Assembly (NCBI GenBank): GCA_938002255.1
Contig: CALLAL010000021.1
Span: 62,001 to 126,000 of the forward strand
Length of the DNA stretch: 64,000 bases
Direction of reading: 5' to 3'
From: an uncultured bacterium
GTDB taxonomy: Bacteria; Desulfobacterota; BSN033; UBA1163
Shown here: in pieces, positions 1 to 64,000 of the stretch
Position numbering within the stretch: position 1 is the first letter of the stretch
Layout of the letters: every line of letters begins with the position of its first letter
Translations under genes and position numbers: made by a program
The notes under the pieces: model-generated
Told to the model about the DNA's origin: nothing
What the model saw: only the letters and a program-made list of their open reading frames with translations
Databases searched by the model: none

Positions 1-1017
1 AGGATTGCAGGCCGGGTCAGGGGATCGAAGTTCGATCCGCGTCGCTTTCTCCTTACCCGGTTTATACATGGGGACCCGAACTAATGCAGACCGATTTCTT
101 CTTGCCCAGGCAATATAGACAGGGGCTTCATATCCGGGAACCAGTCTCTTGTAGGAGTTGACCCACTGAGAAGTGATGGAGGTGATCTCTTTGGAATGTT
201 TCAGAATACCAGCGATGTAGGACTTGGCAAGTTTTGAGAGATGAAATTCATCTTTCGGATCAAAAAAGGCATTTTTGTCGCCCCTAAAAAGGGATTGATG
301 GGTATGCATCCCGCTTCCATTCTGCTTGAAAATCGGCTTGGGCATAAAGGTGGCATAGACACCATGCTTGAGTGCGACCTCTTTAACTACGAGGCGATAA
401 GTCATGGCATGGTCAGCCATGGTTAAGGCATCGGTATAACGGAGGTCGATCTCATGCTGGCTGGGAGCGACTTCATGGTGACTGTACTCAACACGAATCC
501 CCATAGCTTCCAGGGTGAGAATGGTCTCCCGACGAAGTTCCGTCGCGACATCAAGAGGGGTAAGATCGAAATATCCTCCTTTGTCCAGAATCTGCGGAAT
601 TCCTTCACTGCTTTTAAAATAGAAATATTCCAGCTCAGGTCCTACATAAAAAGTGTAGCCAAGATCCTGTGCCTTTTTGAGAGTTTTTTTCAAAACCCAC
701 CGTGGATCGCCTTTATAAGGTGTTCCGTCTGGTTCATAAATATCGGCAAACATTCTGGCGACGGCATTTTCTTTGGGCCGCCAGGGAATGATCTGAAAGG
801 TTTTTGGGTCTGGTTTAGCAATCATGTCACTTTCATCGATGCGCGCATAGCCCTGAATCGAAGAGCCATCAAATCCCATTCCTTCTTCAAGGGCGCCTTC
901 CAGCTCATCGATGGTAATTGCAAACCCCTTGAGAAAACCGAGAATGTCTGTAAACCAGAGTCGAATGAATTTAACATCATTTTCCTTCGCCATCTTCAAT
1001 ACGGTCTCTTTGTCCAT
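1..1017 (-). CDS. glnA: Glutamine synthetase, type I (C-terminus beyond window)
   Basis: This gene makes glutamine from glutamate, ammonia and ATP. Reading the minus strand from ATG at 1017 gives 339 open codons to the window edge, so about 100 residues are missing. GGAGGAG lies just upstream of the ATG. Class I glutamine synthetase hallmarks are visible: MGFDGSS near residue 50, the NGSGMHTHQS motif and an RSPDPACNP-type segment at the truncated end. It closely resembles the second glutamine synthetase at 33841, but the two differ throughout. Upstream lies a hairpin-terminator leader (1141-1208) shared with the glutamate synthase-like gene. The missing C-terminus hides whether an adenylylation tyrosine is present. 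Confidence 0.96.
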   Translation of the reverse strand, partial: MDKETVLKMAKENDVKFIRLWFTDILGFLKGFAITIDELEGALEEGMGFDGSSIQGYARIDESDMIAKPDPKTFQIIPWRPKENAVARMFADIYEPDGTPYKGDPRWVLKKTLKKAQDLGYTFYVGPELEYFYFKSSEGIPQILDKGGYFDLTPLDVATELRRETILTLEAMGIRVEYSHHEVAPSQHEIDLRYTDALTMADHAMTYRLVVKEVALKHGVYATFMPKPIFKQNGSGMHTHQSLFRGDKNAFFDPKDEFHLSKLAKSYIAGILKHSKEITSITSQWVNSYKRLVPGYEAPVYIAWARRNRSALVRVPMYKPGKEKATRIELRSPDPACNP

Positions 1018-1140
1018 CTTCTCCTCCTTTTGGTTTACGAATTACACGAACGGTAATGAACGAAGCGAATAAAATCGTTTTGACTCACTCGTTTGGATCC
1101 ATGATATTCTATCTTCTCATCACTCATGTGATTCGTGCTC

Positions 1141-1208
1141 ATTAAAATGAAAGGCGCCCTTCTTTTGAGAAAGACGCCTTTGTCATTCTTTCAATACTTC
1201 ATCGTATT
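1141..1208 (-). promoter_or_regulatory. Hairpin plus intrinsic-terminator leader of glnA (candidate attenuator)
   Basis: Read on the minus strand, a 5-bp hairpin AATAC/GTATT with hexaloop GATGAA (1193-1208) is followed by GACAAAGGCG. That sequence begins a stem of about 13 bp (1150-1181) ending AAGGGCGCCTTT and a modest T-rich run (1141-1149). An overlapping alternative hairpin, TTCATC/GATGAA, is also possible. It lies about 125 nt upstream of the glnA start. The same arrangement occurs twice before the gltB-like gene. It looks like a transcription attenuator. That an ANTAR protein controls it is inference. Confidence 0.7.
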
Positions 1209-1423
1209 TGATGAACTATAAAGCAAATTACATGCCGTAAACAATCATTAGGCCCAAGAGGGTTTAATGTATAACCTGTTATCATAATTGAGTAATTTTT
1301 CATGAAAAAGACGGGATACAGTCTGGAGGTCATAGCAGGGTCAATGAAAGTGATGAATTTTCATCATCCTGTTTAAAAAAAGAGCAATTGATTGCATCAG
1401 CCAGGGTTGTTTGGAGAGAGGGA

Positions 1424-1452
1424 TTGACAAACCCCCATCATTTTCATAAAGT
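1424..1452 (+). promoter_or_regulatory. Sigma70-type promoter for the ABC importer cluster
   Basis: TTGACA at 1424-1429, a 17-bp spacer, then TAAAGT at 1447-1452. It lies about 65 bp upstream of the small gene at 1518 and would serve that gene and the ABC importer behind it. The call rests only on consensus and position. Confidence 0.6.
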
Positions 1453-1517
1453 TAATTGGGTCGAACATAGACCGTAAAACGAGGTAAATTTGTTCGAAAC
1501 TCTTGGAGGAGAACATC

Positions 1518-1862
1518 ATGGACACAGAAAAATTTTTGGCAGTGACGAAAAAACTTCATTCAAAGAAAAAGGGGAAAACAGAAGAGCTTGAAAAGTTCAA
1601 AAAGTTATTTGAAAGGTTCCATCTCATTAACCGGGCTTACCTCGACAAGGAGATATTTAAAAAGGCACAGGAGTCGATCTTATCCATGGCGGAGGTCATG
1701 GTGAATACGATTCAGTCTATCGATGAAGAGATTGTCAGGCTCAGAAACAAAGGCAGAAAACAACCCTTTGAAGTTGTGGAACTGGCTGAACTGCAGAAGG
1801 TCCAAAAGCGAAATGAGATGCTCCTCAGAGAGTTTGAGGGAAGACATTTATCTATCCTTTAA
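1518..1862 (+). CDS. Small coiled-coil protein of unknown function
   Basis: I do not recognise this 114-residue protein. It is highly charged, rich in Lys and Glu, with no signal peptide, membrane segment or cysteine. The sequence reads as long amphipathic helices that probably form a coiled coil (roughly residues 15-40 and 55-110). The ATG at 1518 is chosen because GGAGGAG lies 7 nt upstream; a TTG five codons earlier falls inside that ribosome site. It ends 12 bp before the ABC substrate-binding protein and shares its likely promoter. Co-transcription suggests a link to the transporter, but no function can be assigned. Confidence 0.75.
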   Translation: MDTEKFLAVTKKLHSKKKGKTEELEKFKKLFERFHLINRAYLDKEIFKKAQESILSMAEVMVNTIQSIDEEIVRLRNKGRKQPFEVVELAELQKVQKRNEMLLREFEGRHLSIL

Positions 1863-1874
1863 AGGAGGTCCCCT

Positions 1875-3212
1875 ATGAAAAGGAATGTTATTGTTTGGAG
1901 TCTCTTTCTTTTCACCTTCGTCACGTTGATCTCCTGGGCGCAAGCCCAGACCAAAGAAGTGGTCATCGTGACCTCTTTTCCGAAAGAGCTTTTTGAAACT
2001 TATAAGAAGGCATTTGAGGCGAAGTACCCTGGAGTGACGGTGGTGGTCCAGCAGAAACCAACCACCCAGGGAGTGACCTATATTCGAGAAACAGCATCTA
2101 AACCAGAGGCGGATCTCATATGGGCCAGTGCGGTTGACGCTTTTCAAGTTTTAAAAACGGATCAATTGCTGGTCAAATATGAGTTGCCCAGAGAGATTTC
2201 TTTAAAAATTCCTGCCAGAGTTGGAACCTTCCCTGTTCATGATCCAGACGGGTATTTTTTCGGTTTTGCCCTTTCTGGCTACGGGATGATGTGGAATAAA
2301 CCCTATCTTCAGGCTCATAAATTAAAACCCCCAAAGGAATGGACCGATCTTACGGATCCCAGTTATTACGGGCACCTTGCCATATCAGCTCCTTCGAGAA
2401 GTGGAACCACTCACTTAACTGTGGAATCTATCCTCCAGGCTTATGGATGGGAAAAGGGCTGGGCCCTCTTACTCAATATGGGTGGCCATATGGCGGTGGT
2501 CACTGAAAGAAGCTTTGGTGTTCCAGAGGGAGTGAATAATGGACAATATGGGATTGGAATCGTCATCGATTTCTTTGGACTGTCTGCCATTGCTAGTGGT
2601 TTTCCCGTAGATTTCGCCTATCCCTCTTTGACACCAATTGTTCCTGCCAATGTGGGTTTGGTGAAGGGGGGACCGAATCCCGAGAATGCAAAACGGTTTA
2701 TTCATTATCTCCTCAGCGAAGAAGGACAGGGGCTTCTCTTCAAGGCTGAAATTGGAAGATTACCGGTCATTCCTGAGCTCTATTCGAAGGCGCCAGCAGG
2801 ATATCCCAATCCCTTTAAGATGAAGTTAGGTGGACTGGAATTCAATTCAGAACTCTCTTCATTGCGTTATGGCGTGGTCAATACCCTCTTTGACCAGATC
2901 ATTACCTTCCGGTTAAGCGAATTAAAGGAGGCATGGGGGGCGATCTACAAGGCTGAGAAGGCCATTGAGGAAGGAAAGAAGAAAGGAATAGATGTGGCGA
3001 AAGCCAGGGAAATGGTGGCGGAAGCCAGATCACTGGTAACACGGGTTCCTGTCTCTGAGGCAAAGGCAAAGGATAAAGAGTTTAATAAGGCTTTTAAGGG
3101 AAAAGAGAAGACGGAGATCCGAGCAAAGCTTGAGACCGAATGGGATACAACCGCCAAAGCCAACTATGCGAAGGCAAGGGAGCTGGCCAACAGAGCCATC
3201 AGTATGCTTTGA
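1875..3212 (+). CDS. ABC transporter substrate-binding protein, Fe3+ type, with C-terminal extension
   Basis: This is the periplasmic binding protein of the importer encoded by the next two genes. Residues 1-24 form a signal peptide ending in AQA. The family fold (FbpA/AfuA-like, bacterial solute-binding family) follows, opening with a VVIVTSFPKE-type first strand. AGGAGG lies upstream of the ATG. Related proteins are usually 330-350 residues. This one has 445, and the extra 100 or so C-terminal residues are charged, alanine- and lysine-rich helices. The substrate is uncertain: ferric iron is the default reading, but phosphonate- or thiamine-type ligands occur in the same family. Confidence 0.85.
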   Translation: MKRNVIVWSLFLFTFVTLISWAQAQTKEVVIVTSFPKELFETYKKAFEAKYPGVTVVVQQKPTTQGVTYIRETASKPEADLIWASAVDAFQVLKTDQLLVKYELPREISLKIPARVGTFPVHDPDGYFFGFALSGYGMMWNKPYLQAHKLKPPKEWTDLTDPSYYGHLAISAPSRSGTTHLTVESILQAYGWEKGWALLLNMGGHMAVVTERSFGVPEGVNNGQYGIGIVIDFFGLSAIASGFPVDFAYPSLTPIVPANVGLVKGGPNPENAKRFIHYLLSEEGQGLLFKAEIGRLPVIPELYSKAPAGYPNPFKMKLGGLEFNSELSSLRYGVVNTLFDQIITFRLSELKEAWGAIYKAEKAIEEGKKKGIDVAKAREMVAEARSLVTRVPVSEAKAKDKEFNKAFKGKEKTEIRAKLETEWDTTAKANYAKARELANRAISML

Positions 3213-3337
3213 AGGAGGTCAATGTTCATTGAAAATATGTCTTCACCTCTTTTATGATCATGGGGATGTGAAGGGAATAAGGATAGAGAAATATCTGGTT
3301 CTTATTCGTTCTTACACTTCGGGATGGTTGAACCTTA

Positions 3338-5035
3338 TTGAAGCTGTTTAAAGATCAATTTAAAGCCTTCGATTTTTCTCAATCTCTCATCTTTCTTCTG
3401 TTGTTGGGGGTCCTTTTTCTTTTTATCCTCTATCCTCTTATAAGCATCCTCCATGTTGCCTTCACAGAAGGGGGGCAACTCTCCCTCAGCCACTTTATTA
3501 ACTTCTTTGAAAGAGAACTCTTCAGGGAATCCCTTTTCAACAGCCTGATCGCCGGTTTTACGGCTGTGTTTTTTGGAAGTTTGATCAGTCTGCCCCTGGC
3601 TTTCTTCACCATCAAATATGATTTTAAAGGGAGAACTCTCATTCAAACCCTTGGGGTTCTCCCCCTGGTGCTTCCGCCTTATGTGGGGGCAGTTGCCCTT
3701 CAATTGATTCTTGGCCGGAGTGGAATACTTAACCTCCTCTTTCTGAAGTGGTTCGATCTCTCCATCCCTTTTATGGAAGGACTGCGGGGAGTGATCCTTG
3801 TCCAGACGCTCCACTACTTTCCGTTTATTTTCCTTAATGCCTCTGCCTCACTGGCCAATGTTGATCCTTCACTGGAAGAGATGGCCCAGAATATGGGCGC
3901 CCATGGACTTCGGCTCTTTCGAAGGGTGACCCTTCCTCTCATGATGCCCGGTTATGTAGCTGGAGCGCTCCTGGTTTTTATTAAAGTGATTGATGACCTT
4001 GCTACCCCCCTGATCCTCAACTATACGAAAATGCTTGCTCCCCAGGCTTATCTTCGTGTGACTACGATTGGGATCGAGGACAAGGCAGGCTATGTAATCT
4101 GTGTGATGATGGTCATCCTTTCCTTCATCTCGCTTTGGGCAGCGATGAAGTTTTTGAGCCTTTCAGAATATGCTATGGTTCAGAGGGGAGGAACGGGAAC
4201 TCCCATTTCAAAGAAGATCAGCGGGTTAAGATTGGGAATGGTCTGGGCCTTTTCCATCATTGTTCTGGGGATCAGCCTCGTCCCCCACCTGGGAATTTTC
4301 CTTCTTTCCTTTGCAAAAGTCTGGAGCTTCTCCATTTTTCCAAAGGCATACACCCTTAATCATTATGTGGAGATTTTTTATCGGACGCCTCATTTTGTGA
4401 AGAATACGCTGATCTATTGCCTTCTCTCTGCAGGAATCGGTGTGCTCTTTGGATCGTTGATCGCTTTTCTCCTCATCCGGGGAAAAATCATTGGAAAAAG
4501 TCTGCTGGATGCCATCGCCATGATGCCTCTTGCCATTCCAGGAGTTGTATTAGCCACAGGTTACCTGAGAATCTTTCATGGAACACCTCTTCCTTTCATT
4601 CACCAACCTTTGACTTCCCTGTGGATCATCCTGGTCATTGCTTACTCGGCCAGAAGGCTTCCCTACACCTTACGTTCCTGTTATGCCGCTATCCAGCAGA
4701 TTCATGTCTCCCTCGAGGAAGCTGCTTTAAATCTGGGCGCCAACCGGAGGAGAACATTCTTCAAGATCACCTTTCCGATGATGGCAGGAGGATTGGTGGC
4801 TGGCGGGCTTTTAGCATTTATTACCTCCTCAGTGGAACTCTCTTCCACGATCATGCTCGTTCCCAGGATGGAACATGGGCCACTTTCTTACGGAATCTAC
4901 ATCTATATGCAGAGTGCCGTGGGAAGGGGGCCTGGTGCGGCTTTGGGAGTTGTTGCCATCTTACTGGTGGCCATTGGAACTTATATAGTGAATAGGGTCT
5001 TTTCCGGGGGAAGCGGAACGGCTTTTAAATTATGA
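3338..5035 (+). CDS. ABC transporter permease, Fe3+ type (two fused halves)
   Basis: This integral membrane protein forms the channel of the importer. At 565 residues it carries two copies of the binding-protein-dependent permease domain, each with about six membrane segments, as in FbpB-type permeases. Both halves keep the EAA loop that docks the ATPase: EEMAQNMGAHG in the first half and EEAALNLGANR in the second. The best start is TTG at 3338, with a weak ribosome site. It is separated from the binding-protein gene by 125 bp, which is unusually long inside such an operon. The ATPase gene follows after 34 bp. Confidence 0.9.
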   Translation: MKLFKDQFKAFDFSQSLIFLLLLGVLFLFILYPLISILHVAFTEGGQLSLSHFINFFERELFRESLFNSLIAGFTAVFFGSLISLPLAFFTIKYDFKGRTLIQTLGVLPLVLPPYVGAVALQLILGRSGILNLLFLKWFDLSIPFMEGLRGVILVQTLHYFPFIFLNASASLANVDPSLEEMAQNMGAHGLRLFRRVTLPLMMPGYVAGALLVFIKVIDDLATPLILNYTKMLAPQAYLRVTTIGIEDKAGYVICVMMVILSFISLWAAMKFLSLSEYAMVQRGGTGTPISKKISGLRLGMVWAFSIIVLGISLVPHLGIFLLSFAKVWSFSIFPKAYTLNHYVEIFYRTPHFVKNTLIYCLLSAGIGVLFGSLIAFLLIRGKIIGKSLLDAIAMMPLAIPGVVLATGYLRIFHGTPLPFIHQPLTSLWIILVIAYSARRLPYTLRSCYAAIQQIHVSLEEAALNLGANRRRTFFKITFPMMAGGLVAGGLLAFITSSVELSSTIMLVPRMEHGPLSYGIYIYMQSAVGRGPGAALGVVAILLVAIGTYIVNRVFSGGSGTAFKL

Positions 5036-5069
5036 GAGAGGTCAAGGGATCGTTGGTGGTGAATGGAGC

Positions 5070-6173
5070 TTGATCGTGAAGGCGGCGGAAGTTCGACTGA
5101 TCAATGTAAAAAAGAGTTTTGGAACAGTGGAAGCCGTGAAGGAGGTTAACCTCACCATTTCGAGAGGCCAATTTTTTACCCTTCTCGGTCCGAGCGGGTG
5201 TGGCAAAACAACGGTCCTGCGTATGATTGCAGGATTCACTTCCCCAGACCAAGGAAAGATTTTCTTCGATGAAAAAGAAGTCAACGATATTCCACCCTGG
5301 AAGAGAGAGGTGGGAATGGTCTTCCAGAATTACGCCCTCTGGCCCCATATGACCGTTTTTGAGAATGTGGCTTTCGGGTTAAAGGAGAGAAATCTTCCAA
5401 AATCAGTTGTTCAGGAGAAGACATACAAAGTCCTTGAATTGGTCAACCTCGCAGAACTTGAAAAAAGAAGGCCTTCCGAACTTTCAGGCGGTCAACAACA
5501 GCGCGTCGCCTTAGCAAGGACATTAGTCATCGAACCGAAACTTCTTCTTCTCGATGAACCCCTGAGTAATCTTGATGCAAAACTTAGGGTTCAGATGAGG
5601 CACGAACTGGTCAGGCTTCAAAAGGAATTAGGCCTTACGACCCTCTATGTGACCCACGACCAGGAAGAGGCCCTGATCCTCTCGACTCAGATCGCTGTCA
5701 TGGCAAAAGGTAGGGTGATTCAACTCGGTACGCCCAAAGAAATTTATGAAACTCCTGAGAGCCGAGAGGTAGCGGATTTCGTGGGGACATCCAATTTCTT
5801 TTCCGGCGAAGTGTTAATCGTCGCAGGACAACAGATGCAAATCAAAACGGACGAGGGATTTTTATTTACCGTTGAACGATGCAAGGGAGTTCCGCTTCAA
5901 GTGGGGTCAAAGGTCCTCCTTAATCTCCGGCCGGAATCCATCCAAATCTCTTATCCAAGGGAAACTCTCCCAGCCGTGAACCGAATGGACGGAATCGTAA
6001 GAACCTCGGCCTATCTCGGCTCCCTTGTCCAGTATGAGGTTGAAGTCACGGGGGGTAAGAGGATGAAGGTCAATGTGACCAACCCCCGTAAGAGGGCAAT
6101 TTTTGCAGAAGGAGAGAGCGTTTGTCTTTCCTTCCAGAGCGAAGATATGGTTCCAATCCCATTAAAGGAGTGA
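5070..6173 (+). CDS. ABC transporter ATP-binding protein, Fe3+/polyamine type
   Basis: This ATPase energises the importer. The 367-residue protein has Walker A GPSGCGKTT (residues 40-48), a Q-loop near residue 86, the signature LSGGQQQRVA (138-147), Walker B LLLLDEP (about 158-164) and the H-loop in VTHDQEEAL. The last 110 residues form a TOBE-type regulatory domain, as in FbpC and PotA. The start is TTG at 5070 preceded by GGAG. It overlaps nothing and ends 4 bp before the VanZ-like gene. Confidence 0.93.
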   Translation: MIVKAAEVRLINVKKSFGTVEAVKEVNLTISRGQFFTLLGPSGCGKTTVLRMIAGFTSPDQGKIFFDEKEVNDIPPWKREVGMVFQNYALWPHMTVFENVAFGLKERNLPKSVVQEKTYKVLELVNLAELEKRRPSELSGGQQQRVALARTLVIEPKLLLLDEPLSNLDAKLRVQMRHELVRLQKELGLTTLYVTHDQEEALILSTQIAVMAKGRVIQLGTPKEIYETPESREVADFVGTSNFFSGEVLIVAGQQMQIKTDEGFLFTVERCKGVPLQVGSKVLLNLRPESIQISYPRETLPAVNRMDGIVRTSAYLGSLVQYEVEVTGGKRMKVNVTNPRKRAIFAEGESVCLSFQSEDMVPIPLKE

Positions 6174-6177
6174 CCTT

Positions 6178-6570
6178 TTGAAGCACCAGACTCTTATGAT
6201 GATGATAACCGTCACTTATATCTTGAGTATTTTTCTTCTTCCTTGGCTGATTCCTAAACAGATGATGAATCACCTCTGGAACCCTTATAGCCTTCTCCAT
6301 ATTCCCCTGTATGGAATCCTGATGTTTTTGCTTTCCGTCGCCTTTCTTACTCAAAGGCATGGGTCGGGAGGAATACCTTTTCGCTCCACTTCTCTTCTTT
6401 GGCCTGGTGGCATTGCCTTGCTGGTAGGGATTTTGGACGAAGTCAATCAGATGTTTATTCCAGGCCGGGATGCCTCATTAGCAGATGTTTTTCTCAATGG
6501 TGTCGGGATAGGATTAGCTTCTTTCGGCATCTATTATTTGAAAAAGCGTTTGACAAAGCACCCGAATTAG
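6178..6570 (+). CDS. VanZ-like membrane protein
   Basis: This 130-residue protein has about four membrane segments. It carries the family signature DEVNQMFIPGRDASLADVFLN-like stretch near residues 83-103. VanZ-like proteins are widespread small membrane proteins of mostly unknown function; a few affect resistance to glycopeptides. The start is TTG at 6178, with AAAGGAG overlapping the end of the preceding ABC ATPase gene, so translation is probably coupled. Its position between a transporter operon and the sugar-nucleotide genes manC and galE leaves its role open. Confidence 0.8.
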   Translation: MKHQTLMMMITVTYILSIFLLPWLIPKQMMNHLWNPYSLLHIPLYGILMFLLSVAFLTQRHGSGGIPFRSTSLLWPGGIALLVGILDEVNQMFIPGRDASLADVFLNGVGIGLASFGIYYLKKRLTKHPN

Positions 6571-6599
6571 ATACAATTCGATTTTATTGGAGGGGAAGG

Positions 6600-8096
6600 A
6601 TGGGCGGTTCGTCTTCAAACAAGATTCAAAACAGAACCTCACACGATTCAAAATCACTTTATGCTGTCATTCTTGCAGGGGGGGCAGGAACACGATTCTG
6701 GCCTTTAAGCCGGGAGGCCTATCCAAAACAGTTACTTCCGCTTATGGGAGAAGGATCCTTGCTCCATCAGACGATCCGGAGGGTCCAAGGGTTTGTTCCC
6801 CCTGGGAACATATGGATTGTGGTGACAGAAGACAAAGCTCAGGACATTCAGTTTCATCTTGCTCCCTTGGGGTCGATGGCCAACCACATTCGACTGATTA
6901 AAGAACCGATGGGAAGAAATACAGCGGCAGCCATTGGTCTTGCCGCCCTCTACCTTCACCGCCTTTCTCCTGAATCTGTGATGATTGTGATGCCCTCTGA
7001 CCATGCTATTCCTGAAACAGAGAAGTTTTTGGAAGCCCTCCGATTGGCGCTTCATGGCGCGGAAGACGATTATTTGATTACCTTTGGGATCCAACCGACT
7101 CGGCCTGAAACCGGCTATGGCTATATTCAAGCGAATCCTTCTGAAGTGATCAATGGACTCCTTAAAGTGGAATGTTTTGTTGAAAAACCCAACCTTCAGA
7201 CCGCTCAGGCTTACCTTGCAGATGGACGGTATTTCTGGAACTCGGGTATTTTTGTCTGGAAAGCGTCCAAAATCCTCTCGGAAATGAAAATTCACCTTCC
7301 TCATCTTTATGCGGCGCTTAAAGAAATGGAGAACCTGCTCTTTTTACCATCAAGCCAAAATGAAAACGATAAATCGGAACGGCGCATTTCTCTTTGCGCA
7401 GCCCTCTATGCAAAATTAGAATCGATCTCCATCGATTATGGGGTCTTGGAAAGAAGTCAGAATATTCTTATGGTGCCTGCCTATTTTCAGTGGTCAGATT
7501 TAGGAAGCTGGTCTGCCTTGGATGACATCATGGAGAAGGATGAAGATGGCAATATTCTCAAGGGGAATGTGATCAATATTGAAAGCCGAAATTCAACCAT
7601 TTTTGCAGGGGAAAGGCTGATTGCAACCATCGGGCTTAGGGATATGGTCGTTGTGGATACTCCTGATGCCACTTTGGTTAGTCCAAAAGAGCGGGCGCAG
7701 GAGGTCAGGAAGGTTGTTGAAAAACTGAAACAGAGTGGTCGAGAGGAACATCTTATTCATAAAACAGTTGAGAGACCCTGGGGGCGTTATACAGTTCTTG
7801 AAAAGGGAAAGGGGTATAAGATTAAAAGGATCGAGGTCAACCCAAACGCTAAATTGAGTCTCCAGCTCCATCGAAGGCGTAGTGAACACTGGGTGGTGGT
7901 CTCCGGGGTGGCTAAGGTGACCCGGGACCGAGAGACTTATCTTGTCCATTCAAATGAGAGTACTTATATTCCCATTCAAACCCAACACCGACTTGAAAAC
8001 CCTGGGGAAGAGCCTCTTCAGATCATCGAAGTTCAGAATGGGGACTATGTGGAAGAAGATGACATTGAGCGTTTTGACGATGACTATGGGCGTTGA
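6600..8096 (+). CDS. manC: Mannose-1-phosphate guanylyltransferase / mannose-6-phosphate isomerase
   Basis: This bifunctional enzyme makes GDP-mannose. The N-terminal nucleotidyltransferase domain shows GGAGTRFWPLSR (residues 27-38) and the following YPKQLLPL. A C-terminal type II phosphomannose isomerase cupin covers about residues 385-490, with ERPWGRY and LSLQLHRRRSEHW. The length of 498 residues fits the AlgA/ManC family. ATG at 6600 is chosen because GGAGGGGAAGG lies immediately upstream; a longer frame back to 6399 would overlap the VanZ-like gene and adds no homology. With galE behind it, it supplies sugar nucleotides for polysaccharide or glycan synthesis. Confidence 0.94.
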   Translation: MGGSSSNKIQNRTSHDSKSLYAVILAGGAGTRFWPLSREAYPKQLLPLMGEGSLLHQTIRRVQGFVPPGNIWIVVTEDKAQDIQFHLAPLGSMANHIRLIKEPMGRNTAAAIGLAALYLHRLSPESVMIVMPSDHAIPETEKFLEALRLALHGAEDDYLITFGIQPTRPETGYGYIQANPSEVINGLLKVECFVEKPNLQTAQAYLADGRYFWNSGIFVWKASKILSEMKIHLPHLYAALKEMENLLFLPSSQNENDKSERRISLCAALYAKLESISIDYGVLERSQNILMVPAYFQWSDLGSWSALDDIMEKDEDGNILKGNVINIESRNSTIFAGERLIATIGLRDMVVVDTPDATLVSPKERAQEVRKVVEKLKQSGREEHLIHKTVERPWGRYTVLEKGKGYKIKRIEVNPNAKLSLQLHRRRSEHWVVVSGVAKVTRDRETYLVHSNESTYIPIQTQHRLENPGEEPLQIIEVQNGDYVEEDDIERFDDDYGR

Positions 8097-8113
8097 AAGG
8101 GTGAAGGTCGAAA

Positions 8114-9085
8114 ATGATTCTGATCGTTGGCGGTGCTGGCTATATCGGTTCCCATGTGAACAAACTCCTGGCTCAGAGGGGTTACCGGACAGTCGTCTTC
8201 GACAATTTAAGCCGTGGGCACAGGCAATTTGTTCGTTGGGGGGAATTCTTCGAAGGTGACCTTCTTGATCTCGCTCAGGTTCGATCCTGTTTTCAACGAT
8301 ATCCGATTGAAGCGGTTATGCACTTCAGTGCACTTTCCCTGGTGGAAGAATCCGTTGCTCATCCCGAACGATATTATCAGAATAATGTGGTCGGCACCCT
8401 TCATCTTCTCCAGGTGATGCGAGAAGTTAGCGTCCGTTCGTTCATCTTTTCCTCCACCTGTGCCACTTATGGCGTTCCGGAAACTATTCCAATTCCTGAA
8501 GATCATCCCCAGAATCCGGTCAATCCTTATGGTCAGACCAAACTGATTATTGAAAAGGCACTCAAGGATTATGCCAATGCCTATGGCATGAGGCACGTCA
8601 ACCTACGTTACTTTAATGCCGCAGGGGCTGACCCAGAGGGGGACATTGGGGAGCTTCATCAACCAGAGACTCACCTCATCCCTCTGACGCTTTTTGCAGC
8701 GATGGGTCTTAAAGAGGAAGTAAAAATTTTCGGAACAGATTATCCGACAAAGGACGGCACCTGCGTCAGGGATTATATCCACGTCATGGACTTAGCCGAG
8801 GCGCATCTTCAAGCCTTGGACTACCTTCTTAACGAAGGGAGCAGTGATTCTTTCAACCTCGGCAACGGAAACGGTTACTCGGTTCGGGAGGTAATCGAGA
8901 CGGTCAAAAAAGTGAGTCAGAAAAGGTTTCGAATCATAGAGGCTGAACGAAGAGCAGGAGATCCTCCCGTATTGATCGGAAGCAGTGAAAAAGCGATGAA
9001 GGTCCTCAAATGGAAACCCCGATATGACGCCTTAGAAACGATCATCGAAACCGCCTGGAACTGGCACCAGAAACTCTCCCGTTGA
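8114..9085 (+). CDS. galE: UDP-glucose 4-epimerase
   Basis: This enzyme interconverts UDP-glucose and UDP-galactose. The 323-residue short-chain dehydrogenase fold begins with the NAD-binding GGAGYIGSH motif. It has the catalytic YxxxK pair (Y139 in NPYGQTK, K143) with a preceding SSTCATYG serine segment. RYFNAAGADPEG and the RAGDPP-type substrate loop support an extended SDR epimerase. It starts 17 bp after manC and is probably co-transcribed. It converges with the minus-strand ABC permease that ends at 9114. Other UDP-sugar epimerase specificities cannot be excluded. Confidence 0.93.
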   Translation: MILIVGGAGYIGSHVNKLLAQRGYRTVVFDNLSRGHRQFVRWGEFFEGDLLDLAQVRSCFQRYPIEAVMHFSALSLVEESVAHPERYYQNNVVGTLHLLQVMREVSVRSFIFSSTCATYGVPETIPIPEDHPQNPVNPYGQTKLIIEKALKDYANAYGMRHVNLRYFNAAGADPEGDIGELHQPETHLIPLTLFAAMGLKEEVKIFGTDYPTKDGTCVRDYIHVMDLAEAHLQALDYLLNEGSSDSFNLGNGNGYSVREVIETVKKVSQKRFRIIEAERRAGDPPVLIGSSEKAMKVLKWKPRYDALETIIETAWNWHQKLSR

Positions 9086-9113
9086 ACAATCCCCTACTAT
9101 GTATTCCTGTCCC

Positions 9114-10280
9114 TCAGGTGGCGCGTAAGGATTCGACGATGTTCATTCGGGCTGCGCGGACGGCTGGCCATACACCTCCCACAAACCCCATCATCAGAGA
9201 AAAGGCCAATGCCTTCCAGACAATATCGAAAGATAGCCTGAAGTCGAAGGCTAATTCTGAAAAGGTCTGAAAGTTCATGGTTGAAACGCTGAGGAAACGA
9301 AGAAATGAAGCGAAAAAGAGCCCTGTGCATCCCCCCATCCCTCCGAGGAGAAGGGCTTCGAGGAGAAAGGCAGTGAGAATGCTTAACCTCTTAAAACCAA
9401 GAGCACGCAGGGTTCCAATCTCAGCGGTACGGGTAGAGACGGCTGCATACATTGTGATCATGGCTCCAATGATGGCTCCGATGGAGAAGATGATGGTCAG
9501 CGAGGTTCCGAGGATACGAAGAAAGGTCGCCATCATTTCAGACTGTTCTGCATAGTATCGGTTTTCTCGCTTTGCCTCAAGGGTCAGGCGGGGATCGTTT
9601 TCTATCAGTCTTTTTACGGCATCAAATTGATTCGGATCTCGTAGTTTAAAGATCACGGAGGAATATGCGTTTCTTCGGAAGGTCTGCATCAGTTGTTCGG
9701 CATCGCCCCAAACTTCTGAATTGAATCCTGTGTTTCCTGCATCGAATACCCCTACCACTTTCCATTCCCGCAAGCCAAAACGGAGTGTTTCCCCAAGTCC
9801 ACTTCCCTCGAAGCGTTCTGCGACGCTCCTTGCCGTAATCAGTTCCGAGGTCCCTAACCGGGGGGGCCTCCCTTCAACCAACTTTATCTGAGGCCGAAGA
9901 GCGAGGGAACTCTTTCCGATTCCGCGAATGGTGATATAATTTTCCTGTTTTGTGACTCGCCTCTGAAGGCTAATGATGACTACTGACTCCTTTGCAAGAA
10001 GAGGGTTACCGTCTTTACCGATTGCAATCTCAGGAAGGGTTTCGACAACAGAAGCCTGATAACGATCGACTCCACTCTGGACCTCGGTGGCTGATCCTTT
10101 TCGGATGATCACCACATTGTCACTCGAACCGGTTTCGACAAGAGTCTTCTGAAGCCCCTCAGCTAACATCAGCATTGCGGAAAAGACAAACACCACCAGG
10201 GCCATTCCCAGTGCTGTGAGGATCGTTGTGAGCCTGCGTGTCCAGAGGTTCCGAAAACTGTAGGAGAGAGGTACACCCAT
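9114..10280 (-). CDS. MacB-like ABC transporter permease 2 (FtsX domain)
   Basis: This 388-residue membrane protein has an N-terminal membrane helix, a periplasmic domain of about 220 residues and three C-terminal membrane helices. That is the layout of MacB/LolE-type permeases, with the FtsX fold at the C-terminus. The segment TAEIGTLRALGFKRLSIL is the characteristic coupling motif. Its ATG directly follows the stop codon of the upstream permease gene at 10281, so the two are translationally coupled. With the ATPase and the adaptor it forms a tripartite, mechanotransmission-type exporter. No TolC-like gene is nearby and the substrate is unknown. Confidence 0.9.
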   Translation of the reverse strand: MGVPLSYSFRNLWTRRLTTILTALGMALVVFVFSAMLMLAEGLQKTLVETGSSDNVVIIRKGSATEVQSGVDRYQASVVETLPEIAIGKDGNPLLAKESVVIISLQRRVTKQENYITIRGIGKSSLALRPQIKLVEGRPPRLGTSELITARSVAERFEGSGLGETLRFGLREWKVVGVFDAGNTGFNSEVWGDAEQLMQTFRRNAYSSVIFKLRDPNQFDAVKRLIENDPRLTLEAKRENRYYAEQSEMMATFLRILGTSLTIIFSIGAIIGAMITMYAAVSTRTAEIGTLRALGFKRLSILTAFLLEALLLGGMGGCTGLFFASFLRFLSVSTMNFQTFSELAFDFRLSFDIVWKALAFSLMMGFVGGVWPAVRAARMNIVESLRAT

Positions 10281-11438
10281 TTAACCAATCCTCCTGAGCC
10301 CATCTGCAATTCGGATCTGAATTGCACGGTAGGTCGGGACGATTGCCGCCAGAAACCCGATGACGATGGAAGCGGCAAATGACATAGAGATAGCCTCATC
10401 AGCCACATTGAAGACAGGAAAATAGTTGCTCAACATCTTTCCGACTATTTTAGCCACGGGAAAGGTCAGAAGGATTCCGATGAGGCTTCCGATGATCGTG
10501 ATGACCAAGGATTCTCCGAAAATCATCCCGGCGATTCGCCAGTTTCGATACCCAAGTGTTTTGAAGATAGCATATTCCCCGATTCGTTCGCGATAAGTCA
10601 TGGACATGGTATTGGCAACCACTGCAATAATAATCAAGATGACCACAAAAGAGACAATCTCAATCGCCATGAGAATGGTTTCCGACATCGCAATGAAGGA
10701 GAGTTGAAAGGCCTTTTCAGTTTCGGTCAAGGTTTCTGCGAGGGAGTTTTTAAAAGTCTTATCAATGGCCAGAGCCACCTCGATAGCTCGTTCAGGTCGG
10801 GTGATACCCACCATATACCAGCCCACGGTATCGGCGAATGTGGAATTCCTCTTTTTAAGCATCTCGTTGAGGTAGTCCCAGTGGAAGAAAAATTGGGTTT
10901 CATCAATGGTCTCATCTCTTCCCTGGTAAATTCCTCGAAGGACAAAGTCCCAGTTGCCCGGATAGATAGTTCCTCGGAGAGTGACAAGATCTCCGATCTT
11001 CCATCCGAATCGTCTGGCTAATTTTTGACCTGCCACAAACCCTTTTCGATCCCGAAGAAAATCCTTCTCTTCTTCAGGAGAAAGAATATATTCAGGATAG
11101 AGTTCGAGATAGGTCTTGGCATCCACGGCAAAATTGGCAAAGAAGTTTTTTTCATCGATGTAAACCCCTCCGAACCAGTTTCCCCAGGAGACCGTTTTGA
11201 CCCCGTCAATCTGCCGGATTTTGTCTTTATATGAAAGGGGAAGGTGAAAGATGAGGGAAATGGAACTCCTGGTGACGAGACGCGTTGCGGATGAAGCTTC
11301 CACCCCGCCGTACCAGGCATTAATGAATGTCCGAAGGAGGCCAAAGGCGAGAATGGCAACAGTGATGCCAAGAATGGTCAAAGATGTCCGAAGCTTGTGA
11401 CGGAAGGCATTCCTAATGAGGATTTTGAGAATAAACAT
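10281..11438 (-). CDS. MacB-like ABC transporter permease 1 (FtsX domain)
   Basis: This is the partner permease of the gene at 9114: 385 residues with the same topology. It has an N-terminal membrane anchor with TSLTILGITVAIL, a periplasmic core and three C-terminal helices with YRERIGEYAIFKTLGYRNW. Two different permeases in one operon suggest a heterodimeric LolCE-like arrangement rather than a MacB homodimer. Its 5' end overlaps the 3' end of the ATPase gene by 26 bp. Lipoprotein release and export of a small toxic compound are both possible; the adaptor upstream favours an efflux role. Confidence 0.9.
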   Translation of the reverse strand: MFILKILIRNAFRHKLRTSLTILGITVAILAFGLLRTFINAWYGGVEASSATRLVTRSSISLIFHLPLSYKDKIRQIDGVKTVSWGNWFGGVYIDEKNFFANFAVDAKTYLELYPEYILSPEEEKDFLRDRKGFVAGQKLARRFGWKIGDLVTLRGTIYPGNWDFVLRGIYQGRDETIDETQFFFHWDYLNEMLKKRNSTFADTVGWYMVGITRPERAIEVALAIDKTFKNSLAETLTETEKAFQLSFIAMSETILMAIEIVSFVVILIIIAVVANTMSMTYRERIGEYAIFKTLGYRNWRIAGMIFGESLVITIIGSLIGILLTFPVAKIVGKMLSNYFPVFNVADEAISMSFAASIVIGFLAAIVPTYRAIQIRIADGLRRIG

Positions 11439-12108
11439 TGTTCAGAAATCCCTTATCCAGATGGCGAATGATTCTTGCCCGTTCAGCAGCCTTGGGATCG
11501 TGTGTAACCATGATAATCGTCTTGTGCGACTCTCGATTGAGACGGTCCATCAGATCGAGAATTTCCCTGGCCGCTATCCGGTCAAGGTCTCCCGTTGGTT
11601 CGTCCGCGACGAGAATCGCGGGATCCGTTACAATGGCACGAGCGATGGCAACTCGTTGCTGTTCCCCTCCAGAGAGTTGAGCTGGATAGTGGTCCATCCG
11701 TTCCTCGAGATTGACGATTCGAAGTGCCATCGCCACATGTTCTTCCCGTTCCTTTCGAGAAAGTCCGGTGAGGAGGAGAGGGAGTTCCACATTTTCAAAG
11801 GCGGTCAGTACCGGAATCAAATTATAAAATTGGAAGATAAATCCGACATTGACCGCTCTCCACTGGGCTAGTTCATTTTCGGAGAGTGCCGTTATATCCA
11901 CGCCACCAACCCGTATGGTTCCACTATCGACGTGATCAAGAGCGGCGATCAGATTGAGGAGGGTACTTTTCCCGGATCCCGAAGGTCCCATTAATGCCAA
12001 AAACTCCCCCTCCTCAATATCGAGGTTAATATCGATAAGGACCGGAATCATTTGATTGCCCCTTCGATAAGACTTACTGACATTAATGATTTCAACAATT
12101 GGAGGCAT
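11413..12108 (-). CDS. MacB/LolD-type ABC ATPase
   Basis: This 231-residue ATPase drives the two permeases downstream. It shows Walker A GPSGSGKST (about residues 40-48), the LolD/MacB-type FIFQFYNLIP Q-loop region, the signature LSGGEQQRVAIARA and Walker B ILVADEPTGDLD, followed by the H-loop VTHDPKAA. All are characteristic of the MacB/LolD group. It overlaps the following permease gene. The adaptor gene lies about 115 bp upstream on the same strand, which fits one four-gene operon. Confidence 0.93.
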   Translation of the reverse strand: MPPIVEIINVSKSYRRGNQMIPVLIDINLDIEEGEFLALMGPSGSGKSTLLNLIAALDHVDSGTIRVGGVDITALSENELAQWRAVNVGFIFQFYNLIPVLTAFENVELPLLLTGLSRKEREEHVAMALRIVNLEERMDHYPAQLSGGEQQRVAIARAIVTDPAILVADEPTGDLDRIAAREILDLMDRLNRESHKTIIMVTHDPKAAERARIIRHLDKGFLNNVYSQNPH

Positions 12109-12163
12109 ATGTTAACAAGCAAGAGACAGGGGATCAGATAAAGAAGAATAAGCTTCTGGTTTA

Positions 12164-12178
12164 ATCTGGTGACCAGAT
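12164..12178. repeat. Short perfect palindrome between adaptor and ATPase genes
   Basis: ATCTGGT-G-ACCAGAT is a perfect 7-bp-arm dyad in the 116-bp gap between the adaptor and ATPase genes. It is surrounded by repeated CCTGGTTT/TCCTG words. It could be a weak RNA hairpin between the genes or an operator; nothing else in the gap is recognisable. Confidence 0.4.
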
Positions 12179-12224
12179 ATCCTGCTGTCCGATTCCTGGT
12201 TTCCTGAGGTCCTGCGACACTCCA

Positions 12225-13442
12225 TTACTTCTCTGCTACTTTTATCTTCAGCCCATTTTTCAGGCGTTCGGGAGGGTTAAGAAGGATCTGGTCTCCCACA
12301 TGGACTCCATTGAGAACCTCGACCATGTCACCGATCTTGGTTCCCAGACGGACAGGAGTCTCAAAGGCTCTGCCCTCTCTTATTAAAAAGACTTTCTCTT
12401 CGCCTTTTCTGTTGACAACCGAGGACTGGTTGATAGCGATCCGCGGTTTCTGCTCTTCTGAAGAAGGAGGCCGTGACAGAAAGGATACCTTTGCGCTCAT
12501 CTCCGGAAGGACACGGGCATCTTTATCGATAAAACGGACCTTAACCATCACGGTTGCCTTGGTGCGATCGGCCGTTGGAACAATGGTATGAATAACACCG
12601 CGAAAACGTTCACCGGGCAGGGCATCGAGTTGGATTTCGCAGGGCTGGCCGATCTTAATTTTATTGAGATTCGATTCGGAAACATCGGCTTCGACTTGAA
12701 GGGAGTGCATATCGGCAATGGTAATGACCGCCGATTTAGCGTTTGCCGCAGCGCCGATAGGCGTGACAATGTCTCCTACATCAGCATTTTTGGTCAGAAC
12801 GACTCCATCGAAAGGAGCCCGGATCAGGGTATATTCAAGGTTGATGTTGGCAACTTCAAGAGCAGCGAGGCTGGCTTTGAGATTTGCTTCCGCCGCTTCT
12901 ACAGAAGCAATGGCCTTCTCATATCGAGACAGTGCGGAATCATAAACTGCCCTGGCAACGACCCCTCTTGCGAGAAGCGCTTTGTTCCGATCTAAATGGA
13001 GGGTAGCGTCTCGAAGTTCTGCCTTAGCGAGTTCAATGTTATAACGGGCCGCCATCACATTGGCCTCCGCCTGTTCTTTTGCTGCCATCACATCCTGACT
13101 TTCGAGGCGGGCAATCACCTGATCCTGTTTAACCCGATTGCCCTCCTCAACCCCGAGCCAGATGAGACGGCCCGTCACCTTTGAGGCGAGGGCAGATTTT
13201 CGTTGGGGAACAACATAACCGCTCGCATTAAGAACGATTAGGGTTTGAGAAGGATAGACTTGAGAGACCGTTGCGATCTGGACTTGGATGGGTGGTGTAA
13301 AAATTCCTTGAATATAGAGTAGGAAAGAAAGGAGAGCGGCAAGAATGATAACTCCCCAAAAGATCATTCTTTTTCTTTTTCGGGGTCGAGTAATGGCTTT
13401 GGTTTTTTCAATCCTGAGTTTTGAAAGGTCCTCATGAGTCAT
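12225..13442 (-). CDS. Periplasmic adaptor (membrane fusion) protein, MacA-like
   Basis: This protein bridges the inner-membrane ABC transporter to an outer-membrane channel. The 405-residue protein has a basic N-terminus, one membrane anchor (about residues 27-48) and a lipoyl-type half-motif before and after a long alpha-helical hairpin (about 100-200). Beta-barrel and membrane-proximal domains follow, including GDIVTPIG and the RGVIHTIVPTADRTKATVMVKV segment. It is the first gene of the minus-strand export operon. MITE copy A ends 55 bp upstream of its start, so the element may sit in its promoter region. Confidence 0.9.
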   Translation of the reverse strand: MTHEDLSKLRIEKTKAITRPRKRKRMIFWGVIILAALLSFLLYIQGIFTPPIQVQIATVSQVYPSQTLIVLNASGYVVPQRKSALASKVTGRLIWLGVEEGNRVKQDQVIARLESQDVMAAKEQAEANVMAARYNIELAKAELRDATLHLDRNKALLARGVVARAVYDSALSRYEKAIASVEAAEANLKASLAALEVANINLEYTLIRAPFDGVVLTKNADVGDIVTPIGAAANAKSAVITIADMHSLQVEADVSESNLNKIKIGQPCEIQLDALPGERFRGVIHTIVPTADRTKATVMVKVRFIDKDARVLPEMSAKVSFLSRPPSSEEQKPRIAINQSSVVNRKGEEKVFLIREGRAFETPVRLGTKIGDMVEVLNGVHVGDQILLNPPERLKNGLKIKVAEK

Positions 13443-13496
13443 ACAAAAATCCTAACATAATCCGCGAGTCAGGACAATGAAATACATTGCAGAAAA

Positions 13497-13722
13497 GTAA
13501 CCCGTCAGTGATAGGGTGTTTTCAGTTTAAAAGGGTTGGAACGTTCCTCCTCCAAAACCTTGAATAGCGGTTATAAAAGGTTACCCTCATCGAAGCCCTT
13601 AGGCCCCTTGAATCGGATTTTTTTGAATAAGATCTGGTTGTTTTGACGAACAGCGGTTTCGCTTCAAGGGTTTTCCGAAGCAACCTCCCAACCCTTTTTT
13701 ATTTCTTTAACTGAGGGGTTAC
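13497..13722 (+). mobile_element. MITE copy A (IS66-like ends)
   Basis: A 226-bp element bounded by GTAACCCGTCAG and CTGAGGGGTTAC inverted ends and flanked on both sides by a perfect 8-bp duplication, GCAGAAAA. It carries no gene. An inner inverted pair AAAGGGTTGG lies 25-45 bp from each end, so the transcript could fold. It lies between the end of glnD (13757) and the start of the adaptor gene (13442). Together with its short flanks it explains this 314-bp gap. The sequence matches the copies at 26096, 46252 and 51144. Confidence 0.92.
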
Positions 13723-13756
13723 GCAGAAAATGTGAAAAAAAAGTAACTCGGTTGGA

Positions 13757-16664
<2,908 letters not shown>

Positions 16665-16695
16665 TCACCGCTGATGGATGGGGTGAGGGCAGTAT

Positions 16696-17922
16696 TTAAA
16701 AACTATATCCCACTTCTCCATGCTGGCTTAAATCCAGTCCATTCACTTCATGCTCTTCACTTACCCTCAATCCCATCGTCCAGTCAAGGACCTTTAAGAT
16801 GATAAGGGTCACCACAAAAGTATATATCCAGGCGGCTAAAACGGTCAATGCCTGTATTCCAAGGAGGGATGGATTCCCAAAGAAGAGACCATTATTTCCA
16901 GCCGGGTTGATTCCCTTTGAGGCGAAAAGTCCCGTGGCTAATGCTCCCCAGGTTCCGCCCACCCCGTGAACACCGACGACATCAAGAGAATCATCATATC
17001 CAAGTTTGGTTTTAAGATGGATTGCTGAATAACATAAGACACCCGCAGCCAAACCGGTGAGGATGGCAGATAGAGGGCCCACGAAGCCCGAAGCGGGAGT
17101 GATAGCGACCAATCCAGCCACGGCGCCGGATGCAGCTCCTAAAACGGTTGGATTGCCCCTGTGGAGCCATTCGGCGATCATCCAGGAAAGTGCGGCAGAG
17201 GCGGTTGAAATGTGGGTGACAACGAATGCGGAGGTGGCAACAGACCCTGAGGCAATTGCACTTCCACCGTTGAATCCAAACCAACCGAACCATAGAAGCG
17301 CAGCCCCGAGGAGGGTCATGGTCAGATTATGGGGGGGCATGGGCTCTTCGCCATAGCCCTTTCTCTTTCCCACGGCAAAGGTTGCAGCCAGAGCGGCAAT
17401 TCCTGAACTGATGTGAACCACCAATCCTCCAGCAAAATCGAGGGCCCCGAGTTCTTTGATCCAGCCTCCAATCCCCCAGACCCAGTGAGCCAGAGGATCA
17501 TAGACAAAGGTTGCCCAGAGGATCAAAAAGACCAGGTAGGTTTTAAATTTAAACCTCTCTGCAAAAGCGCCTGTGATTAAAGCAGGTGTAATCACGGCAA
17601 ACATCATCTGAAAGATCATGAATGCCTGATGAGGGACAGTGGGAGAGTAGTCTGGATGGGGATCGAGTCCAACTCCTCTTAAGCCGATCCAGTCGAGGCT
17701 TCCAATGATCCCTCCGATATCCGGGCCGAAGGCAAGGCTGTATCCGTAAAGAACCCACTGGACCGTGATGACACTAAGAGCGATAAAACTCTGCATGATC
17801 GTGCCCAGTACATTTTTCCTTCTGACCATCCCCCCATAAAAAAGAGCAAGCCCAGGCGTCATCAACATTACCAGGGCCGAAGAGATCAGTAACCATGTCG
17901 TATCCCCTGTGTCCACTTTCAT
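16696..17922 (-). CDS. amtB: Ammonium transporter AmtB
   Basis: This is an inner-membrane ammonium channel of 408 residues with about eleven membrane segments. The twin pore histidines are present: H170 in [10 protein letters not shown] and H319 in VVGVHGVGG. The signature DFAGGLVVH and the conserved C-terminal tail [14 protein letters not shown], which contacts PII, are intact. The N-terminus starts directly in the first membrane helix without a separate signal peptide. AAGGAGG precedes the ATG. It is followed by glnB, the usual pairing in which PII blocks the channel when nitrogen is sufficient. Confidence 0.97.
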
Positions 17923-17999
17923 TTTGTTCCTCCTTGCTGAGAAAATTTAAAGATTCAAGGGGTTCAGGGTTCAAAGGTGTTTTATGAGATTCCGAAATC

Positions 18000-18710
18000 C
18001 TAACCCTTTTCATCTTTAAAAAAATTCATTAAGAATATTCTCCCTCTTCTCATTGAAGGTTTAATCTTTGTCTTTGTCTCAGCCAAAATCGCTGCTCTCG
18101 AAAAGTGGAAAGAAGGATGAAAATCCCGAGATTCATCCTGAACACACTTCATCCATTCCTGGATCATTTCCTCGGTGACTTCAAGATGAAACTGTAGGCC
18201 ATACACATTTTCCCCATATCGGAAAGCCTGATGAGAAACAGGGCTCGACGTAACCATCAGCTGTGCTGACATGGGAATGTCGAACGTATCTTCATGCCAT
18301 TGAAAAACAGGAAAGGTTTGTGGCAGGTTAAAAAAAAGGGGATCCTGCATCCCCCAGGCTGTTAGAGAAACCTCATACCATCCAATCTCTTTTGCGGATG
18401 CTTTGAACACCTTTGCTCCCAGGGCTTTTGCAATCAATTGTGCTCCCAAACATATTCCCAGAATAAATTTTCCTCTCTGAATTGCTTCTTTAATGAACAG
18501 ATCTTCGTCTTTAAGAAAAGGATACTGATCTTCCTCGTAAACATTCATGGGTCCTCCGAGGAGGACAATGTGAGTGAAATGATCGGCTTTAGGGAAAACC
18601 GGATTCAGAGAGAGATTGATGATCTGGTAAGGAGTCTTCTTCTGAATGAGATGGTTTTCAATCAACCCGGGTCCTTCATTTTCGACATGCTTCAAAATCA
18701 AGACGTTCAT
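18000..18710 (-). CDS. Class I glutamine amidotransferase domain protein (GMP synthase-like)
   Basis: A stand-alone glutaminase-type domain of 236 residues. The catalytic triad is present: C87 in ILGICLGAQ, H175 in LQFHLEVTEE, and E177. Such proteins release ammonia from glutamine or act as gamma-glutamyl hydrolases; the acceptor here is unknown. The MNVLILKH start at 18710 fits the family best, though neither it nor the ATG at 18740 has a clear ribosome site. It sits directly upstream of amtB inside a nitrogen-metabolism block, 77 bp away, which supports a role in glutamine turnover. Confidence 0.85.
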   Translation of the reverse strand: MNVLILKHVENEGPGLIENHLIQKKTPYQIINLSLNPVFPKADHFTHIVLLGGPMNVYEEDQYPFLKDEDLFIKEAIQRGKFILGICLGAQLIAKALGAKVFKASAKEIGWYEVSLTAWGMQDPLFFNLPQTFPVFQWHEDTFDIPMSAQLMVTSSPVSHQAFRYGENVYGLQFHLEVTEEMIQEWMKCVQDESRDFHPSFHFSRAAILAETKTKIKPSMRRGRIFLMNFFKDEKG

Positions 18711-18917
18711 ATAAAGGGGGATGAGCAATCCTGATGCCAATCGTTGAACCGAGAGGAAAAATTTTAATTTGGTTATAATGATTGAAGATTTGGTCAGGCT
18801 AAAGGAAGATCATCAGAAGGTAAGAAGTCAAACAGGAATGTTATAGTGATTGATTTTGAGCAACCTGACAAAAAATAAGCAGACAATGGTTAAGATCATT
18901 GAGATTTCGAAGACCAT

Positions 18918-20654
18918 TTAAAAATTCCGATATTTGTTGGTGACGGGGAGGCGGCGGTCTTTCCCAAGAGCCCGGTGGGTGATCTTGACCCCTGGCGGGC
19001 TCTGTCTCCGTTTATATTCATTCCGGTCAACCATGTTGATCACTTCTCTCACCATAGACTCCTTGAATCCCATCTTGGCGATCTCTTTAACACCTTTGTC
19101 CTCTTCGACATAGGCCTGAAGAATAGGGTCGAGGATAGGATAGGGCGGGAGAGAGTCTTCGTCCTTCTGGTTCGGCCTCAATTCTGCAGAGGGAGCTTTA
19201 ATAAAGACATTCCCGGGGATAATCTCTTTTCCCTCTTTTTGATTCTTGTGTTCGGCCAGTTGATACACCAGCGTCTTTGGAACATCTTTTAATACCGCAT
19301 ATCCTCCCGCCATGTCTCCATAGAGGGTACAGTAGCCCACACTCATCTCGCTCTTATTCCCTGTCGTTAGAACGAGCCATCCAAACTTATTAGAGAGGGC
19401 CATTAAAATATTGCCTCGGATGCGCGCCTGAATGTTTTCTTCCGTGGCATCCGGTTTTGTTCCCTTAAAAGGAGCTGATAACGTCTTAAGATAGGCCTGG
19501 AATATTTCAGTGATGGGAATGGTGATAAAACGAATTCCAATGTTTTGAGCAAGACGTTTTGCATCCTCCAGAGATTCTTTTGAGGAGTAGGGGGAGGGCA
19601 TGGCAACCCCGACCACCCCATTTTTCCCAAGGGCATCGACAGCGATCGATGCTGTTAAAGCGGAATCGATGCCCCCACTTAATCCAACCAGAACCGTATG
19701 GAAACCATTTTTCCGCACATAGTCACCGGTTCCAAGGGCAAGGGCGGAATAAATTTCCGAGAGGCGATCCAAGGGTTTTGAGTCTCTCTCGGGAAGAGCA
19801 GGAATCCGTTGGGAGGGGTGGGCTGATCCAGGTAGCTCAATCTTTCTTAATCCCTTTACCTCCTCAATCTGTTTTTCCCTTCGAATTCTGGTGTCATGAA
19901 GTCTCATTCGGAAGACCGCTTCAAGGTCAAGATCAGCAAGGATCAGGTCTTCCTCAAATTGCTTTCCGCGAACAATCAACTCTCCCCGTTGATCGAAGAT
20001 CATACTCCCGCCATCAAAGACCAATTCGTCCTGCCCCCCCACCAGATTGCAATATGCGACGATCGCCAGGTTGTCAGAGGCGCGCGTGGAGATCAATTTT
20101 TCACGAGCGGAGGTCTTTCCGGCATGGTAAGGGGAAGAGGAAATATTAATCATCAGTTCTGCCCCCCCATAAAGCGCCTGTGTGCGAATAGGGTCTCCTG
20201 GATACCAGAGATCTTCGCAGATGCTGATGCCAATGGGGATCGATCGGAGGGTAAAGATGAAATTCTCTTTTCCTGGGCGGAAGTATCGAAACTCATCGAA
20301 GACGCCGTAGTTAGGAAGATACATCTTTGAATACACATCGATCATCTTCCCATGGTGAAGGAGAGCTGCTGAGTTAAAGATGTCTCCATCTTTATGAACA
20401 AATCCAACGATTGCGGTGACCTGAGAGGTCGCTCTGGCAATGGCTTTGATGGCTTTGAGGTTGGCCTCAATGAACCTCGGCATGAGGAGAAGGTCCTCGG
20501 GAGGGTAACCTGTGATGGCCATCTCCGGGAAAACAAGAAGGTCGGCTCCCATCCTTTTTCCCTTTCTCATGTAGTCAAGAATCTTTTTTGTGTTCCCCTC
20601 GATATCCCCGACTGTGGTATTGATCTGACAGAGCCCAATTCTCAACGTCCGCAT
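18918..20654 (-). CDS. nadE: Glutamine-dependent NAD+ synthetase
   Basis: This enzyme converts deamido-NAD+ to NAD+ using ammonia from glutamine. The 578-residue protein has an N-terminal nitrilase-type glutaminase domain with catalytic E44 (FPEMAITGYPPED), K110 (SKMYLPNYG) and C146 (GISICEDLW). The C-terminal synthetase domain has the PP-loop GLSGGIDSALTAS at about residue 320. AAGAGG lies upstream of the ATG. Being a glutamine user, it fits the surrounding nitrogen genes, although it may be there by chance. Its neighbours on the same strand are the NtrC-type regulator and the amidotransferase. Confidence 0.96.
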   Translation of the reverse strand: MRTLRIGLCQINTTVGDIEGNTKKILDYMRKGKRMGADLLVFPEMAITGYPPEDLLLMPRFIEANLKAIKAIARATSQVTAIVGFVHKDGDIFNSAALLHHGKMIDVYSKMYLPNYGVFDEFRYFRPGKENFIFTLRSIPIGISICEDLWYPGDPIRTQALYGGAELMINISSSPYHAGKTSAREKLISTRASDNLAIVAYCNLVGGQDELVFDGGSMIFDQRGELIVRGKQFEEDLILADLDLEAVFRMRLHDTRIRREKQIEEVKGLRKIELPGSAHPSQRIPALPERDSKPLDRLSEIYSALALGTGDYVRKNGFHTVLVGLSGGIDSALTASIAVDALGKNGVVGVAMPSPYSSKESLEDAKRLAQNIGIRFITIPITEIFQAYLKTLSAPFKGTKPDATEENIQARIRGNILMALSNKFGWLVLTTGNKSEMSVGYCTLYGDMAGGYAVLKDVPKTLVYQLAEHKNQKEGKEIIPGNVFIKAPSAELRPNQKDEDSLPPYPILDPILQAYVEEDKGVKEIAKMGFKESMVREVINMVDRNEYKRRQSPPGVKITHRALGKDRRLPVTNKYRNF

Positions 20655-20758
20655 GGTTTACCTCTTAACAGCTCAAAGCACATAGAGTCTAACGCAACGT
20701 GTCAATGAAAAGAAAATTTTTATTGATTGCTCCTCATTCGTGACTTATCCCTTTAAAC

Positions 20759-22201
20759 TCATTGCTCTTTGCTCTCTTCTTCCGAAACCAAAATTTCTTT
20801 TTTGATGTGATATCTTTCCATCTTGCTGCGAAGGGTGCTTCGATTGATTCCAAGAAGCGAGGCCGCCTGCACCTGGTTCCCGTTTGTTTTCCGGAGAGCC
20901 CTGAGGATCATTCCTTTCTCAATGGCTGAAATAGGATCGAGGTTTTCTCGGGCTGATGGAGAATGGGTCAGTTCGTCAAAGAGCCCATCGAGAAGATCTT
21001 CGTAGGTTCTTTTCGATCGTTCTTCTCCATGCTCACGTTTTTCTTCACCCTCGAGCAAAACTTGGTCATCAGGGATCCATTCTCCCTGGCAAAAAAGCAT
21101 AGCTCTCTTTAATACATTTTCCAGTTGTCTCACATTCCCAGGCCACCCGTAGGAGACGATCTTTTTCATCGCTTCCGGAGTCACACCAACGATCTTTTTC
21201 TTTAGCTCACGGTTGAATTTTTTTAGAAAATAGAGGACAAGATCGGGGAGGTCCTCTTTTCTTTCTCTTAAAGGAGGGATCTTGATGGAGACGACATTGA
21301 GCCGATAGTAAAGATCTTCGCGAAATTCTCCCTTTTCAATCGCCTCTTCGAGGTCCTTATGCGTGGCGACAATCAATCGGATATCCACCCGGATCGTCTC
21401 TCTCCCTCCTAACCGTTCGAAGCATTTCTCCTGAAGCACTCGGAGTAGCTTGGCCTGAGTGGGAAGGGACATGTCGCCGATTTCATCAAGAAAGATTGTT
21501 CCTCCATGGCCCTGTTCTAATTTCCCGATGCGCCTCGAGATCGCGCCAGTGAAGGCTCCCTTTTCGTGTCCAAAAAGTTCACTTTCTAACAGGGTATCAG
21601 GGATAGCCGCACAATTCACTGGAAGAAAAAGTTGATGGGAACGCAGGGAGTGTTGATAGATTGCCCGGGCAATGAGTTCTTTTCCTGTTCCGCTTTCACC
21701 CCTGAGGAGAACGGTGACGTCACTGGGAGCCACCTGTCCGATGATCTTATAAATCTCTTGCATTTTCGGAGAGGAGCCTACGATCTGTTCTTCTTTTTGT
21801 TGGTCTAATTCCGGAGCATAGGAGACCTCTTCCTTCATCATCTTCCGAAGAGCCATAGCCTTTTGAACCAATTCTCTCATCTGGGGGATGGGAAAAGGTT
21901 TCAGGATGTAATCGAAGGCCCCGTATTTCATAGCCTCAATAGCAGTTTCCGTTGTGCCATAGGCCGTCATTAAAATAACCAGAGACTTGGGATCGATCTT
22001 TTTGATCTCCTTCAGGATGTCAATGCCACTTCGGCCCGGCATCTTGATATCCATGATAATGAGATCGGGCGAGGACGCTGTCATTTGCTGGAGGACCTCT
22101 TCCCCGTTTCCGGCAGTGAGGACCGAAAAATTTTCTTCAAGCATCCTCTTCAAAGAGTACCGAATCGATTTGTCGTCATCGACTACCAGTACGGTCTGCA
22201 T
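20759..22201 (-). CDS. NtrC-family sigma54-dependent response regulator
   Basis: A 480-residue transcriptional activator. The receiver domain (1-120) has acidic residues DDD at 8-10 and the phosphorylation site D51. A sigma54-interacting AAA+ domain (about 135-370) follows, with Walker A GESGTGKE and an intact GAFTGA loop near residue 213. The C-terminal Fis-type helix-turn-helix reads [22 protein letters not shown] at 22201 is chosen because AAGAGG lies 5 nt upstream and it begins the receiver fold. The paired kinase lies upstream. Its likely targets are the nitrogen genes around it, by analogy with NtrC and Geobacter GnfM. Confidence 0.94.
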
Positions 22202-22270
22202 GTGACCTCTTTCGTCATACGAGAAACGATGAACGATGAACCGTTCAAGGTCCATGGTTCATCATTCATC
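22202..22270. repeat. Intergenic dyad of GATGAACG-type words
   Basis: The short gap between the kinase and response-regulator genes is built of repeated words. GATGAACGATGAACC and GGTTCATCATTCATC face each other around TCCATGG and can form a hairpin in RNA from either strand. It could tune the ratio of the two proteins. Similar word-rich dyads lie at 35827 and 39981. Confidence 0.45.
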
Positions 22271-23980
22271 TTAGATAGGGAGGCAAACCTTAAACAGGGT
22301 TCCTTCACCCGGGGAGCTTTCCACTTCGATTTTACCCTGGTGCTGATCGATAATGCGATGCGTGATGGAAAGGCCAAGACCCACCCCTCCCTCTTTGGTT
22401 GAGAAGAACGGATCGTACAGTTTTTGGATATTCTCTTCTGAGATTCCCACTCCCGTGTCCTTCACCGAAAGTTCGATCCATTGACCATCTTTTGAGTTAT
22501 GGCCTGCCAGGATGAGCTGTCCCCCCGTCGGCATGGCCTGGATTGCATTCAGAAGAAGATTGAGGAATGCCTGCTTGATCTGTTCTCGGTCGATCAAGAC
22601 GAAGGGCAAAGCCTGAAACTTTTTCGAAACAACAATCCTCTGTTTTTCAATTTGAGGCCTGAGCAACTGAAGGATTTCATCCATCATAGAAAGCACGTCT
22701 ACTTTTTCGAATAAGGGGGGGGCAGGTTTCGCAAACCGGAGAAATTGATCCACAATTTCATTGATGCGATGGATTTCCTCTTCGATAACCTGCAAGTCCT
22801 GTCGTTGTGAATTCTGAGGAGGTAATTTTTCTTTGAGAGAGTGGATGAGAATATTGATGCTGGTCAAGGGGTTTCGAATTTCATGGGCAATGCCTGCAGC
22901 CAGTTGGCCAAGGGCAGCGAGTTTCTCAGATCGGATTAATTGGGCCTCTGCTTTTCGGAGGTCCGTCATCGTCTTTTGAATCCTTTCCTCCATCTTCTGG
23001 CTGAAATTCTTGAGCTCTTGATACATGAAGGCATTCTGAATGGCTAAGCCAGCCTGCTGAGCAAAAGTCATGACGGATTCGAGCTTCTCCTGCGTCAGCC
23101 TTTTTCCGGGCTCGGTGTGATCTCCAGCAATGGCCCCCAAAGCCTTCTCCTTGGCAAGAAGGGGAATCACTACGAGAGAGTGGAGATTAAATTTCTTTTT
23201 TAAAACAGGATTGACCCTTGGATCGCTCATAGCCTCAGGGATGACATAAGGCACCTTTTCGATAACGGATCTCGACACCACACTGCTTTCTTGATTGAGA
23301 GGGAGTTCTATCCCTTTGATCTTCTCCACATCAACGCCCACAGCCATTTTGCATTCAAGAACATTTCTTTTTTCATTGATGAGATAGAGTCTTGCACGAT
23401 CGAAGCCAATGTTCTTGATCACTCCTTCTAAGACCAGCCTGAGAATTTCGTCAATGTCAAGAGTCTCCATCAAACCCGAGTTCTCGATGCAGATCGCCGC
23501 TTGGTTCGCAACGGTTAAGAGCATCTCCTCTTCTGACTTAGAAAATTTCCGAGGAGAGGAGGTGTAGCAATTGATCACTCCTATCACTTTTTCTCTAATA
23601 CACATTGGTACACTGAGCATGGAGACCAAACCTTCTCTCTGAGCCAGCTCCTTCTCCTTATAAAGAGGTTCCTGGAGGACATTTGTAATGGCCATGGGCT
23701 TATTGTGTAAGGCGACTTGGCCCACCACACCCTCACCCATGGCGAGACTTCTCTCCTTGAGATAGGCCTCACTCATGCTCTGGGTGGCTTTCAATTTCAA
23801 TCTCTGATCCCTCTCATCGAGAATCCAGAGAGAACAGATCTTTGAGTCCATCACGTTGGCGGTCACTGTGACGATGAGACGGAGGACATCTTCAAGATAC
23901 AGACCAGAGGCAATTGCCTTGCTGATCTCGAGAAGGGCGTTGACTTCCCGTTTTTCAGGATATGCTTGTGGGTCTATCAA
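22271..23980 (-). CDS. GAF-domain sensor histidine kinase (NtrB-like partner)
   Basis: A 569-residue cytosolic kinase with no membrane segment. It has two GAF domains (about 20-160 and 170-315), a coiled-coil stretch, a dimerisation/phosphoacceptor region with H366 in AAGIAHEIRNPL, and an ATPase domain with LLLNAIQAMP and DTGVGISEE. TTG at 23980 is used as start because GGAGG precedes it at a good distance. The first GAF domain is strikingly similar to that of the ANTAR protein at 32967, which suggests a shared ligand. The adjacent NtrC-type regulator is the obvious phosphorylation partner. Confidence 0.92.
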   Translation of the reverse strand: MIDPQAYPEKREVNALLEISKAIASGLYLEDVLRLIVTVTANVMDSKICSLWILDERDQRLKLKATQSMSEAYLKERSLAMGEGVVGQVALHNKPMAITNVLQEPLYKEKELAQREGLVSMLSVPMCIREKVIGVINCYTSSPRKFSKSEEEMLLTVANQAAICIENSGLMETLDIDEILRLVLEGVIKNIGFDRARLYLINEKRNVLECKMAVGVDVEKIKGIELPLNQESSVVSRSVIEKVPYVIPEAMSDPRVNPVLKKKFNLHSLVVIPLLAKEKALGAIAGDHTEPGKRLTQEKLESVMTFAQQAGLAIQNAFMYQELKNFSQKMEERIQKTMTDLRKAEAQLIRSEKLAALGQLAAGIAHEIRNPLTSINILIHSLKEKLPPQNSQRQDLQVIEEEIHRINEIVDQFLRFAKPAPPLFEKVDVLSMMDEILQLLRPQIEKQRIVVSKKFQALPFVLIDREQIKQAFLNLLLNAIQAMPTGGQLILAGHNSKDGQWIELSVKDTGVGISEENIQKLYDPFFSTKEGGVGLGLSITHRIIDQHQGKIEVESSPGEGTLFKVCLPI

Positions 23981-24021
23981 AAGCCACCTCCATCTTTTTT
24001 CATATCATAAAAGAATCAAAT

Positions 24022-24053
24022 AAAAAAGGGGATAACGGTTTTCAGTCATCCCC
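24022..24053 (-). terminator. Rho-independent terminator after the glutamate synthase-like gene
   Basis: On the minus strand GGGGAT and ATCCCC pair around a 14-nt loop and are followed by TTTTTTA. It lies about 37 bp downstream of the gltB-like stop codon and separates that gene from the histidine kinase. Confidence 0.75.
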
Positions 24054-24089
24054 ATGATCTTTTCTTCTCCTAAAAAGAGGAAAGGAAAA

Positions 24090-25661
24090 TTATGATCCTA
24101 AGATCTTATCCACCTCCTCCCGATCACTGTCCATGACATAAGGAATGCCAGAGACATCAGACGCTTCACGGGTTAGAGCGGTGAGATCATCTCTGGTGAT
24201 ATATTTCAATGCAAATTTTCTTGCTCCTGCCATTAATTGTTGAAGTCCTGCATTTAGCCTATCGAAGTATGTGAGCATTCCAATGGTTCCTGTAGGAATG
24301 CGATCGAAATCCTTCCCGTATTGGTCTTTCAATTTCGCAGCGAGGATGAAAATGTGTTCGACATCGGTTCCATATTTAGCAATATCCGCCGGCACCTTCC
24401 CTTTCTTGATCATTTCACCGATGGTGTTACCGACCATAGCTGCCGTCATCGAGGCCCGGCCCAGGCAGATGGCTTTAATATAGGGCGCCGCCAAAGCAAT
24501 GGCCTTAAAAATATGGTCTTCAAGAGCAAGACCCCCTGCCATGGCACAATCGGGAATAAAGGCACCTTTCTGGTCTAACCGTTTCAGGAACTGATAGAGA
24601 AGTCCTTCGAGGTAAACGGTAGGGATGCCCCATTCATTCATCATTCTCCAGGGGCTCATGCCAGTTCCACCGCCAGCGCCATCCACGGTTAGAAGGTCGA
24701 TCCTGGCATCGGAGGCATATTTGACCGCCCGTGCAAGATCGGCAGGCCGATAAGCACCGGTCTTCAGGGAGACATATTTCGCTCCGATCTTTTTCAGTCG
24801 TTCCACCTCTTTATGAAATCCTGCCTCATCGACCATTCCCAGCCTGGAATGGCGTTCAAATTCTTTAAAGTCTCCCTGTTTAAAGGCCGCCTGGATTACC
24901 TTGTCTTCTGGATCAGGAAGAACAATATAGCCGCGACTCTTCAGTTGGAGGGCTCTTTCAAGAGAGGGGAGTTTTACCTCCCCACCGATGTCCTTTGCCC
25001 CCTGTCCCCATTTAGGTTCGATGATCTCGACCCCCAATTTTTCAACGGCATATTCGGGAACTCCGAGTCGGCCATCCTCCACATTATATTGGACGATGAT
25101 TCCACCGTAACCATCATACCACTGCTGGAATGTCTTGACACGGCGCTCCAGCTCTGGCGAACGAACCACATGACCATTTTTAAACTCCGCATTGGGATCC
25201 ATCCCGCAGACATTCTCTCCCACAACGACCAGGGTCCCTGAAATGGCCGCTGCAATGGCCATGGATTCCCAGTGTATTCGGGCGATATCGGTTGATCCCA
25301 GGGCACCGGTGAAGTAAGGAATCTTCATCTTGATCTTTTCTTTTGCTCCCACCTGAGTGGAAACATCGACTGCCGGAAAGGTAGCGGTGTCGGGATCGGC
25401 TTCGACTCCAATTGCGCCCACGCAGGTCCCCTGAATATTGAAATGCGAAAAGTCAACGGGATAGTCTTTCTCCGATCCGGCTGTTACCTTGGAGTAGGGC
25501 TGAGGGTAAAGAACCTCTCTTCCTCTCAAAGATGAGCGGCCAACCTCACATGGACCAGGGCAACCGTCGAGACAGGTAACACAGATTCCCGAGATGGGTG
25601 CGGGTTCAACGCGGTTCTTTGTAAATGTGGCTGGACTTCGGTTCGGTTTGGTGAAAGTCAT
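24090..25661 (-). CDS. Glutamate synthase-like FMN/Fe-S protein (GltB central domain family)
   Basis: This protein carries the FMN-binding synthase domain of glutamate synthase without the amidotransferase domain. It has 523 residues. The N-terminus has four cysteines (27, 30, 34, 38) in CVTCLDGCPGPC, probably binding an Fe-S cluster. The barrel shows ISLKTGAYRPADLA-like, DLLTVDGAGGGTGMSPW and CLGRASMTAAM segments typical of GltB. ATG at 25661 is chosen for its GAGGAGG site. Short proteins of this kind may make glutamate or carry out a related transfer; the electron donor and ammonia source are not evident. Two tandem attenuator-like hairpins lie in its leader. Confidence 0.85.
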   Translation of the reverse strand: MTFTKPNRSPATFTKNRVEPAPISGICVTCLDGCPGPCEVGRSSLRGREVLYPQPYSKVTAGSEKDYPVDFSHFNIQGTCVGAIGVEADPDTATFPAVDVSTQVGAKEKIKMKIPYFTGALGSTDIARIHWESMAIAAAISGTLVVVGENVCGMDPNAEFKNGHVVRSPELERRVKTFQQWYDGYGGIIVQYNVEDGRLGVPEYAVEKLGVEIIEPKWGQGAKDIGGEVKLPSLERALQLKSRGYIVLPDPEDKVIQAAFKQGDFKEFERHSRLGMVDEAGFHKEVERLKKIGAKYVSLKTGAYRPADLARAVKYASDARIDLLTVDGAGGGTGMSPWRMMNEWGIPTVYLEGLLYQFLKRLDQKGAFIPDCAMAGGLALEDHIFKAIALAAPYIKAICLGRASMTAAMVGNTIGEMIKKGKVPADIAKYGTDVEHIFILAAKLKDQYGKDFDRIPTGTIGMLTYFDRLNAGLQQLMAGARKFALKYITRDDLTALTREASDVSGIPYVMDSDREEVDKILGS

Positions 25662-25921
25662 CTTTTCATTCCTCCTCGTTATTGAATATTTAAACAAACC
25701 CAAATAGAGCCATTCATCCCATTTCACAAGGAAGGCCGAAATGCCTCCACCTTTTTAGAATGCAATAGGTTAATCGTTTGGCAATAGACCTTAAGAATTA
25801 CCCAAACGGGTGAGGATTGAACAGGCCCCATGATTGCGTCCACGAACCCAAGATAATCACTCTAAAAGACTATTCTGCCTTCTCCCCTTGCGCCGGGTGA
25901 AAAAATCGCCCTATTTAAGAC

Positions 25922-25978
25922 AAATAAAAAAAGGCGCCGGATTATTCCAACGCCTTTGTCAATTCTACTTCGTTGTAA
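25922..25978 (-). promoter_or_regulatory. Promoter-distal hairpin-terminator unit in gltB-like leader
   Basis: On the minus strand a short stem TTAC/GTAG closes hexaloop AACGAA (25965-25978), followed by GACAAAGGCG. A 12-bp terminator stem AAAGGCGTTGGA/TCCGGCGCCTTT runs 25930-25957 and a T7 run follows. It is the second of two tandem units, about 260 nt before the start codon. Its loop has A at position 1 and G at position 4, as described for ANTAR target loops. Confidence 0.72.
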
Positions 25979-25983
25979 TAAAC

Positions 25984-26039
25984 AAAAAAAAGGGCTATCG
26001 TTAGTTTAGACGCCCCTGTCCCAATACCTCATCGTATTG
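25984..26039 (-). promoter_or_regulatory. Promoter-proximal hairpin-terminator unit in gltB-like leader
   Basis: On the minus strand a perfect 6-bp stem CAATAC/GTATTG closes hexaloop GATGAG (26022-26039), almost at the predicted transcript 5' end. It is followed by GACAGGGGCGTC, a GGGC/GCCC terminator stem (about 25991-26016) and T8. The unit repeats the layout of the one at 25922 and of the glnA leader at 1141. Confidence 0.72.
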
Positions 26040-26047
26040 TTGGAGAA

Positions 26048-26076
26048 TTCATAAAATAAAAACAAGACATTGTCAA
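26048..26076 (-). promoter_or_regulatory. Sigma70-type promoter of the gltB-like gene
   Basis: On the minus strand TTGACA (26076-26071), a 17-bp spacer and TATGAA (26053-26048). Transcription would begin near 26041, immediately before the first leader hairpin, which supports the reading of the region as a 5' leader of about 380 nt. Confidence 0.65.
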
Positions 26077-26095
26077 GAAAAATATGAGACCCTTA

Positions 26096-26315
26096 GTAAC
26101 CCCTCAGTTATGGGGTGTTTTAGGTTTAAAAGGGTTGGAACGTTCCTCCTCTAAAATCTTGAATTGCGGTTATAAAAGGTTATCCTCATCGGGGCTCTCA
26201 TGCCCTTTGAATCGGATTTTTTTGAATAAGATTTGGGAGTTTTACGAACAGAGGTTTCGCTTCAAGGTTTTTCCAAAGGGACCTCCCAGCCTTTTTATTT
26301 ATTTAACAGGGTTAC
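26096..26315 (+). mobile_element. MITE copy B (IS66-like ends, decayed)
   Basis: A 220-bp copy with GTAACCCCTCAG at the left end and a shortened right end, AACAGGGTTAC. The flanking octamers GACCCTTA and GAACCCTA agree at 6 of 8 positions, consistent with an old target duplication. It lies between the gltB-like promoter and the KaiC-like/XRE gene. A possible 88-residue frame crossing it (26084-26350) is a shadow with no support. The 165 bp after it (26316-26479) show nothing recognisable. Confidence 0.88.
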
Positions 26316-26479
26316 GAACCCTACCTCTTTGGTTTTCCAGGGCTTTTTAAGAACTCTCTATCAGGGTAAAATAATTTCTCAGCCGAATATGCTTTCTTTG
26401 GAAAGCTCTCGATCTATAGGAACTTATACAGGATTTTGTTGTCTCTACCCACAAAAGACACGAGTCCGATAAAAAAATG

Positions 26480-26508
26480 TTGACATTTTATTTTTTAAAA
26501 GATAAAAA
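26480..26508 (+). promoter_or_regulatory. Sigma70-type promoter of the KaiC-like/XRE/cupin gene
   Basis: TTGACA (26480-26485), a 17-bp spacer and TAAAAA (26503-26508), in very AT-rich DNA about 50 bp upstream of the start codon at 26557. Confidence 0.65.
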
Positions 26509-26556
26509 TACACTTTAACTAAATTATATTTTAATAAATTTCAGTAAATCTTAAAG

Positions 26557-27864
26557 ATGAGCATAAAAATTTCAACCGGAATTAGTTATATCGATCATGT
26601 CCTTGGGTTTCTAAAGACCGGGGATAATGTGATCTGGGAGGTTGAAGCAGGGACCTACATCGAATCCTTTCTTCAAAAGTTTATAGAACATAGCCTCAAG
26701 AGCGGTTACAAACTGGTCTATATCAGTTTCAATGCCTCACCATCCACTCTTACCAAGCGTTTAGCCCATCTTTCTCACCTGGAGAATCTAACCATTTTAG
26801 ACTGCTTTACTTCAGGAAAGGGGAATAGCGATCCACTCTTTACCCAGTTCTATGAAAAGGAAAAAGTAAGATTCAGGGGTAGTGTGATCAAAGTTGAAAA
26901 CCCGAATGACCATTCACGATTTCGTATGGCCATTGATCGGATTGAGATTGAGAAAGGAGAGGGTGTCCGTTATGTCTTTGATAGCCTCACCGGAATGCAG
27001 GACATCTGGGGAGATGAGAATATTACTTACAAATTTTTTACTTATTCTTGCCCTCGACTCTATGATCTTCAGACCGTCGCCTACTGGGTCCTTGAGAGGG
27101 AGGCCCATACCCCTTCTTTCAAAGCCAATCTGAGGCATATCACCCAAGTGGCAATTGAACTGGATAACCAGAATGGCGACCTCTTTTTCAAGGCGGTCAA
27201 GATTGAAGGAAGGTTTTCACGAAGCGCTTTCCTTCCCAAACAATATGAAGTCTGGGACGGGGAGATCATTTTCCCTTCGATTGGAGGTAGAAGGCCCAGT
27301 AACTTGGGGGAAAAAATCCGATCTCTCAGAAAGAAGATTGGAATGACGCAGAAAGAGCTGGCAGAACAAGTGGGTCTGACACCAAGTTTCATTTCACAGC
27401 TCGAGAAAAATCTGATCAGCCCTTCTCTCGATTCTCTTCTAAAATTGAGCGAGAAATTGAATACCCAGCCCGTCTACTTTTTAGCGGAGGATGAAGGCAG
27501 TAGCTTCCAGAAGATGGTAATCAAACCAGAGGAGAGGCAGGAGGTTCGATTCTCAACTCTTAGGCGAAAGGATATTCAGTTTCAACTATTGGTTTCAGAT
27601 GTGCTTAATAGGAGAATGGAGCCTTATCTGTTAACCCTAAAGCAAGGGGCAGGGATTGATGGCCATTTTTGTGGACATAAAGGAGATGAGTTTGTTTATG
27701 TGATTCAAGGGGAGGTAGAGGTTGAGATACAGAACGAGAATTATCTACTAAAACAAGGAGATAGTCTCTATATAGGATCGACATTTCCATCTAAGTGGGA
27801 AAATCGTGGGATAGTGGATGCAGTTATCTTATGGGTTTTAAGCCCGCCCAGAGAAGGGTTGTAA
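26557..27864 (+). CDS. KaiC-like domain / XRE helix-turn-helix / cupin fusion regulator
   Basis: This 435-residue protein has three parts. Residues 1-235 resemble a RecA/KaiC-type ATPase with a Walker B-like segment VRYVFDSLTG (D142). The P-loop position reads EVEAGTYIESF (28-38) and lacks the GKT lysine, so ATP hydrolysis is doubtful. Residues 248-305 are an XRE-type DNA-binding domain with MTQKELAEQVGLTPSFISQLE. Residues 330-432 are a cupin with GDEFVYVIQGEVEV. XRE-cupin proteins are common repressors that bind small ligands; the KaiC-like addition is unusual. It lies directly upstream of the diaphorase genes and probably regulates them, but that is inferred from position only. Confidence 0.85.
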   Translation: MSIKISTGISYIDHVLGFLKTGDNVIWEVEAGTYIESFLQKFIEHSLKSGYKLVYISFNASPSTLTKRLAHLSHLENLTILDCFTSGKGNSDPLFTQFYEKEKVRFRGSVIKVENPNDHSRFRMAIDRIEIEKGEGVRYVFDSLTGMQDIWGDENITYKFFTYSCPRLYDLQTVAYWVLEREAHTPSFKANLRHITQVAIELDNQNGDLFFKAVKIEGRFSRSAFLPKQYEVWDGEIIFPSIGGRRPSNLGEKIRSLRKKIGMTQKELAEQVGLTPSFISQLEKNLISPSLDSLLKLSEKLNTQPVYFLAEDEGSSFQKMVIKPEERQEVRFSTLRRKDIQFQLLVSDVLNRRMEPYLLTLKQGAGIDGHFCGHKGDEFVYVIQGEVEVEIQNENYLLKQGDSLYIGSTFPSKWENRGIVDAVILWVLSPPREGL

Positions 27865-27922
27865 AGCTTAAGTAAACAATAGAAAAATAATTTTTTTAAG
27901 GAATAAATTAAGTGGAACTGAA

Positions 27923-27942
27923 ATTAATTTGAATAAATTAAT
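27923..27942. promoter_or_regulatory. Perfect palindrome upstream of the diaphorase genes (candidate operator)
   Basis: ATTAATTT-GAAT-AAATTAAT is a perfect dyad with 8-bp arms, 23 bp before the NuoE-like start codon. Its size and position suit binding of a dimeric helix-turn-helix regulator such as the preceding XRE-cupin protein. Confidence 0.5.
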
Positions 27943-27965
27943 CTTATCTTACTTTGGAGGCAGAT

Positions 27966-28442
27966 ATGGACCTAAAGCCGGTTGATCTCATTGTTGACAA
28001 ATATCAGGAGAAGAGGACAGCGCTCATCAGCATTCTTCATGATGTTCAGGACAAATATAAGTACCTTCCTGAAGAAGCGCTGAGAATGGTTGCCTCAAGG
28101 CTCAGAATGGACATCAATGAGATTTATGGGGTTGCCACCTTCTATAAATCCTTCAGCCTTGTTCCAAAAGGGAAGCACTCCATTACCCTATGCATGGGGA
28201 CAGCCTGCCATGTCCGGGGAGGGCCAAAGATCTTGAGAGAACTTAAGAGTGTCCTTCACATAGAGCCCGGACAGACCACTTCTGATAGACAGTTCTCTCT
28301 GAATGTGGTGAACTGTTTGGGCGTGTGCGCCATTGGTCCGGTGATGATGGTAGATAAAAGATTTTATGGAGAAATGAGTCCGCTCAGAGCAAGGAAAATC
28401 ATCGAAACAATAAATAAAAAGAGGAGTGGGGTGGAATCATGA
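27966..28442 (+). CDS. NuoE-like [2Fe-2S] thioredoxin-fold subunit
   Basis: This small electron-transfer subunit belongs to an NAD(P)H-oxidising diaphorase module. The 158-residue protein has the NuoE helical start ([20 protein letters not shown]) and four cluster cysteines in [10 protein letters not shown] and [10 protein letters not shown]. That is the C-x4-C and C-x3-C pattern of the family. ATG at 27966 has GGAGG 5 nt upstream; an earlier TTG lies within that site. Its end overlaps the NuoF-like gene by 4 bp (ATGA), so the two are coupled. Similar subunits serve complex I, HoxEFU, HndABCD and NAD-linked formate dehydrogenases. Confidence 0.93.
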
Positions 28443-30289
28443 GACGAATCAAATCAGCGAAAGACCTGGAACAATGGAAGGCGACCATTTTGAAAAAACA
28501 GGGCACCCATGAGATGGTTGTTTCCGTATGCGGTGGTACGGGATGTCAAGCCTATGATTGCCAGAAAGTAAAGATGACCTTGCAAAAAGAACTCGGAAGA
28601 CACGGGTTGACGAAAAGGGTAGCTTTAAAAGTAACAGGATGTCCCGGTTTTTGTGAAAGAGGCCCCCTTGTCACTATCTATCCACAAAATATTTTTTATC
28701 AAAAAGTCACACCAGAGGATGTTCCAGAAATTGTTTCAAAGACCATTCAGAATGGGACAAAGGTGGAACGTCTTCTTTTTGAAGACTCCCGGAATAAGCA
28801 AAAAATAACTTCTGCCAGTGAGATTCCTTTTTATCGTCCCCAGATGAGGCTACTCCTTAGCCGGAATGATCTCATTGATCCAAACCGTATCGAGGATTAC
28901 ATCGCGATCGGCGGATATCAATCACTGGTAAAAGCGCTTTTCCAAATGGATCCCGATGGGATTATTGAAGAGATCAAGGCCTCAGGTTTAAGAGGAAGGG
29001 GAGGAGCAGGGTACCCCACTGGAAAAAAATGGGAGGAGTGTAAGAGAGAGTCTGGTACAACAAAGTATGTGATCTGCAATTGCGATGAAGGAGATCCTGG
29101 AGCCTTCATGGACAGGGCACTCATGGAAGGAAATCCACACTCTGTGCTTGAAGGGATGTTGATAGGGGCTTATGCCATAGGAGCTGATCATGGGTTTATT
29201 TATATAAGGCATGAATATCCTTTGGCATACAAGAATGCAGAGATTGCCATACAGCAAGCCAAAAGAGCGGGATTATTAGGGCAGAACATCTTGGGTTCTG
29301 GTTTCAATTTCGAGGTGGAGATTACCAAAGGAGGAGGCGCCTTTGTCTGCGGGGAATCAACTGCACTGATTGCGTCCATTGAAGGCAGGGTTGGAGAGCC
29401 GAGAAGTAAGCAGATTCGGACAGTGAAGCAAGGGCTCTGGCGAAAACCTACCACTCTCAACAATGTGGAGACCTGGGCCAATGTCCCCCTGATCATTGAA
29501 AAAGGGAGCCAGTGGTTTTCTTCGATTGGGACTGAGAAGAGCAAGGGGACAAAGATTTTCTCTCTGGTGGGAAAGGTCAAAAATACCGGCCTGGTCGAAG
29601 TGCCCATGGGGATCACTCTAAAGGAGATCATCTACGATATCGGAGGTGGCCAGCAGGACGGACGAAAGATCAAAGCCGTCCAGACCGGAGGTCCTTCAGG
29701 AGGCTGTATTCCGGCCTCCTTATTCGATCTTCCCGTCGATTTCGACAGCCTGACAGAGGTGGGCTCGATGATGGGCTCTGGCGGGATGATCGTGATGGAT
29801 GAGGGAACCTGTATGGTCGATGTGGCAAAATACTTTGTCCATTTCCTCGAAGAGGAATCCTGCGGCAAATGCCTTCCCTGCAGAGAAGGACTAAAGAGGA
29901 TGGGGCAGATATTAGACAGGATCACAGAAGGGAATGGAAACGAGGAAAGCCTGTTGCTTCTTGAAGAGTTGGCTCAAGTGGTAGGGGACACCTCCCTCTG
30001 CGGCCTGGGAAAAACCGCTTCCAATCCTGTGCTTTCTGCCCTGAGATACTTCCGGCCAGAGTTTGAGGCGCACATCCGTCAGAAGAGGTGTCCGGCAGGT
30101 GTCTGCACACCGCTCATCCAGTATTCGATTTCAGAGGATTGTACAGGGTGTGGGGCGTGTGCAAAGATCTGTCCAACCCAAGCCATCGAGGGAGAGAAGA
30201 AGAAGATTCACCGCATCCTTGTCGAGTTCTGTTCAAAATGTGGCTCCTGTAAAGAGGTATGCAAAGAAGAGGCTGTGATCGTTCAATAA
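28439..30289 (+). CDS. NuoF-like NAD(P)H/FMN subunit with added 2Fe-2S and ferredoxin domains
   Basis: This is the NAD(P)H-binding flavoprotein of the diaphorase. The 616-residue protein has an N-terminal thioredoxin-like 2Fe-2S domain ([19 protein letters not shown]). The NuoF core has FMN-site [13 protein letters not shown] and the NAD segment [12 protein letters not shown], then an SLBB domain and the N3-type cluster site [14 protein letters not shown]-terminal double [4Fe-4S] ferredoxin has [12 protein letters not shown] and [11 protein letters not shown]. This layout matches HndC/HydB-type subunits of NAD(P)-linked hydrogenases. ATG overlaps the NuoE-like stop codon. No hydrogenase or formate dehydrogenase catalytic gene is next to it. 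Confidence 0.95.
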
Positions 30290-30301
30290 AGGAGAAGATC
30301 A

Positions 30302-30973
30302 ATGAAAAGGGAAACCGTCAATATCACCATCGATGGGAGATTGTTAGAGGTGGAGAAGGGGAGCACCATTCTCCAGGCAGGGCGTGAGTTCGGAATTCAC
30401 ATCCCGACAATGTGTTTTATGGAGCATCTCACCCCTTACGGAGGTTGTCGGATCTGTGTGGTTGAGATCAGTCAGAATGGAAGCAAACCTTTTATTGACA
30501 CAGCCTGCACTTATGAGGTGAGGGAGGGACTGTTGGTTCAAACCCAGACCCCCAAAATTATCCATGCCAGAAAGATGCTAGCGGAGCTCCTAGTTGCCAG
30601 TGCTCCCAATGTGAAATTGGCCCAGGATATTGCAGCCCGTTTTGGATTGCTTAAAGTCCGTTTTCCGATGGAGGATAATCGATGTATCCTCTGCGGCCTA
30701 TGTATCCGGATGTGTTATGAACAGATGGATGGGAGAGCGCTCGGTTTTGTTGGGAGAGGCACAGGAAGAAAAATAAGCATGCCTTTCAATGGAAGGCCGG
30801 AGACCTGCCGCCTTTGCCGAGGGTGTGATTTTGTATGCCCGGGATTGATCGTCCCCTGCCATGGAGTCAAAGACCCTGGAGAACTCTGTGGGAAATGCGT
30901 CAGATTAGAAGAGATGCCCAACTGTTGCGAGTTCGGGACATTCGGCTGTTTCTGCGATCAGAATCCACTTTAG
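30302..30973 (+). CDS. HoxU/NuoG-N-terminal-like Fe-S protein with Cys-rich tail
   Basis: This electron-relay subunit likely completes the diaphorase. The 223-residue protein begins with a plant-type [2Fe-2S] domain (cysteines in MCFMEHLTPYGGCRICVVE and TACTY). It lacks the usual His-Cys3 cluster motif, then has CILCGLCIRMC and CRLCRGCDFVCPG sites. The C-terminus adds six further cysteines in CGKC, NCCEFG and GCFC. That tail is not typical of HoxU and could be another cluster site. AAAGGAG precedes the start, 12 bp after the NuoF-like gene. The partner that receives the electrons is not encoded here. Confidence 0.87.
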   Translation: MKRETVNITIDGRLLEVEKGSTILQAGREFGIHIPTMCFMEHLTPYGGCRICVVEISQNGSKPFIDTACTYEVREGLLVQTQTPKIIHARKMLAELLVASAPNVKLAQDIAARFGLLKVRFPMEDNRCILCGLCIRMCYEQMDGRALGFVGRGTGRKISMPFNGRPETCRLCRGCDFVCPGLIVPCHGVKDPGELCGKCVRLEEMPNCCEFGTFGCFCDQNPL

Positions 30974-31094
30974 CAGCGGATGTTGACAAACATCTATCAT
31001 TACCCTTGCTTTCATCCTTTCTCATCGTGATGAACGATGAATGGGCCCCATTGCATAATAATCTTGTAGAGTTTCTCTCCCCAGGAATCCGTCC

Positions 31095-31128
31095 TTAGTT
31101 AACCATTTAATTTAGTTAACCATTTAAT
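31095..31128 (+). repeat. Two tandem 17-bp AT-rich repeats
   Basis: TTAGTTAACCATTTAAT occurs twice head to tail and is followed by a partial third copy (TTAG). It ends 89 bp upstream of the NnrS-like gene and could be a regulator binding site for that gene. No known consensus was recognised. Confidence 0.7.
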
Positions 31129-31216
31129 TTAGATAGGATTTTTGACCCAAGTCAATGAAGATCTGTTACTGAAGAATTATGATTTGGTCATGGAGTTCAT
31201 ATAGAGGGGAGTCTCA

Positions 31217-32962
31217 ATGACAAACAAAATCGATCGTAATATGACGGTGAAGGAGGTTCTGGATCAATATCCGGAGACGGCAAAGGTCTTTCAGAAATAT
31301 AACCTTCTCATCGTTGGAAAAACCTGTGGACCCCATGAACCGATGGCCTTTTTTACAAAGGCTCACGGAGTGGAGTATGAATCCTTTGCGCGGGAACTGG
31401 AGGCTGCCGTTTCTGAGAAACCCGGCAAGGTCGAAGCGATTGAAATCGATCCTTCCCTTATCGGTGATACGATCTATCAGAAGTTTATCAAAACTGCACT
31501 TATTGTTTCAGTGACCACGGGTTGTCTCTATGGCGCAATCAAACTTTTTGAGGTGGGGATGGGTGGCTCTTTTGATATCCTCTCTAAAAGAGCCATCCAG
31601 ATGCACGGTTCAAGTCAGCTTATTGGATGGGTGGGGCTTTATATTATGGGATTCTTCTACTTCATTCTTCCGAGGTTGAAAGGTACGGCCCTGGTCGGAA
31701 GAAAATGGGCGAACCTCAGTTATTACTTGGTTCTTGCTGGATTAATCATAAGGGCATTCTTCTATTATGTTGAGGAATCGAATCCACCTCTCTATCCACT
31801 GGTGGCAGGACTTCTCGATACAGCAGCCGCTGCCATCTTTCTTGGCGTCTGTTTGAAGACCCTCAGGAAGAGCACCGAACCCAAAGGGATTCAGGACAAT
31901 TTTCTTGTCGCAGGGATTGTCTGGTTTTTAGTCAGCGGGATGATCTATACCGTCTTAAACCTCCAGCTTTACTCAGGGGCTTTTCCATCAGACCATCCTC
32001 TGATTGCTGGCTCTGTTCCTCCTTACCTTTTCAGCGCCTGGGTTCACCTTTTCCTGATGGGTTTTGCCTTCAATTTTATCTTTGGGATTTCGGCAAAGAC
32101 GGTTCCATCCTTCCTGGATACCCCTCCTGTCCGAGAAGGCATGATCAAAAAGTTTTTCTGGATTTATAATCTCTCATTGATCGGCTATGTGGTTTCATCG
32201 CTTACAAGGATTCAGGCGATTTATTTTCTCACCCTTCTGCTCATTGCCCATTTTACTTGGGTCTTTATCCTCTCATTGCGGGTCTTTGAAAAGAGGGTGG
32301 GGGATCTGGATGATGTCCGGATGGATCGGAGCCACGAGCGCTTCATCCGGGTGGGTTATGGGTGGCTGGCCCTCTCCCTCGGGATTGCTCTTTTTCAGAT
32401 CATGACAAAGGACCCTTATACACAACATATGCTTCGTGGAGCAGCGAACCATGGCTATACGGTGGGTTTCGTAAGTATGCTCATCATCGGATATTCGATG
32501 AAAATGGTCCCTGTTTTTACAGGCAATCGGATCTGGAGCGGGACCTTAACCCAATGGACTTTCTGGCTTTTAAATATTGGAAATGGAGCTCGTATTGCGT
32601 TTGAAATTCTCGCAGCGACCCGAAATCCGACCATCCATCAGATCGTAGGATTTACAGGGTTTTTGGAAGTGGTGGCACTCATTCTTTTCGGAATCAATAT
32701 CTGGGTAACAATGAGCAGAGAAGAGGCTTACGAAGAGAAGCCCATCGAGGTTTTTACCGGAAACGAAACGGTCTATGCCTTGACCGAACAGTTTCCAGGG
32801 GTCATCCCGATTTTAAAAGAGGCAGGGTTTGAGAAGATTACGAATCCCCTTCTTCGAAAGACTCTGGGGAGGGCCATGACCGTTAGAAAAGCCTGTCAGG
32901 AGCAGAAGATTGATTTTAACTCGTTAAAGCCTAAGATTGAGTTAGCTATGAAAAGAACTTAA
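31217..32962 (+). CDS. NnrS-like multi-heme/copper membrane protein flanked by DUF1858-like domains
   Basis: A 581-residue membrane protein with about twelve hydrophobic segments and conserved histidines (MHGSSQLIGW, WVHLFLMGF, AANHGYTVGF), matching the NnrS family linked to nitric oxide stress. Residues 6-65 are a DUF1858-type domain (MTVKEVLDQYPETAKVFQKYNL) with one cysteine at position 37. A second, related domain occupies the last 65 residues (ALTEQFPGVIPILKEAGFE) and lacks that cysteine. DUF1858 domains occur with hybrid-cluster and ScdA-type proteins. AGGGGAG precedes the ATG. NO handling is the family expectation, not shown here. Confidence 0.85.
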   Translation: MTNKIDRNMTVKEVLDQYPETAKVFQKYNLLIVGKTCGPHEPMAFFTKAHGVEYESFARELEAAVSEKPGKVEAIEIDPSLIGDTIYQKFIKTALIVSVTTGCLYGAIKLFEVGMGGSFDILSKRAIQMHGSSQLIGWVGLYIMGFFYFILPRLKGTALVGRKWANLSYYLVLAGLIIRAFFYYVEESNPPLYPLVAGLLDTAAAAIFLGVCLKTLRKSTEPKGIQDNFLVAGIVWFLVSGMIYTVLNLQLYSGAFPSDHPLIAGSVPPYLFSAWVHLFLMGFAFNFIFGISAKTVPSFLDTPPVREGMIKKFFWIYNLSLIGYVVSSLTRIQAIYFLTLLLIAHFTWVFILSLRVFEKRVGDLDDVRMDRSHERFIRVGYGWLALSLGIALFQIMTKDPYTQHMLRGAANHGYTVGFVSMLIIGYSMKMVPVFTGNRIWSGTLTQWTFWLLNIGNGARIAFEILAATRNPTIHQIVGFTGFLEVVALILFGINIWVTMSREEAYEEKPIEVFTGNETVYALTEQFPGVIPILKEAGFEKITNPLLRKTLGRAMTVRKACQEQKIDFNSLKPKIELAMKRT

Positions 32963-32966
32963 GGAA

Positions 32967-33671
32967 CTATCCTCCCATTTTGTCGGTGAGGAGAATGGCC
33001 TCAGCAATTTCACGCATGGTTTTTCGACTATCCATGCTGGCCTTCCGAATGCGTTTGAAGGCTTCTTCTTCGCTCAAGTTTTGGCGCTTCATCAAAACCC
33101 CCTTGGCCCTTTCGACCAGTTTTCGAATTTCCAATTCCTCCTGGATCACTTTCGTCTTGACCATCAGTTCTGTGCTCTCGATACAGATAGCGGCCTGACT
33201 GGCAACCGCAGTGAGCATATCTTTTTCCGCCTCAGTAAATTCATGAGGATAGGAGGTATAACAATTGATCACACCGATCACTTTATCCTTGATCGCCAGA
33301 GGAACGCTGAGCATGGAGACCAGCCCTTCTTTTTTGGCGAGTTCTTTTTCTTTGTAGCGGGGTTCTTTAAGAACGTCGAGGATGGCCAAGGGTTTTTTTG
33401 TCTGGGCCACATACCCGACAACGCCTTCCCCTAATTTAAGACTTCGCTCCTTAAGATACTCTTCACTCATCGTTTGAGTGGCTCGGATTTTTAAAACCTT
33501 CTCCCTCTCGTCCAGAATCCAGAGAGAACAAATTTTTGAATCCATCACTTTGGCCGTCACGGTGACGATGAGTTTGAGGATGTCATCGAGATAGCGATCG
33601 GAAGAGATGGCTTTGCTGATCTCGGTGAGTGCCTTGATCTGCTGTTTGTAGGATGTCTTTTTGTAGAGCAC
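32967..33671 (-). CDS. GAF-ANTAR transcription antiterminator
   Basis: A 234-residue cytosolic regulator. A GAF ligand-binding domain covers about residues 10-160. A C-terminal ANTAR domain (about 168-228) has LVERAKGVLMKRQNLSEEEAFKRIRKASMDSRKTMREIAEAI, the three-helix RNA-binding fold that blocks terminators by gripping leader hairpins. GTG at 33671 is the start, with AAGGAA upstream and a strong promoter beyond. The GAF domain closely matches the first GAF domain of the kinase at 22271. Divergent glnA2 and the hairpin leaders at 1141 and 25922-26039 point to nitrogen genes as targets, in line with NasR, EutV and Geobacter GnfR. Confidence 0.93.
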   Translation of the reverse strand: MLYKKTSYKQQIKALTEISKAISSDRYLDDILKLIVTVTAKVMDSKICSLWILDEREKVLKIRATQTMSEEYLKERSLKLGEGVVGYVAQTKKPLAILDVLKEPRYKEKELAKKEGLVSMLSVPLAIKDKVIGVINCYTSYPHEFTEAEKDMLTAVASQAAICIESTELMVKTKVIQEELEIRKLVERAKGVLMKRQNLSEEEAFKRIRKASMDSRKTMREIAEAILLTDKMGG

Positions 33672-33698
33672 TGTGGGGTTCCTTTCTTTTCAAAAGGA

Positions 33699-33727
33699 CT
33701 TATACAAAAAATGGAAAGGGTTGTCAA
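33699..33727 (-). promoter_or_regulatory. Sigma70-type promoter of the GAF-ANTAR gene
   Basis: On the minus strand TTGACA (33727-33722), a 17-bp spacer and TATAAG (33704-33699). This is one of the closest matches to consensus in the window, about 30 bp from the GTG start. Confidence 0.72.
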
Positions 33728-33733
33728 CTTTCC
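33713..33733. promoter_or_regulatory. Dyad overlapping the GAF-ANTAR promoter
   Basis: GGAAA-GG-GTTG-T-CAAC-TTTCC is a near-palindrome covering the -35 hexamer of the ANTAR promoter, in the 169-bp divergent gap with glnA2. It could be an operator that controls one or both genes. A weaker TTGACC/TAACTT pair near 33779 may serve glnA2. Confidence 0.4.
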
Positions 33734-33840
33734 CGGTATCGCTTTACCCAGAGCGTTAAGTGTTTAGCGGTGAAGAGGGTTGACCAGTAGAGGGAGATTA
33801 TGCTAACTTGAATTATCTCTTATTGACCAGGGGGGCTATC

Positions 33841-35172
33841 ATGGCTGCATTAAGCAAAAAAGATGTTTTGCGAATCGCAAGAGCGAAAAAAGTTAGATTC
33901 GTCAGACTCTGGTTTTCAGACATCCTGGGTTTTTTAAAAAGCTTTGCCATTACCGTCCGAGAGCTGGAAGATGCTCTCGAGGAGGGGATGGGATTTGATG
34001 GGTCTTCTATTGCTGGATTTGCAAGAATTGATGAAAGTGACATGGTAGCCAAACCCGATCCTTCCACATTCCGAATCTTTCCCTGGAAGGCGAATGATCA
34101 TGTAGTGGCTGTCATGTTCTGTGACATCCTCCAGCCGGATGGACACCCCTACCAGAGTGATCCCCGATGGGTCCTGAAGAAGAATTTAGAGAGGGCTGCA
34201 AAGATGGGCTATACCTTCAATGTCGGTCCTGAACTCGAATTCTTCTTTTTTAAGAATTCTACAGGAAAACCGGAGTTTCTCGATTCGGGAGGCTATTTCG
34301 ACCTTACGCCGATTGACGTTGCAAGCGATCTCCGTAAACAGGTTGTGATGGCTCTCGAAGAAATGGGCGTACCGGTTGAATACTGCCATCACGAGGTGGC
34401 CCCCAGCCAGCACGAGATCGACCTCAAATATACCGATGCCTTAACCATGGCCGATCGCACAATGATCTATCGCTTGATCGTTAAAGAGGTGGCTTTGAAA
34501 AATGGAGTCTATGCCAGCTTTATGCCTAAACCTGTATTCGGCGTGAATGGAAGCGGGATGCATACCCATCAATCCCTTTTTAAAGGGAATCAGAATGCCT
34601 TTTTTGATCCAAAGGACAAGTATCATCTCTCGGACATCGCAAAACATTATATTGCAGGTTTGATGAAACATGCCCGGGAAATTACTTTGGTCACGAACCA
34701 ATGGGTGAATTCTTATAAAAGACTGGTACCGGGATACGAGGCACCCGTCTATATCTCCTGGGCTCAAAAGAATCGTTCTGATCTGATCCGCATCCCGGTT
34801 TACAAACCCGGAAAAGAAGTGGCCACACGAGTTGAGTATCGATGTCCGGATCCTGCCTGCAACCCCTATCTTGCCTTTGCTGTTATGTTGGCTGCGGGAC
34901 TGGAGGGCATTGAGAAGAAATATCCTCTGAGAGACCCGGTGGAACGAAATGTTTACGAGATGACGGAGAAAGAGAGGAGAAAATATAAGATTGATACTCT
35001 CCCTGAGGATCTCTGGGAGGCTATTCAAATAACCGAAAAGAGCGATCTGGTGCGAAGAGCATTGGGAGACGAGGTTTTTTATAAATTCATCCAAAACAAG
35101 AAGGTGGAATGGGAGCGATATCGGGCACGAGTCACCGATTTTGAATTAGAGGAATATTTCTCGATTTTGTGA
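33841..35172 (+). CDS. glnA: Glutamine synthetase, type I (second copy)
   Basis: A complete second glutamine synthetase of 443 residues. The start ATG at 33841 has AGGGGGG just upstream; an earlier TTG at 33808 lacks a site. Visible hallmarks are MGFDGSS, the metal and substrate region VEYCHHEVAPSQHEIDL, NGSGMHTHQSLF and RVEYRCPDPACNPYLA. The C-terminal region NVYEMTEKERRKYKIDTLP has no NLYDLPPE-type adenylylation tyrosine, so this is a short GSI-alpha type, controlled by feedback or protein contact rather than GlnE. It is divergent from the GAF-ANTAR gene. No hairpin-terminator leader like that of the first glnA was seen. Confidence 0.97.
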   Translation: MAALSKKDVLRIARAKKVRFVRLWFSDILGFLKSFAITVRELEDALEEGMGFDGSSIAGFARIDESDMVAKPDPSTFRIFPWKANDHVVAVMFCDILQPDGHPYQSDPRWVLKKNLERAAKMGYTFNVGPELEFFFFKNSTGKPEFLDSGGYFDLTPIDVASDLRKQVVMALEEMGVPVEYCHHEVAPSQHEIDLKYTDALTMADRTMIYRLIVKEVALKNGVYASFMPKPVFGVNGSGMHTHQSLFKGNQNAFFDPKDKYHLSDIAKHYIAGLMKHAREITLVTNQWVNSYKRLVPGYEAPVYISWAQKNRSDLIRIPVYKPGKEVATRVEYRCPDPACNPYLAFAVMLAAGLEGIEKKYPLRDPVERNVYEMTEKERRKYKIDTLPEDLWEAIQITEKSDLVRRALGDEVFYKFIQNKKVEWERYRARVTDFELEEYFSIL

Positions 35173-35183
35173 AGGAGGATTAG

Positions 35184-35825
35184 ATGGATCCGGTCAGGCA
35201 ATGGTGGGTGGATGAAAGGGCCCAAAAGGTCGTTGAAAAATTGGAGACCCACGATTTTAAGGCGATCTATGTGAAAAACAAGGAGGAAGCGGTTGAGGAG
35301 ATCTTAAAACACGTAAACTCAACTCAGAAAGTCGGGGTTGGGGGATCGATGACCATCAGGGAATTGGGGATTCTGGAAAAACTTGAAGGGCAGGGCAATC
35401 TCCTTTACAACCACTGGAAGCCCGGGCTTTCTAAGGAAGAAGTTCTTGCAATTCGCAAAGCCCAGATGACCTGCGATCTCTTTCTGAGCAGCGTCAATGC
35501 CCTAACTCTGAATGGAGAATTGGTGAATATCGATGGGATTGGAAATCGGGTCAACGCCTCAGTCTTTGGACCGGGCAAAGTCATTGTGGTTGCCGGGTAT
35601 AATAAGATCGTGGACGATGTTCCCGAAGCGATCAAAAGGATAAAGAATGTCTCCGCCCCTCTCAACGCAAAACGGCTCAACATCGATGTTCCATGTGCCA
35701 AAGTAGGAAGGTGTGTTGATTGTCATTCACCCAATCGAATCTGCCGAGCGGTGGTCGTCCACGAGCGAAGGCCATCGCTGACGGATATCCTGGTCATTGT
35801 GGTAGGAGAGGAATTGGGGTATTAA
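35184..35825 (+). CDS. LUD-domain (LutC/DUF162) protein
   Basis: A 213-residue protein of the LUD family, related to lactate-utilisation protein LutC and to LUD domains of L-lactate dehydrogenase complexes. Family features are GVGGSMTIRELGI and SVNALTLNGELVNIDGIGNRVNA, followed by VVAGYNKIVDD and a C-terminal cysteine cluster CAKVGRCVDCHSPNRIC. That four-cysteine stretch suggests metal or Fe-S binding. GAAGGAGG precedes the ATG, 11 bp after glnA2, so they may form an operon. Its actual substrate is unknown; most homologues are uncharacterised. Confidence 0.88.
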   Translation: MDPVRQWWVDERAQKVVEKLETHDFKAIYVKNKEEAVEEILKHVNSTQKVGVGGSMTIRELGILEKLEGQGNLLYNHWKPGLSKEEVLAIRKAQMTCDLFLSSVNALTLNGELVNIDGIGNRVNASVFGPGKVIVVAGYNKIVDDVPEAIKRIKNVSAPLNAKRLNIDVPCAKVGRCVDCHSPNRICRAVVVHERRPSLTDILVIVVGEELGY

Positions 35826-35826
35826 A

Positions 35827-35921
35827 GGTCAGGGATCAAGAAGTCAAGGTTTCAAGGGGGGAAGTCATGGGTAAACAATAACCTTTGAACCCTGGACCCC
35901 TCGAATCCTTTATTCCTGACC
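35827..35921. repeat. Long imperfect dyad upstream of purH
   Basis: GGTCAGGGATCAAG... and ...TTTATTCCTGACC face each other across the gap before purH. Inner arms TCAAGGTTTCAAGG and CCTTTGAACCCTGGA also pair, so RNA from this gap could form a long interrupted hairpin. It could end the glnA2 transcript or be a selfish repeat. A purine riboswitch is not apparent. Confidence 0.5.
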
Positions 35922-35936
35922 ACGGAGGAAGAAGGG

Positions 35937-37499
35937 ATGGCTAAAATCAAAAGGGCGATCATCAGCGTTTCAGATAAGTCAGGAGTGATCCCATTTGCAA
36001 AGGCTCTTGCCCAGATGGGAGTGGAGATCCTTTCGACGGGAGGGACAGCCAATCTATTGAGAGAACAGGGGCTCTCTGTCAAAGATATCTCCGATTACAC
36101 AGGATTTCCAGAAATGATGGATGGAAGGGTAAAAACACTTCATCCGATGGTCCATGGTGGCTTATTGGGCCAGAGATCAAAACCGGAACATGTTGAGAAA
36201 ATGAGGGAACATGGAATTCTACCTATTGATCTTGTGACGGTCAATCTCTATCCCTTCGAAGCCACAGTGGCAAAAGAAAATTGTACGCTTGAGGAGGCGA
36301 TCGAAAACATTGATATTGGAGGACCCACCATGCTCCGGTCCGCGGCAAAAAATTATCCTGATGTAACTGTTTTGGTTGATCCAGCAGATTATGATTCCGT
36401 TCTTGCAGAGTTAAAGGAGAAAGGAGAGGTTTCCCTGGAGACCAATTTTCGATTAGCCAAAAAGGTTTTCCAACATACTGCTCGCTATGACGGAGCAATT
36501 TCAAACTACCTCGGTCAGATCGAACAGGGGGAAGAGAGAGTTGCCTTTCCTGAAACCTTTACCTTTCAGGTGAAGAAAGTTCAGGACTTGCGATACGGAG
36601 AAAATCCGCATCAGAAGGCAGCCTTTTACCGGGAATACCTGCTTACCGAGCCTTCGGTATCCAACGCAGTCCAGTTACAGGGGAAAGAATTGTCCTATAA
36701 TAATATTCTTGATCTCGATTCAGCCTATGAAACCGTAAAAGAATTCGAAGAAACAGCGGTTGTGATTATCAAGCACAATAACCCATGCGGAGTAGCAACC
36801 TCTTTCAAGAGTTTGGTGGATGCATATCGAAAAGCAAGAGACTGCGACCCTGTCTCTGCGTTTGGTGGTATTGTTGGGTTTAATAGATCGGTCGATCCCG
36901 AAACAGCCCAAGAAATGCGAGATATTTTCCTTGAGGCCATCATCGCTCCAGGGTTTGATCCAGAGGCATTAGAAGTTCTAAAAGCCAAAAAGGATTTACG
37001 GATCCTTCAAACCCCTCCGCTGACCTCCTTCATCCATCAGAAAGGATTCGACTTGAGAAAGGTCGTGGGAGGACTTCTTCTTCAGGATCGAGATCTCGGA
37101 AGGGTTCCGATGAATCAATGGAAGGTGGTGACAAAACGAACGCCAACCGATGAGGAAAAGAAGGCCATGGCCTTTGGTTGGAAGGTCGCCAAGCATGTTA
37201 AATCGAATGCCATCGTGCTGGCCAGGGAGGACCGAACTGTAGGAATTGGGGCAGGTCAGATGAGCCGGGTGGATTCAACCCGACTGGCGGTCATGAAAGC
37301 AAGAACCTCAACCAAAGGGACCGTTTTAGCTTCAGATGCCATGTTTCCTTTTAGAGATGGTATTGATACAGCCGCAGAAGCAGGGGCGGTGGCAATCATC
37401 CAGCCCGGTGGTTCGATTCGAGATGACGAGGTGATTGCAGCAGCAGATGAGTATGAGATCGCCATGGTCTTTACAGGGATGAGACACTTTCGTCATTAA
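35937..37499 (+). CDS. purH: Bifunctional AICAR transformylase / IMP cyclohydrolase
   Basis: PurH carries out the last two steps of IMP synthesis. The 520-residue protein has an N-terminal MGS-like IMP cyclohydrolase domain with [13 protein letters not shown] and [21 protein letters not shown]. The C-terminal transformylase domain has [15 protein letters not shown] and [10 protein letters not shown], and ends with [12 protein letters not shown] and [19 protein letters not shown] precedes ATG at 35937. The length is normal for the family. purD follows after 76 bp, so this is a short purine operon within a larger run of plus-strand genes. Confidence 0.97.
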
Positions 37500-37510
37500 T
37501 CCCATGAAGG

Positions 37511-37555
37511 GTGAGGGGTAAGGGTGAGTCGTAAATAATACTTTACCCCTTTCAC
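37511..37555. repeat. Inverted repeat between purH and purD
   Basis: GTGAGGGGTAAG and CTTTACCCCTTTCAC pair imperfectly around a loop that contains GTCGTAA, itself repeated in inverted form just downstream. It resembles the other intergenic word-rich dyads and could be a hairpin in the purH-purD transcript. Confidence 0.45.
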
Positions 37556-37575
37556 TTACGACATACGAGGACGTT

Positions 37576-38850
37576 ATGAAGGTTCTGGTGGTGGGTGGCG
37601 GTGGTAGAGAGCATGCTCTGGTATGGAAGATAGTTCAGAGTCCCAGAGTGTCGAAGGTGTTTTGTGCTCCTGGAAATGCTGGGATAGCCCAGCAGGCAGC
37701 TCTTGTCTCCATTAACGCCAATGATTTAAAGGGTCTCCTTGATTTTGCTTTAAAAGAAAGAATTGATCTGACGGTGGTGGGTCCAGAAGAGCCCCTTACC
37801 CGAGGCATTGTGGATCTCTTTGAATCGAGAGGGCTTGCCATCTTCGGTGCCAATCAAAAGGCAGCTGAGCTGGAGGGAAGTAAAGCCTTTGCCAAGAGAG
37901 TCATGAAGACCTATCACATCCCCACAGCCTCGTTTGAAGTCTTTGAAGACCGAAAGCAGGCTATCGAATATGTTCGGGAGCAGGGTACCCCCCTTGTCGT
38001 CAAAGCGGATGGGTTAGCGGCAGGCAAAGGGGTCATCCTCTGCAAGACGGTCGATGATGCTATTGAAGCCATTGACCAAATGATGGTGAAAAAAATCTTC
38101 GGGGAGGCAGGCCATCGGGTGGTGATTGAGGAATATCTGGTTGGAGAGGAGGCCTCCTATATTGCTCTGACAGATGGAAAAGCTATTCTTCCTCTTGCGT
38201 CCTCTCAAGATCATAAACCGGTTTATGATGGGGACGAAGGGCCAAACACCGGTGGGATGGGAGCCTATTCTCCCGCTCCTGTGGTGACTGGAGAGGTGAA
38301 TCAAAGGATTGTGGAGAAGATTTTAAGACCTGTCATTCAAGGGATGGCAGAGGAGGGGAGACCATACAAAGGGGTGATTTACGCAGGCTTGATGATTCAT
38401 AACGGACAACCCAAAGTGTTAGAATTCAATGTTCGCTTTGGAGATCCAGAAACCCAGCCGGTGTTGATGAGGATGAAAGGAGATATAGTGCCATTCCTGC
38501 TGGCATGTATTGAAGGGACTCTCTCTCAATGCAGAATTGAATGGGATGATCGGGCTTCGGTCTGTGTCGTCATGGCATCAAAAGGTTATCCAGGAAACTA
38601 CGAAAAAGGAAAAATCATCAAGGGCCTGGATGAGGTTTCCAGGTTGGAGGACATTTTTGTCTTCCATGCAGGGACCGCCTTGATGGATGGCCAGACGGTT
38701 ACCAGCGGAGGAAGAGTGTTAGGAGTGACAGGACTTGGGGAAAATATTCCAAAGGCAATTGAAAGAACCTATCAAGCGGTTCAGAAGATATCGTGGGAAG
38801 GGGTTCATTATCGGAAGGATATTGGAAAAAAGGCGCTGTGCTGGCTATGA
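37576..38850 (+). CDS. purD: Phosphoribosylamine-glycine ligase
   Basis: PurD makes glycinamide ribonucleotide from phosphoribosylamine, glycine and ATP. The 424-residue ATP-grasp protein begins VLVVGGGGREHAL and has LVVKADGLAAGKGV, the signature DHKPVYDGDEGPNTGGMGAYSP and the catalytic segment KVLEFNVRFGDPETQ. GAGGACG precedes the start. The length and all major motifs fit the family, and purH lies immediately upstream. Confidence 0.97.
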   Translation: MKVLVVGGGGREHALVWKIVQSPRVSKVFCAPGNAGIAQQAALVSINANDLKGLLDFALKERIDLTVVGPEEPLTRGIVDLFESRGLAIFGANQKAAELEGSKAFAKRVMKTYHIPTASFEVFEDRKQAIEYVREQGTPLVVKADGLAAGKGVILCKTVDDAIEAIDQMMVKKIFGEAGHRVVIEEYLVGEEASYIALTDGKAILPLASSQDHKPVYDGDEGPNTGGMGAYSPAPVVTGEVNQRIVEKILRPVIQGMAEEGRPYKGVIYAGLMIHNGQPKVLEFNVRFGDPETQPVLMRMKGDIVPFLLACIEGTLSQCRIEWDDRASVCVVMASKGYPGNYEKGKIIKGLDEVSRLEDIFVFHAGTALMDGQTVTSGGRVLGVTGLGENIPKAIERTYQAVQKISWEGVHYRKDIGKKALCWL

Positions 38851-38922
38851 CAGTGTCGCGAGGGGTTACGTTGTGAGGAGATAATGTGACAAAAGGACAT
38901 CATAAGGAGGAATAAGAAAACC

Positions 38923-39981
38923 ATGTTTAAGATTGCTGTGATTCCGGGAGATGGGACCGGTCCTGAAGTCGTGGCTGAGGGGCTAAAAGTTCTAAAAGCG
39001 GTCTCCGAAAAATTTGATTTCAACTATCAACTGATTCATTACGAATTAGGAGGGGAACATTATCTCAAAACCGGAGAGATTTTACCAGATTCGGTTCTCG
39101 AGGCGTTAAAAAAAATGGATGTCATCTACCTGGGAGCCATCGGACATCCAGAGGTTAAACCGGGGATCCTTGAGAAAGGGATTCTTTTGAGAACCCGATT
39201 TGAGCTGGATCAGTATATCAACCTCAGACCTGTCAGACTCTATCCCGGAGTGGATACGCCTCTTAAAGACAAAGGACCTGAAGACATTGATTTTGTCGTT
39301 ATCCGAGAAAATACGGAAGGAGCCTATCTGGGGGCAGGAGGGGTTCATAAAAAAGGGACTCCAGATGAGGTAGCCATTCAAGAAGCGATTCATACCCGGA
39401 AAGGGGTAGAGCGTTGTCTCAGATATGCGTTTGAATATTGCCGAAAACGGAACAAAAAGAAAAAGGTCACCCTTTGTGGGAAGACGAATGTCCTGACCTA
39501 CGCCTTTGACCTCTGGGAAAGAACCTTTAAAGAGGTGGCGAAGGAGTTTGACGATATCGAGACGGATTATGCTCACGTGGATGCCATCTGTATGTGGATG
39601 GTGAAGAACCCGGAATGGTTTGACGTGATCGTCACCGACAATATGTTCGGGGATATCATTACTGATTTAGGTGCGATGATCCAGGGAGGTCTGGGCATCG
39701 CGGCTGGAGGAAATATCAACCCTAAAGGAGTCTCCATGTTTGAACCGATGGGTGGTTCTGCTCCGAAATACACAGGGCAGGGAGTCGTCAGTCCCCTTGC
39801 AGCGATTGGAGCCTGTCAGATGATGTTAGACCATCTCGGGCAGGCAGAAGCGGCTAAAGCCATAGAATCAGCGATCATGAAAGTTGTTAAGAACGATGTG
39901 AAAAACTTAAGCGCAGGGAAGATGGGCTACAGGACTTCGCAGGTAGGCGATCTGGTGGTGAAGTATATCCAAAATAGTTAG
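38923..39981 (+). CDS. leuB: 3-isopropylmalate dehydrogenase-like enzyme
   Basis: This is a decarboxylating dehydrogenase of the isocitrate/isopropylmalate family, 352 residues. It has the family start IAVIPGDGTGPEVVAEGLK, the substrate-binding arginine segment LLRTRFELDQYINLRPVRLYPG, the metal-site region VIVTDNMFGDIITDLGAMI and the NAD site FEPMGGSAPKYTGQG. The loop FVVIRENTEGAYLG is common to LeuB, tartrate and homoisocitrate dehydrogenases, so the exact substrate is not certain. AAGGAGG lies upstream. No other leucine genes are in the window, which weakens the leuB name. Confidence 0.82.
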   Translation: MFKIAVIPGDGTGPEVVAEGLKVLKAVSEKFDFNYQLIHYELGGEHYLKTGEILPDSVLEALKKMDVIYLGAIGHPEVKPGILEKGILLRTRFELDQYINLRPVRLYPGVDTPLKDKGPEDIDFVVIRENTEGAYLGAGGVHKKGTPDEVAIQEAIHTRKGVERCLRYAFEYCRKRNKKKKVTLCGKTNVLTYAFDLWERTFKEVAKEFDDIETDYAHVDAICMWMVKNPEWFDVIVTDNMFGDIITDLGAMIQGGLGIAAGGNINPKGVSMFEPMGGSAPKYTGQGVVSPLAAIGACQMMLDHLGQAEAAKAIESAIMKVVKNDVKNLSAGKMGYRTSQVGDLVVKYIQNS

Positions 39982-40050
39982 GAGTTCGGAGTTCTGATCT
40001 CGGAATAAAAATTTATTTATATCAATTCCGAACTACGAACTCTTTACTCC
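39981..40050. repeat. Inverted repeat after the leuB-like gene
   Basis: Two 26-nt arms (39981-40006 and 40025-40050) match at 18 positions in three blocks (GGAGT, GAGTTC, TCGGAAT) around an AT-rich loop. The left arm begins at the last base of the leuB-like stop codon. The structure would form a stem with two internal loops and could act as a weak terminator or as a repeat element. Confidence 0.55.
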
Positions 40051-40072
40051 AAACGACCCGAAGGAGTAAGCC

Positions 40073-40891
40073 ATGGAATGGGGAATGAAGAATCGTTTGG
40101 CGCAATTGATCCCATCTGATGGACATTGTCTCTTTTTACCCATTGATCACGGTTATTTTCAGGGACCTACCCGTAAACTGGAGAAACCCGGTGAGACGAT
40201 CAAACCTCTTCTTCCTTATTGTGATGCTCTCTTTGTAACGAGAGGCGTATTACGTTCAGCGATCGATCCTGCCAATACAAAACCGATTATCCTCCGGGTA
40301 TCAGGTGGAACGAGCATGGTTGGCAAAGACCTTTCTAATGAAGGCCTAATCACCTCCATGGAAGAGGCCATTCGGCTCAATGTTTCTGCTGTGGGGATGT
40401 CTATTTTTATCGGAAGTGACCATGAGAAGGAGAATCTCTTAAATCTTGCAAAACTGGTGGATGAGGGAGAAAAGTACGGCATTCCCGTGATGGCTGTGAC
40501 TGCCGTAGGAAAGGAGCTGGAGAAAAGGGATGCTCGTTACCTTGCTCTGTGCTGTCGCATTGCCGCTGAATTAGGAGCACGCATTGTCAAAACCTACTGG
40601 TGCGAAAATTTCGACAGGGTCGTCAATGGCTGTCCGGTCCCAGTGGTCATGGCAGGTGGACCCAAGGTGGATACGGATCTGGAGGTGCTTCAGTTTGTTC
40701 ATGACGGCATGGAAAAAGGTGCCATTGGGGTTAATCTCGGAAGAAACATCTGGCAGAATGACCATCCCGTAGCCATGATCAAAGCTCTGCGCGCCATCAT
40801 TCACGAAAAAGCCACCGTAAAAGAAGCAAATGAGATCTTCGAACAGGAAAAGGGGATGGGGCCTAAAGCATCAAGTTTTATTCTTCGGTAG
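40073..40891 (+). CDS. LsrF/DhnA-type class I aldolase family protein
   Basis: A 272-residue TIM-barrel protein of the DeoC/LsrF group. It has the family start with PIDHGYFQGP (D25, H26) and a probable Schiff-base lysine K173 in GARIVKTYW. The phosphate-binding motif VVMAGGPKVDTD and GAIGVNLGRNIWQ complete it. Relatives include LsrF, archaeal-type fructose-bisphosphate aldolase and the ADH synthase of the archaeal shikimate route, and the reaction here cannot be chosen from sequence. AAGGAG precedes the ATG. A zinc dehydrogenase and a DUF3786 gene follow closely, suggesting a short catabolic or biosynthetic unit. Confidence 0.86.
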   Translation: MEWGMKNRLAQLIPSDGHCLFLPIDHGYFQGPTRKLEKPGETIKPLLPYCDALFVTRGVLRSAIDPANTKPIILRVSGGTSMVGKDLSNEGLITSMEEAIRLNVSAVGMSIFIGSDHEKENLLNLAKLVDEGEKYGIPVMAVTAVGKELEKRDARYLALCCRIAAELGARIVKTYWCENFDRVVNGCPVPVVMAGGPKVDTDLEVLQFVHDGMEKGAIGVNLGRNIWQNDHPVAMIKALRAIIHEKATVKEANEIFEQEKGMGPKASSFILR

Positions 40892-40930
40892 TCTTGACGC
40901 CAAAGACTCCCTGCAATAGTTAAGAAATTT

Positions 40931-41956
40931 ATGCGAGTTGCCATGTATTATAACAATCAGGATATCCGGTTGGAGGAGATGCCCATCCCAACCATTGGCC
41001 CTGGAGAATTATTGATTAAGGTTTTGGCCAGTGGTATCTGTGGTAGTGATGTGATGGAGTGGTATCGGATCAAAAAGGCGCCCCGGGTGCTTGGCCATGA
41101 GATTGCAGGGGAGATTGTTGAAATAGGGGAGGGGGTAAAAGATTTTAAAGTCGGAGATCGGGTCTTTGTTTCCCATCACGTTCCATGCAACACCTGTTAC
41201 CACTGTTTGAACGGCCATCATACGGTTTGTGATACGTTAAGGAGGACCAACTTCGATCCAGGGGGATTTGCTGAATATTTACGAGTTTCGGCAATCCATG
41301 TGGATCGCGGAACCTTCATCCTGCCTGAAGAGATCTCTTTTGAAGAAGGTGTTTTTGTTGAACCTCTGGCCTGTGTGTTAAGGGGCCACCGGCTGGCAAA
41401 TTTCAAGCCAGGCCAGAGTGTCTTTGTCATTGGGAGTGGAATTTCAGGAATCCTCCATATTGCATTGGCAAAGGCAACGGGTGCGGGAAGGATTATGGCA
41501 TCGGATATCAATCCGTCTCGATTGAAATCAGCCCAAACGTTTGGTGCCGACGATGTTCTAAAGGCGGATGAGGTGAATCCTGAAAAAATCCGTGAGATCA
41601 ATCATGGACGCCTGGCGGACCTCGTGATTGTCTGTGCTGGAAACCTAAAGGCCTACCGACAGGGACTTGCGTCTGCAGAACGGGGCGGAACGGTTCTCTG
41701 TTTTGGAGTCCTTCCACCGGATGTGGATCTCTCCTTTCCATTTTTTAATTTTTGGAATGATGGCATTACCCTTCTTCCCACCTATGGTGGGGCTCCTAAG
41801 GATGTTGCTCAAGCAATTGCGTTGATCAGGACCCATCGTTTACCCTTAAAGGAAATGATTTCCCATCGCCTGCCTCTGGCCCAAACAGGTTTAGGGTTTA
41901 AGCTCGTTGAGGAGGCAAAGGAATCGATCAAGGTGGTCATTGAACCTCATCGGTGA
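40931..41956 (+). CDS. Zinc-dependent alcohol/polyol dehydrogenase
   Basis: A medium-chain dehydrogenase of 341 residues. The catalytic zinc ligands are visible as C37 (GICGSDVMEW) and GHE in VLGHEIAGEI. The structural zinc cysteines lie in VPCNTCYHCLNGHHTVC. The nucleotide-binding domain has FVIGSGISGILHIALAKATGA. It resembles sorbitol and threonine dehydrogenases. The ribosome site is weak. It lies 39 bp after the aldolase-like gene, so it may oxidise or reduce the product of that enzyme, though no substrate can be named. Confidence 0.92.
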   Translation: MRVAMYYNNQDIRLEEMPIPTIGPGELLIKVLASGICGSDVMEWYRIKKAPRVLGHEIAGEIVEIGEGVKDFKVGDRVFVSHHVPCNTCYHCLNGHHTVCDTLRRTNFDPGGFAEYLRVSAIHVDRGTFILPEEISFEEGVFVEPLACVLRGHRLANFKPGQSVFVIGSGISGILHIALAKATGAGRIMASDINPSRLKSAQTFGADDVLKADEVNPEKIREINHGRLADLVIVCAGNLKAYRQGLASAERGGTVLCFGVLPPDVDLSFPFFNFWNDGITLLPTYGGAPKDVAQAIALIRTHRLPLKEMISHRLPLAQTGLGFKLVEEAKESIKVVIEPHR

Positions 41957-41962
41957 TTTAAA

Positions 41963-42577
41963 ATGACTCAAAATCTACTCGATATTCAAAAAGAGTATCT
42001 TCAGAAAGCATGGTCGAGGCCCATTCAGGAGCTGGAGAAAGCCCTTCCTGCCCGATATGAATCCAAAGGGCTTCATCTTCAGGCTTTCGGGGAGCCATGC
42101 GAGATTTATCCGAAGGAGATTATTCTTGGGGGCGAACCCCTCCGGAGTGCTGAAGGGATCCTCATTGCGATCTATGCCAGTTTTGTTCAGAATGAACCGG
42201 TTCAACTCCAACCCTTAAAGGCGTTCAGGCAATTTCCAGGAGGCATGGGGTATCAGGCTGCCTTTGCCATGAATGCAGAAAAATCTCTGATTCCCTATGT
42301 CGACTCCATTCAGAAAAAACAAGAAGAACTCATCGCCCGCTTTTCTGGCCATCCGAATCGGGATGTGAAGCGATATGATTTCTCTTTTACCCTTTATCCA
42401 CTGCCAAGAATCCCCCTCTATTATCTGTTCAATCTTGCTAATGAGGAATTTCCTGCATCCGTTACCTGCCTCTTTGGATCTAATGCGGATCACTTTTTGC
42501 CCGTAGAAGGTCTTGCCGATACTGCAGAATATACTGCCAGGAAGATCATGACCCTCATCACAGAAATAAGAAGCTAA
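41963..42577 (+). CDS. DUF3786 domain protein
   Basis: A 204-residue cytosolic protein matching the DUF3786 family, as seen in the C-terminal segment LANEEFPASVTCLFGSNADHFLPVEGLADTAEYTARKI. The family is found mainly in anaerobic bacteria and methanogens, and I know of no assigned function. It starts 6 bp after the dehydrogenase stop codon, so they are probably co-transcribed. It converges with mnmG, with only 27 bp between the genes, where ACGCC/GGCGT can form a small hairpin. Confidence 0.85.
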   Translation: MTQNLLDIQKEYLQKAWSRPIQELEKALPARYESKGLHLQAFGEPCEIYPKEIILGGEPLRSAEGILIAIYASFVQNEPVQLQPLKAFRQFPGGMGYQAAFAMNAEKSLIPYVDSIQKKQEELIARFSGHPNRDVKRYDFSFTLYPLPRIPLYYLFNLANEEFPASVTCLFGSNADHFLPVEGLADTAEYTARKIMTLITEIRS

Positions 42578-42604
42578 GAAGACGTAGTCACGCCAGAAAG
42601 GGCG

Positions 42605-44467
42605 TTACAGGTAACCCTGTTTTTTCAGGTTGATCATGAGAATGGAGATGGCAGCAGGGGTAACTCCGGAAATCCTGGAAGCCTGGCCTAGGGAAATCGG
42701 TCTGATTTTGGTCAATTTCTCCCGCACCTCTGTGGACAGACCCATCACAGAAGAGAAATCAAAATCCTTTGGGAAATTTACCTCTTCCAACTTTTGGGCT
42801 CGTTCGATGAGATCCATCTGTCGTTTGATATAGCCATCATATTTAACCTGAATCTCCACCTGTTCTCGGACTTCCCTTTTGAGCTCTTTGAGGATCGGAT
42901 CAAAATGGACAAGATGCTCAAAATGAATCTCAGGTCTTTTTAATAATTCAAAGAGAGAGGCATCCTTCTTCAAAGGGGTGCATCCCCAGCGATGGAGGGT
43001 TTCATTGTTTTCTCGGCTGGGGGTCAATTTGAATTCTGAAATTTTTAAAAGGGTCTTTTCGATGGCCATCTTTTTCTCTAAAAACTTACGATAATCTTCC
43101 TCTTTCACCAATCCTACCCGATACCCCATCTCCCTCAACCTTAAGTCGGCATTGTCTTCTCTCAAATGGAGGCGATATTCGGCTCGAGAGGTAAACATCC
43201 GATAAGGTTCAGAGGTTCCTTTGGTCACCAAATCATCAATCAAAACGCCAATATAGGCGTCGGAACGTTTCAGAATCAAGGGAGATTCTCCCCGAATGTA
43301 AAGAGAGGCGTTGATTCCGGCCATTAATCCCTGTGCAGCAGCCTCTTCGTATCCGGATGTGCCATTGATCTGTCCTGCATGGAAGAGGCCTTTGATCTTT
43401 TTGGTTTCGAGAGAAGGGTTCAATTCAGTGGGATCGACAAAATCATACTCAATGGCATAGCCTGGTCGGATGATCTCAACCTTCTCAAGCCCTTGAATGG
43501 ACCGAAGCATCCGGATCTGAATGTCCAGAGGAAGGCTGGTAGAGATTCCATTCGGGTAGATTTCATTCGTATCTTTTCCTTCGGGTTCAAGAAAGATCTG
43601 GTGCCTCTTCTTGTCGGCGAAACGGACCACCTTGTCCTCAATGGAGGGACAATATCTTGGCCCGATCCCTTTAATGACGCCACAGAAGAGGGGAGAGCGA
43701 TCAAGACCGCTTTTGATAATTTCGTGAGTGGTGAGGTTGGTGTAAGTGATATAGCAGGGAACTTGTTCCGTTTGAATCTTTTCTGTTGAAAAGGAGAAAG
43801 GGACCGGGGGATCATCTCCGTACTGAGGGGTCAATCCTGAGAAGTCAATGCTATTGCCATCCAAGCGAGGTGTGGTCCCTGTCTTGAGCCTTCCCATACG
43901 AAATCCAAGGCGTTTAAGCGATTCGGATAAACTAATGGAGGGTGGATCTCCCATCCTTCCGGAAGGAAAGTGCTCCAGACCAATATGGACGAGACCATTG
44001 AGAAAGGTTCCAGGAGCGAGGATGAGGGTCTTCGTCAGGATCGTTTCATCTTCGTCCGTTTTCACTCCAACGACGGAATGATTTTTGACGAGGATCTCTT
44101 CGACCGTCGCCTGTTTGATCAAGAGATTTTTCTGACTCTCAACAGCCTTTTTCATCCGAAGGCGATAAGCGTGGCGGTCCACCTGTGCCCTTGAAGAACG
44201 AACAGCAGGCCCTTTGGTGATATTGAGCTGTTTGAATTGAATACCTGTCTCATCGGTGGCTTTAGCCATTTCTCCTCCCAGGGCGTCGATCTCTCGAACA
44301 AGATGGCCCTTCGCGAGACCACCGATGGCGGGGTTACAGGACATATATCCGATCTGTTCTATCTTCTGAGTGATCAGAAGGGTTGAATGTCCTATCCGAG
44401 CACAAGCAAGGGAAGCCTCAATTCCGGCATGGCCTCCCCCTACGACAATGACCTCATAATCTTTCAT
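42605..44467 (-). CDS. mnmG: tRNA uridine-5-carboxymethylaminomethyl modification enzyme MnmG (GidA)
   Basis: MnmG, with MnmE, modifies the wobble uridine of several tRNAs. The protein has about 620 residues from ATG at 44467 (a TTG four codons earlier is also possible). It has FAD-binding VIVVGGGHAGIEASLACARIG, CNPAIGGLAKGHLVREIDALGG, RMGRLKTGTTPRLDG and GLFHAGQINGTSGYEEAAAQG, all diagnostic. The C-terminal region contains the tRNA-binding domain and ends with ISGVTPAAISILMINLKK. mnmE is not in the window. Confidence 0.97.
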   Translation of the reverse strand: MKDYEVIVVGGGHAGIEASLACARIGHSTLLITQKIEQIGYMSCNPAIGGLAKGHLVREIDALGGEMAKATDETGIQFKQLNITKGPAVRSSRAQVDRHAYRLRMKKAVESQKNLLIKQATVEEILVKNHSVVGVKTDEDETILTKTLILAPGTFLNGLVHIGLEHFPSGRMGDPPSISLSESLKRLGFRMGRLKTGTTPRLDGNSIDFSGLTPQYGDDPPVPFSFSTEKIQTEQVPCYITYTNLTTHEIIKSGLDRSPLFCGVIKGIGPRYCPSIEDKVVRFADKKRHQIFLEPEGKDTNEIYPNGISTSLPLDIQIRMLRSIQGLEKVEIIRPGYAIEYDFVDPTELNPSLETKKIKGLFHAGQINGTSGYEEAAAQGLMAGINASLYIRGESPLILKRSDAYIGVLIDDLVTKGTSEPYRMFTSRAEYRLHLREDNADLRLREMGYRVGLVKEEDYRKFLEKKMAIEKTLLKISEFKLTPSRENNETLHRWGCTPLKKDASLFELLKRPEIHFEHLVHFDPILKELKREVREQVEIQVKYDGYIKRQMDLIERAQKLEEVNFPKDFDFSSVMGLSTEVREKLTKIRPISLGQASRISGVTPAAISILMINLKKQGYL

Positions 44468-44525
44468 GACTTTGTTCAAAGGGTTAAAGGATTCAAGGGG
44501 TAAGGGTTCTGGTGCTTTTCAAAGT

Positions 44526-45236
44526 TCACTGACACCCATGGTGACTCGACCCCTTGAAGCCCTTACAGGCTTTAACGCAGATGCCACAGATATGTTGGCT
44601 GAGATGTAGGGTCTTCGAAAAAACCTTCAATTGTTCAAAACAACGGAGATGGTCAAAATCTTCTGGACGCTCTTGGATCGCTCCTGCTGGACAGACGTGG
44701 ATGCACCTGCGACAGGACCCACAATCTCTTTCTACAGGAACATTGAATTCCATGGGGAGATCGGTGAGGATCGTTACAAGTCGAATCCTGGAACCAAAGG
44801 TTTCATTGACCAGAAGATTATTCCTCCCGATCCATCCGAGGCCCGCCGCGTGAGCCACAAGTTTGTGGGAGAGATGGCCCCTCTGATTTTTCCAGTCAAT
44901 GATCTGTGAAGCGGCAATGGGCATGGCCTGGTACCCTTTTTTCTGAAGGGCTGAACAGACCATCAGTCCAATCGTATCGAGGAGAATATTGACCCGTTGA
45001 TAGTGATGGAAATAGTGCGGTGTTGGGGCGTCTACGATGCTCTCAAGTATAGCATCTGATAGATGATAGCCCACAGAGATAGCGAAAGGGAGGTAATCGA
45101 GGGTGTTGGGGGGAAGGAGAAAATCTTCTTTTCTTAAGGGACTTAAATGGGCTGTTCCGAAGAGTGAGGCTCCCCATTGGTCACAACGTATTCTTATTTC
45201 TTCAAGATCTTTTTTCAGGGCCTTCATAGACTTCAT
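44526..45236 (-). CDS. QueG-like Fe-S protein (short epoxyqueuosine reductase relative)
   Basis: A 236-residue protein with a C-terminal double [4Fe-4S] region: CGSCRRCIHVCPAGAI and a later HICGICVKACKG. The N-terminal half has GWIGRNNLLVNETFGSRIRLVTILTDLP, a segment typical of QueG-like and cobalamin-dependent reductive proteins. QueG itself is usually longer than 300 residues and carries extra C-terminal repeats absent here. GGGGAGAAG precedes ATG at 45236. A role in queuosine synthesis is possible but unproven. The adjacent mnmG also acts on tRNA. Confidence 0.78.
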   Translation of the reverse strand: MKSMKALKKDLEEIRIRCDQWGASLFGTAHLSPLRKEDFLLPPNTLDYLPFAISVGYHLSDAILESIVDAPTPHYFHHYQRVNILLDTIGLMVCSALQKKGYQAMPIAASQIIDWKNQRGHLSHKLVAHAAGLGWIGRNNLLVNETFGSRIRLVTILTDLPMEFNVPVERDCGSCRRCIHVCPAGAIQERPEDFDHLRCFEQLKVFSKTLHLSQHICGICVKACKGFKGSSHHGCQ

Positions 45237-45310
45237 TTTGACTTCTCCCCGGGTTGATTGCAAGAGGCTTTTATTTCTATCGGGAAAGGAGACAGAGGCA
45301 AAGAAAGAAT

Positions 45311-46126
45311 TTATCGAGTCTTGATTTTAAATTCTTTGAGTTTGGTGCGCAGGGTGTTTCGATTGATTCCCAGAAGCTGTGCGGCCGCCGTCTGAACATG
45401 GCCCATCTTTTCCATGGCTGATTTAATCAAAATCTTTTCCACGAGCCCAACAAGATCAGCCAAAAGACCCGTTCGACTTTTTGACTCCACGTAGGGATCA
45501 ATCTTGTTTAAGAGTTCAGTCAGTCTTTCTTCAAGTATCTCTTCCAGACTAGCCGTTTTCAATCGGGCCTCTTGAGGTTTCTCCTTCGTTTCCATCTTTT
45601 TGTGAATGCCCCGTTGGATCGCTGGACAGATCAGAGCTCCAAGAATGGAGAGAAAATGAAAATCTTTGGTAAAATCATTTCTATATTCATAGAGGGCATT
45701 GATGGTCATTACTCCCATCGGGTTTTCCCCGTCCAATAAAGGGATACAGAGAAGAGGAGGTTTAATCTTATCCGCATATCCTGATTTTTTAACCAACGTT
45801 TCATAAAAAGGTTCTTGTAGAATCTTTTGAATCACAGCGCCTTTTTTGGAATGGATGGCCTCCGCCATGCTTCCATGACCGACAGGGCCTTGATGGGGAT
45901 GGTCCTCCCTTTTCATTCCAAAAAGAGCCTCTAAATGAAACACATCCTTCTTTTCGCTTTCCTTTAAGAGCAGGGCAGCATAATGGACGGGAAAAACCCG
46001 GGAGAGGATCGTCATGACGTTTTGAAAATATTCCTGAGGCCCTATAGAGGGGGGAATTAAGGATATTTCGTAGAGACTTCTTATTTCGGGGTTAATGTGC
46101 AGGGCAGCGGAAAGGGTTGTAGACAT
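45311..46126 (-). CDS. GAF-Fis transcription factor lacking an AAA+ domain
   Basis: A 271-residue regulator with an N-terminal GAF domain (about 25-180) and a charged linker. Its Fis-type helix-turn-helix at the end reads VQTAAAQLLGINRNTLRTKLKEF. NifA and NtrC have the same end domains but with a central sigma54-activating AAA+ domain, which is absent here. The HTH resembles that of the NtrC-type protein at 20759, so the two could recognise related DNA sites. ATG at 46126 has AAGGAG upstream. MITE copy C lies 125 bp upstream of its start. Whether it activates or represses cannot be seen. Confidence 0.87.
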   Translation of the reverse strand: MSTTLSAALHINPEIRSLYEISLIPPSIGPQEYFQNVMTILSRVFPVHYAALLLKESEKKDVFHLEALFGMKREDHPHQGPVGHGSMAEAIHSKKGAVIQKILQEPFYETLVKKSGYADKIKPPLLCIPLLDGENPMGVMTINALYEYRNDFTKDFHFLSILGALICPAIQRGIHKKMETKEKPQEARLKTASLEEILEERLTELLNKIDPYVESKSRTGLLADLVGLVEKILIKSAMEKMGHVQTAAAQLLGINRNTLRTKLKEFKIKTR

Positions 46127-46200
46127 ATTTGACTCCTTCACTCGATCTGGCATCGGAGATTATGCGTTTGGGATGAGTAGGGATGTCGAAGTAAAAACCA

Positions 46201-46212
46201 ATTAAATTTAAT
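46201..46212. promoter_or_regulatory. Short AT palindrome upstream of the GAF-Fis gene
   Basis: ATTAAATTTAAT is a perfect 12-bp palindrome between the GAF-Fis start and MITE copy C. It is AT-rich and may arise by chance; an autoregulatory operator is possible. Confidence 0.3.
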
Positions 46213-46251
46213 CAAACCCTGAAAAGATTTCAAGTAGTTTTTCACGGTTGC

Positions 46252-46476
46252 GTAATCCCTCAGTGATGGGGTGTTTTCGGTTTAAAAGGGTTGGAACGTT
46301 CCTCCTCCAAAACCTTGAATAGCGGTTATAAGAGGTTACCCTCATCGGGGCCCTCATGTCCTTTGAATTGTATTTTTTGAATAAGATTGGGTCGTTTGAC
46401 GAACAGAGGTTTCGCTACAAGGTTTTTTCCGAAGCAACCTCCCAACCCTTTTTTATTTCTTTAACCGAGGGGTTAC
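46252..46476 (+). mobile_element. MITE copy C (IS66-like ends)
   Basis: A 225-bp copy with ends GTAATCCCTCAG and CGAGGGGTTAC. The flanking octamers ACGGTTGC and ATGGTTGC differ at one position, a slightly decayed target duplication. It sits in the 393-bp divergent gap between the GAF-Fis gene and miaA, its right end 43 bp from the miaA start codon, and could carry or displace the miaA promoter. The rest of the gap holds only the AT palindrome at 46201. Confidence 0.92.
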
Positions 46477-46519
46477 ATGGTTGCATGTCGGTAGACGAAT
46501 TGATTAAAATCCAGAGCGG

Positions 46520-47464
46520 ATGACTGAGACGATACACAGGGAAAGACCCCGATTGGTTATTCTGGTTGGGCCTACAGGAGTCGGGAAGTCTAATCTGGCT
46601 CTTGAATTGGCAGAAGCCTTTGGAGCTGAAATTCTGAACGCCGATTCGATGCAAGTCTATCGCTATATGGACATCGGTACGGCCAAACCTACACGGGAGG
46701 AACAGGAGAGGATTCCGCACCATCTGATCGATCTGGTCAATCCAGATGAACCTTTCCATGCGGGTCTGTATCGAGAGATTGGAAGAAAGACGATTGATTC
46801 TTTACACCAGAAGAACATTCCGATTTTAGTCGTTGGGGGAACAGGCCTTTACATTAAAGCCTTAACCCAGGGTTTGTTCAACGCCCCTAAAATTCATCCA
46901 ACGGTTCGAGAGGAATTAAAACAAGAAGCCACAGCCAAAGGAAAAGACTTCCTCTATCAAAGGCTGAAAAGGGTTGACCCTGTGGCAGCCTCCCAGATCC
47001 ATCCCCATGACCTTTTTCGGACGATCCGGGCCCTTGAAGTTTACGAATCCACAGGTGCCTCGATCTCCTTTTTCAGGAGTCAACACCGTTTTGGCGATCG
47101 ACCTTACCGGACCTTAAAGATTGGTCTTGAAATGGATCGGGAACCGCTCTATCGCCGAATTGACGAAAGGGTGGAGCGGATGATTGAACAAGGGTTCCTT
47201 CAGGAGGTAGAACGGTTGCTGGACATGGGATATAGCCCCGGGTTGAAGCCGATGCAAAGTCTGGGTTATAAGCATTTCATTCAATTTCTTTCAAAGGATT
47301 TAGGATGGGATGAGGCAGTAAGACGCATCAAGAGAGATACGCGACATTATGCTAAACGCCAGTGGACATGGTTTAAAGCTGACAAAGAGGTAATCTGGCG
47401 GGATGGGGTGAAAGAACGTGGAACAATTTTTAAAGAAGTAAAGTCCTATCTGAAGGGTGATTGA
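46520..47464 (+). CDS. miaA: tRNA dimethylallyltransferase MiaA
   Basis: MiaA adds an isopentenyl group to A37 of tRNAs that read UNN codons. The 314-residue protein has the P-loop VGPTGVGKS (about residues 15-23), DSMQVYRYMDIGTAKPT, PHHLIDLVNP, VGGTGLYIKAL and RQWTWFK near the end. The ribosome site upstream of ATG at 46520 is weak. The gene starts the miaA-hfq pair that is conserved in many proteobacteria, with scpB and rluB following. Confidence 0.97.
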   Translation: MTETIHRERPRLVILVGPTGVGKSNLALELAEAFGAEILNADSMQVYRYMDIGTAKPTREEQERIPHHLIDLVNPDEPFHAGLYREIGRKTIDSLHQKNIPILVVGGTGLYIKALTQGLFNAPKIHPTVREELKQEATAKGKDFLYQRLKRVDPVAASQIHPHDLFRTIRALEVYESTGASISFFRSQHRFGDRPYRTLKIGLEMDREPLYRRIDERVERMIEQGFLQEVERLLDMGYSPGLKPMQSLGYKHFIQFLSKDLGWDEAVRRIKRDTRHYAKRQWTWFKADKEVIWRDGVKERGTIFKEVKSYLKGD

Positions 47465-47494
47465 GAAAGGGAAGCGAGAGGAGGATCAGACATC

Positions 47495-47737
47495 ATGGTA
47501 AAGAATCAAATGAATGTACAGGATCAATTTCTCAACCGAATCCGGAGGGACCGGAGCCATGTCGTGCTTGAGTTGGTCACCGGGCGGAAACTGGAAGGGT
47601 CGATTCAGAGTTTTGATAATTTCTGTCTCATTCTTCGCGGAAAAGGCGATGAGTTAGTCTATAAGCACGCCATCTCTTCCATCACGACAGGCGAGCGAAT
47701 TGAACTCCATGAGCAGAAATGGGATGAGAAACGATGA
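47495..47737 (+). CDS. hfq: RNA chaperone Hfq
   Basis: Hfq is a hexameric Sm-like protein that binds small RNAs and mRNAs. The 80-residue protein shows the Sm1 motif around LVTGRKLEGSIQSFDNFCLIL and the Sm2 motif YKHAISSI. It lacks the long disordered tail of enterobacterial Hfq. GAGGAGG precedes ATG at 47495; the ATG five codons later is an alternative. Its last codons overlap the scpB start by 4 bp. Position directly after miaA is the usual proteobacterial arrangement. Confidence 0.95.
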   Translation: MVKNQMNVQDQFLNRIRRDRSHVVLELVTGRKLEGSIQSFDNFCLILRGKGDELVYKHAISSITTGERIELHEQKWDEKR

Positions 47738-48318
47738 GTGATCTTGACATCAAACCCATCCTGGAGAGTCTTCTTTTCGTATCAGAGTCTCCTATTAAAC
47801 TTAAATCCTTACAGGAGATTCTAACCGAATGGGAGGAACCAGCAATATTAGAAGGACTTGATCAACTGCGAAAGGAATACGAAAGTGACTCCCGGGGGAT
47901 GGAACTGGTAGAGGTGGCAGGGGGATATCAGTTTCGTACAAAACCACAATGGGCTCAGTGGGTTCACCGATTAAAGAAGACAAAGCCCGTGAAGTTGAGT
48001 CAGTCCGCATTAGAAACGTTGGCCATCATTGCCTATCAACAACCCGTCATTCGTCCTACGATTGAGAAGATCAGGGGGGTTGATTCAGGATGGGTCATTC
48101 GATCCTTACTGGAAAAGGGATTGATACGGATTATGGGCAGGAAGGATATTCCGGGACGGCCTCTCGTTTATGGTACCACACAGACCTTTCTTGAACTGTT
48201 TAATCTCAACACCCTTTCCGACCTCCCCACCCTTAAGGAGCTTGAACCTCCCCCGGAGCCAGAAACAGTGTTGAAAGAAGATCTCGGGGAACCTTTCCAG
48301 GATGAGACAAAAGATTAA
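47734..48318 (+). CDS. scpB: Segregation and condensation protein B
   Basis: ScpB is the winged-helix subunit that works with Smc and ScpA in chromosome condensation. The 194-residue protein opens with KPILESLLFVSESPIKLKSLQEIL and has the family core ALETLAIIAYQQPVIRPTIEKIRGVDSGWVIRSLLEKGLI, followed by GRKDIPGRPLVYGTTQTFLELF. The acidic tail is normal. Its ATG overlaps the hfq stop, and rluB starts 9 bp after its end. scpA is not in the window, which is less usual since scpA and scpB are often adjacent. Confidence 0.95.
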   Translation: MSDLDIKPILESLLFVSESPIKLKSLQEILTEWEEPAILEGLDQLRKEYESDSRGMELVEVAGGYQFRTKPQWAQWVHRLKKTKPVKLSQSALETLAIIAYQQPVIRPTIEKIRGVDSGWVIRSLLEKGLIRIMGRKDIPGRPLVYGTTQTFLELFNLNTLSDLPTLKELEPPPEPETVLKEDLGEPFQDETKD

Positions 48319-48326
48319 GAAATCCT

Positions 48327-49139
48327 ATGGGGCTTGAGCGAATTCAGAAAATATTGGCAAAGGCTGGAATTGCCTCAAGGCGTCAGGCGGAACAGATGAT
48401 CCTCGAGGGACGGGTCATGGTGAATGGCCAAATCATCCGCCAACTCGGGTTTAAGGCGGATGTCTTTCGGGATCATATCAAAGTGGATGGTAAAAGACTT
48501 TTAAAGCCCGAGCCCCCAATGACCTATCTTCTCCACAAGCCAAGGGGATATGTTTCTACCGTGAGAGATCCGGCTGGACGGCCAACCGTGATAGACCTCC
48601 TGAAAGGAGTAAAGTGGAGAGTCTATCCTTTAGGACGGCTCGATTTCGATGCTGAAGGACTTCTCCTTCTCACAAATGATGGGGATCTTGCCTATACCCT
48701 CTCTCATCCGAAATTTTCTATTCCAAGAACCTACTGGGTGAAGGTGGAAGGTTTTCCAGATCCACTTTCCTTAAACCGTTTAAAGAAAGGGATTAAGCTC
48801 GAAGATGGAGAGGCAAAGGCACTTTCCATACGGGTTTTACGCCAAACCGAAAAACATAGCTGGGCAGAAATCGTCGTTGGAGAGGGCAGAAATCATCTGG
48901 TGAAGAGGATGTTTTTGGCTATCGGCCATCCTGTCCTTAAGTTAAAACGGATCGGATTCGGGCCAATCCGATTGGGGAATCTCCCCATCGGTCAATATCG
49001 ACCACTCCGCGAAGAGGAATTGGAAAAACTTAAAAAGATGATTGAAGAGAGGAAAAAGGTGGGAACGTCGCGTCCCATGAAGATCGAAGGAAGAAATAAA
49101 TCACATAGGGGAGATAGCCGGAATGATTACAGGGATTGA
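48327..49139 (+). CDS. rluB: rRNA pseudouridine synthase (RluB/RsuA family)
   Basis: This enzyme modifies rRNA uridine to pseudouridine. The 270-residue protein has an N-terminal S4 RNA-binding domain (RIQKILAKAGIASRRQAEQMILEGRVMVNG) and the catalytic segment PLGRLDFDAEGLLLLTNDGDLAY, in which the aspartate of the GRLDxxxEGLLL motif is the nucleophile. The basic C-terminal tail is typical of RluB. The scpB-rluB order is common in bacteria. It overlaps the next gene by 17 bp. Confidence 0.93.
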   Translation: MGLERIQKILAKAGIASRRQAEQMILEGRVMVNGQIIRQLGFKADVFRDHIKVDGKRLLKPEPPMTYLLHKPRGYVSTVRDPAGRPTVIDLLKGVKWRVYPLGRLDFDAEGLLLLTNDGDLAYTLSHPKFSIPRTYWVKVEGFPDPLSLNRLKKGIKLEDGEAKALSIRVLRQTEKHSWAEIVVGEGRNHLVKRMFLAIGHPVLKLKRIGFGPIRLGNLPIGQYRPLREEELEKLKKMIEERKKVGTSRPMKIEGRNKSHRGDSRNDYRD

Positions 49140-49695
49140 GATGAGGAGAAAAGCGGTTCATTTGGCGACGCTAATTATCCCCATCGGGTATGGTTTTTTT
49201 CCCAAGACAGCGATTTTGACGTTCCTTGTTCCGTTCTTTTTACTCTATCTGGCGGTTGATCTGCTGCGTCATTTTCACCCAGGATTGGCTGCCCTTTTCA
49301 AAAAATACTTTTTTGGAAGGGTCCTAAGGGATGAAGAAGAGCGCCGGTTGATGGGGTCAACCTATTTCCTCTTTGCTTCTATCCTGACGATTCTGCTCTT
49401 TCCCAAAACCATTGCGATTGTAAGTTTGCTCATCCTGATCCTTTCGGATACGGCGGCCGCTCTTGTAGGCAAGGGGGTAGGGCGGAGGCGCCTCTTTAGA
49501 AAGACTTTTGAAGGGACCATGGCCTTTTTGACCTCCTCTCTTCTGATTGTTTGGTTCTATCCAGGTCTGGATCGGCTGGCAGGAAGTGTGGCCGCTTTTG
49601 GAACAACCATGATTGAAGTTCTTCCGATCCCCCTCGATGATAATCTCACGATTCCTTTATGCGCAGGAGCCCTCATGTTTTTCGGAACGGGATGA
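49123..49695 (+). CDS. Polyprenol/diacylglycerol kinase-like membrane protein
   Basis: A 190-residue membrane protein with about five hydrophobic segments, related to the dolichol kinase and phosphatidate cytidylyltransferase group. Visible family-type features are MRRKAVHLATLIIPIGY at the start, LILSDTAAALVGKGVGRRRLFRKTFEGTMAF in the middle and a late segment DDNLTIPLCAG. It probably phosphorylates a lipid alcohol, but the substrate cannot be told. It overlaps rluB by 17 bp. Its last 23 bp overlap the 3' end of the convergent gene at 49673. Confidence 0.8.
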   Translation: MITGIEMRRKAVHLATLIIPIGYGFFPKTAILTFLVPFFLLYLAVDLLRHFHPGLAALFKKYFFGRVLRDEEERRLMGSTYFLFASILTILLFPKTIAIVSLLILILSDTAAALVGKGVGRRRLFRKTFEGTMAFLTSSLLIVWFYPGLDRLAGSVAAFGTTMIEVLPIPLDDNLTIPLCAGALMFFGTG

Positions 49696-50584
49696 GAGAG
49701 GGGATCTTTTTCATGGTTTGGAATAGGGGTTCAATATCCTTTTCGGAAGTTACTTCAGCAAAGACTGAATAGACTTTCAACTCATTCAGAAGGAATGAAA
49801 AGGCTTGCTCAGATTCCCTCATGAGCTTGCCCCCGGCAAGGGGGTCGAGGCTGAGGATGGGTTTTTCAAACTTTTTGATAAGATCCAATGCCTGGTTAAG
49901 ATCGAAAAAGGCTTTTCTCTTATTCACGGGGATGGCATAAGCGGCTGCCTCGAGACGTTTTGACTTAGGAAGAACATAGGTGGCCCACTGACCTGAAAAG
50001 ATGGGAATAAACCCTTTCTGTCTCGCCTCGGATAGCATTACTTTCAATAGATCTCCTCGTCCCAGTCCCCATAACCAGTCACCGTACCGACCTCCAATGA
50101 GAAGAAAAGGGATTGCTTTTGGGTCGAAGATGGACAGAGCCTGATGAAACCGCGATCGGTCGAATGTGATCCGATCTATTTCTCTCTGAGTCAGGACGTC
50201 TTCGTGGGGATAGGCAGAGAAAAGTTTCCTGACCAGATCTGGAGGAACGACATTTCTTATCATCGTTGAGATAACTTTTGATTCAAACCGATGAAGAGGT
50301 TTCCCTGAAAGGGATACTCCAGCCTCTGCCTCAAGATGACCAAACCCAATTAAGTTGGGTTCTCTGGTTGACTCCCTTAGGAGGTTAAACGATTCGAGAT
50401 GTTTGCGGGTGGGTAGGTTGAAACACCACCCCCCCATCTCATAGACTTTCTCCATCAGAAAATAGAGGTGTTGAACGACTTCAGAAGACGCCTTGACAGA
50501 AAAGACAATCCGTTGAATCTTTTTCCCTTCCAGGATGACAAGGGGTAAATACATCGTTTTCCATTCTATGATTTTTCGAATCAT
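49673..50584 (-). CDS. Unknown protein, possible TIM-barrel
   Basis: I cannot assign this 303-residue protein. It has no signal peptide or clear membrane segment. The C-terminal part reads KKFEKPILSLDPLAGGKLM, then FLLNELKVYSVFAEVTSEKDIEPL, which recalls the last strands of aldo-keto reductase-type barrels. The middle IPFLLIGGRYGDWLWGLGRGDLLK is not diagnostic. The start could be the ATG at 50584 or the later ATG of MYLPLVILEG; neither has a good ribosome site. It converges with the kinase-like gene and overlaps its 3' end by 23 bp. Confidence 0.75.
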   Translation of the reverse strand: MIRKIIEWKTMYLPLVILEGKKIQRIVFSVKASSEVVQHLYFLMEKVYEMGGWCFNLPTRKHLESFNLLRESTREPNLIGFGHLEAEAGVSLSGKPLHRFESKVISTMIRNVVPPDLVRKLFSAYPHEDVLTQREIDRITFDRSRFHQALSIFDPKAIPFLLIGGRYGDWLWGLGRGDLLKVMLSEARQKGFIPIFSGQWATYVLPKSKRLEAAAYAIPVNKRKAFFDLNQALDLIKKFEKPILSLDPLAGGKLMRESEQAFSFLLNELKVYSVFAEVTSEKDIEPLFQTMKKIPSLIPFRKT

Positions 50585-50652
50585 GATGCAACCGATTCCA
50601 AAGGAAAGGGCTGGGAGTTGCCTTTTATAAAAAAGTTGATTAATTTTGATTC

Positions 50653-51078
50653 ATGAAGGGATATTCAGAGAAAAAGGGAAACGCTCCGTTAAACCAGAAC
50701 CCTCACCACCGATGGGTGAGAGGGGCTTTATTCATTGCCGGAACGATCTGTGTGGGTCTTGGAATTTTAGGAATCTTTCTCCCTGTTTTGCCCACCACCC
50801 CTTTTCTTTTACTGGCAGCCGCCTGTTATGCAAGAAGTTCTGAGAGGTTTTACCATAAGCTCTTAAACCATCGTTGGCTTGGATCCTCTCTCAGGCCTTA
50901 TCGGGATGGGAGAGGGGTTCCACTAAAGGCGAAAATTCTATCTATCTCTTTTATCTGGTTAACGATCGGTTTCTCGGTTTTTTTTATTATCCATCCTTTA
51001 GCGGTTAAAATCACACTGATTTTGATTGCTTTAGGAGTAACGGTTTATCTCCTATCCCTCCCTACCATCAAGAGATAA
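50653..51078 (+). CDS. DUF454 (YbaN-like) inner-membrane protein
   Basis: A 141-residue protein with three or four membrane segments. The family signature GILGIFLPVLPTTPFLLLAAACYARSSERFYHKLLNHRWLG is plain. YbaN-like proteins are widespread, and I know of no firm function. It stands alone on the plus strand: divergent from the unknown gene at 49673 and followed by MITE copy D after 65 bp. The weak ribosome site suggests low expression. Confidence 0.9.
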   Translation: MKGYSEKKGNAPLNQNPHHRWVRGALFIAGTICVGLGILGIFLPVLPTTPFLLLAAACYARSSERFYHKLLNHRWLGSSLRPYRDGRGVPLKAKILSISFIWLTIGFSVFFIIHPLAVKITLILIALGVTVYLLSLPTIKR

Positions 51079-51143
51079 TTTTTCCCAACAATCCGATTTC
51101 AATATTGGCGTTGCGAGGAAACTTAACCCATCTCTCCTTTCAT

Positions 51144-51368
51144 GTAACCCCTCAGTTAAAGAAATAAAAAAGGGTTGGGAGGTTGCTTCGGAAAAACCTT
51201 GAAGTGAAACCTCTGTTCGTCAAACGACCCAATCTGATTTAAAAAAAACCGATTCAAAGGGCATGAGGGCTTCGATGGGGATAACCTTTTATAACCGCTA
51301 TTCAAGGTTTTGGAGGGGGAACGTTCCAACCCTTTTAAACCGAAAACACCCCATCACTGAGGGATGAC
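51144..51368 (-). mobile_element. MITE copy D (IS66-like ends, inverted)
   Basis: A 225-bp copy in the opposite orientation to the others. Its ends are GTAACCCCTCAG (left) and CTGAGGGATGAC (right), and the flanks are a perfect 8-bp duplication, CCTTTCAT. It occupies most of the 350-bp gap between the DUF454 gene and the gene at 51429. The remainder shows nothing recognisable. Confidence 0.92.
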
Positions 51369-51428
51369 CCTTTCATCATTTTTGGGGTTGCTAAGCTTTC
51401 CTTTTTTTGGTATGTTCATGTTAGGCGT

Positions 51429-51950
51429 ATGGATCAGGAATTGATCAACCTTCTCAAATTAGGAATCAAAGCCCTGATTTTCCAGGAGGTCCGTCTCCAT
51501 CGAATGGAGCAACACCTAACCCCTCAGATTTTGCTCGACGAAATTTCTCATTCCATTCAGGAAATCAAATGTGAGATCGTCCAGATTGCCCGGAAACTGG
51601 ATGAACGGGAGAGGGGTAGGCTTCTCCGAATCATGATCCAGGAAGCGATCGACGAGGAAATCGATCGGTCCGTTCAAGTTCGAGAGAAGAAATGTCTTCG
51701 CTGTATTCATGGAAGATTCTATGACCGGTGGGGAGAGGCCTTTTCTGACCTGCCTCCAAACGGGAACGTACCAGAAGGGTTTGGGTGTGATCAATTTCAG
51801 CCTGCATTTCAAAAGACCTGTCAAACCTTTGTGGAAATTTCCACCGGCCACTCCCTGGAAGAATACCTTGATGATCTCTCTTTTCTCTACGAAGTACGGG
51901 AATGGTTCGATGGGATCGAAGAGATCTGGAAAGACTACCTTACGAAATAA
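51429..51950 (+). CDS. Unknown protein with cysteine pairs
   Basis: I do not recognise this 173-residue protein. It has no membrane segment. The first 85 residues look helical (QEVRLHRMEQHLTPQILLDEISHS and following). The second half carries cysteines in CLRCIHGRFYDRWGE, then GFGCDQF and KTCQTF, which could bind a metal. The C-terminus is acidic and aromatic. ATG at 51429 has only a weak ribosome site. The start is 60 bp from MITE copy D, so the promoter may be partly supplied by the element. Confidence 0.7.
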   Translation: MDQELINLLKLGIKALIFQEVRLHRMEQHLTPQILLDEISHSIQEIKCEIVQIARKLDERERGRLLRIMIQEAIDEEIDRSVQVREKKCLRCIHGRFYDRWGEAFSDLPPNGNVPEGFGCDQFQPAFQKTCQTFVEISTGHSLEEYLDDLSFLYEVREWFDGIEEIWKDYLTK

Positions 51951-52113
51951 CCTCAATCGCAGAGCGCTTAGCGCATGGTGTGTAAATCAAAAAGAGCAAC
52001 TCCCAAACCACCTCTGATACCCATTGTTCATACCCCCCTTTCCTTATCTTGAAAGAGGGCTTTTGGGGATATATTCTTTTCCTAGTAAATTAACCCTATG
52101 GACTTTTGGGATA

Positions 52114-54690
52114 TCAGGCAACGGCTTCGGCTAATAATTCTGTGATATCCATCACCTTGATCTTTCCTTTTTTCTCTTTCCGCAGTCTCGCGGCAGCTAC
52201 CTGAAGATTGGCTTTGCAAGCCGGGCAGGCTGAGACCACAGTCTCTGCTCCAACCTCAAGGGCTTCCAGCATGCGCTGATAAGCAATGTCACCAGAGAGT
52301 TCCGTATTAAACGCCTTCATCCCTCCTCCGCCTCCACAACATTTTGCAAGGAGCCGGTTGTTTTTGAATTCGATCAACTCAACTCCAGGAATTTTCTTAA
52401 TCAACTCCCTTGGAGGTTCGAAGATATTGAGATGGCGACCCAGATCGCAGGGATCATGATAGGCTACTTTCACTGGGTCAATTTTTTTAAGCTTCAATTT
52501 TCCGTCTTGGATCAGCTGGTCGAGATATTCGATGGCATGGAGCACCGGAGTATTAAAGGAGAGGTATTTGGGATAAAGTTCCTTGAATGTTTTATAACAG
52601 CCCGCACAGGTGGTAACAATCTGCTTGGGCTGAACCGAAGCAAAAGCCTCAAGATTCTTCTTCCCCATTTCTTTGAACTCTTCTGTACCGACCAGATAGG
52701 AGATATAACCACAGCAATTTTCATCCTTACCCAATGCCGTGTATGAAACAGAGGCTTTGTCAAAAAGATTCATGAGATTGGGGATCAGGTTAACATCTTG
52801 AAACGAAGCAACACACCCTGGGAAAAAGAGAGTATCCACGGGCCCCTTTTGGGGTTTAAACGTGGAGGGGAAGACATCGGTTCGTTTCTCTCTTGGTTCT
52901 CCAAAGGGATTCCCGGTTGTTCTTAAGTTCTCCATCAATATTTTATGGATTTCCGGTAGGAAACCAGCTTCCACCAGTTTGCGCCGGCCGGCCTCCACAA
53001 TCTCGGAAACCACGACTCCTGCGGGACAGGTAGCCTTGCAGTTGAGGCAGGTGGTGCAGAGGTAGAATTTTTCTGCCACCTCTTTGGAAGGTTCCAGAAG
53101 TCCCTTCATCATATAATAGGCCTGTAAGACTCTTCCCCGGGCATTCTCTGATTCAAGTCCGGTTCGGCCATATACCGTACAACCTGCCCTACAAAATCCG
53201 CAGTTGATACAGGCAAAGATCTCATTGTCGACCTCTGGCCCAAAACTTTTGATTTTTTCAGGCGTTTCGATAAACTCCTTATAGGTGAAGAAAGCGTAGA
53301 TGTCTTTGGTTTCGTCATCAAGCCCCAATTTTCCGGGGTTGAGAATGTTCTTCGGGTCAAGAGCCTTTTTGATGGAACGCATCACTTCCTGACCGATTCC
53401 CAGTTCATGATGGATATATGGAGCCTTGGCAAGCCCTACACCGTGCTCTGCCGTCAATGTTCCTTTGAGCTCCATAGTTAGATCTATAAAATCCTGCGCA
53501 ATCTTTCTGGCGACTTCCCACTCCTCCTTTTTACGGCCATCAATAATCAAAACAGCATGGAGGTTTCCATCTCCGATATGGCCAAAGATGGGGATGGGGA
53601 AATTGTGTTTATCCCGAATGGCCTGAAGTTTTCGGATCGTTTCAGGGATCTTTGATATAGGGACTCCAAAATCTTCAACCAGAGGGACCAGCTTTGCTCC
53701 TCTCCTTACCTTTGAAAGGGAAGGTACAAGACCCTGACGACCAGCCCACATCTTTAGGCGTTTAGCTGGATCATCATCCCATTGATTGCCCAGACCATTA
53801 CATGATTTTGAAATCTGATTGATCTTCTCAATGTTTTCTTTCACCGCCTGTTTGTTTCCATCGATTTCGATAAAGAGGATGCACCCTACATTGTCCGGGA
53901 TGTTTAGTCCCATGGCTTTGTTGACCACATCGATTGAAAAGCGGTCTAAAATTTCGCATGACGACAGAGGAATACCGGCTCCAAGAATTTCTTCGGCAGC
54001 CTTGCCTGCGTCTTCAACCTCAGGAAACCAGAGCTGAGCAAAGGCAATATATTCTGGCATCGGGAGAATCTTCACCGTAATTTCCGTCATCACGCCAAGG
54101 GTTCCTTCAGATCGGCAGAAGAGGTGAACCAGGTCATATCCGGCAGAGGTTTTAGGAGCTGTTGAACCGGTTCGCATCACCCGACCATCAGCGAGGACCA
54201 CCTCCATGGCCATCACATAGTCTTTAGTTGTCCCATACTTGATAGCACGGTTCCCACTTGCATTGGTGGCTACCATCCCACCGATGGAAGCAATCGTGGC
54301 ACTTCCCGGATCAGGAGGGAAAAAATGGGTAGGGGCAAGGGCCATGTTTAGCTGCGCGCAGATAACGCCGGGCTCCACCACCGCATAACCATCTTTCTTC
54401 TGAATCTCCTTGATCTTGTTCATACGGCTTACATCAAGGATGATTCCTCCAAAGCAGGGTAAAACCGCTCCGGTAGTGCTTGTTCCTGAACCCCTGGGAA
54501 TGACTTTAATATTGTTATCATGGGCAAATTTTAAAATCTTTGAGACTTCTTCTGTGGTTTTGGCAAAGACAATGGCATCAGGAATTCCCTGATGAACGGA
54601 CATATCTCTGGAATGGCAGAGTCGCTCGATCTGGTCTGTTTTGACATTCTTCTCACCCACGATATTGGTCAATTCTTTTATGGTGTCCAC
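52114..54690 (-). CDS. FAD-linked oxidase fused to a GlcF-like Fe-S domain (GlcD/GlcF type)
   Basis: An 858-residue fusion that probably oxidises a 2-hydroxyacid such as D-lactate or glycolate. The first half is a GlcD-type FAD domain with PRGSGTSTTGAVLP and IASIGGMVATNASGNRAIKYG, plus its C-terminal domain ending in LTAEHGVGLAKAPY. The second half has two [4Fe-4S] sites (CINCGFCRAGC, CTTCLNCKATCPAG) and two CCG domains (NCCGYIS, KCCGGGGGM). It reads like GlcD joined to GlcF in one chain. It is divergent from the GcvH-like gene across an AT-rich promoter region. The substrate remains open. Confidence 0.92.
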   Translation of the reverse strand: MDTIKELTNIVGEKNVKTDQIERLCHSRDMSVHQGIPDAIVFAKTTEEVSKILKFAHDNNIKVIPRGSGTSTTGAVLPCFGGIILDVSRMNKIKEIQKKDGYAVVEPGVICAQLNMALAPTHFFPPDPGSATIASIGGMVATNASGNRAIKYGTTKDYVMAMEVVLADGRVMRTGSTAPKTSAGYDLVHLFCRSEGTLGVMTEITVKILPMPEYIAFAQLWFPEVEDAGKAAEEILGAGIPLSSCEILDRFSIDVVNKAMGLNIPDNVGCILFIEIDGNKQAVKENIEKINQISKSCNGLGNQWDDDPAKRLKMWAGRQGLVPSLSKVRRGAKLVPLVEDFGVPISKIPETIRKLQAIRDKHNFPIPIFGHIGDGNLHAVLIIDGRKKEEWEVARKIAQDFIDLTMELKGTLTAEHGVGLAKAPYIHHELGIGQEVMRSIKKALDPKNILNPGKLGLDDETKDIYAFFTYKEFIETPEKIKSFGPEVDNEIFACINCGFCRAGCTVYGRTGLESENARGRVLQAYYMMKGLLEPSKEVAEKFYLCTTCLNCKATCPAGVVVSEIVEAGRRKLVEAGFLPEIHKILMENLRTTGNPFGEPREKRTDVFPSTFKPQKGPVDTLFFPGCVASFQDVNLIPNLMNLFDKASVSYTALGKDENCCGYISYLVGTEEFKEMGKKNLEAFASVQPKQIVTTCAGCYKTFKELYPKYLSFNTPVLHAIEYLDQLIQDGKLKLKKIDPVKVAYHDPCDLGRHLNIFEPPRELIKKIPGVELIEFKNNRLLAKCCGGGGGMKAFNTELSGDIAYQRMLEALEVGAETVVSACPACKANLQVAAARLRKEKKGKIKVMDITELLAEAVA

Positions 54691-54839
54691 GGGCTCCTCC
54701 TTTTTTAGAGATTTTATAGAGATTATTAAAAACAGGTTTGATTATTACAATATACACTAAAGATGCATTGGAAAAAGGAAAAAGTCAATCAAAAATAAGT
54801 TCTTTTTTTCACAAAATTTTGGTAAAAAAATTCACAAGT

Positions 54840-54868
54840 TGTATATAATATTTCTATACGCTGGTCAA
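54840..54868 (-). promoter_or_regulatory. Promoter of the FAD-linked oxidase
   Basis: On the minus strand TTGACC (54868-54863), a 17-bp spacer and TATACA (54845-54840), about 150 nt before the start codon. The -10 region overlaps TTGTATAT, a word that recurs nearby and may be an operator half-site. Confidence 0.55.
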
Positions 54869-54894
54869 GTCTTTTTACTTTTTTTAAAAAAAAC

Positions 54895-54923
54895 TTGTTA
54901 ACTTATGATTTTTATTGTATATA
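54895..54923 (+). promoter_or_regulatory. Promoter of the GcvH-like module
   Basis: TTGTTA (54895-54900), a 17-bp spacer and TATATA (54918-54923), about 33 bp before the ATG at 54956. The -10 hexamer again lies in TTGTATAT. The divergent region of 265 bp is very AT-rich. Confidence 0.6.
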
Positions 54924-54955
54924 GCCATCATTAAAAAGAAAGGAGGATATGGTTC

Positions 54956-55384
54956 ATGGAAATTGAAGGCTATTTATTTCCCGATGATCTCTATTATCAC
55001 AAAGAACATTTCTGGGCTAAAGTTGAAGGCAATTTAGTTACCGTTGGGACAACCGATTTTGCGCAAAAGTTAGCAGGGGATATTGTTTATGTTGAGCTTC
55101 CTGCCAAGGGGAAAATGGTTGAGCAGGGGAAACCTTGTGGCTCGATGGAATCTGGAAAATGGGTCGGAAGAATTTATGCCCCTATATCGGGCAAAGTGGA
55201 ATCTTCAAATGAGGCCCTTGAGGATTCTCCGGAATTGATCAACGAAAGCCCTTATGAAAAAGGATGGATCTTTAAAGTCAGCCCGACCAATCTGGAACAA
55301 GATCTTAAAAACTTGATGAAGACAGAGAACCTGTCAGATTTCATCAAATCTGAGATCGAACGGGTAAAAAAGACGAAGGAGTAA
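54956..55384 (+). CDS. GcvH-like lipoyl carrier protein
   Basis: A 142-residue protein with the biotinyl/lipoyl fold of glycine-cleavage H protein. It has VTVGTTDFAQKLAGDIVYVELP and the lipoyl region SMESGKWVGRIYAPISGKV with probable lipoyl lysine K68. GcvH usually has ESVKA there, so the local sequence differs. No other glycine-cleavage gene is present; instead an HdrD-like disulfide-reductase-type protein and a cytochrome b-like protein follow. Lipoate-binding proteins also partner Hdr-like complexes in sulfur oxidisers, so it may be a dithiol carrier for the next genes. AAAGGAGG precedes the ATG. Confidence 0.88.
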   Translation: MEIEGYLFPDDLYYHKEHFWAKVEGNLVTVGTTDFAQKLAGDIVYVELPAKGKMVEQGKPCGSMESGKWVGRIYAPISGKVESSNEALEDSPELINESPYEKGWIFKVSPTNLEQDLKNLMKTENLSDFIKSEIERVKKTKE

Positions 55385-55406
55385 TTTAGACCTCAAGTCC
55401 TGAACG

Positions 55407-56591
55407 ATGGATTTATCCAAGCTGACGCCTAAACAGATCCTTGAAATCGATGCCTGTACCCGCTGTGGCGAGTGTCTCCGCTTCTGCCCGATCTATTCCC
55501 AGAAAAAGGAGGAGGCGATCAATCCCAGGGGAAAAATACAGGCAATGAAAAAGTTTATTCGGGCGCAATATGGACTCTGGGCTAAACTCTTTGGTGCTAA
55601 AAAACTGAAGGAGGAGGAATTAAAAAAATTTTCGGAGATGATCTATCACTGCACCCTCTGCGGCGAGTGCGGATTGCAGTGCCCGGTCTCTATTGATTCA
55701 AGAAGCCTATGGCTTGCTCTGAAAGAGGTTCTTGTTGACCTTCACTATTATCCCAAGAATCTGGACCTGTTGAAAAAGAATGTTCTCTCACAATATAACA
55801 TTACGGGTGAGGATAATACCTTGAGGACCGGATGGCTTGAAGGTGTGGAGGGGCTGCCGGTCCATCAATATCAAAAAGAAAAAGCCGAATACGCATTTTT
55901 TGTAGGATGTGTTTCTTCCTACTATCCCATGGCCTATAAAATCCCTCAAAGTTTTGTGACGATTCTCGATAAAGTGGGGGTCGATTTTACGCTGTTGGGT
56001 GGAGCGGAGTGGTGTTGCGGTTTTCCACTTCTTGGCGCAGGGTTTAAAAAAGAGGCTCAGGCATTGATCCAACACAATATCGATGCGATGAAAGAAAAAG
56101 GGGTTCATTCGGTCATCTTCTCCTGTCCCTCCTGTTACCACACCTGGCATGAATCCTATCCCGCCGATTTTCATCTTTATCACTCGGTTCATTTTATCCT
56201 CAAGCTGATTCAGGATGGAAAGATCCAATTTAAAGAGGAAAAAGCCAAAGTGACCTATCACGACCCATGCGATTTAGGAAGAGCCAGCGGCGTTTACGAA
56301 GCACCTCGAGAGATCCTTCGAGCCATGCCAGGGGTAGAGTTTGTAGAATTAGCCGATCACGCAGAACGTTGCAAATGCTGTGGAGGGGGTGGGCTGCTTG
56401 AGATGATCGATCCAGAACTCGGGGCTTCTCTGGCTAAAGAGAAAATTAAACAGATTCAAGCCACAGGAGCTGATTGGGTTATTACAGCCTGCCAGCAGTG
56501 CATCCGCACCATTCAAACGACAGCACGAAAGATGAAAGTTCCTTTGAAAGTGCAGTATATTACAGAGTTTGTTTTAAAACGAATGGCATAA
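55407..56591 (+). CDS. HdrD/GlpC-like Fe-S oxidoreductase with two CCG domains
   Basis: A 394-residue soluble electron-transfer protein. It has two ferredoxin-type [4Fe-4S] sites (CTRCGECLRFCP near residue 17, CTLCGECGLQCP near residue 85). Two complete CCG domains follow: FVGCVSS, WCCGFP, SCPSCYHTW and then DPCDLGR, CKCCGGGG, ACQQC. In HdrD and HdrB, CCG domains hold the noncubane cluster that reduces disulfides. It starts 22 bp after the GcvH-like gene and 16 bp before the membrane gene, so the three probably form an operon. Disulfide chemistry with the lipoyl carrier is an inference. Confidence 0.93.
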   Translation: MDLSKLTPKQILEIDACTRCGECLRFCPIYSQKKEEAINPRGKIQAMKKFIRAQYGLWAKLFGAKKLKEEELKKFSEMIYHCTLCGECGLQCPVSIDSRSLWLALKEVLVDLHYYPKNLDLLKKNVLSQYNITGEDNTLRTGWLEGVEGLPVHQYQKEKAEYAFFVGCVSSYYPMAYKIPQSFVTILDKVGVDFTLLGGAEWCCGFPLLGAGFKKEAQALIQHNIDAMKEKGVHSVIFSCPSCYHTWHESYPADFHLYHSVHFILKLIQDGKIQFKEEKAKVTYHDPCDLGRASGVYEAPREILRAMPGVEFVELADHAERCKCCGGGGLLEMIDPELGASLAKEKIKQIQATGADWVITACQQCIRTIQTTARKMKVPLKVQYITEFVLKRMA

Positions 56592-56607
56592 AGAGAATGG
56601 TTTTTTG

Positions 56608-57459
56608 ATGGAAAAACATCTCATCTTCTATCTACTCTTTATTCCTTCTTTTCTACTCTTCCTCTGGGGGATGTGGTTTCGTATGGGCCTTTATCTCCAG
56701 GGAAGTTTTGAAGGGGCAAAAGGGAAAAATCGCTGGCAGAAGTTGATGATCCTTTTAGGGAAGGGATGGAAAGGTTTCTGGAAGAAACCCCTATGGTATT
56801 TGCGAATCCTTATCACGGAAGTCATCTTCCACAGAAAACTCTTCCACCAGTCTCTCTATCGCTGGTTGGCCCATACGCTCTTGGTCTTTGGTTTTGTCGC
56901 AACCTTTATCGTTGACATGATTAAGGGATTCACAACGGGATACCTCGTCGAATGGAGCCATACCATCCCCCTCTTTTCTTTTGCCCATGCTTTTGAGACC
57001 GGCGCCATTCGTCCTTTCCTCGATTTTTTCCTTGAGTTTTTCAGTTTTCTCATCCTGATCGGCTGTCTGATGGCAATGGTCCGACGATTCTTCATTAAAC
57101 CGGATCAATTGAGAACCGAGGAAGAAGATATTGTTACATTAATTTTTATCCTCTATCTTGAGCTCTCTGGATTTTTCATCGAAGGATATCGCATTGCTCA
57201 TCCTGAGGTTGTAACGGGCAGGATTTATATGGCCAATTTTACTCCTCCCAGTGCGAACAACTGGGTTTCATTTTTTGGTTATTTCTTATCTTTTTTCCTA
57301 AAGGATATAACAATTAACCCTCACTTTCTCTGGTATGCCCATGTGATTCCATCTCTGGTCTGGTTGGTTTATATACCTCATTCAAAACTTCTCCATATCT
57401 TTACCTCATCTGTCACTGTGATTTCGGATAGAATAAAAGGAAGCAATCACAGAAAATAA
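56608..57459 (+). CDS. Cytochrome b-like membrane protein (NarI/DsrM/HdrE type)
   Basis: A 283-residue membrane protein with about five or six hydrophobic segments. Histidines fit b-heme ligands: LFHQSLYRWLAHTLL, VEWSHTIPLFSFAHAFE and LWYAHVIPSL near the end. It resembles the gamma subunit of respiratory nitrate reductase and HdrE/DsrM. ATG at 56608 is used; TTG at 56605 is equivalent. It is the last gene of the GcvH-HdrD-like unit and would pass electrons between the Fe-S protein and quinone. Direction of flow is unknown. Confidence 0.85.
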   Translation: MEKHLIFYLLFIPSFLLFLWGMWFRMGLYLQGSFEGAKGKNRWQKLMILLGKGWKGFWKKPLWYLRILITEVIFHRKLFHQSLYRWLAHTLLVFGFVATFIVDMIKGFTTGYLVEWSHTIPLFSFAHAFETGAIRPFLDFFLEFFSFLILIGCLMAMVRRFFIKPDQLRTEEEDIVTLIFILYLELSGFFIEGYRIAHPEVVTGRIYMANFTPPSANNWVSFFGYFLSFFLKDITINPHFLWYAHVIPSLVWLVYIPHSKLLHIFTSSVTVISDRIKGSNHRK

Positions 57460-57515
57460 ATATTACTGGAATAAAACTCGTAACCTATTGAAATCATTTA
57501 TTTTAAAAGTGTTGC

Positions 57516-57544
57516 TTGACAAAAAATAGCAATAATGATAAAGA
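57516..57544 (+). promoter_or_regulatory. Promoter of the acyl-CoA ligase gene
   Basis: TTGACA (57516-57521), a 17-bp spacer and TAAAGA (57539-57544), about 70 bp before the start codon at 57617. Confidence 0.65.
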
Positions 57545-57616
57545 ATGTAAAAATTATCACAAGCTAATAACTCATCTGTTTCCCTTTGCGGAATACAGAA
57601 AAAAGGAGGGGAGATT

Positions 57617-59194
57617 ATGACAATCAGTAAATGGATGACAGCAGGAACCGTTTTGAAGATGATGGCGATGCATTATCCAGATAAGCCCGGAGCAGGGGAT
57701 AAATTCCGGAATATGACCTTTAAAGAATGGAATGAAAGGAGTTGTCGATTTGCAAATGCATTAAACAAATTAGGAGTCAAAAAGGGAGACCGTTTTGCCA
57801 TTCTGGCATATAATTGTGTGGAATGGATGGAGTTTTATGCCGGCTCTGCAAAGGGTGGGCAGGTCACAGTTCCAGTGATGTTCCGTCTTGCTCCCCCGGA
57901 AATCGAGTATGTCGTCAATCACTCAGATTCGAAAGCGTTCATTGTGGCAAAAGAGTTTGTTCCTATTGTGAATTCCATCCGCTCAAAACTTCCCAACATT
58001 CCACCTGAAAATTTTATCTATTTTGGAGACGATAAAACCCCGGAGGGATATCAATCCTATGAATCACTCCTTTCCAAGGCCTCTCCTGAAGAACCGGATG
58101 TTGAGGTCGACGCAGAAGATATGTGGAATATTATGTATACTTCAGGGACCACGGGAAAACCGAAAGGAGTGGTAAGAACCCATGAGGGAAATGTCTCTCA
58201 ATATGTATTAAATGCCATCAATATGGGGTTAAGGCCGGATGACTGTGTGATGCTCGTTATGCCCATGTGCCATATTAATTCCATCTATTACTCCTTCACC
58301 TATACCTATGTCAGTGCAAGGGTGTACGTCTATAATATGATTAGCTTCGATCCTCTGGATTTGTTGAAGACCATTGAAAAGGAAAAGATCACCTTTACCT
58401 CACTGGTTCCAACCCATTATATTATGATGTTGGCCCTCCCGGATGAGGTGAAGAGGAGTATCGATGTCAGTTCTATTCGACAGCTTCTCATCTCTTCAGC
58501 CCCTGCGCGGAAGGATACCAAACTGGCTATCATGGACTATTTTAAGAATGCAGAGCTTTGGGAGGCTTATGGTTCTACGGAGGCTGGTCTGGTGACCTTG
58601 CTTCGCCCTGAAGAGCAGTTTAAGAAATTAGGTTCAATCGGTCGGGAGATCTGGGGAACCGACCGGATCAAGATTCTGGATGAGAATGGCAACGAGGTGC
58701 CAAGAGGCCAGGTGGGTGAGCTCTACTCGAGGACCCCCCATGTCTTCAAGGAGTACTGGAAAGACCCAGAAAAGACAAAATCGGTTTTCCGGGGTGAATG
58801 GTTTTCAGCAGGCGATATGGCCTATCAGGATGAGGATGGATACTTCACTCTGGTGGATCGTAAAGCCAATATGATCATTACCGGCGGTGAAAATGTTTTC
58901 CCATCGGAAGTGGAAAATGTAATCGGATCCCATCCAGCAGTCAAGTATGTAGCAGTCATTGGCGTTCCCGATCCCAAATGGGGTGAAGCCGTTAAAGCCG
59001 TGGTCACCCTTCATCAGGGTAAATCAGCCACCGAAAAAGAATTGATTGACCACTGCCGGGGGAAGATCGCCGGATATAAAATCCCTAAATCTGTCGATTT
59101 CATCAAAGACGAAGAGATGCCCATGACCCCGACCGGAAAAATCCTCCACCGCATCTTAAGAGAGAAATATGGAAAATGGAGTGATATGAAGTAA
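57617..59194 (+). CDS. AMP-forming acyl-CoA ligase
   Basis: A 525-residue enzyme that activates a carboxylic acid with ATP and coenzyme A. It has the phosphate-binding motif YTSGTTGKPKGVV (about residues 173-185), the adenine motif WEAYGSTEAG, the hinge region VDRKANMIITGGENVFPSEVE and the C-terminal catalytic lysine in TGKILHRILREKY. This is the class I adenylate-forming family, similar to fatty acid- and crotonobetaine-type ligases; chain length or aromatic preference cannot be told. AAAGGAGG lies upstream and a strong terminator follows, so the gene stands alone. Confidence 0.94.
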   Translation: MTISKWMTAGTVLKMMAMHYPDKPGAGDKFRNMTFKEWNERSCRFANALNKLGVKKGDRFAILAYNCVEWMEFYAGSAKGGQVTVPVMFRLAPPEIEYVVNHSDSKAFIVAKEFVPIVNSIRSKLPNIPPENFIYFGDDKTPEGYQSYESLLSKASPEEPDVEVDAEDMWNIMYTSGTTGKPKGVVRTHEGNVSQYVLNAINMGLRPDDCVMLVMPMCHINSIYYSFTYTYVSARVYVYNMISFDPLDLLKTIEKEKITFTSLVPTHYIMMLALPDEVKRSIDVSSIRQLLISSAPARKDTKLAIMDYFKNAELWEAYGSTEAGLVTLLRPEEQFKKLGSIGREIWGTDRIKILDENGNEVPRGQVGELYSRTPHVFKEYWKDPEKTKSVFRGEWFSAGDMAYQDEDGYFTLVDRKANMIITGGENVFPSEVENVIGSHPAVKYVAVIGVPDPKWGEAVKAVVTLHQGKSATEKELIDHCRGKIAGYKIPKSVDFIKDEEMPMTPTGKILHRILREKYGKWSDMK

Positions 59195-59222
59195 TATTCA
59201 CCCTCTCTGAAAACTCATGAAG

Positions 59223-59253
59223 GCCCAAGGGAATTTCCTTTGGGCTTTTTTTT
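59223..59253 (+). terminator. Rho-independent terminator after the acyl-CoA ligase
   Basis: GCCCAAGGGAA pairs with TTCCTTTGGGC with only one wobble position, followed by eight T. It lies about 30 bp after the stop codon. The 309 bp after it (59254-59562) hold no gene; only short stems such as GGACC/GGTCT near 59316 are visible. Confidence 0.92.
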
Positions 59254-59562
59254 GACCAGGAATAAAAGATAACCTTTGGGAAATGGGGTTATGAAAATGT
59301 AATCATAAAGCCCGGGACCGTTAGGTCTAAAGCCAGGCTGTATTTGAAATTTTTATCAAAACATTTTCGGGTGAATGGATCACTATCCATTTAGAAGACT
59401 ATATGATTTTGAAAGATAGAAGGTTATATGATATTGAAAGAGTTCATGGGGTTACTCCCCAAAACTTTTGGCGCTGTTTAGGAATGTTTTCCTGAAAAGC
59501 TTCCCTATCTTTTATGCCTAAATAATCTTGCAAAAAGAATTAAGATAGGCTATGTTTCTGTT

Positions 59563-59588
59563 GTCCAAGGGGCTTAAGCCCCTTGGAC
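59563..59588. repeat. 26-bp perfect palindrome upstream of secD
   Basis: The sequence is exactly self-complementary, with arm GTCCAAGGGGCTT and its reverse complement directly abutting. It lies 24 bp before the secD start codon. No tail of T follows closely (only CTCATTTT), so a terminator is less likely than a repeat or operator. A hairpin here would be near the secD ribosome site. Confidence 0.75.
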
Positions 59589-59612
59589 TCATTTTGTGAG
59601 GATGTAGGTTCG

Positions 59613-61211
59613 ATGTGGCGAAACCTTAAATGGCGGTTAGTGATTTATTTAGCAGTCACCCTTTTTGCAATCCTCCTCTTTTTGCCCACGGTGATTTCTG
59701 ACCTTCCTCCCTGGTTTTTTAAAGTCATCCCCACAGAGAAGGTTCACCTCGGACTGGATCTCCAGGGTGGAATGCATCTGATTCTCGAAGTGGAGGCGGA
59801 GAAAGCTGTCGAGAGTTATGTAGAAAGGATTAAGAATAACCTTAAGGATGATTTGCGAGACCAAGGAATTCCTGTTGGAAGACTGGAGAGGGAAAAGAGG
59901 AATCAGATTGTTCTTGAAGTTTCGGGTGAAAAAGGTAAATGGGAGAAGATTCTCAGTCAACGCTATTCGATGATGCATGAGCTTTCGACGACCACCCTCG
60001 ACAAAGGCATCTGGAGAGTCACGCTCGTGCTGGACAGTCGGCAGGAGGACCAGGTTAAAAAGAACGCCATTGATCAGGCATTGGAAACCATCCGAAATCG
60101 AATAGACCAATTTGGCGTTGCTGAACCTGAGATTACCCTTCAGGGTACCGATCGCATCTTGATTCAACTGCCTGGAATTAAAGACCCGCAAAGGGCAATT
60201 GAGCTGATCGGCCGGACTGCCCTCCTTGAATTTAAACTGGTTGATGAGGAAGGAAACCTTGAAGAGGCGTTGAAGGGAAACATCCCCGAAGGGAGCATTA
60301 TTCTTTACCAGAGATCGGTCGATCCTAAAACAGGAGGGATAAAAAAGATTCCTTTTCTTTTAAAAGAAAAGACCCTCATGACAGGTGAGGTGCTCAAAGA
60401 CGCCCGGGTTGCCATTGATACTCAGTTTAACGAACCTTACGTGGCGCTCGAATTCGATGATATCGGTGCAAAGTTATTTGAACAGATCACCGGAGCCAAT
60501 GTAAAGAAAAGATTAGCCATCATTCTGGATGACAATGTCTATTCCGCTCCTGTCATTCAGGAAAGGATTGCTGGGGGAAGGGCACAAATCACTGGGCGAT
60601 TTGATATGAAAGAGGCAGGTGATCTGGCCATTGTCCTTAGGGCAGGCGCCTTACCAGCGCCTGTTAAGATCATCGAGCAAAGAAGCGTTGGACCATCGTT
60701 AGGACAAGATTCCATCCGGAAAGGAATCATTTCTACCCTCATCAGCGCTGCCCTGGTTGCTCTCTTTATGATTTTCTATTATCGAACCGCAGGGGTTATT
60801 GCGGATATTGCCCTCATCCTGAATATCATCTTTGTGATGGGAGCCCTGGCCATCTTCCGGGCTACTCTAACCCTCCCGGGAATCGCAGGCCTGGTTCTTT
60901 CGATTGGAATGGCAGTGGATGCTAACATCTTAATTCATGAGAGGATCAAGGAAGAGTTAAGATGGGGCAAAACCATCCGCGCCGCCATCGATGAAGGATA
61001 TCGGAGGGCTTTTATGACCATTTTAGATTCCAACGTCACCACATTAATTGCAGCCCTTTTTCTCTACCAGTTTGGGACAGGGCCTGTAAGGGGATTTGCA
61101 GTCACTTTATCCATTGGCATTATCGCCAATATCTTTACGGCCGTTTACATCACCCGATGGGCTTTTGACTTTTTAGCCTTAAAGGTGAAAGTCAAACGAC
61201 TGAGCATTTGA
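59613..61211 (+). CDS. secD: Protein translocase subunit SecD
   Basis: SecD works with SecF to drive late steps of protein export with the proton gradient. The 532-residue protein has one N-terminal membrane segment, the LGLDLQGGMHLILEVE motif and a periplasmic domain of about 320 residues with GVAEPEITLQGTDRILIQLPGIKD. Five C-terminal membrane segments include GMAVDANILIHERIKEE. ATG at 59613 starts the membrane helix well; an upstream TTG at 59583 falls inside the palindrome. secF follows after 47 bp. yajC is not upstream. Confidence 0.96.
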   Translation: MWRNLKWRLVIYLAVTLFAILLFLPTVISDLPPWFFKVIPTEKVHLGLDLQGGMHLILEVEAEKAVESYVERIKNNLKDDLRDQGIPVGRLEREKRNQIVLEVSGEKGKWEKILSQRYSMMHELSTTTLDKGIWRVTLVLDSRQEDQVKKNAIDQALETIRNRIDQFGVAEPEITLQGTDRILIQLPGIKDPQRAIELIGRTALLEFKLVDEEGNLEEALKGNIPEGSIILYQRSVDPKTGGIKKIPFLLKEKTLMTGEVLKDARVAIDTQFNEPYVALEFDDIGAKLFEQITGANVKKRLAIILDDNVYSAPVIQERIAGGRAQITGRFDMKEAGDLAIVLRAGALPAPVKIIEQRSVGPSLGQDSIRKGIISTLISAALVALFMIFYYRTAGVIADIALILNIIFVMGALAIFRATLTLPGIAGLVLSIGMAVDANILIHERIKEELRWGKTIRAAIDEGYRRAFMTILDSNVTTLIAALFLYQFGTGPVRGFAVTLSIGIIANIFTAVYITRWAFDFLALKVKVKRLSI

Positions 61212-61258
61212 TACGTGAACGCAATGGGAAAGCAAAGAAAGTGGATTGAGTTGATCGT

Positions 61259-62170
61259 ATGGAATTGATTCGTCCGGGCACAACGTTCGATTTTATCGGG
61301 AAGAAGAAGTTTACCGTTTGGGTTTCTGCCATTGCGCTGGCTATCAGCCTAGGGTCCATCTTTTTTGTGAATGGCTTAAAATATGGGGTTGATTTTGCTG
61401 GCGGCATTCTGATCCAGGTTCGTTTTTCTCAGCCGGTGGATATTTCCGAAGTCCGGAACGCAATGGAAACGATGGGATCTAAGGATGCGATGGTCCAGAA
61501 ATTTGGCGGAGAAAATGAGTTTTTGATTCGGGTAGAAAAGATCGAGGACGATCTCGAAGCCCTTTCGAAGAAGATCCAGACCTTTCTTCAGGAACGGTTT
61601 AAAGGGAAGGAGTTGGAGATTCGAAGGGTAGAGGTGGTAGGTCCTAAAGTGGGAAAAGATCTTAAAAGAAAGGCTCTCTGGGCAGTGAGCCTTTCTTTTG
61701 CAGCCATTCTGATTTTTGTGGCCTGGAGGTTCAAACAGGTCTCCTATGGACTGGGAGGGATTGCAGCCCTGGTCCACGATATCATTGTCACGTACGGAGC
61801 GATCTCGATCGCCGGTTTAGAATATTCTTTACCCTTAATGGCAGTGATTTTAACCATCATCGGGTTTTCCATCAATGATACGATCGTCATCTTCGATCGG
61901 GTTCGCGAGAATATTAAAAAGCTGAGAAAAGAGGACCTTGAGACGGTTTTTAACATCAGTATTAATGAAACCCTTGGCAGGACCATCCTGACCTCAGGTA
62001 CAGTCATGATGGTCGTCCTCATTCTCTTTTTCTTTGGGGGACCAGTTATTCACGATTTTGCTTTTACTCTCATCATAGGCCTTATTTCAGGAACCTATTC
62101 AACCATCTATATAGCGAGTCCTGTGGTTCTGTTCTGGAACAAACATTTCACACGAAAAAAGAAACGTTAA
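61259..62170 (+). CDS. secF: Protein translocase subunit SecF
   Basis: SecF is the partner of SecD. The 303-residue protein has the family pattern FDFIGKKKFTVWVSAIALAISLGSI, YGVDFAGGILIQVRF, a short periplasmic domain and five further membrane segments, with GFSINDTIVIFDRVRENIKK and ETLGRTILTSGTVMMVV. The length and order match standalone SecF. It follows secD directly and precedes the ribosomal-protein pair rplM-rpsI. Confidence 0.96.
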   Translation: MELIRPGTTFDFIGKKKFTVWVSAIALAISLGSIFFVNGLKYGVDFAGGILIQVRFSQPVDISEVRNAMETMGSKDAMVQKFGGENEFLIRVEKIEDDLEALSKKIQTFLQERFKGKELEIRRVEVVGPKVGKDLKRKALWAVSLSFAAILIFVAWRFKQVSYGLGGIAALVHDIIVTYGAISIAGLEYSLPLMAVILTIIGFSINDTIVIFDRVRENIKKLRKEDLETVFNISINETLGRTILTSGTVMMVVLILFFFGGPVIHDFAFTLIIGLISGTYSTIYIASPVVLFWNKHFTRKKKR

Positions 62171-62206
62171 AGAGTCCAATCGCTTTAGGAAAAGGGAAGA
62201 GGATTC

Positions 62207-62236
62207 TTGACAGATAGATGATCAATATATTAATTT
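62207..62236 (+). promoter_or_regulatory. Promoter of rplM-rpsI
   Basis: TTGACA (62207-62212), an 18-bp spacer and TAATTT (62231-62236), about 20 bp before the rplM start codon, so the mRNA leader would be very short. Confidence 0.55.
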
Positions 62237-62255
62237 AGTTGATTAAGGTGATTTT

Positions 62256-62684
62256 ATGAAAACCTATCAAGCCAAGAAAGAAGAAGTGGAGCGCCAGTGG
62301 TACGTGGTTGACGCTGAGGGAAAGGTGTTGGGGAGATTGGCCTCTGAACTGGCAAAGATCTTAAGAGGCAAAAAGAAACCCAACTACACTCCCCACGTTG
62401 ATACGGGTGATTTCGTTATTGTGGTCAATGCTGGGAAAGTGGCTTTGACCGGAAAGAAGTTGAAGGATAAAATTTATTACCATCATACAGGCCATCCGGG
62501 CGGGATCAAGGCTGTGAGTGCTGAGAAATTGCTGGCTCAGAAGCCTACGGAAATGCTCCGTATGGCTGTCAAAGGAATGTTACCCAAAACCAGTCTGGGT
62601 CGCCAGATGTTACAGAAATTGAAGATCTATGCTGGCCCCAGGCATCCCCATGAAGCCCAGAAGCCCATCTCCCTTCAAATTTAA
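62256..62684 (+). CDS. rplM: 50S ribosomal protein L13
   Basis: L13 is an early-assembling large-subunit protein that binds 23S rRNA. The 142-residue protein has the typical [59 protein letters not shown] and [34 protein letters not shown] blocks. Length is standard. It is paired with rpsI in the conserved order, 27 bp apart. Confidence 0.98.
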
Positions 62685-62711
62685 GGGAAACGAAAAGAAG
62701 GAGAAAAGACT

Positions 62712-63101
62712 GTGCCAGAGCCCATCTATGCGACAGGAAAAAGAAAAACTGCAATTGCAAGAATCTGGTTAGAGCCAGGAGAAGGAAAATTTGTGGTCAA
62801 TGAAAGAGCCCTGAAAGAATATTTCGGTCGAGAGACCTGCGAGATGATCATCATGCAGCCCTTTGATTTGACCGGAACACGAAATCAATTTAACGTGATA
62901 GCCAATGTCCATGGGGGAGGGATCGCCGGCCAATCCGAAGCCATCCGCCACGGAATTTCTAAAGCATTGCTTCAGTACAATCCCGAATTCAAAGACACCC
63001 TAAAAAAGGCAGGACTTTTAACGAGGGACTCAAGGATTAAAGAACGAAAAAAATATGGGTTGAGGGGGGCTCGCCGAAGGCCTCAATACTCCAAACGATA
63101 A
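62712..63101 (+). CDS. rpsI: 30S ribosomal protein S9
   Basis: S9 is a small-subunit protein whose C-terminal tail reaches the P site. The 129-residue protein starts at GTG 62712 after AAGGAG. It has [25 protein letters not shown], the [19 protein letters not shown] block and the invariant basic tail [16 protein letters not shown]. Length and motifs are complete. A terminator follows 28 bp after the stop codon. Confidence 0.98.
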
Positions 63102-63128
63102 TTCCATGAACCCATAAATTCCGCATTC

Positions 63129-63157
63129 AAGGGGAGGTCATGGAACCTCCCCTTTTT
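63129..63157 (+). terminator. Rho-independent terminator after rpsI
   Basis: AAGGGGAGGT pairs perfectly with ACCTCCCCTT around the 6-nt loop CATGGA, followed by a T run. It ends the rplM-rpsI transcript just before argC. Confidence 0.92.
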
Positions 63158-63173
63158 GTTAGGAGGAGATGCT

Positions 63174-64000
63174 GTGAAAACGAAAGTTGGAATTATTGGT
63201 GCCACCGGATATACGGGGGTGGAACTCTTGCGCCTTCTTTTACGTCACCCCGAGGTCGAGGTCACGACCCTAACCTCACAAAAATACGCAGGCCTTCCAA
63301 TCGGTCAGGTCTTTCCCTCACTGTTCAACCATCTCCAGATTCCATGTGAAGGGCTATCCGTTGAAGAGATTTCAAAGAAGACCGATTTCATCTTTACTGC
63401 ACTTCCCCATAAAACTGCCATGGAGACCGTCCCCCTCTTTTACCGTTCCGGAATGAGGGTCGTTGATCTCAGTGCCGATTTTCGATTGAAAGATGCTGCC
63501 ACTTATGAACACTGGTACCAGACTCATACGGCTCCAGATCTGCTTCAGGAATCGGTCTACGGACTTCCAGAACTTCATCGAGAAAAGATTCGCACTGCTA
63601 AGATCGTTGGGAATCCAGGGTGCTATCCAACCGGGGCCCTGATCGGATTGGGCCCTCTGATGAAGAAAAAGCTCATTCATACCGACGGAATCGTTGTCGA
63701 TTCCAAATCAGGAGTGAGCGGTGCAGGAAGGGATGTGGTTTTAGAATCCCTCTTCTGTGAGGTGAATGAGGGGGTCAAAGCTTATAAAATCTTCGCTCAC
63801 CGGCACACTCCAGAAATCGAACAGGAGTTGTGCGGCATTGCCAAGAAAGAGGTTCGCATCACTTTTGTTCCTCATCTCATCCCGATGGATCGAGGAATTC
63901 TGACGACTCTCTACGTCCAACTGACTCAAAAGATGAAAACTGAAGAGCTGTTAAATCTTTTCAAAGAATCTTACGAAGGAGAGCCTTTTGTTCGGGTTTA
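63174..64000 (+). CDS. argC: N-acetyl-gamma-glutamyl-phosphate reductase (C-terminus beyond window)
   Basis: ArgC reduces acetylglutamyl phosphate in arginine synthesis using NADPH. The start is GTG at 63174 with AGGAGGAG upstream. The visible 275 residues show the nucleotide-binding start VGIIGATGYTGVELLRLL, TALPHKTAMETVP, RVVDLSADFRLKDAATYEHWY, and the catalytic cysteine C150 in VGNPGCYPTGA. The frame runs open to the window end, so about 70 residues are missing. Confidence 0.96.
   Translation, partial: MKTKVGIIGATGYTGVELLRLLLRHPEVEVTTLTSQKYAGLPIGQVFPSLFNHLQIPCEGLSVEEISKKTDFIFTALPHKTAMETVPLFYRSGMRVVDLSADFRLKDAATYEHWYQTHTAPDLLQESVYGLPELHREKIRTAKIVGNPGCYPTGALIGLGPLMKKKLIHTDGIVVDSKSGVSGAGRDVVLESLFCEVNEGVKAYKIFAHRHTPEIEQELCGIAKKEVRITFVPHLIPMDRGILTTLYVQLTQKMKTEELLNLFKESYEGEPFVRV

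Follow-up and report, generated by a model that had tools for sequence, protein, structure and literature searches.

In the window analyzed here, a stretch of 64,000 nucleotides from an uncultured member of the Desulfobacterota, one gene encodes a protein in which a KaiC-like domain precedes an XRE helix-turn-helix and a cupin. The locus raises the question of what a KaiC-like domain that has lost its ATP site does in a putative transcription regulator.

The regulator gene and the fold of its N-terminal domain

The gene, its promoter and the domains of its product were located as follows.

26557..27864, plus strand: KaiC-like/XRE/cupin regulator, 435 aa (open reading frame; orthologues)
26566..27273, plus strand: predicted P-loop-less KaiC/RecA-fold domain, residues 4-239 (profile search, AlphaFold2, Foldseek)
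27304..27480, plus strand: XRE helix-turn-helix, residues 250-308 (Pfam)
27628..27837, plus strand: cupin domain, residues 358-427 (Pfam)
26480..26485, plus strand: TTGACA, likely -35 of the regulator promoter (conservation in close orthologues)

The initial annotation had described an XRE domain and a cupin fused behind the KaiC-like part. Pfam searches bore this out: HTH_3 matched residues 254-308 (E 2.5e-15) and Cupin_2 residues 358-427 (E 1.9e-11) of the same 435-residue chain, and HTH_3 was followed by Cupin_2 in 60/60 aligned full-length homologues. The PuuR equivalog NF007408 scored 68 bits over residues 250-417 and missed its cut-off of 211. PuuR-type XRE-cupin regulators share the order of helix-turn-helix and cupin, whereas the regulator has an additional KaiC-like N-domain of 240 aa and a nitrogen-gene context. 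A sequencing artefact or pseudogene was ruled out because orthologues 74-81% identical to the regulator keep every domain intact. The TTGACA element is also kept in close orthologues, where an AT-rich -10 lies downstream of it. No relatives of the regulator were found among viral contigs.

The match of the window protein to the KaiC family in Pfam (PF06745) was weak, covering residues 5-203 at 16.8-19.1 bits against a gathering cut-off of 26.6. A profile of the N-domain built from 47 relatives, however, matched KaiC in the PDB with an E value of 7e-10. AlphaFold2 modelled the N-domain alone with a pLDDT of 95 and a pTM of 0.92, and the full chain with a pLDDT of 87. Foldseek placed the N-domain on PH0284 (2dr3; TM 0.73-0.77), on KaiC (TM about 0.65-0.74, query-normalised) and on SSO2452 (2w0m). 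The AlphaFold2 model and the Foldseek matches indicate that residues 4-239 have a predicted KaiC/RecA fold, in agreement with the KaiC/RecA-like part read earlier from the sequence; structure prediction did not place residues 1-235 outside the RecA fold. PH0284, SSO2452 and KaiC thus share the fold of the N-domain (TM about 0.65-0.77) at 12-19% identity; KaiC has a P-loop and catalytic glutamates, whereas the N-domain has neither. Weak Pfam matches to DUF7090 in 24 of the 47 family N-domains (best E 1e-4) were taken as no more than a lead towards possible common descent with the archaeal iKaiC domains, as opposed to an independent loss.

The lost ATP site and the residues kept in its place

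The positions that correspond to the ATP site, and the motifs found around them, are listed below.

26620..26664, plus strand: lost Walker A position, GDNVIWEVEAGTYIE (alignment, profile, family count)
26725..26742, plus strand: SFNASP, where KaiC has the catalytic EE (FEESP) (profile alignment)
26800..26823, plus strand: DCFTSGKG, with D, F, T, G, K and G invariant in the XRE-fused branch; missing from the PPDK_N branch (alignment)
26974..26994, plus strand: VFDSLTG, Walker B-type strand (alignment)
27049..27108, plus strand: CPRLYDLxTVAYWxxExxAH, with invariant C, P, L, A, Y, W, A and H (alignment)
27199..27213, plus strand: K215-x3-R219, both invariant in 87/87 (alignment)

The Walker A lysine had been noted as missing, and the region GDNVIWEVEAGTYIE of the window protein indeed contains no GK[ST]. 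Across the homologues no normal P-loop was found: the pattern GxxxxGK[ST] occurred in none of 87 aligned distinct homologues, nor in any of 127 distinct members when every architecture of the family was counted. In the alignment of the 87, the segment that stands where KaiC has GxxGxGKT reads G-D-N-V-[VI]-W-x-x-[DE]-A-G, in which N24 and W27 are present in 87/87 and G-D-N-x-x-W and G32 are near-universal. Both catalytic glutamates of KaiC have also disappeared, which the initial annotation had overlooked; the pair is replaced in all 87, with N or D at residue 59 and mostly R, K or A at residue 60, so that the FEESP segment of KaiC mostly reads F-[ND]-[RKA]-S-P in the regulator family. The Walker B-like VFDSLTG is retained as had been described, and its acidic position is D in 68, E in 18 and N in 1 of the 87.

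Judged from these alignments, the whole family has lost the P-loop and local decay is excluded; chance and sequencing error were discounted because the P-loop is gone from all 87 aligned and 127 distinct members. Further residues are invariant in 87/87, namely D82, F84, T85, G87, K88, G89, S143, T145, G146, C165 and P166, together with L168, A175, Y176, W177, A183, H184, Q197, K215 and R219. The family signature comprises GDNVVW, DCFTxGKG, DSLTG, CP, AYW, AH and K/R, and these invariant new motifs speak for a retained function and against decay. A divergent KaiC-XRE-cupin-like paralogue (L163|9, 431 aa, from G179:C65:12480-13172) was also observed, in which even the GDN motif is gone.

KaiC family proteins have conserved basic residues in the strand region that matches K215/R219. 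The domain might still report energy charge by binding an adenine nucleotide at an altered site. The RecA fold, the retained Walker B-type D/E and the invariant K215 and R219 are consistent with such binding, and the invariant GKG of DCFTxGKG might bind phosphate. However, no member retains Walker A or either catalytic glutamate, and the PPDK_N branch lacks the GKG motif; we regard nucleotide sensing as rather unlikely.

Inactivated KaiC-like domains (iKaiC) have been reported in archaeal signalling proteins (PMC5847659, citing Makarova, Galperin and Koonin 2017), a precedent that the initial annotation had missed. In that account, a KaiC superfamily domain predicted to be inactive is fused to signalling or output domains, as in the regulator. 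As far as the account describes them, iKaiC proteins are archaeal and carry REC/HalOD1, whereas the regulator is bacterial, carries XRE and cupin domains with GDNVVW and DCFTxGKG, and lies in a glutamate-synthesis context.

Gene neighbourhood and the proposed role of the domain

A genome scan returned 326 relatives, and the best 80 of the 326 came from Nitrospirota, Thermodesulfobacteriota/Deltaproteobacteria, Poribacteria, Auribacterota and one Bacillota bin. Carriers of an orthologue include Desulfobulbus elongatus, which is culturable, and Desulfacinum infernum. In the tree, the Nitrospirota sequences lay together and the window's group lay with Poribacteria. The dead KaiC domain was present in some form in 110 of 297 genomes sampled from the window's phylum. 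About 60 of these 110 had frames of XRE size and the rest mostly had frames of 820-1200 aa, of which those opened were PPDK_N-type by similarity to a Pfam-tested member.

Neighbours were labelled by clustering adjacent genes and running Pfam on representatives. With mechanical gene calls, many loci on MAG contigs and phylogenetically non-independent counts, 69 of 87 non-redundant loci had a nitrogen-assimilation gene at most four genes away; the other 18, some on short contigs, had none at that distance. The initial annotation had proposed a check of gene neighbours and had missed this near-constant glutamate/nitrogen context. A glutamate-synthase-like gene (PF01645) was directly adjacent in 57/87 and within four genes in 66/87. 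Within the same distance we counted NrpR in 26 loci, GATase-like/GltB1 in 16 (the GATase label, cluster 4, is a reading of the sequence with no Pfam match), GltB2 in 14, PII in 13, GltB3+GltD in 12, GAF-ANTAR in 12, NuoE-like and NuoF-like proteins in 11 each, glutamine synthetase in 6 and glutamate dehydrogenase in 5. The nitrogen context was common to the Nitrospirota and Thermodesulfobacteriota branches. A nitrogen gene lay within 1.5 kb in 65/87 regulator loci versus 0/14 other XRE-cupin loci, the latter being a small control set of ordinary XRE-cupin loci.

The window qualifies as a nitrogen island, with the following genes.

24090..25727, minus strand: glutamate-synthase-like gene (PF01645), divergent, the most constant neighbour (Pfam, clustering)
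27954..28442, plus strand: NuoE-like 2Fe-2S protein, downstream gene (Pfam)
28439..30289, plus strand: NuoF-like NADH/FMN/Fe-S protein (Pfam)
30302..30973, plus strand: HoxU/NuoG-N-like Fe-S protein (Pfam)
31217-32962, plus strand: membrane protein that resembles COX1/NnrS in parts and has a DUF1858 at its C-terminus; the gene separates the NuoEF-like genes from the GAF-ANTAR gene (Pfam)
32967..33671, minus strand: GAF-ANTAR protein (Pfam)
33808..35172, plus strand: glutamine synthetase (Pfam)
1-1017, minus strand: second glutamine synthetase (reading of the translation)
16696..17922, minus strand: ammonium transporter, Amt (Pfam)
13757..16444, minus strand: GlnD-like PII uridylyltransferase

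An NAD synthase, an NtrC-type regulator and a GAF kinase are also encoded in the window. The reaction of the glutamate-synthase-like neighbour is uncertain because its PF01645 match is partial (52.9 bits) and sequence search gave no relative in the PDB.

The recurrence of nitrogen-gene neighbours across phyla suggests that the protein is probably a regulator of nitrogen assimilation in these anaerobes. We consider it likely that it regulates the transcription of genes for glutamate synthesis and ammonium assimilation, with the dead KaiC domain as its input; a gene neighbourhood is an association, not control. Alternatively, the regulator might control other genes, such as the NuoE/NuoF-type redox genes, with the nitrogen genes as bystanders, since nuoE-nuoF-like genes lie directly downstream in the window and its close relatives. 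This appears quite improbable, as NuoE/NuoF-like genes lie within four genes in only 11/87 loci versus 66/87 for the glutamate-synthase-like gene, and at L092 and L094 the nuoEF-like genes come after a glutamate-synthase-like gene instead. Because they follow that gene at these two loci, the nuoEF-like genes may serve the glutamate-synthase-like enzyme.

The two candidate sensory domains differ in conservation. Cupin motif 1 is partly kept (H370 in 73, H374 in 52 and E378 in 76 of 87), and the histidine of motif 2 is replaced, mostly by S or T, giving P-S/T-x-W-x-N instead of P-H. A KaiC-XRE subfamily of 350-376 aa has no cupin and adjoins the same nitrogen genes. Elp4 is a P-loop-less RecA-like ring subunit, and Pfam matches to PAXNEB (Elp4) were found in 39/47 family N-domains (best E 2.2e-6). 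The N-terminal domain of BcsE, likened here by its fold description, has a KaiC/RecA-like fold, has lost Walker A and self-associates (PMC7439463); unlike the regulator, BcsE belongs to cellulose secretion and has no XRE or cupin. With these parallels, the dead KaiC domain could be an oligomerisation scaffold only, of the Elp4/5/6 or BcsE type, leaving the cupin to sense. We find this doubtful: the cupin is missing from a subfamily with the same context, its positions show much lower conservation than those of the KaiC-like part, and the dense invariant polar residues of the KaiC-like domain suggest a pocket there.

In the preferred reading, a regulator with the dead KaiC domain as input, that domain would not hydrolyse ATP and would bind a metabolite or partner that reports nitrogen status. 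It may also assemble protomers head to tail into a ring or dimer, as other KaiC/RecA-like domains do. Binding and assembly would shift the seating of the XRE domain on DNA, and this seating would set how strongly the adjacent glutamate-synthase-like gene and NuoEF-like genes are expressed. The cupin would be a second input that binds a ligand and is dispensable, because cupin-less relatives keep the same neighbours. The initial annotation had proposed a repressor with two sensory inputs; the analysis supports this in part, namely in the fold, the P-loop lost in all homologues and the XRE-cupin fusion, and the regulator may act by repression or by activation.

A second family with the same dead KaiC domain, missed by the initial annotation, consists of proteins of about 860-930 aa in which the P-loop-less domain precedes PPDK_N, the portion of PEP synthase that binds ATP. 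Its KaiC domain aligned with that of the regulator at an hhalign probability of 99.9% (E 1e-36); the DCFTxGKG segment is absent. Glutamate dehydrogenase lay within four genes in 14/20 sampled loci of this type (L203-L222), and other PPDK_N-type loci had NrpR or glutamate-synthase modules; the PPDK_N-type protein is possibly a regulator of glutamate dehydrogenase. All three architectures share the dead KaiC domain and a place at the glutamate node. Tentatively, the P-loop-less KaiC domain may represent a new class of sensor for the 2-oxoglutarate/glutamate node, in the XRE-fused regulator and the ATP-grasp/PPDK_N enzyme alike. If true, Thermodesulfobacteriota and Nitrospirota would gain a nitrogen-control system besides PII, NrpR and NtrC.

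The architecture had been called new, and in the open-access literature we found no documented homologue and no description of the architecture or of its dead KaiC domain. For sulfate reducers, syntrophs and Nitrospirota, nitrogen control is to our knowledge poorly charted. This apparently undescribed family at glutamate-synthesis genes is a concrete candidate for nitrogen-status sensing in these bacteria, in which an inactivated KaiC domain would be reused, probably as a metabolic input.

Palindromes and leader hairpins at the loci

In Nitrospirota, a GGYAA-N4-TTRCC palindrome lies immediately before the start codon of the regulator gene, and a second copy often lies upstream, towards the divergent glutamate synthase genes. 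Its near-confinement to the regulator locus first suggested an operator of the regulator itself. This assignment was set aside in favour of NrpR, because the palindrome fits the operator GGTA-N6-TACC proposed for NrpRI of M. mazei (PMC3177094) and tracks the presence of NrpR: a GGTA-N6-TACC-like operator was found in 22/25 genomes with NrpR and 2/7 without (Fisher p 0.005, ignoring relatedness and genome completeness). Both NrpR and the regulator are candidate owners of the Nitrospirota site GGTAACCGTTTGCC, because two assemblies of undefined completeness, those of L075 and L080, carry the palindrome without NrpR. NrpR is an archaeal nitrogen repressor whose homologues (PF01995) share Nitrospirota loci with the regulator; it is a separate protein and probably acts upstream of it.

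In 11 of the 12 genomes examined, the stricter form GGYAANCGNTTRCC occurred at only 1-3 sites each. Outside the regulator locus, with the neighbours of the extra sites read for all but G316:C43, it lay by nrpR/glnA (L188), a glutamate-synthase-like gene (L195) and glutamate dehydrogenase (L196). From these positions, the regulator gene of Nitrospirota is apparently part of a small nitrogen regulon; the three sites look like a small bacterial regulon of the NrpR type. No NrpR-type palindrome was seen in the window's group, and dyad scans of non-Nitrospirota loci, the window's group included, gave no convincing candidate for the regulator's own operator.

The leader of the glutamate-synthase-like gene 24090-25727 (25925-26045, minus strand) reads as two successive putative attenuators of the ANTAR type. 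Its hexaloop hairpins are CAATAC-GATGAG-GTATTG, GGAC-AGGGGC-GTCT, TTAC-AACGAA-GTAG and TTGAC-AAAGGC-GTTGG, and the second hairpin of each pair overlaps a terminator with a T-run. The hexaloops fit the A1/G4 consensus of ANTAR targets (PMC3369931), apart from the first loop, which begins with G. CAATAC-N6-GTATTG had been considered as an operator and was rejected in favour of a minus-strand ANTAR target hairpin, which is the better reading; a genome scan for it at two mismatches was too loose to inform. No Rfam matches were found in the window.

A second leader of like kind lies upstream of the glutamine synthetase gene 1-1017 (1150-1208, minus strand), with AATAC-GATGAA-GTATT followed by GAC-AAAGGC-GTC in a terminator-like hairpin. 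The strict leader pattern occurred at only two places in the genome, 25925-26045 and 1150-1208. In relatives, CAATAC-N6-GTATTG hairpins, well suited to a covariance model of a candidate ANTAR nitrogen regulon, were observed at L038:12573 and 14611, L039:10042, L040:11658, L035:182 and L041:10166, and those of L038 and L039 lie directly after TTGACA-type promoters.
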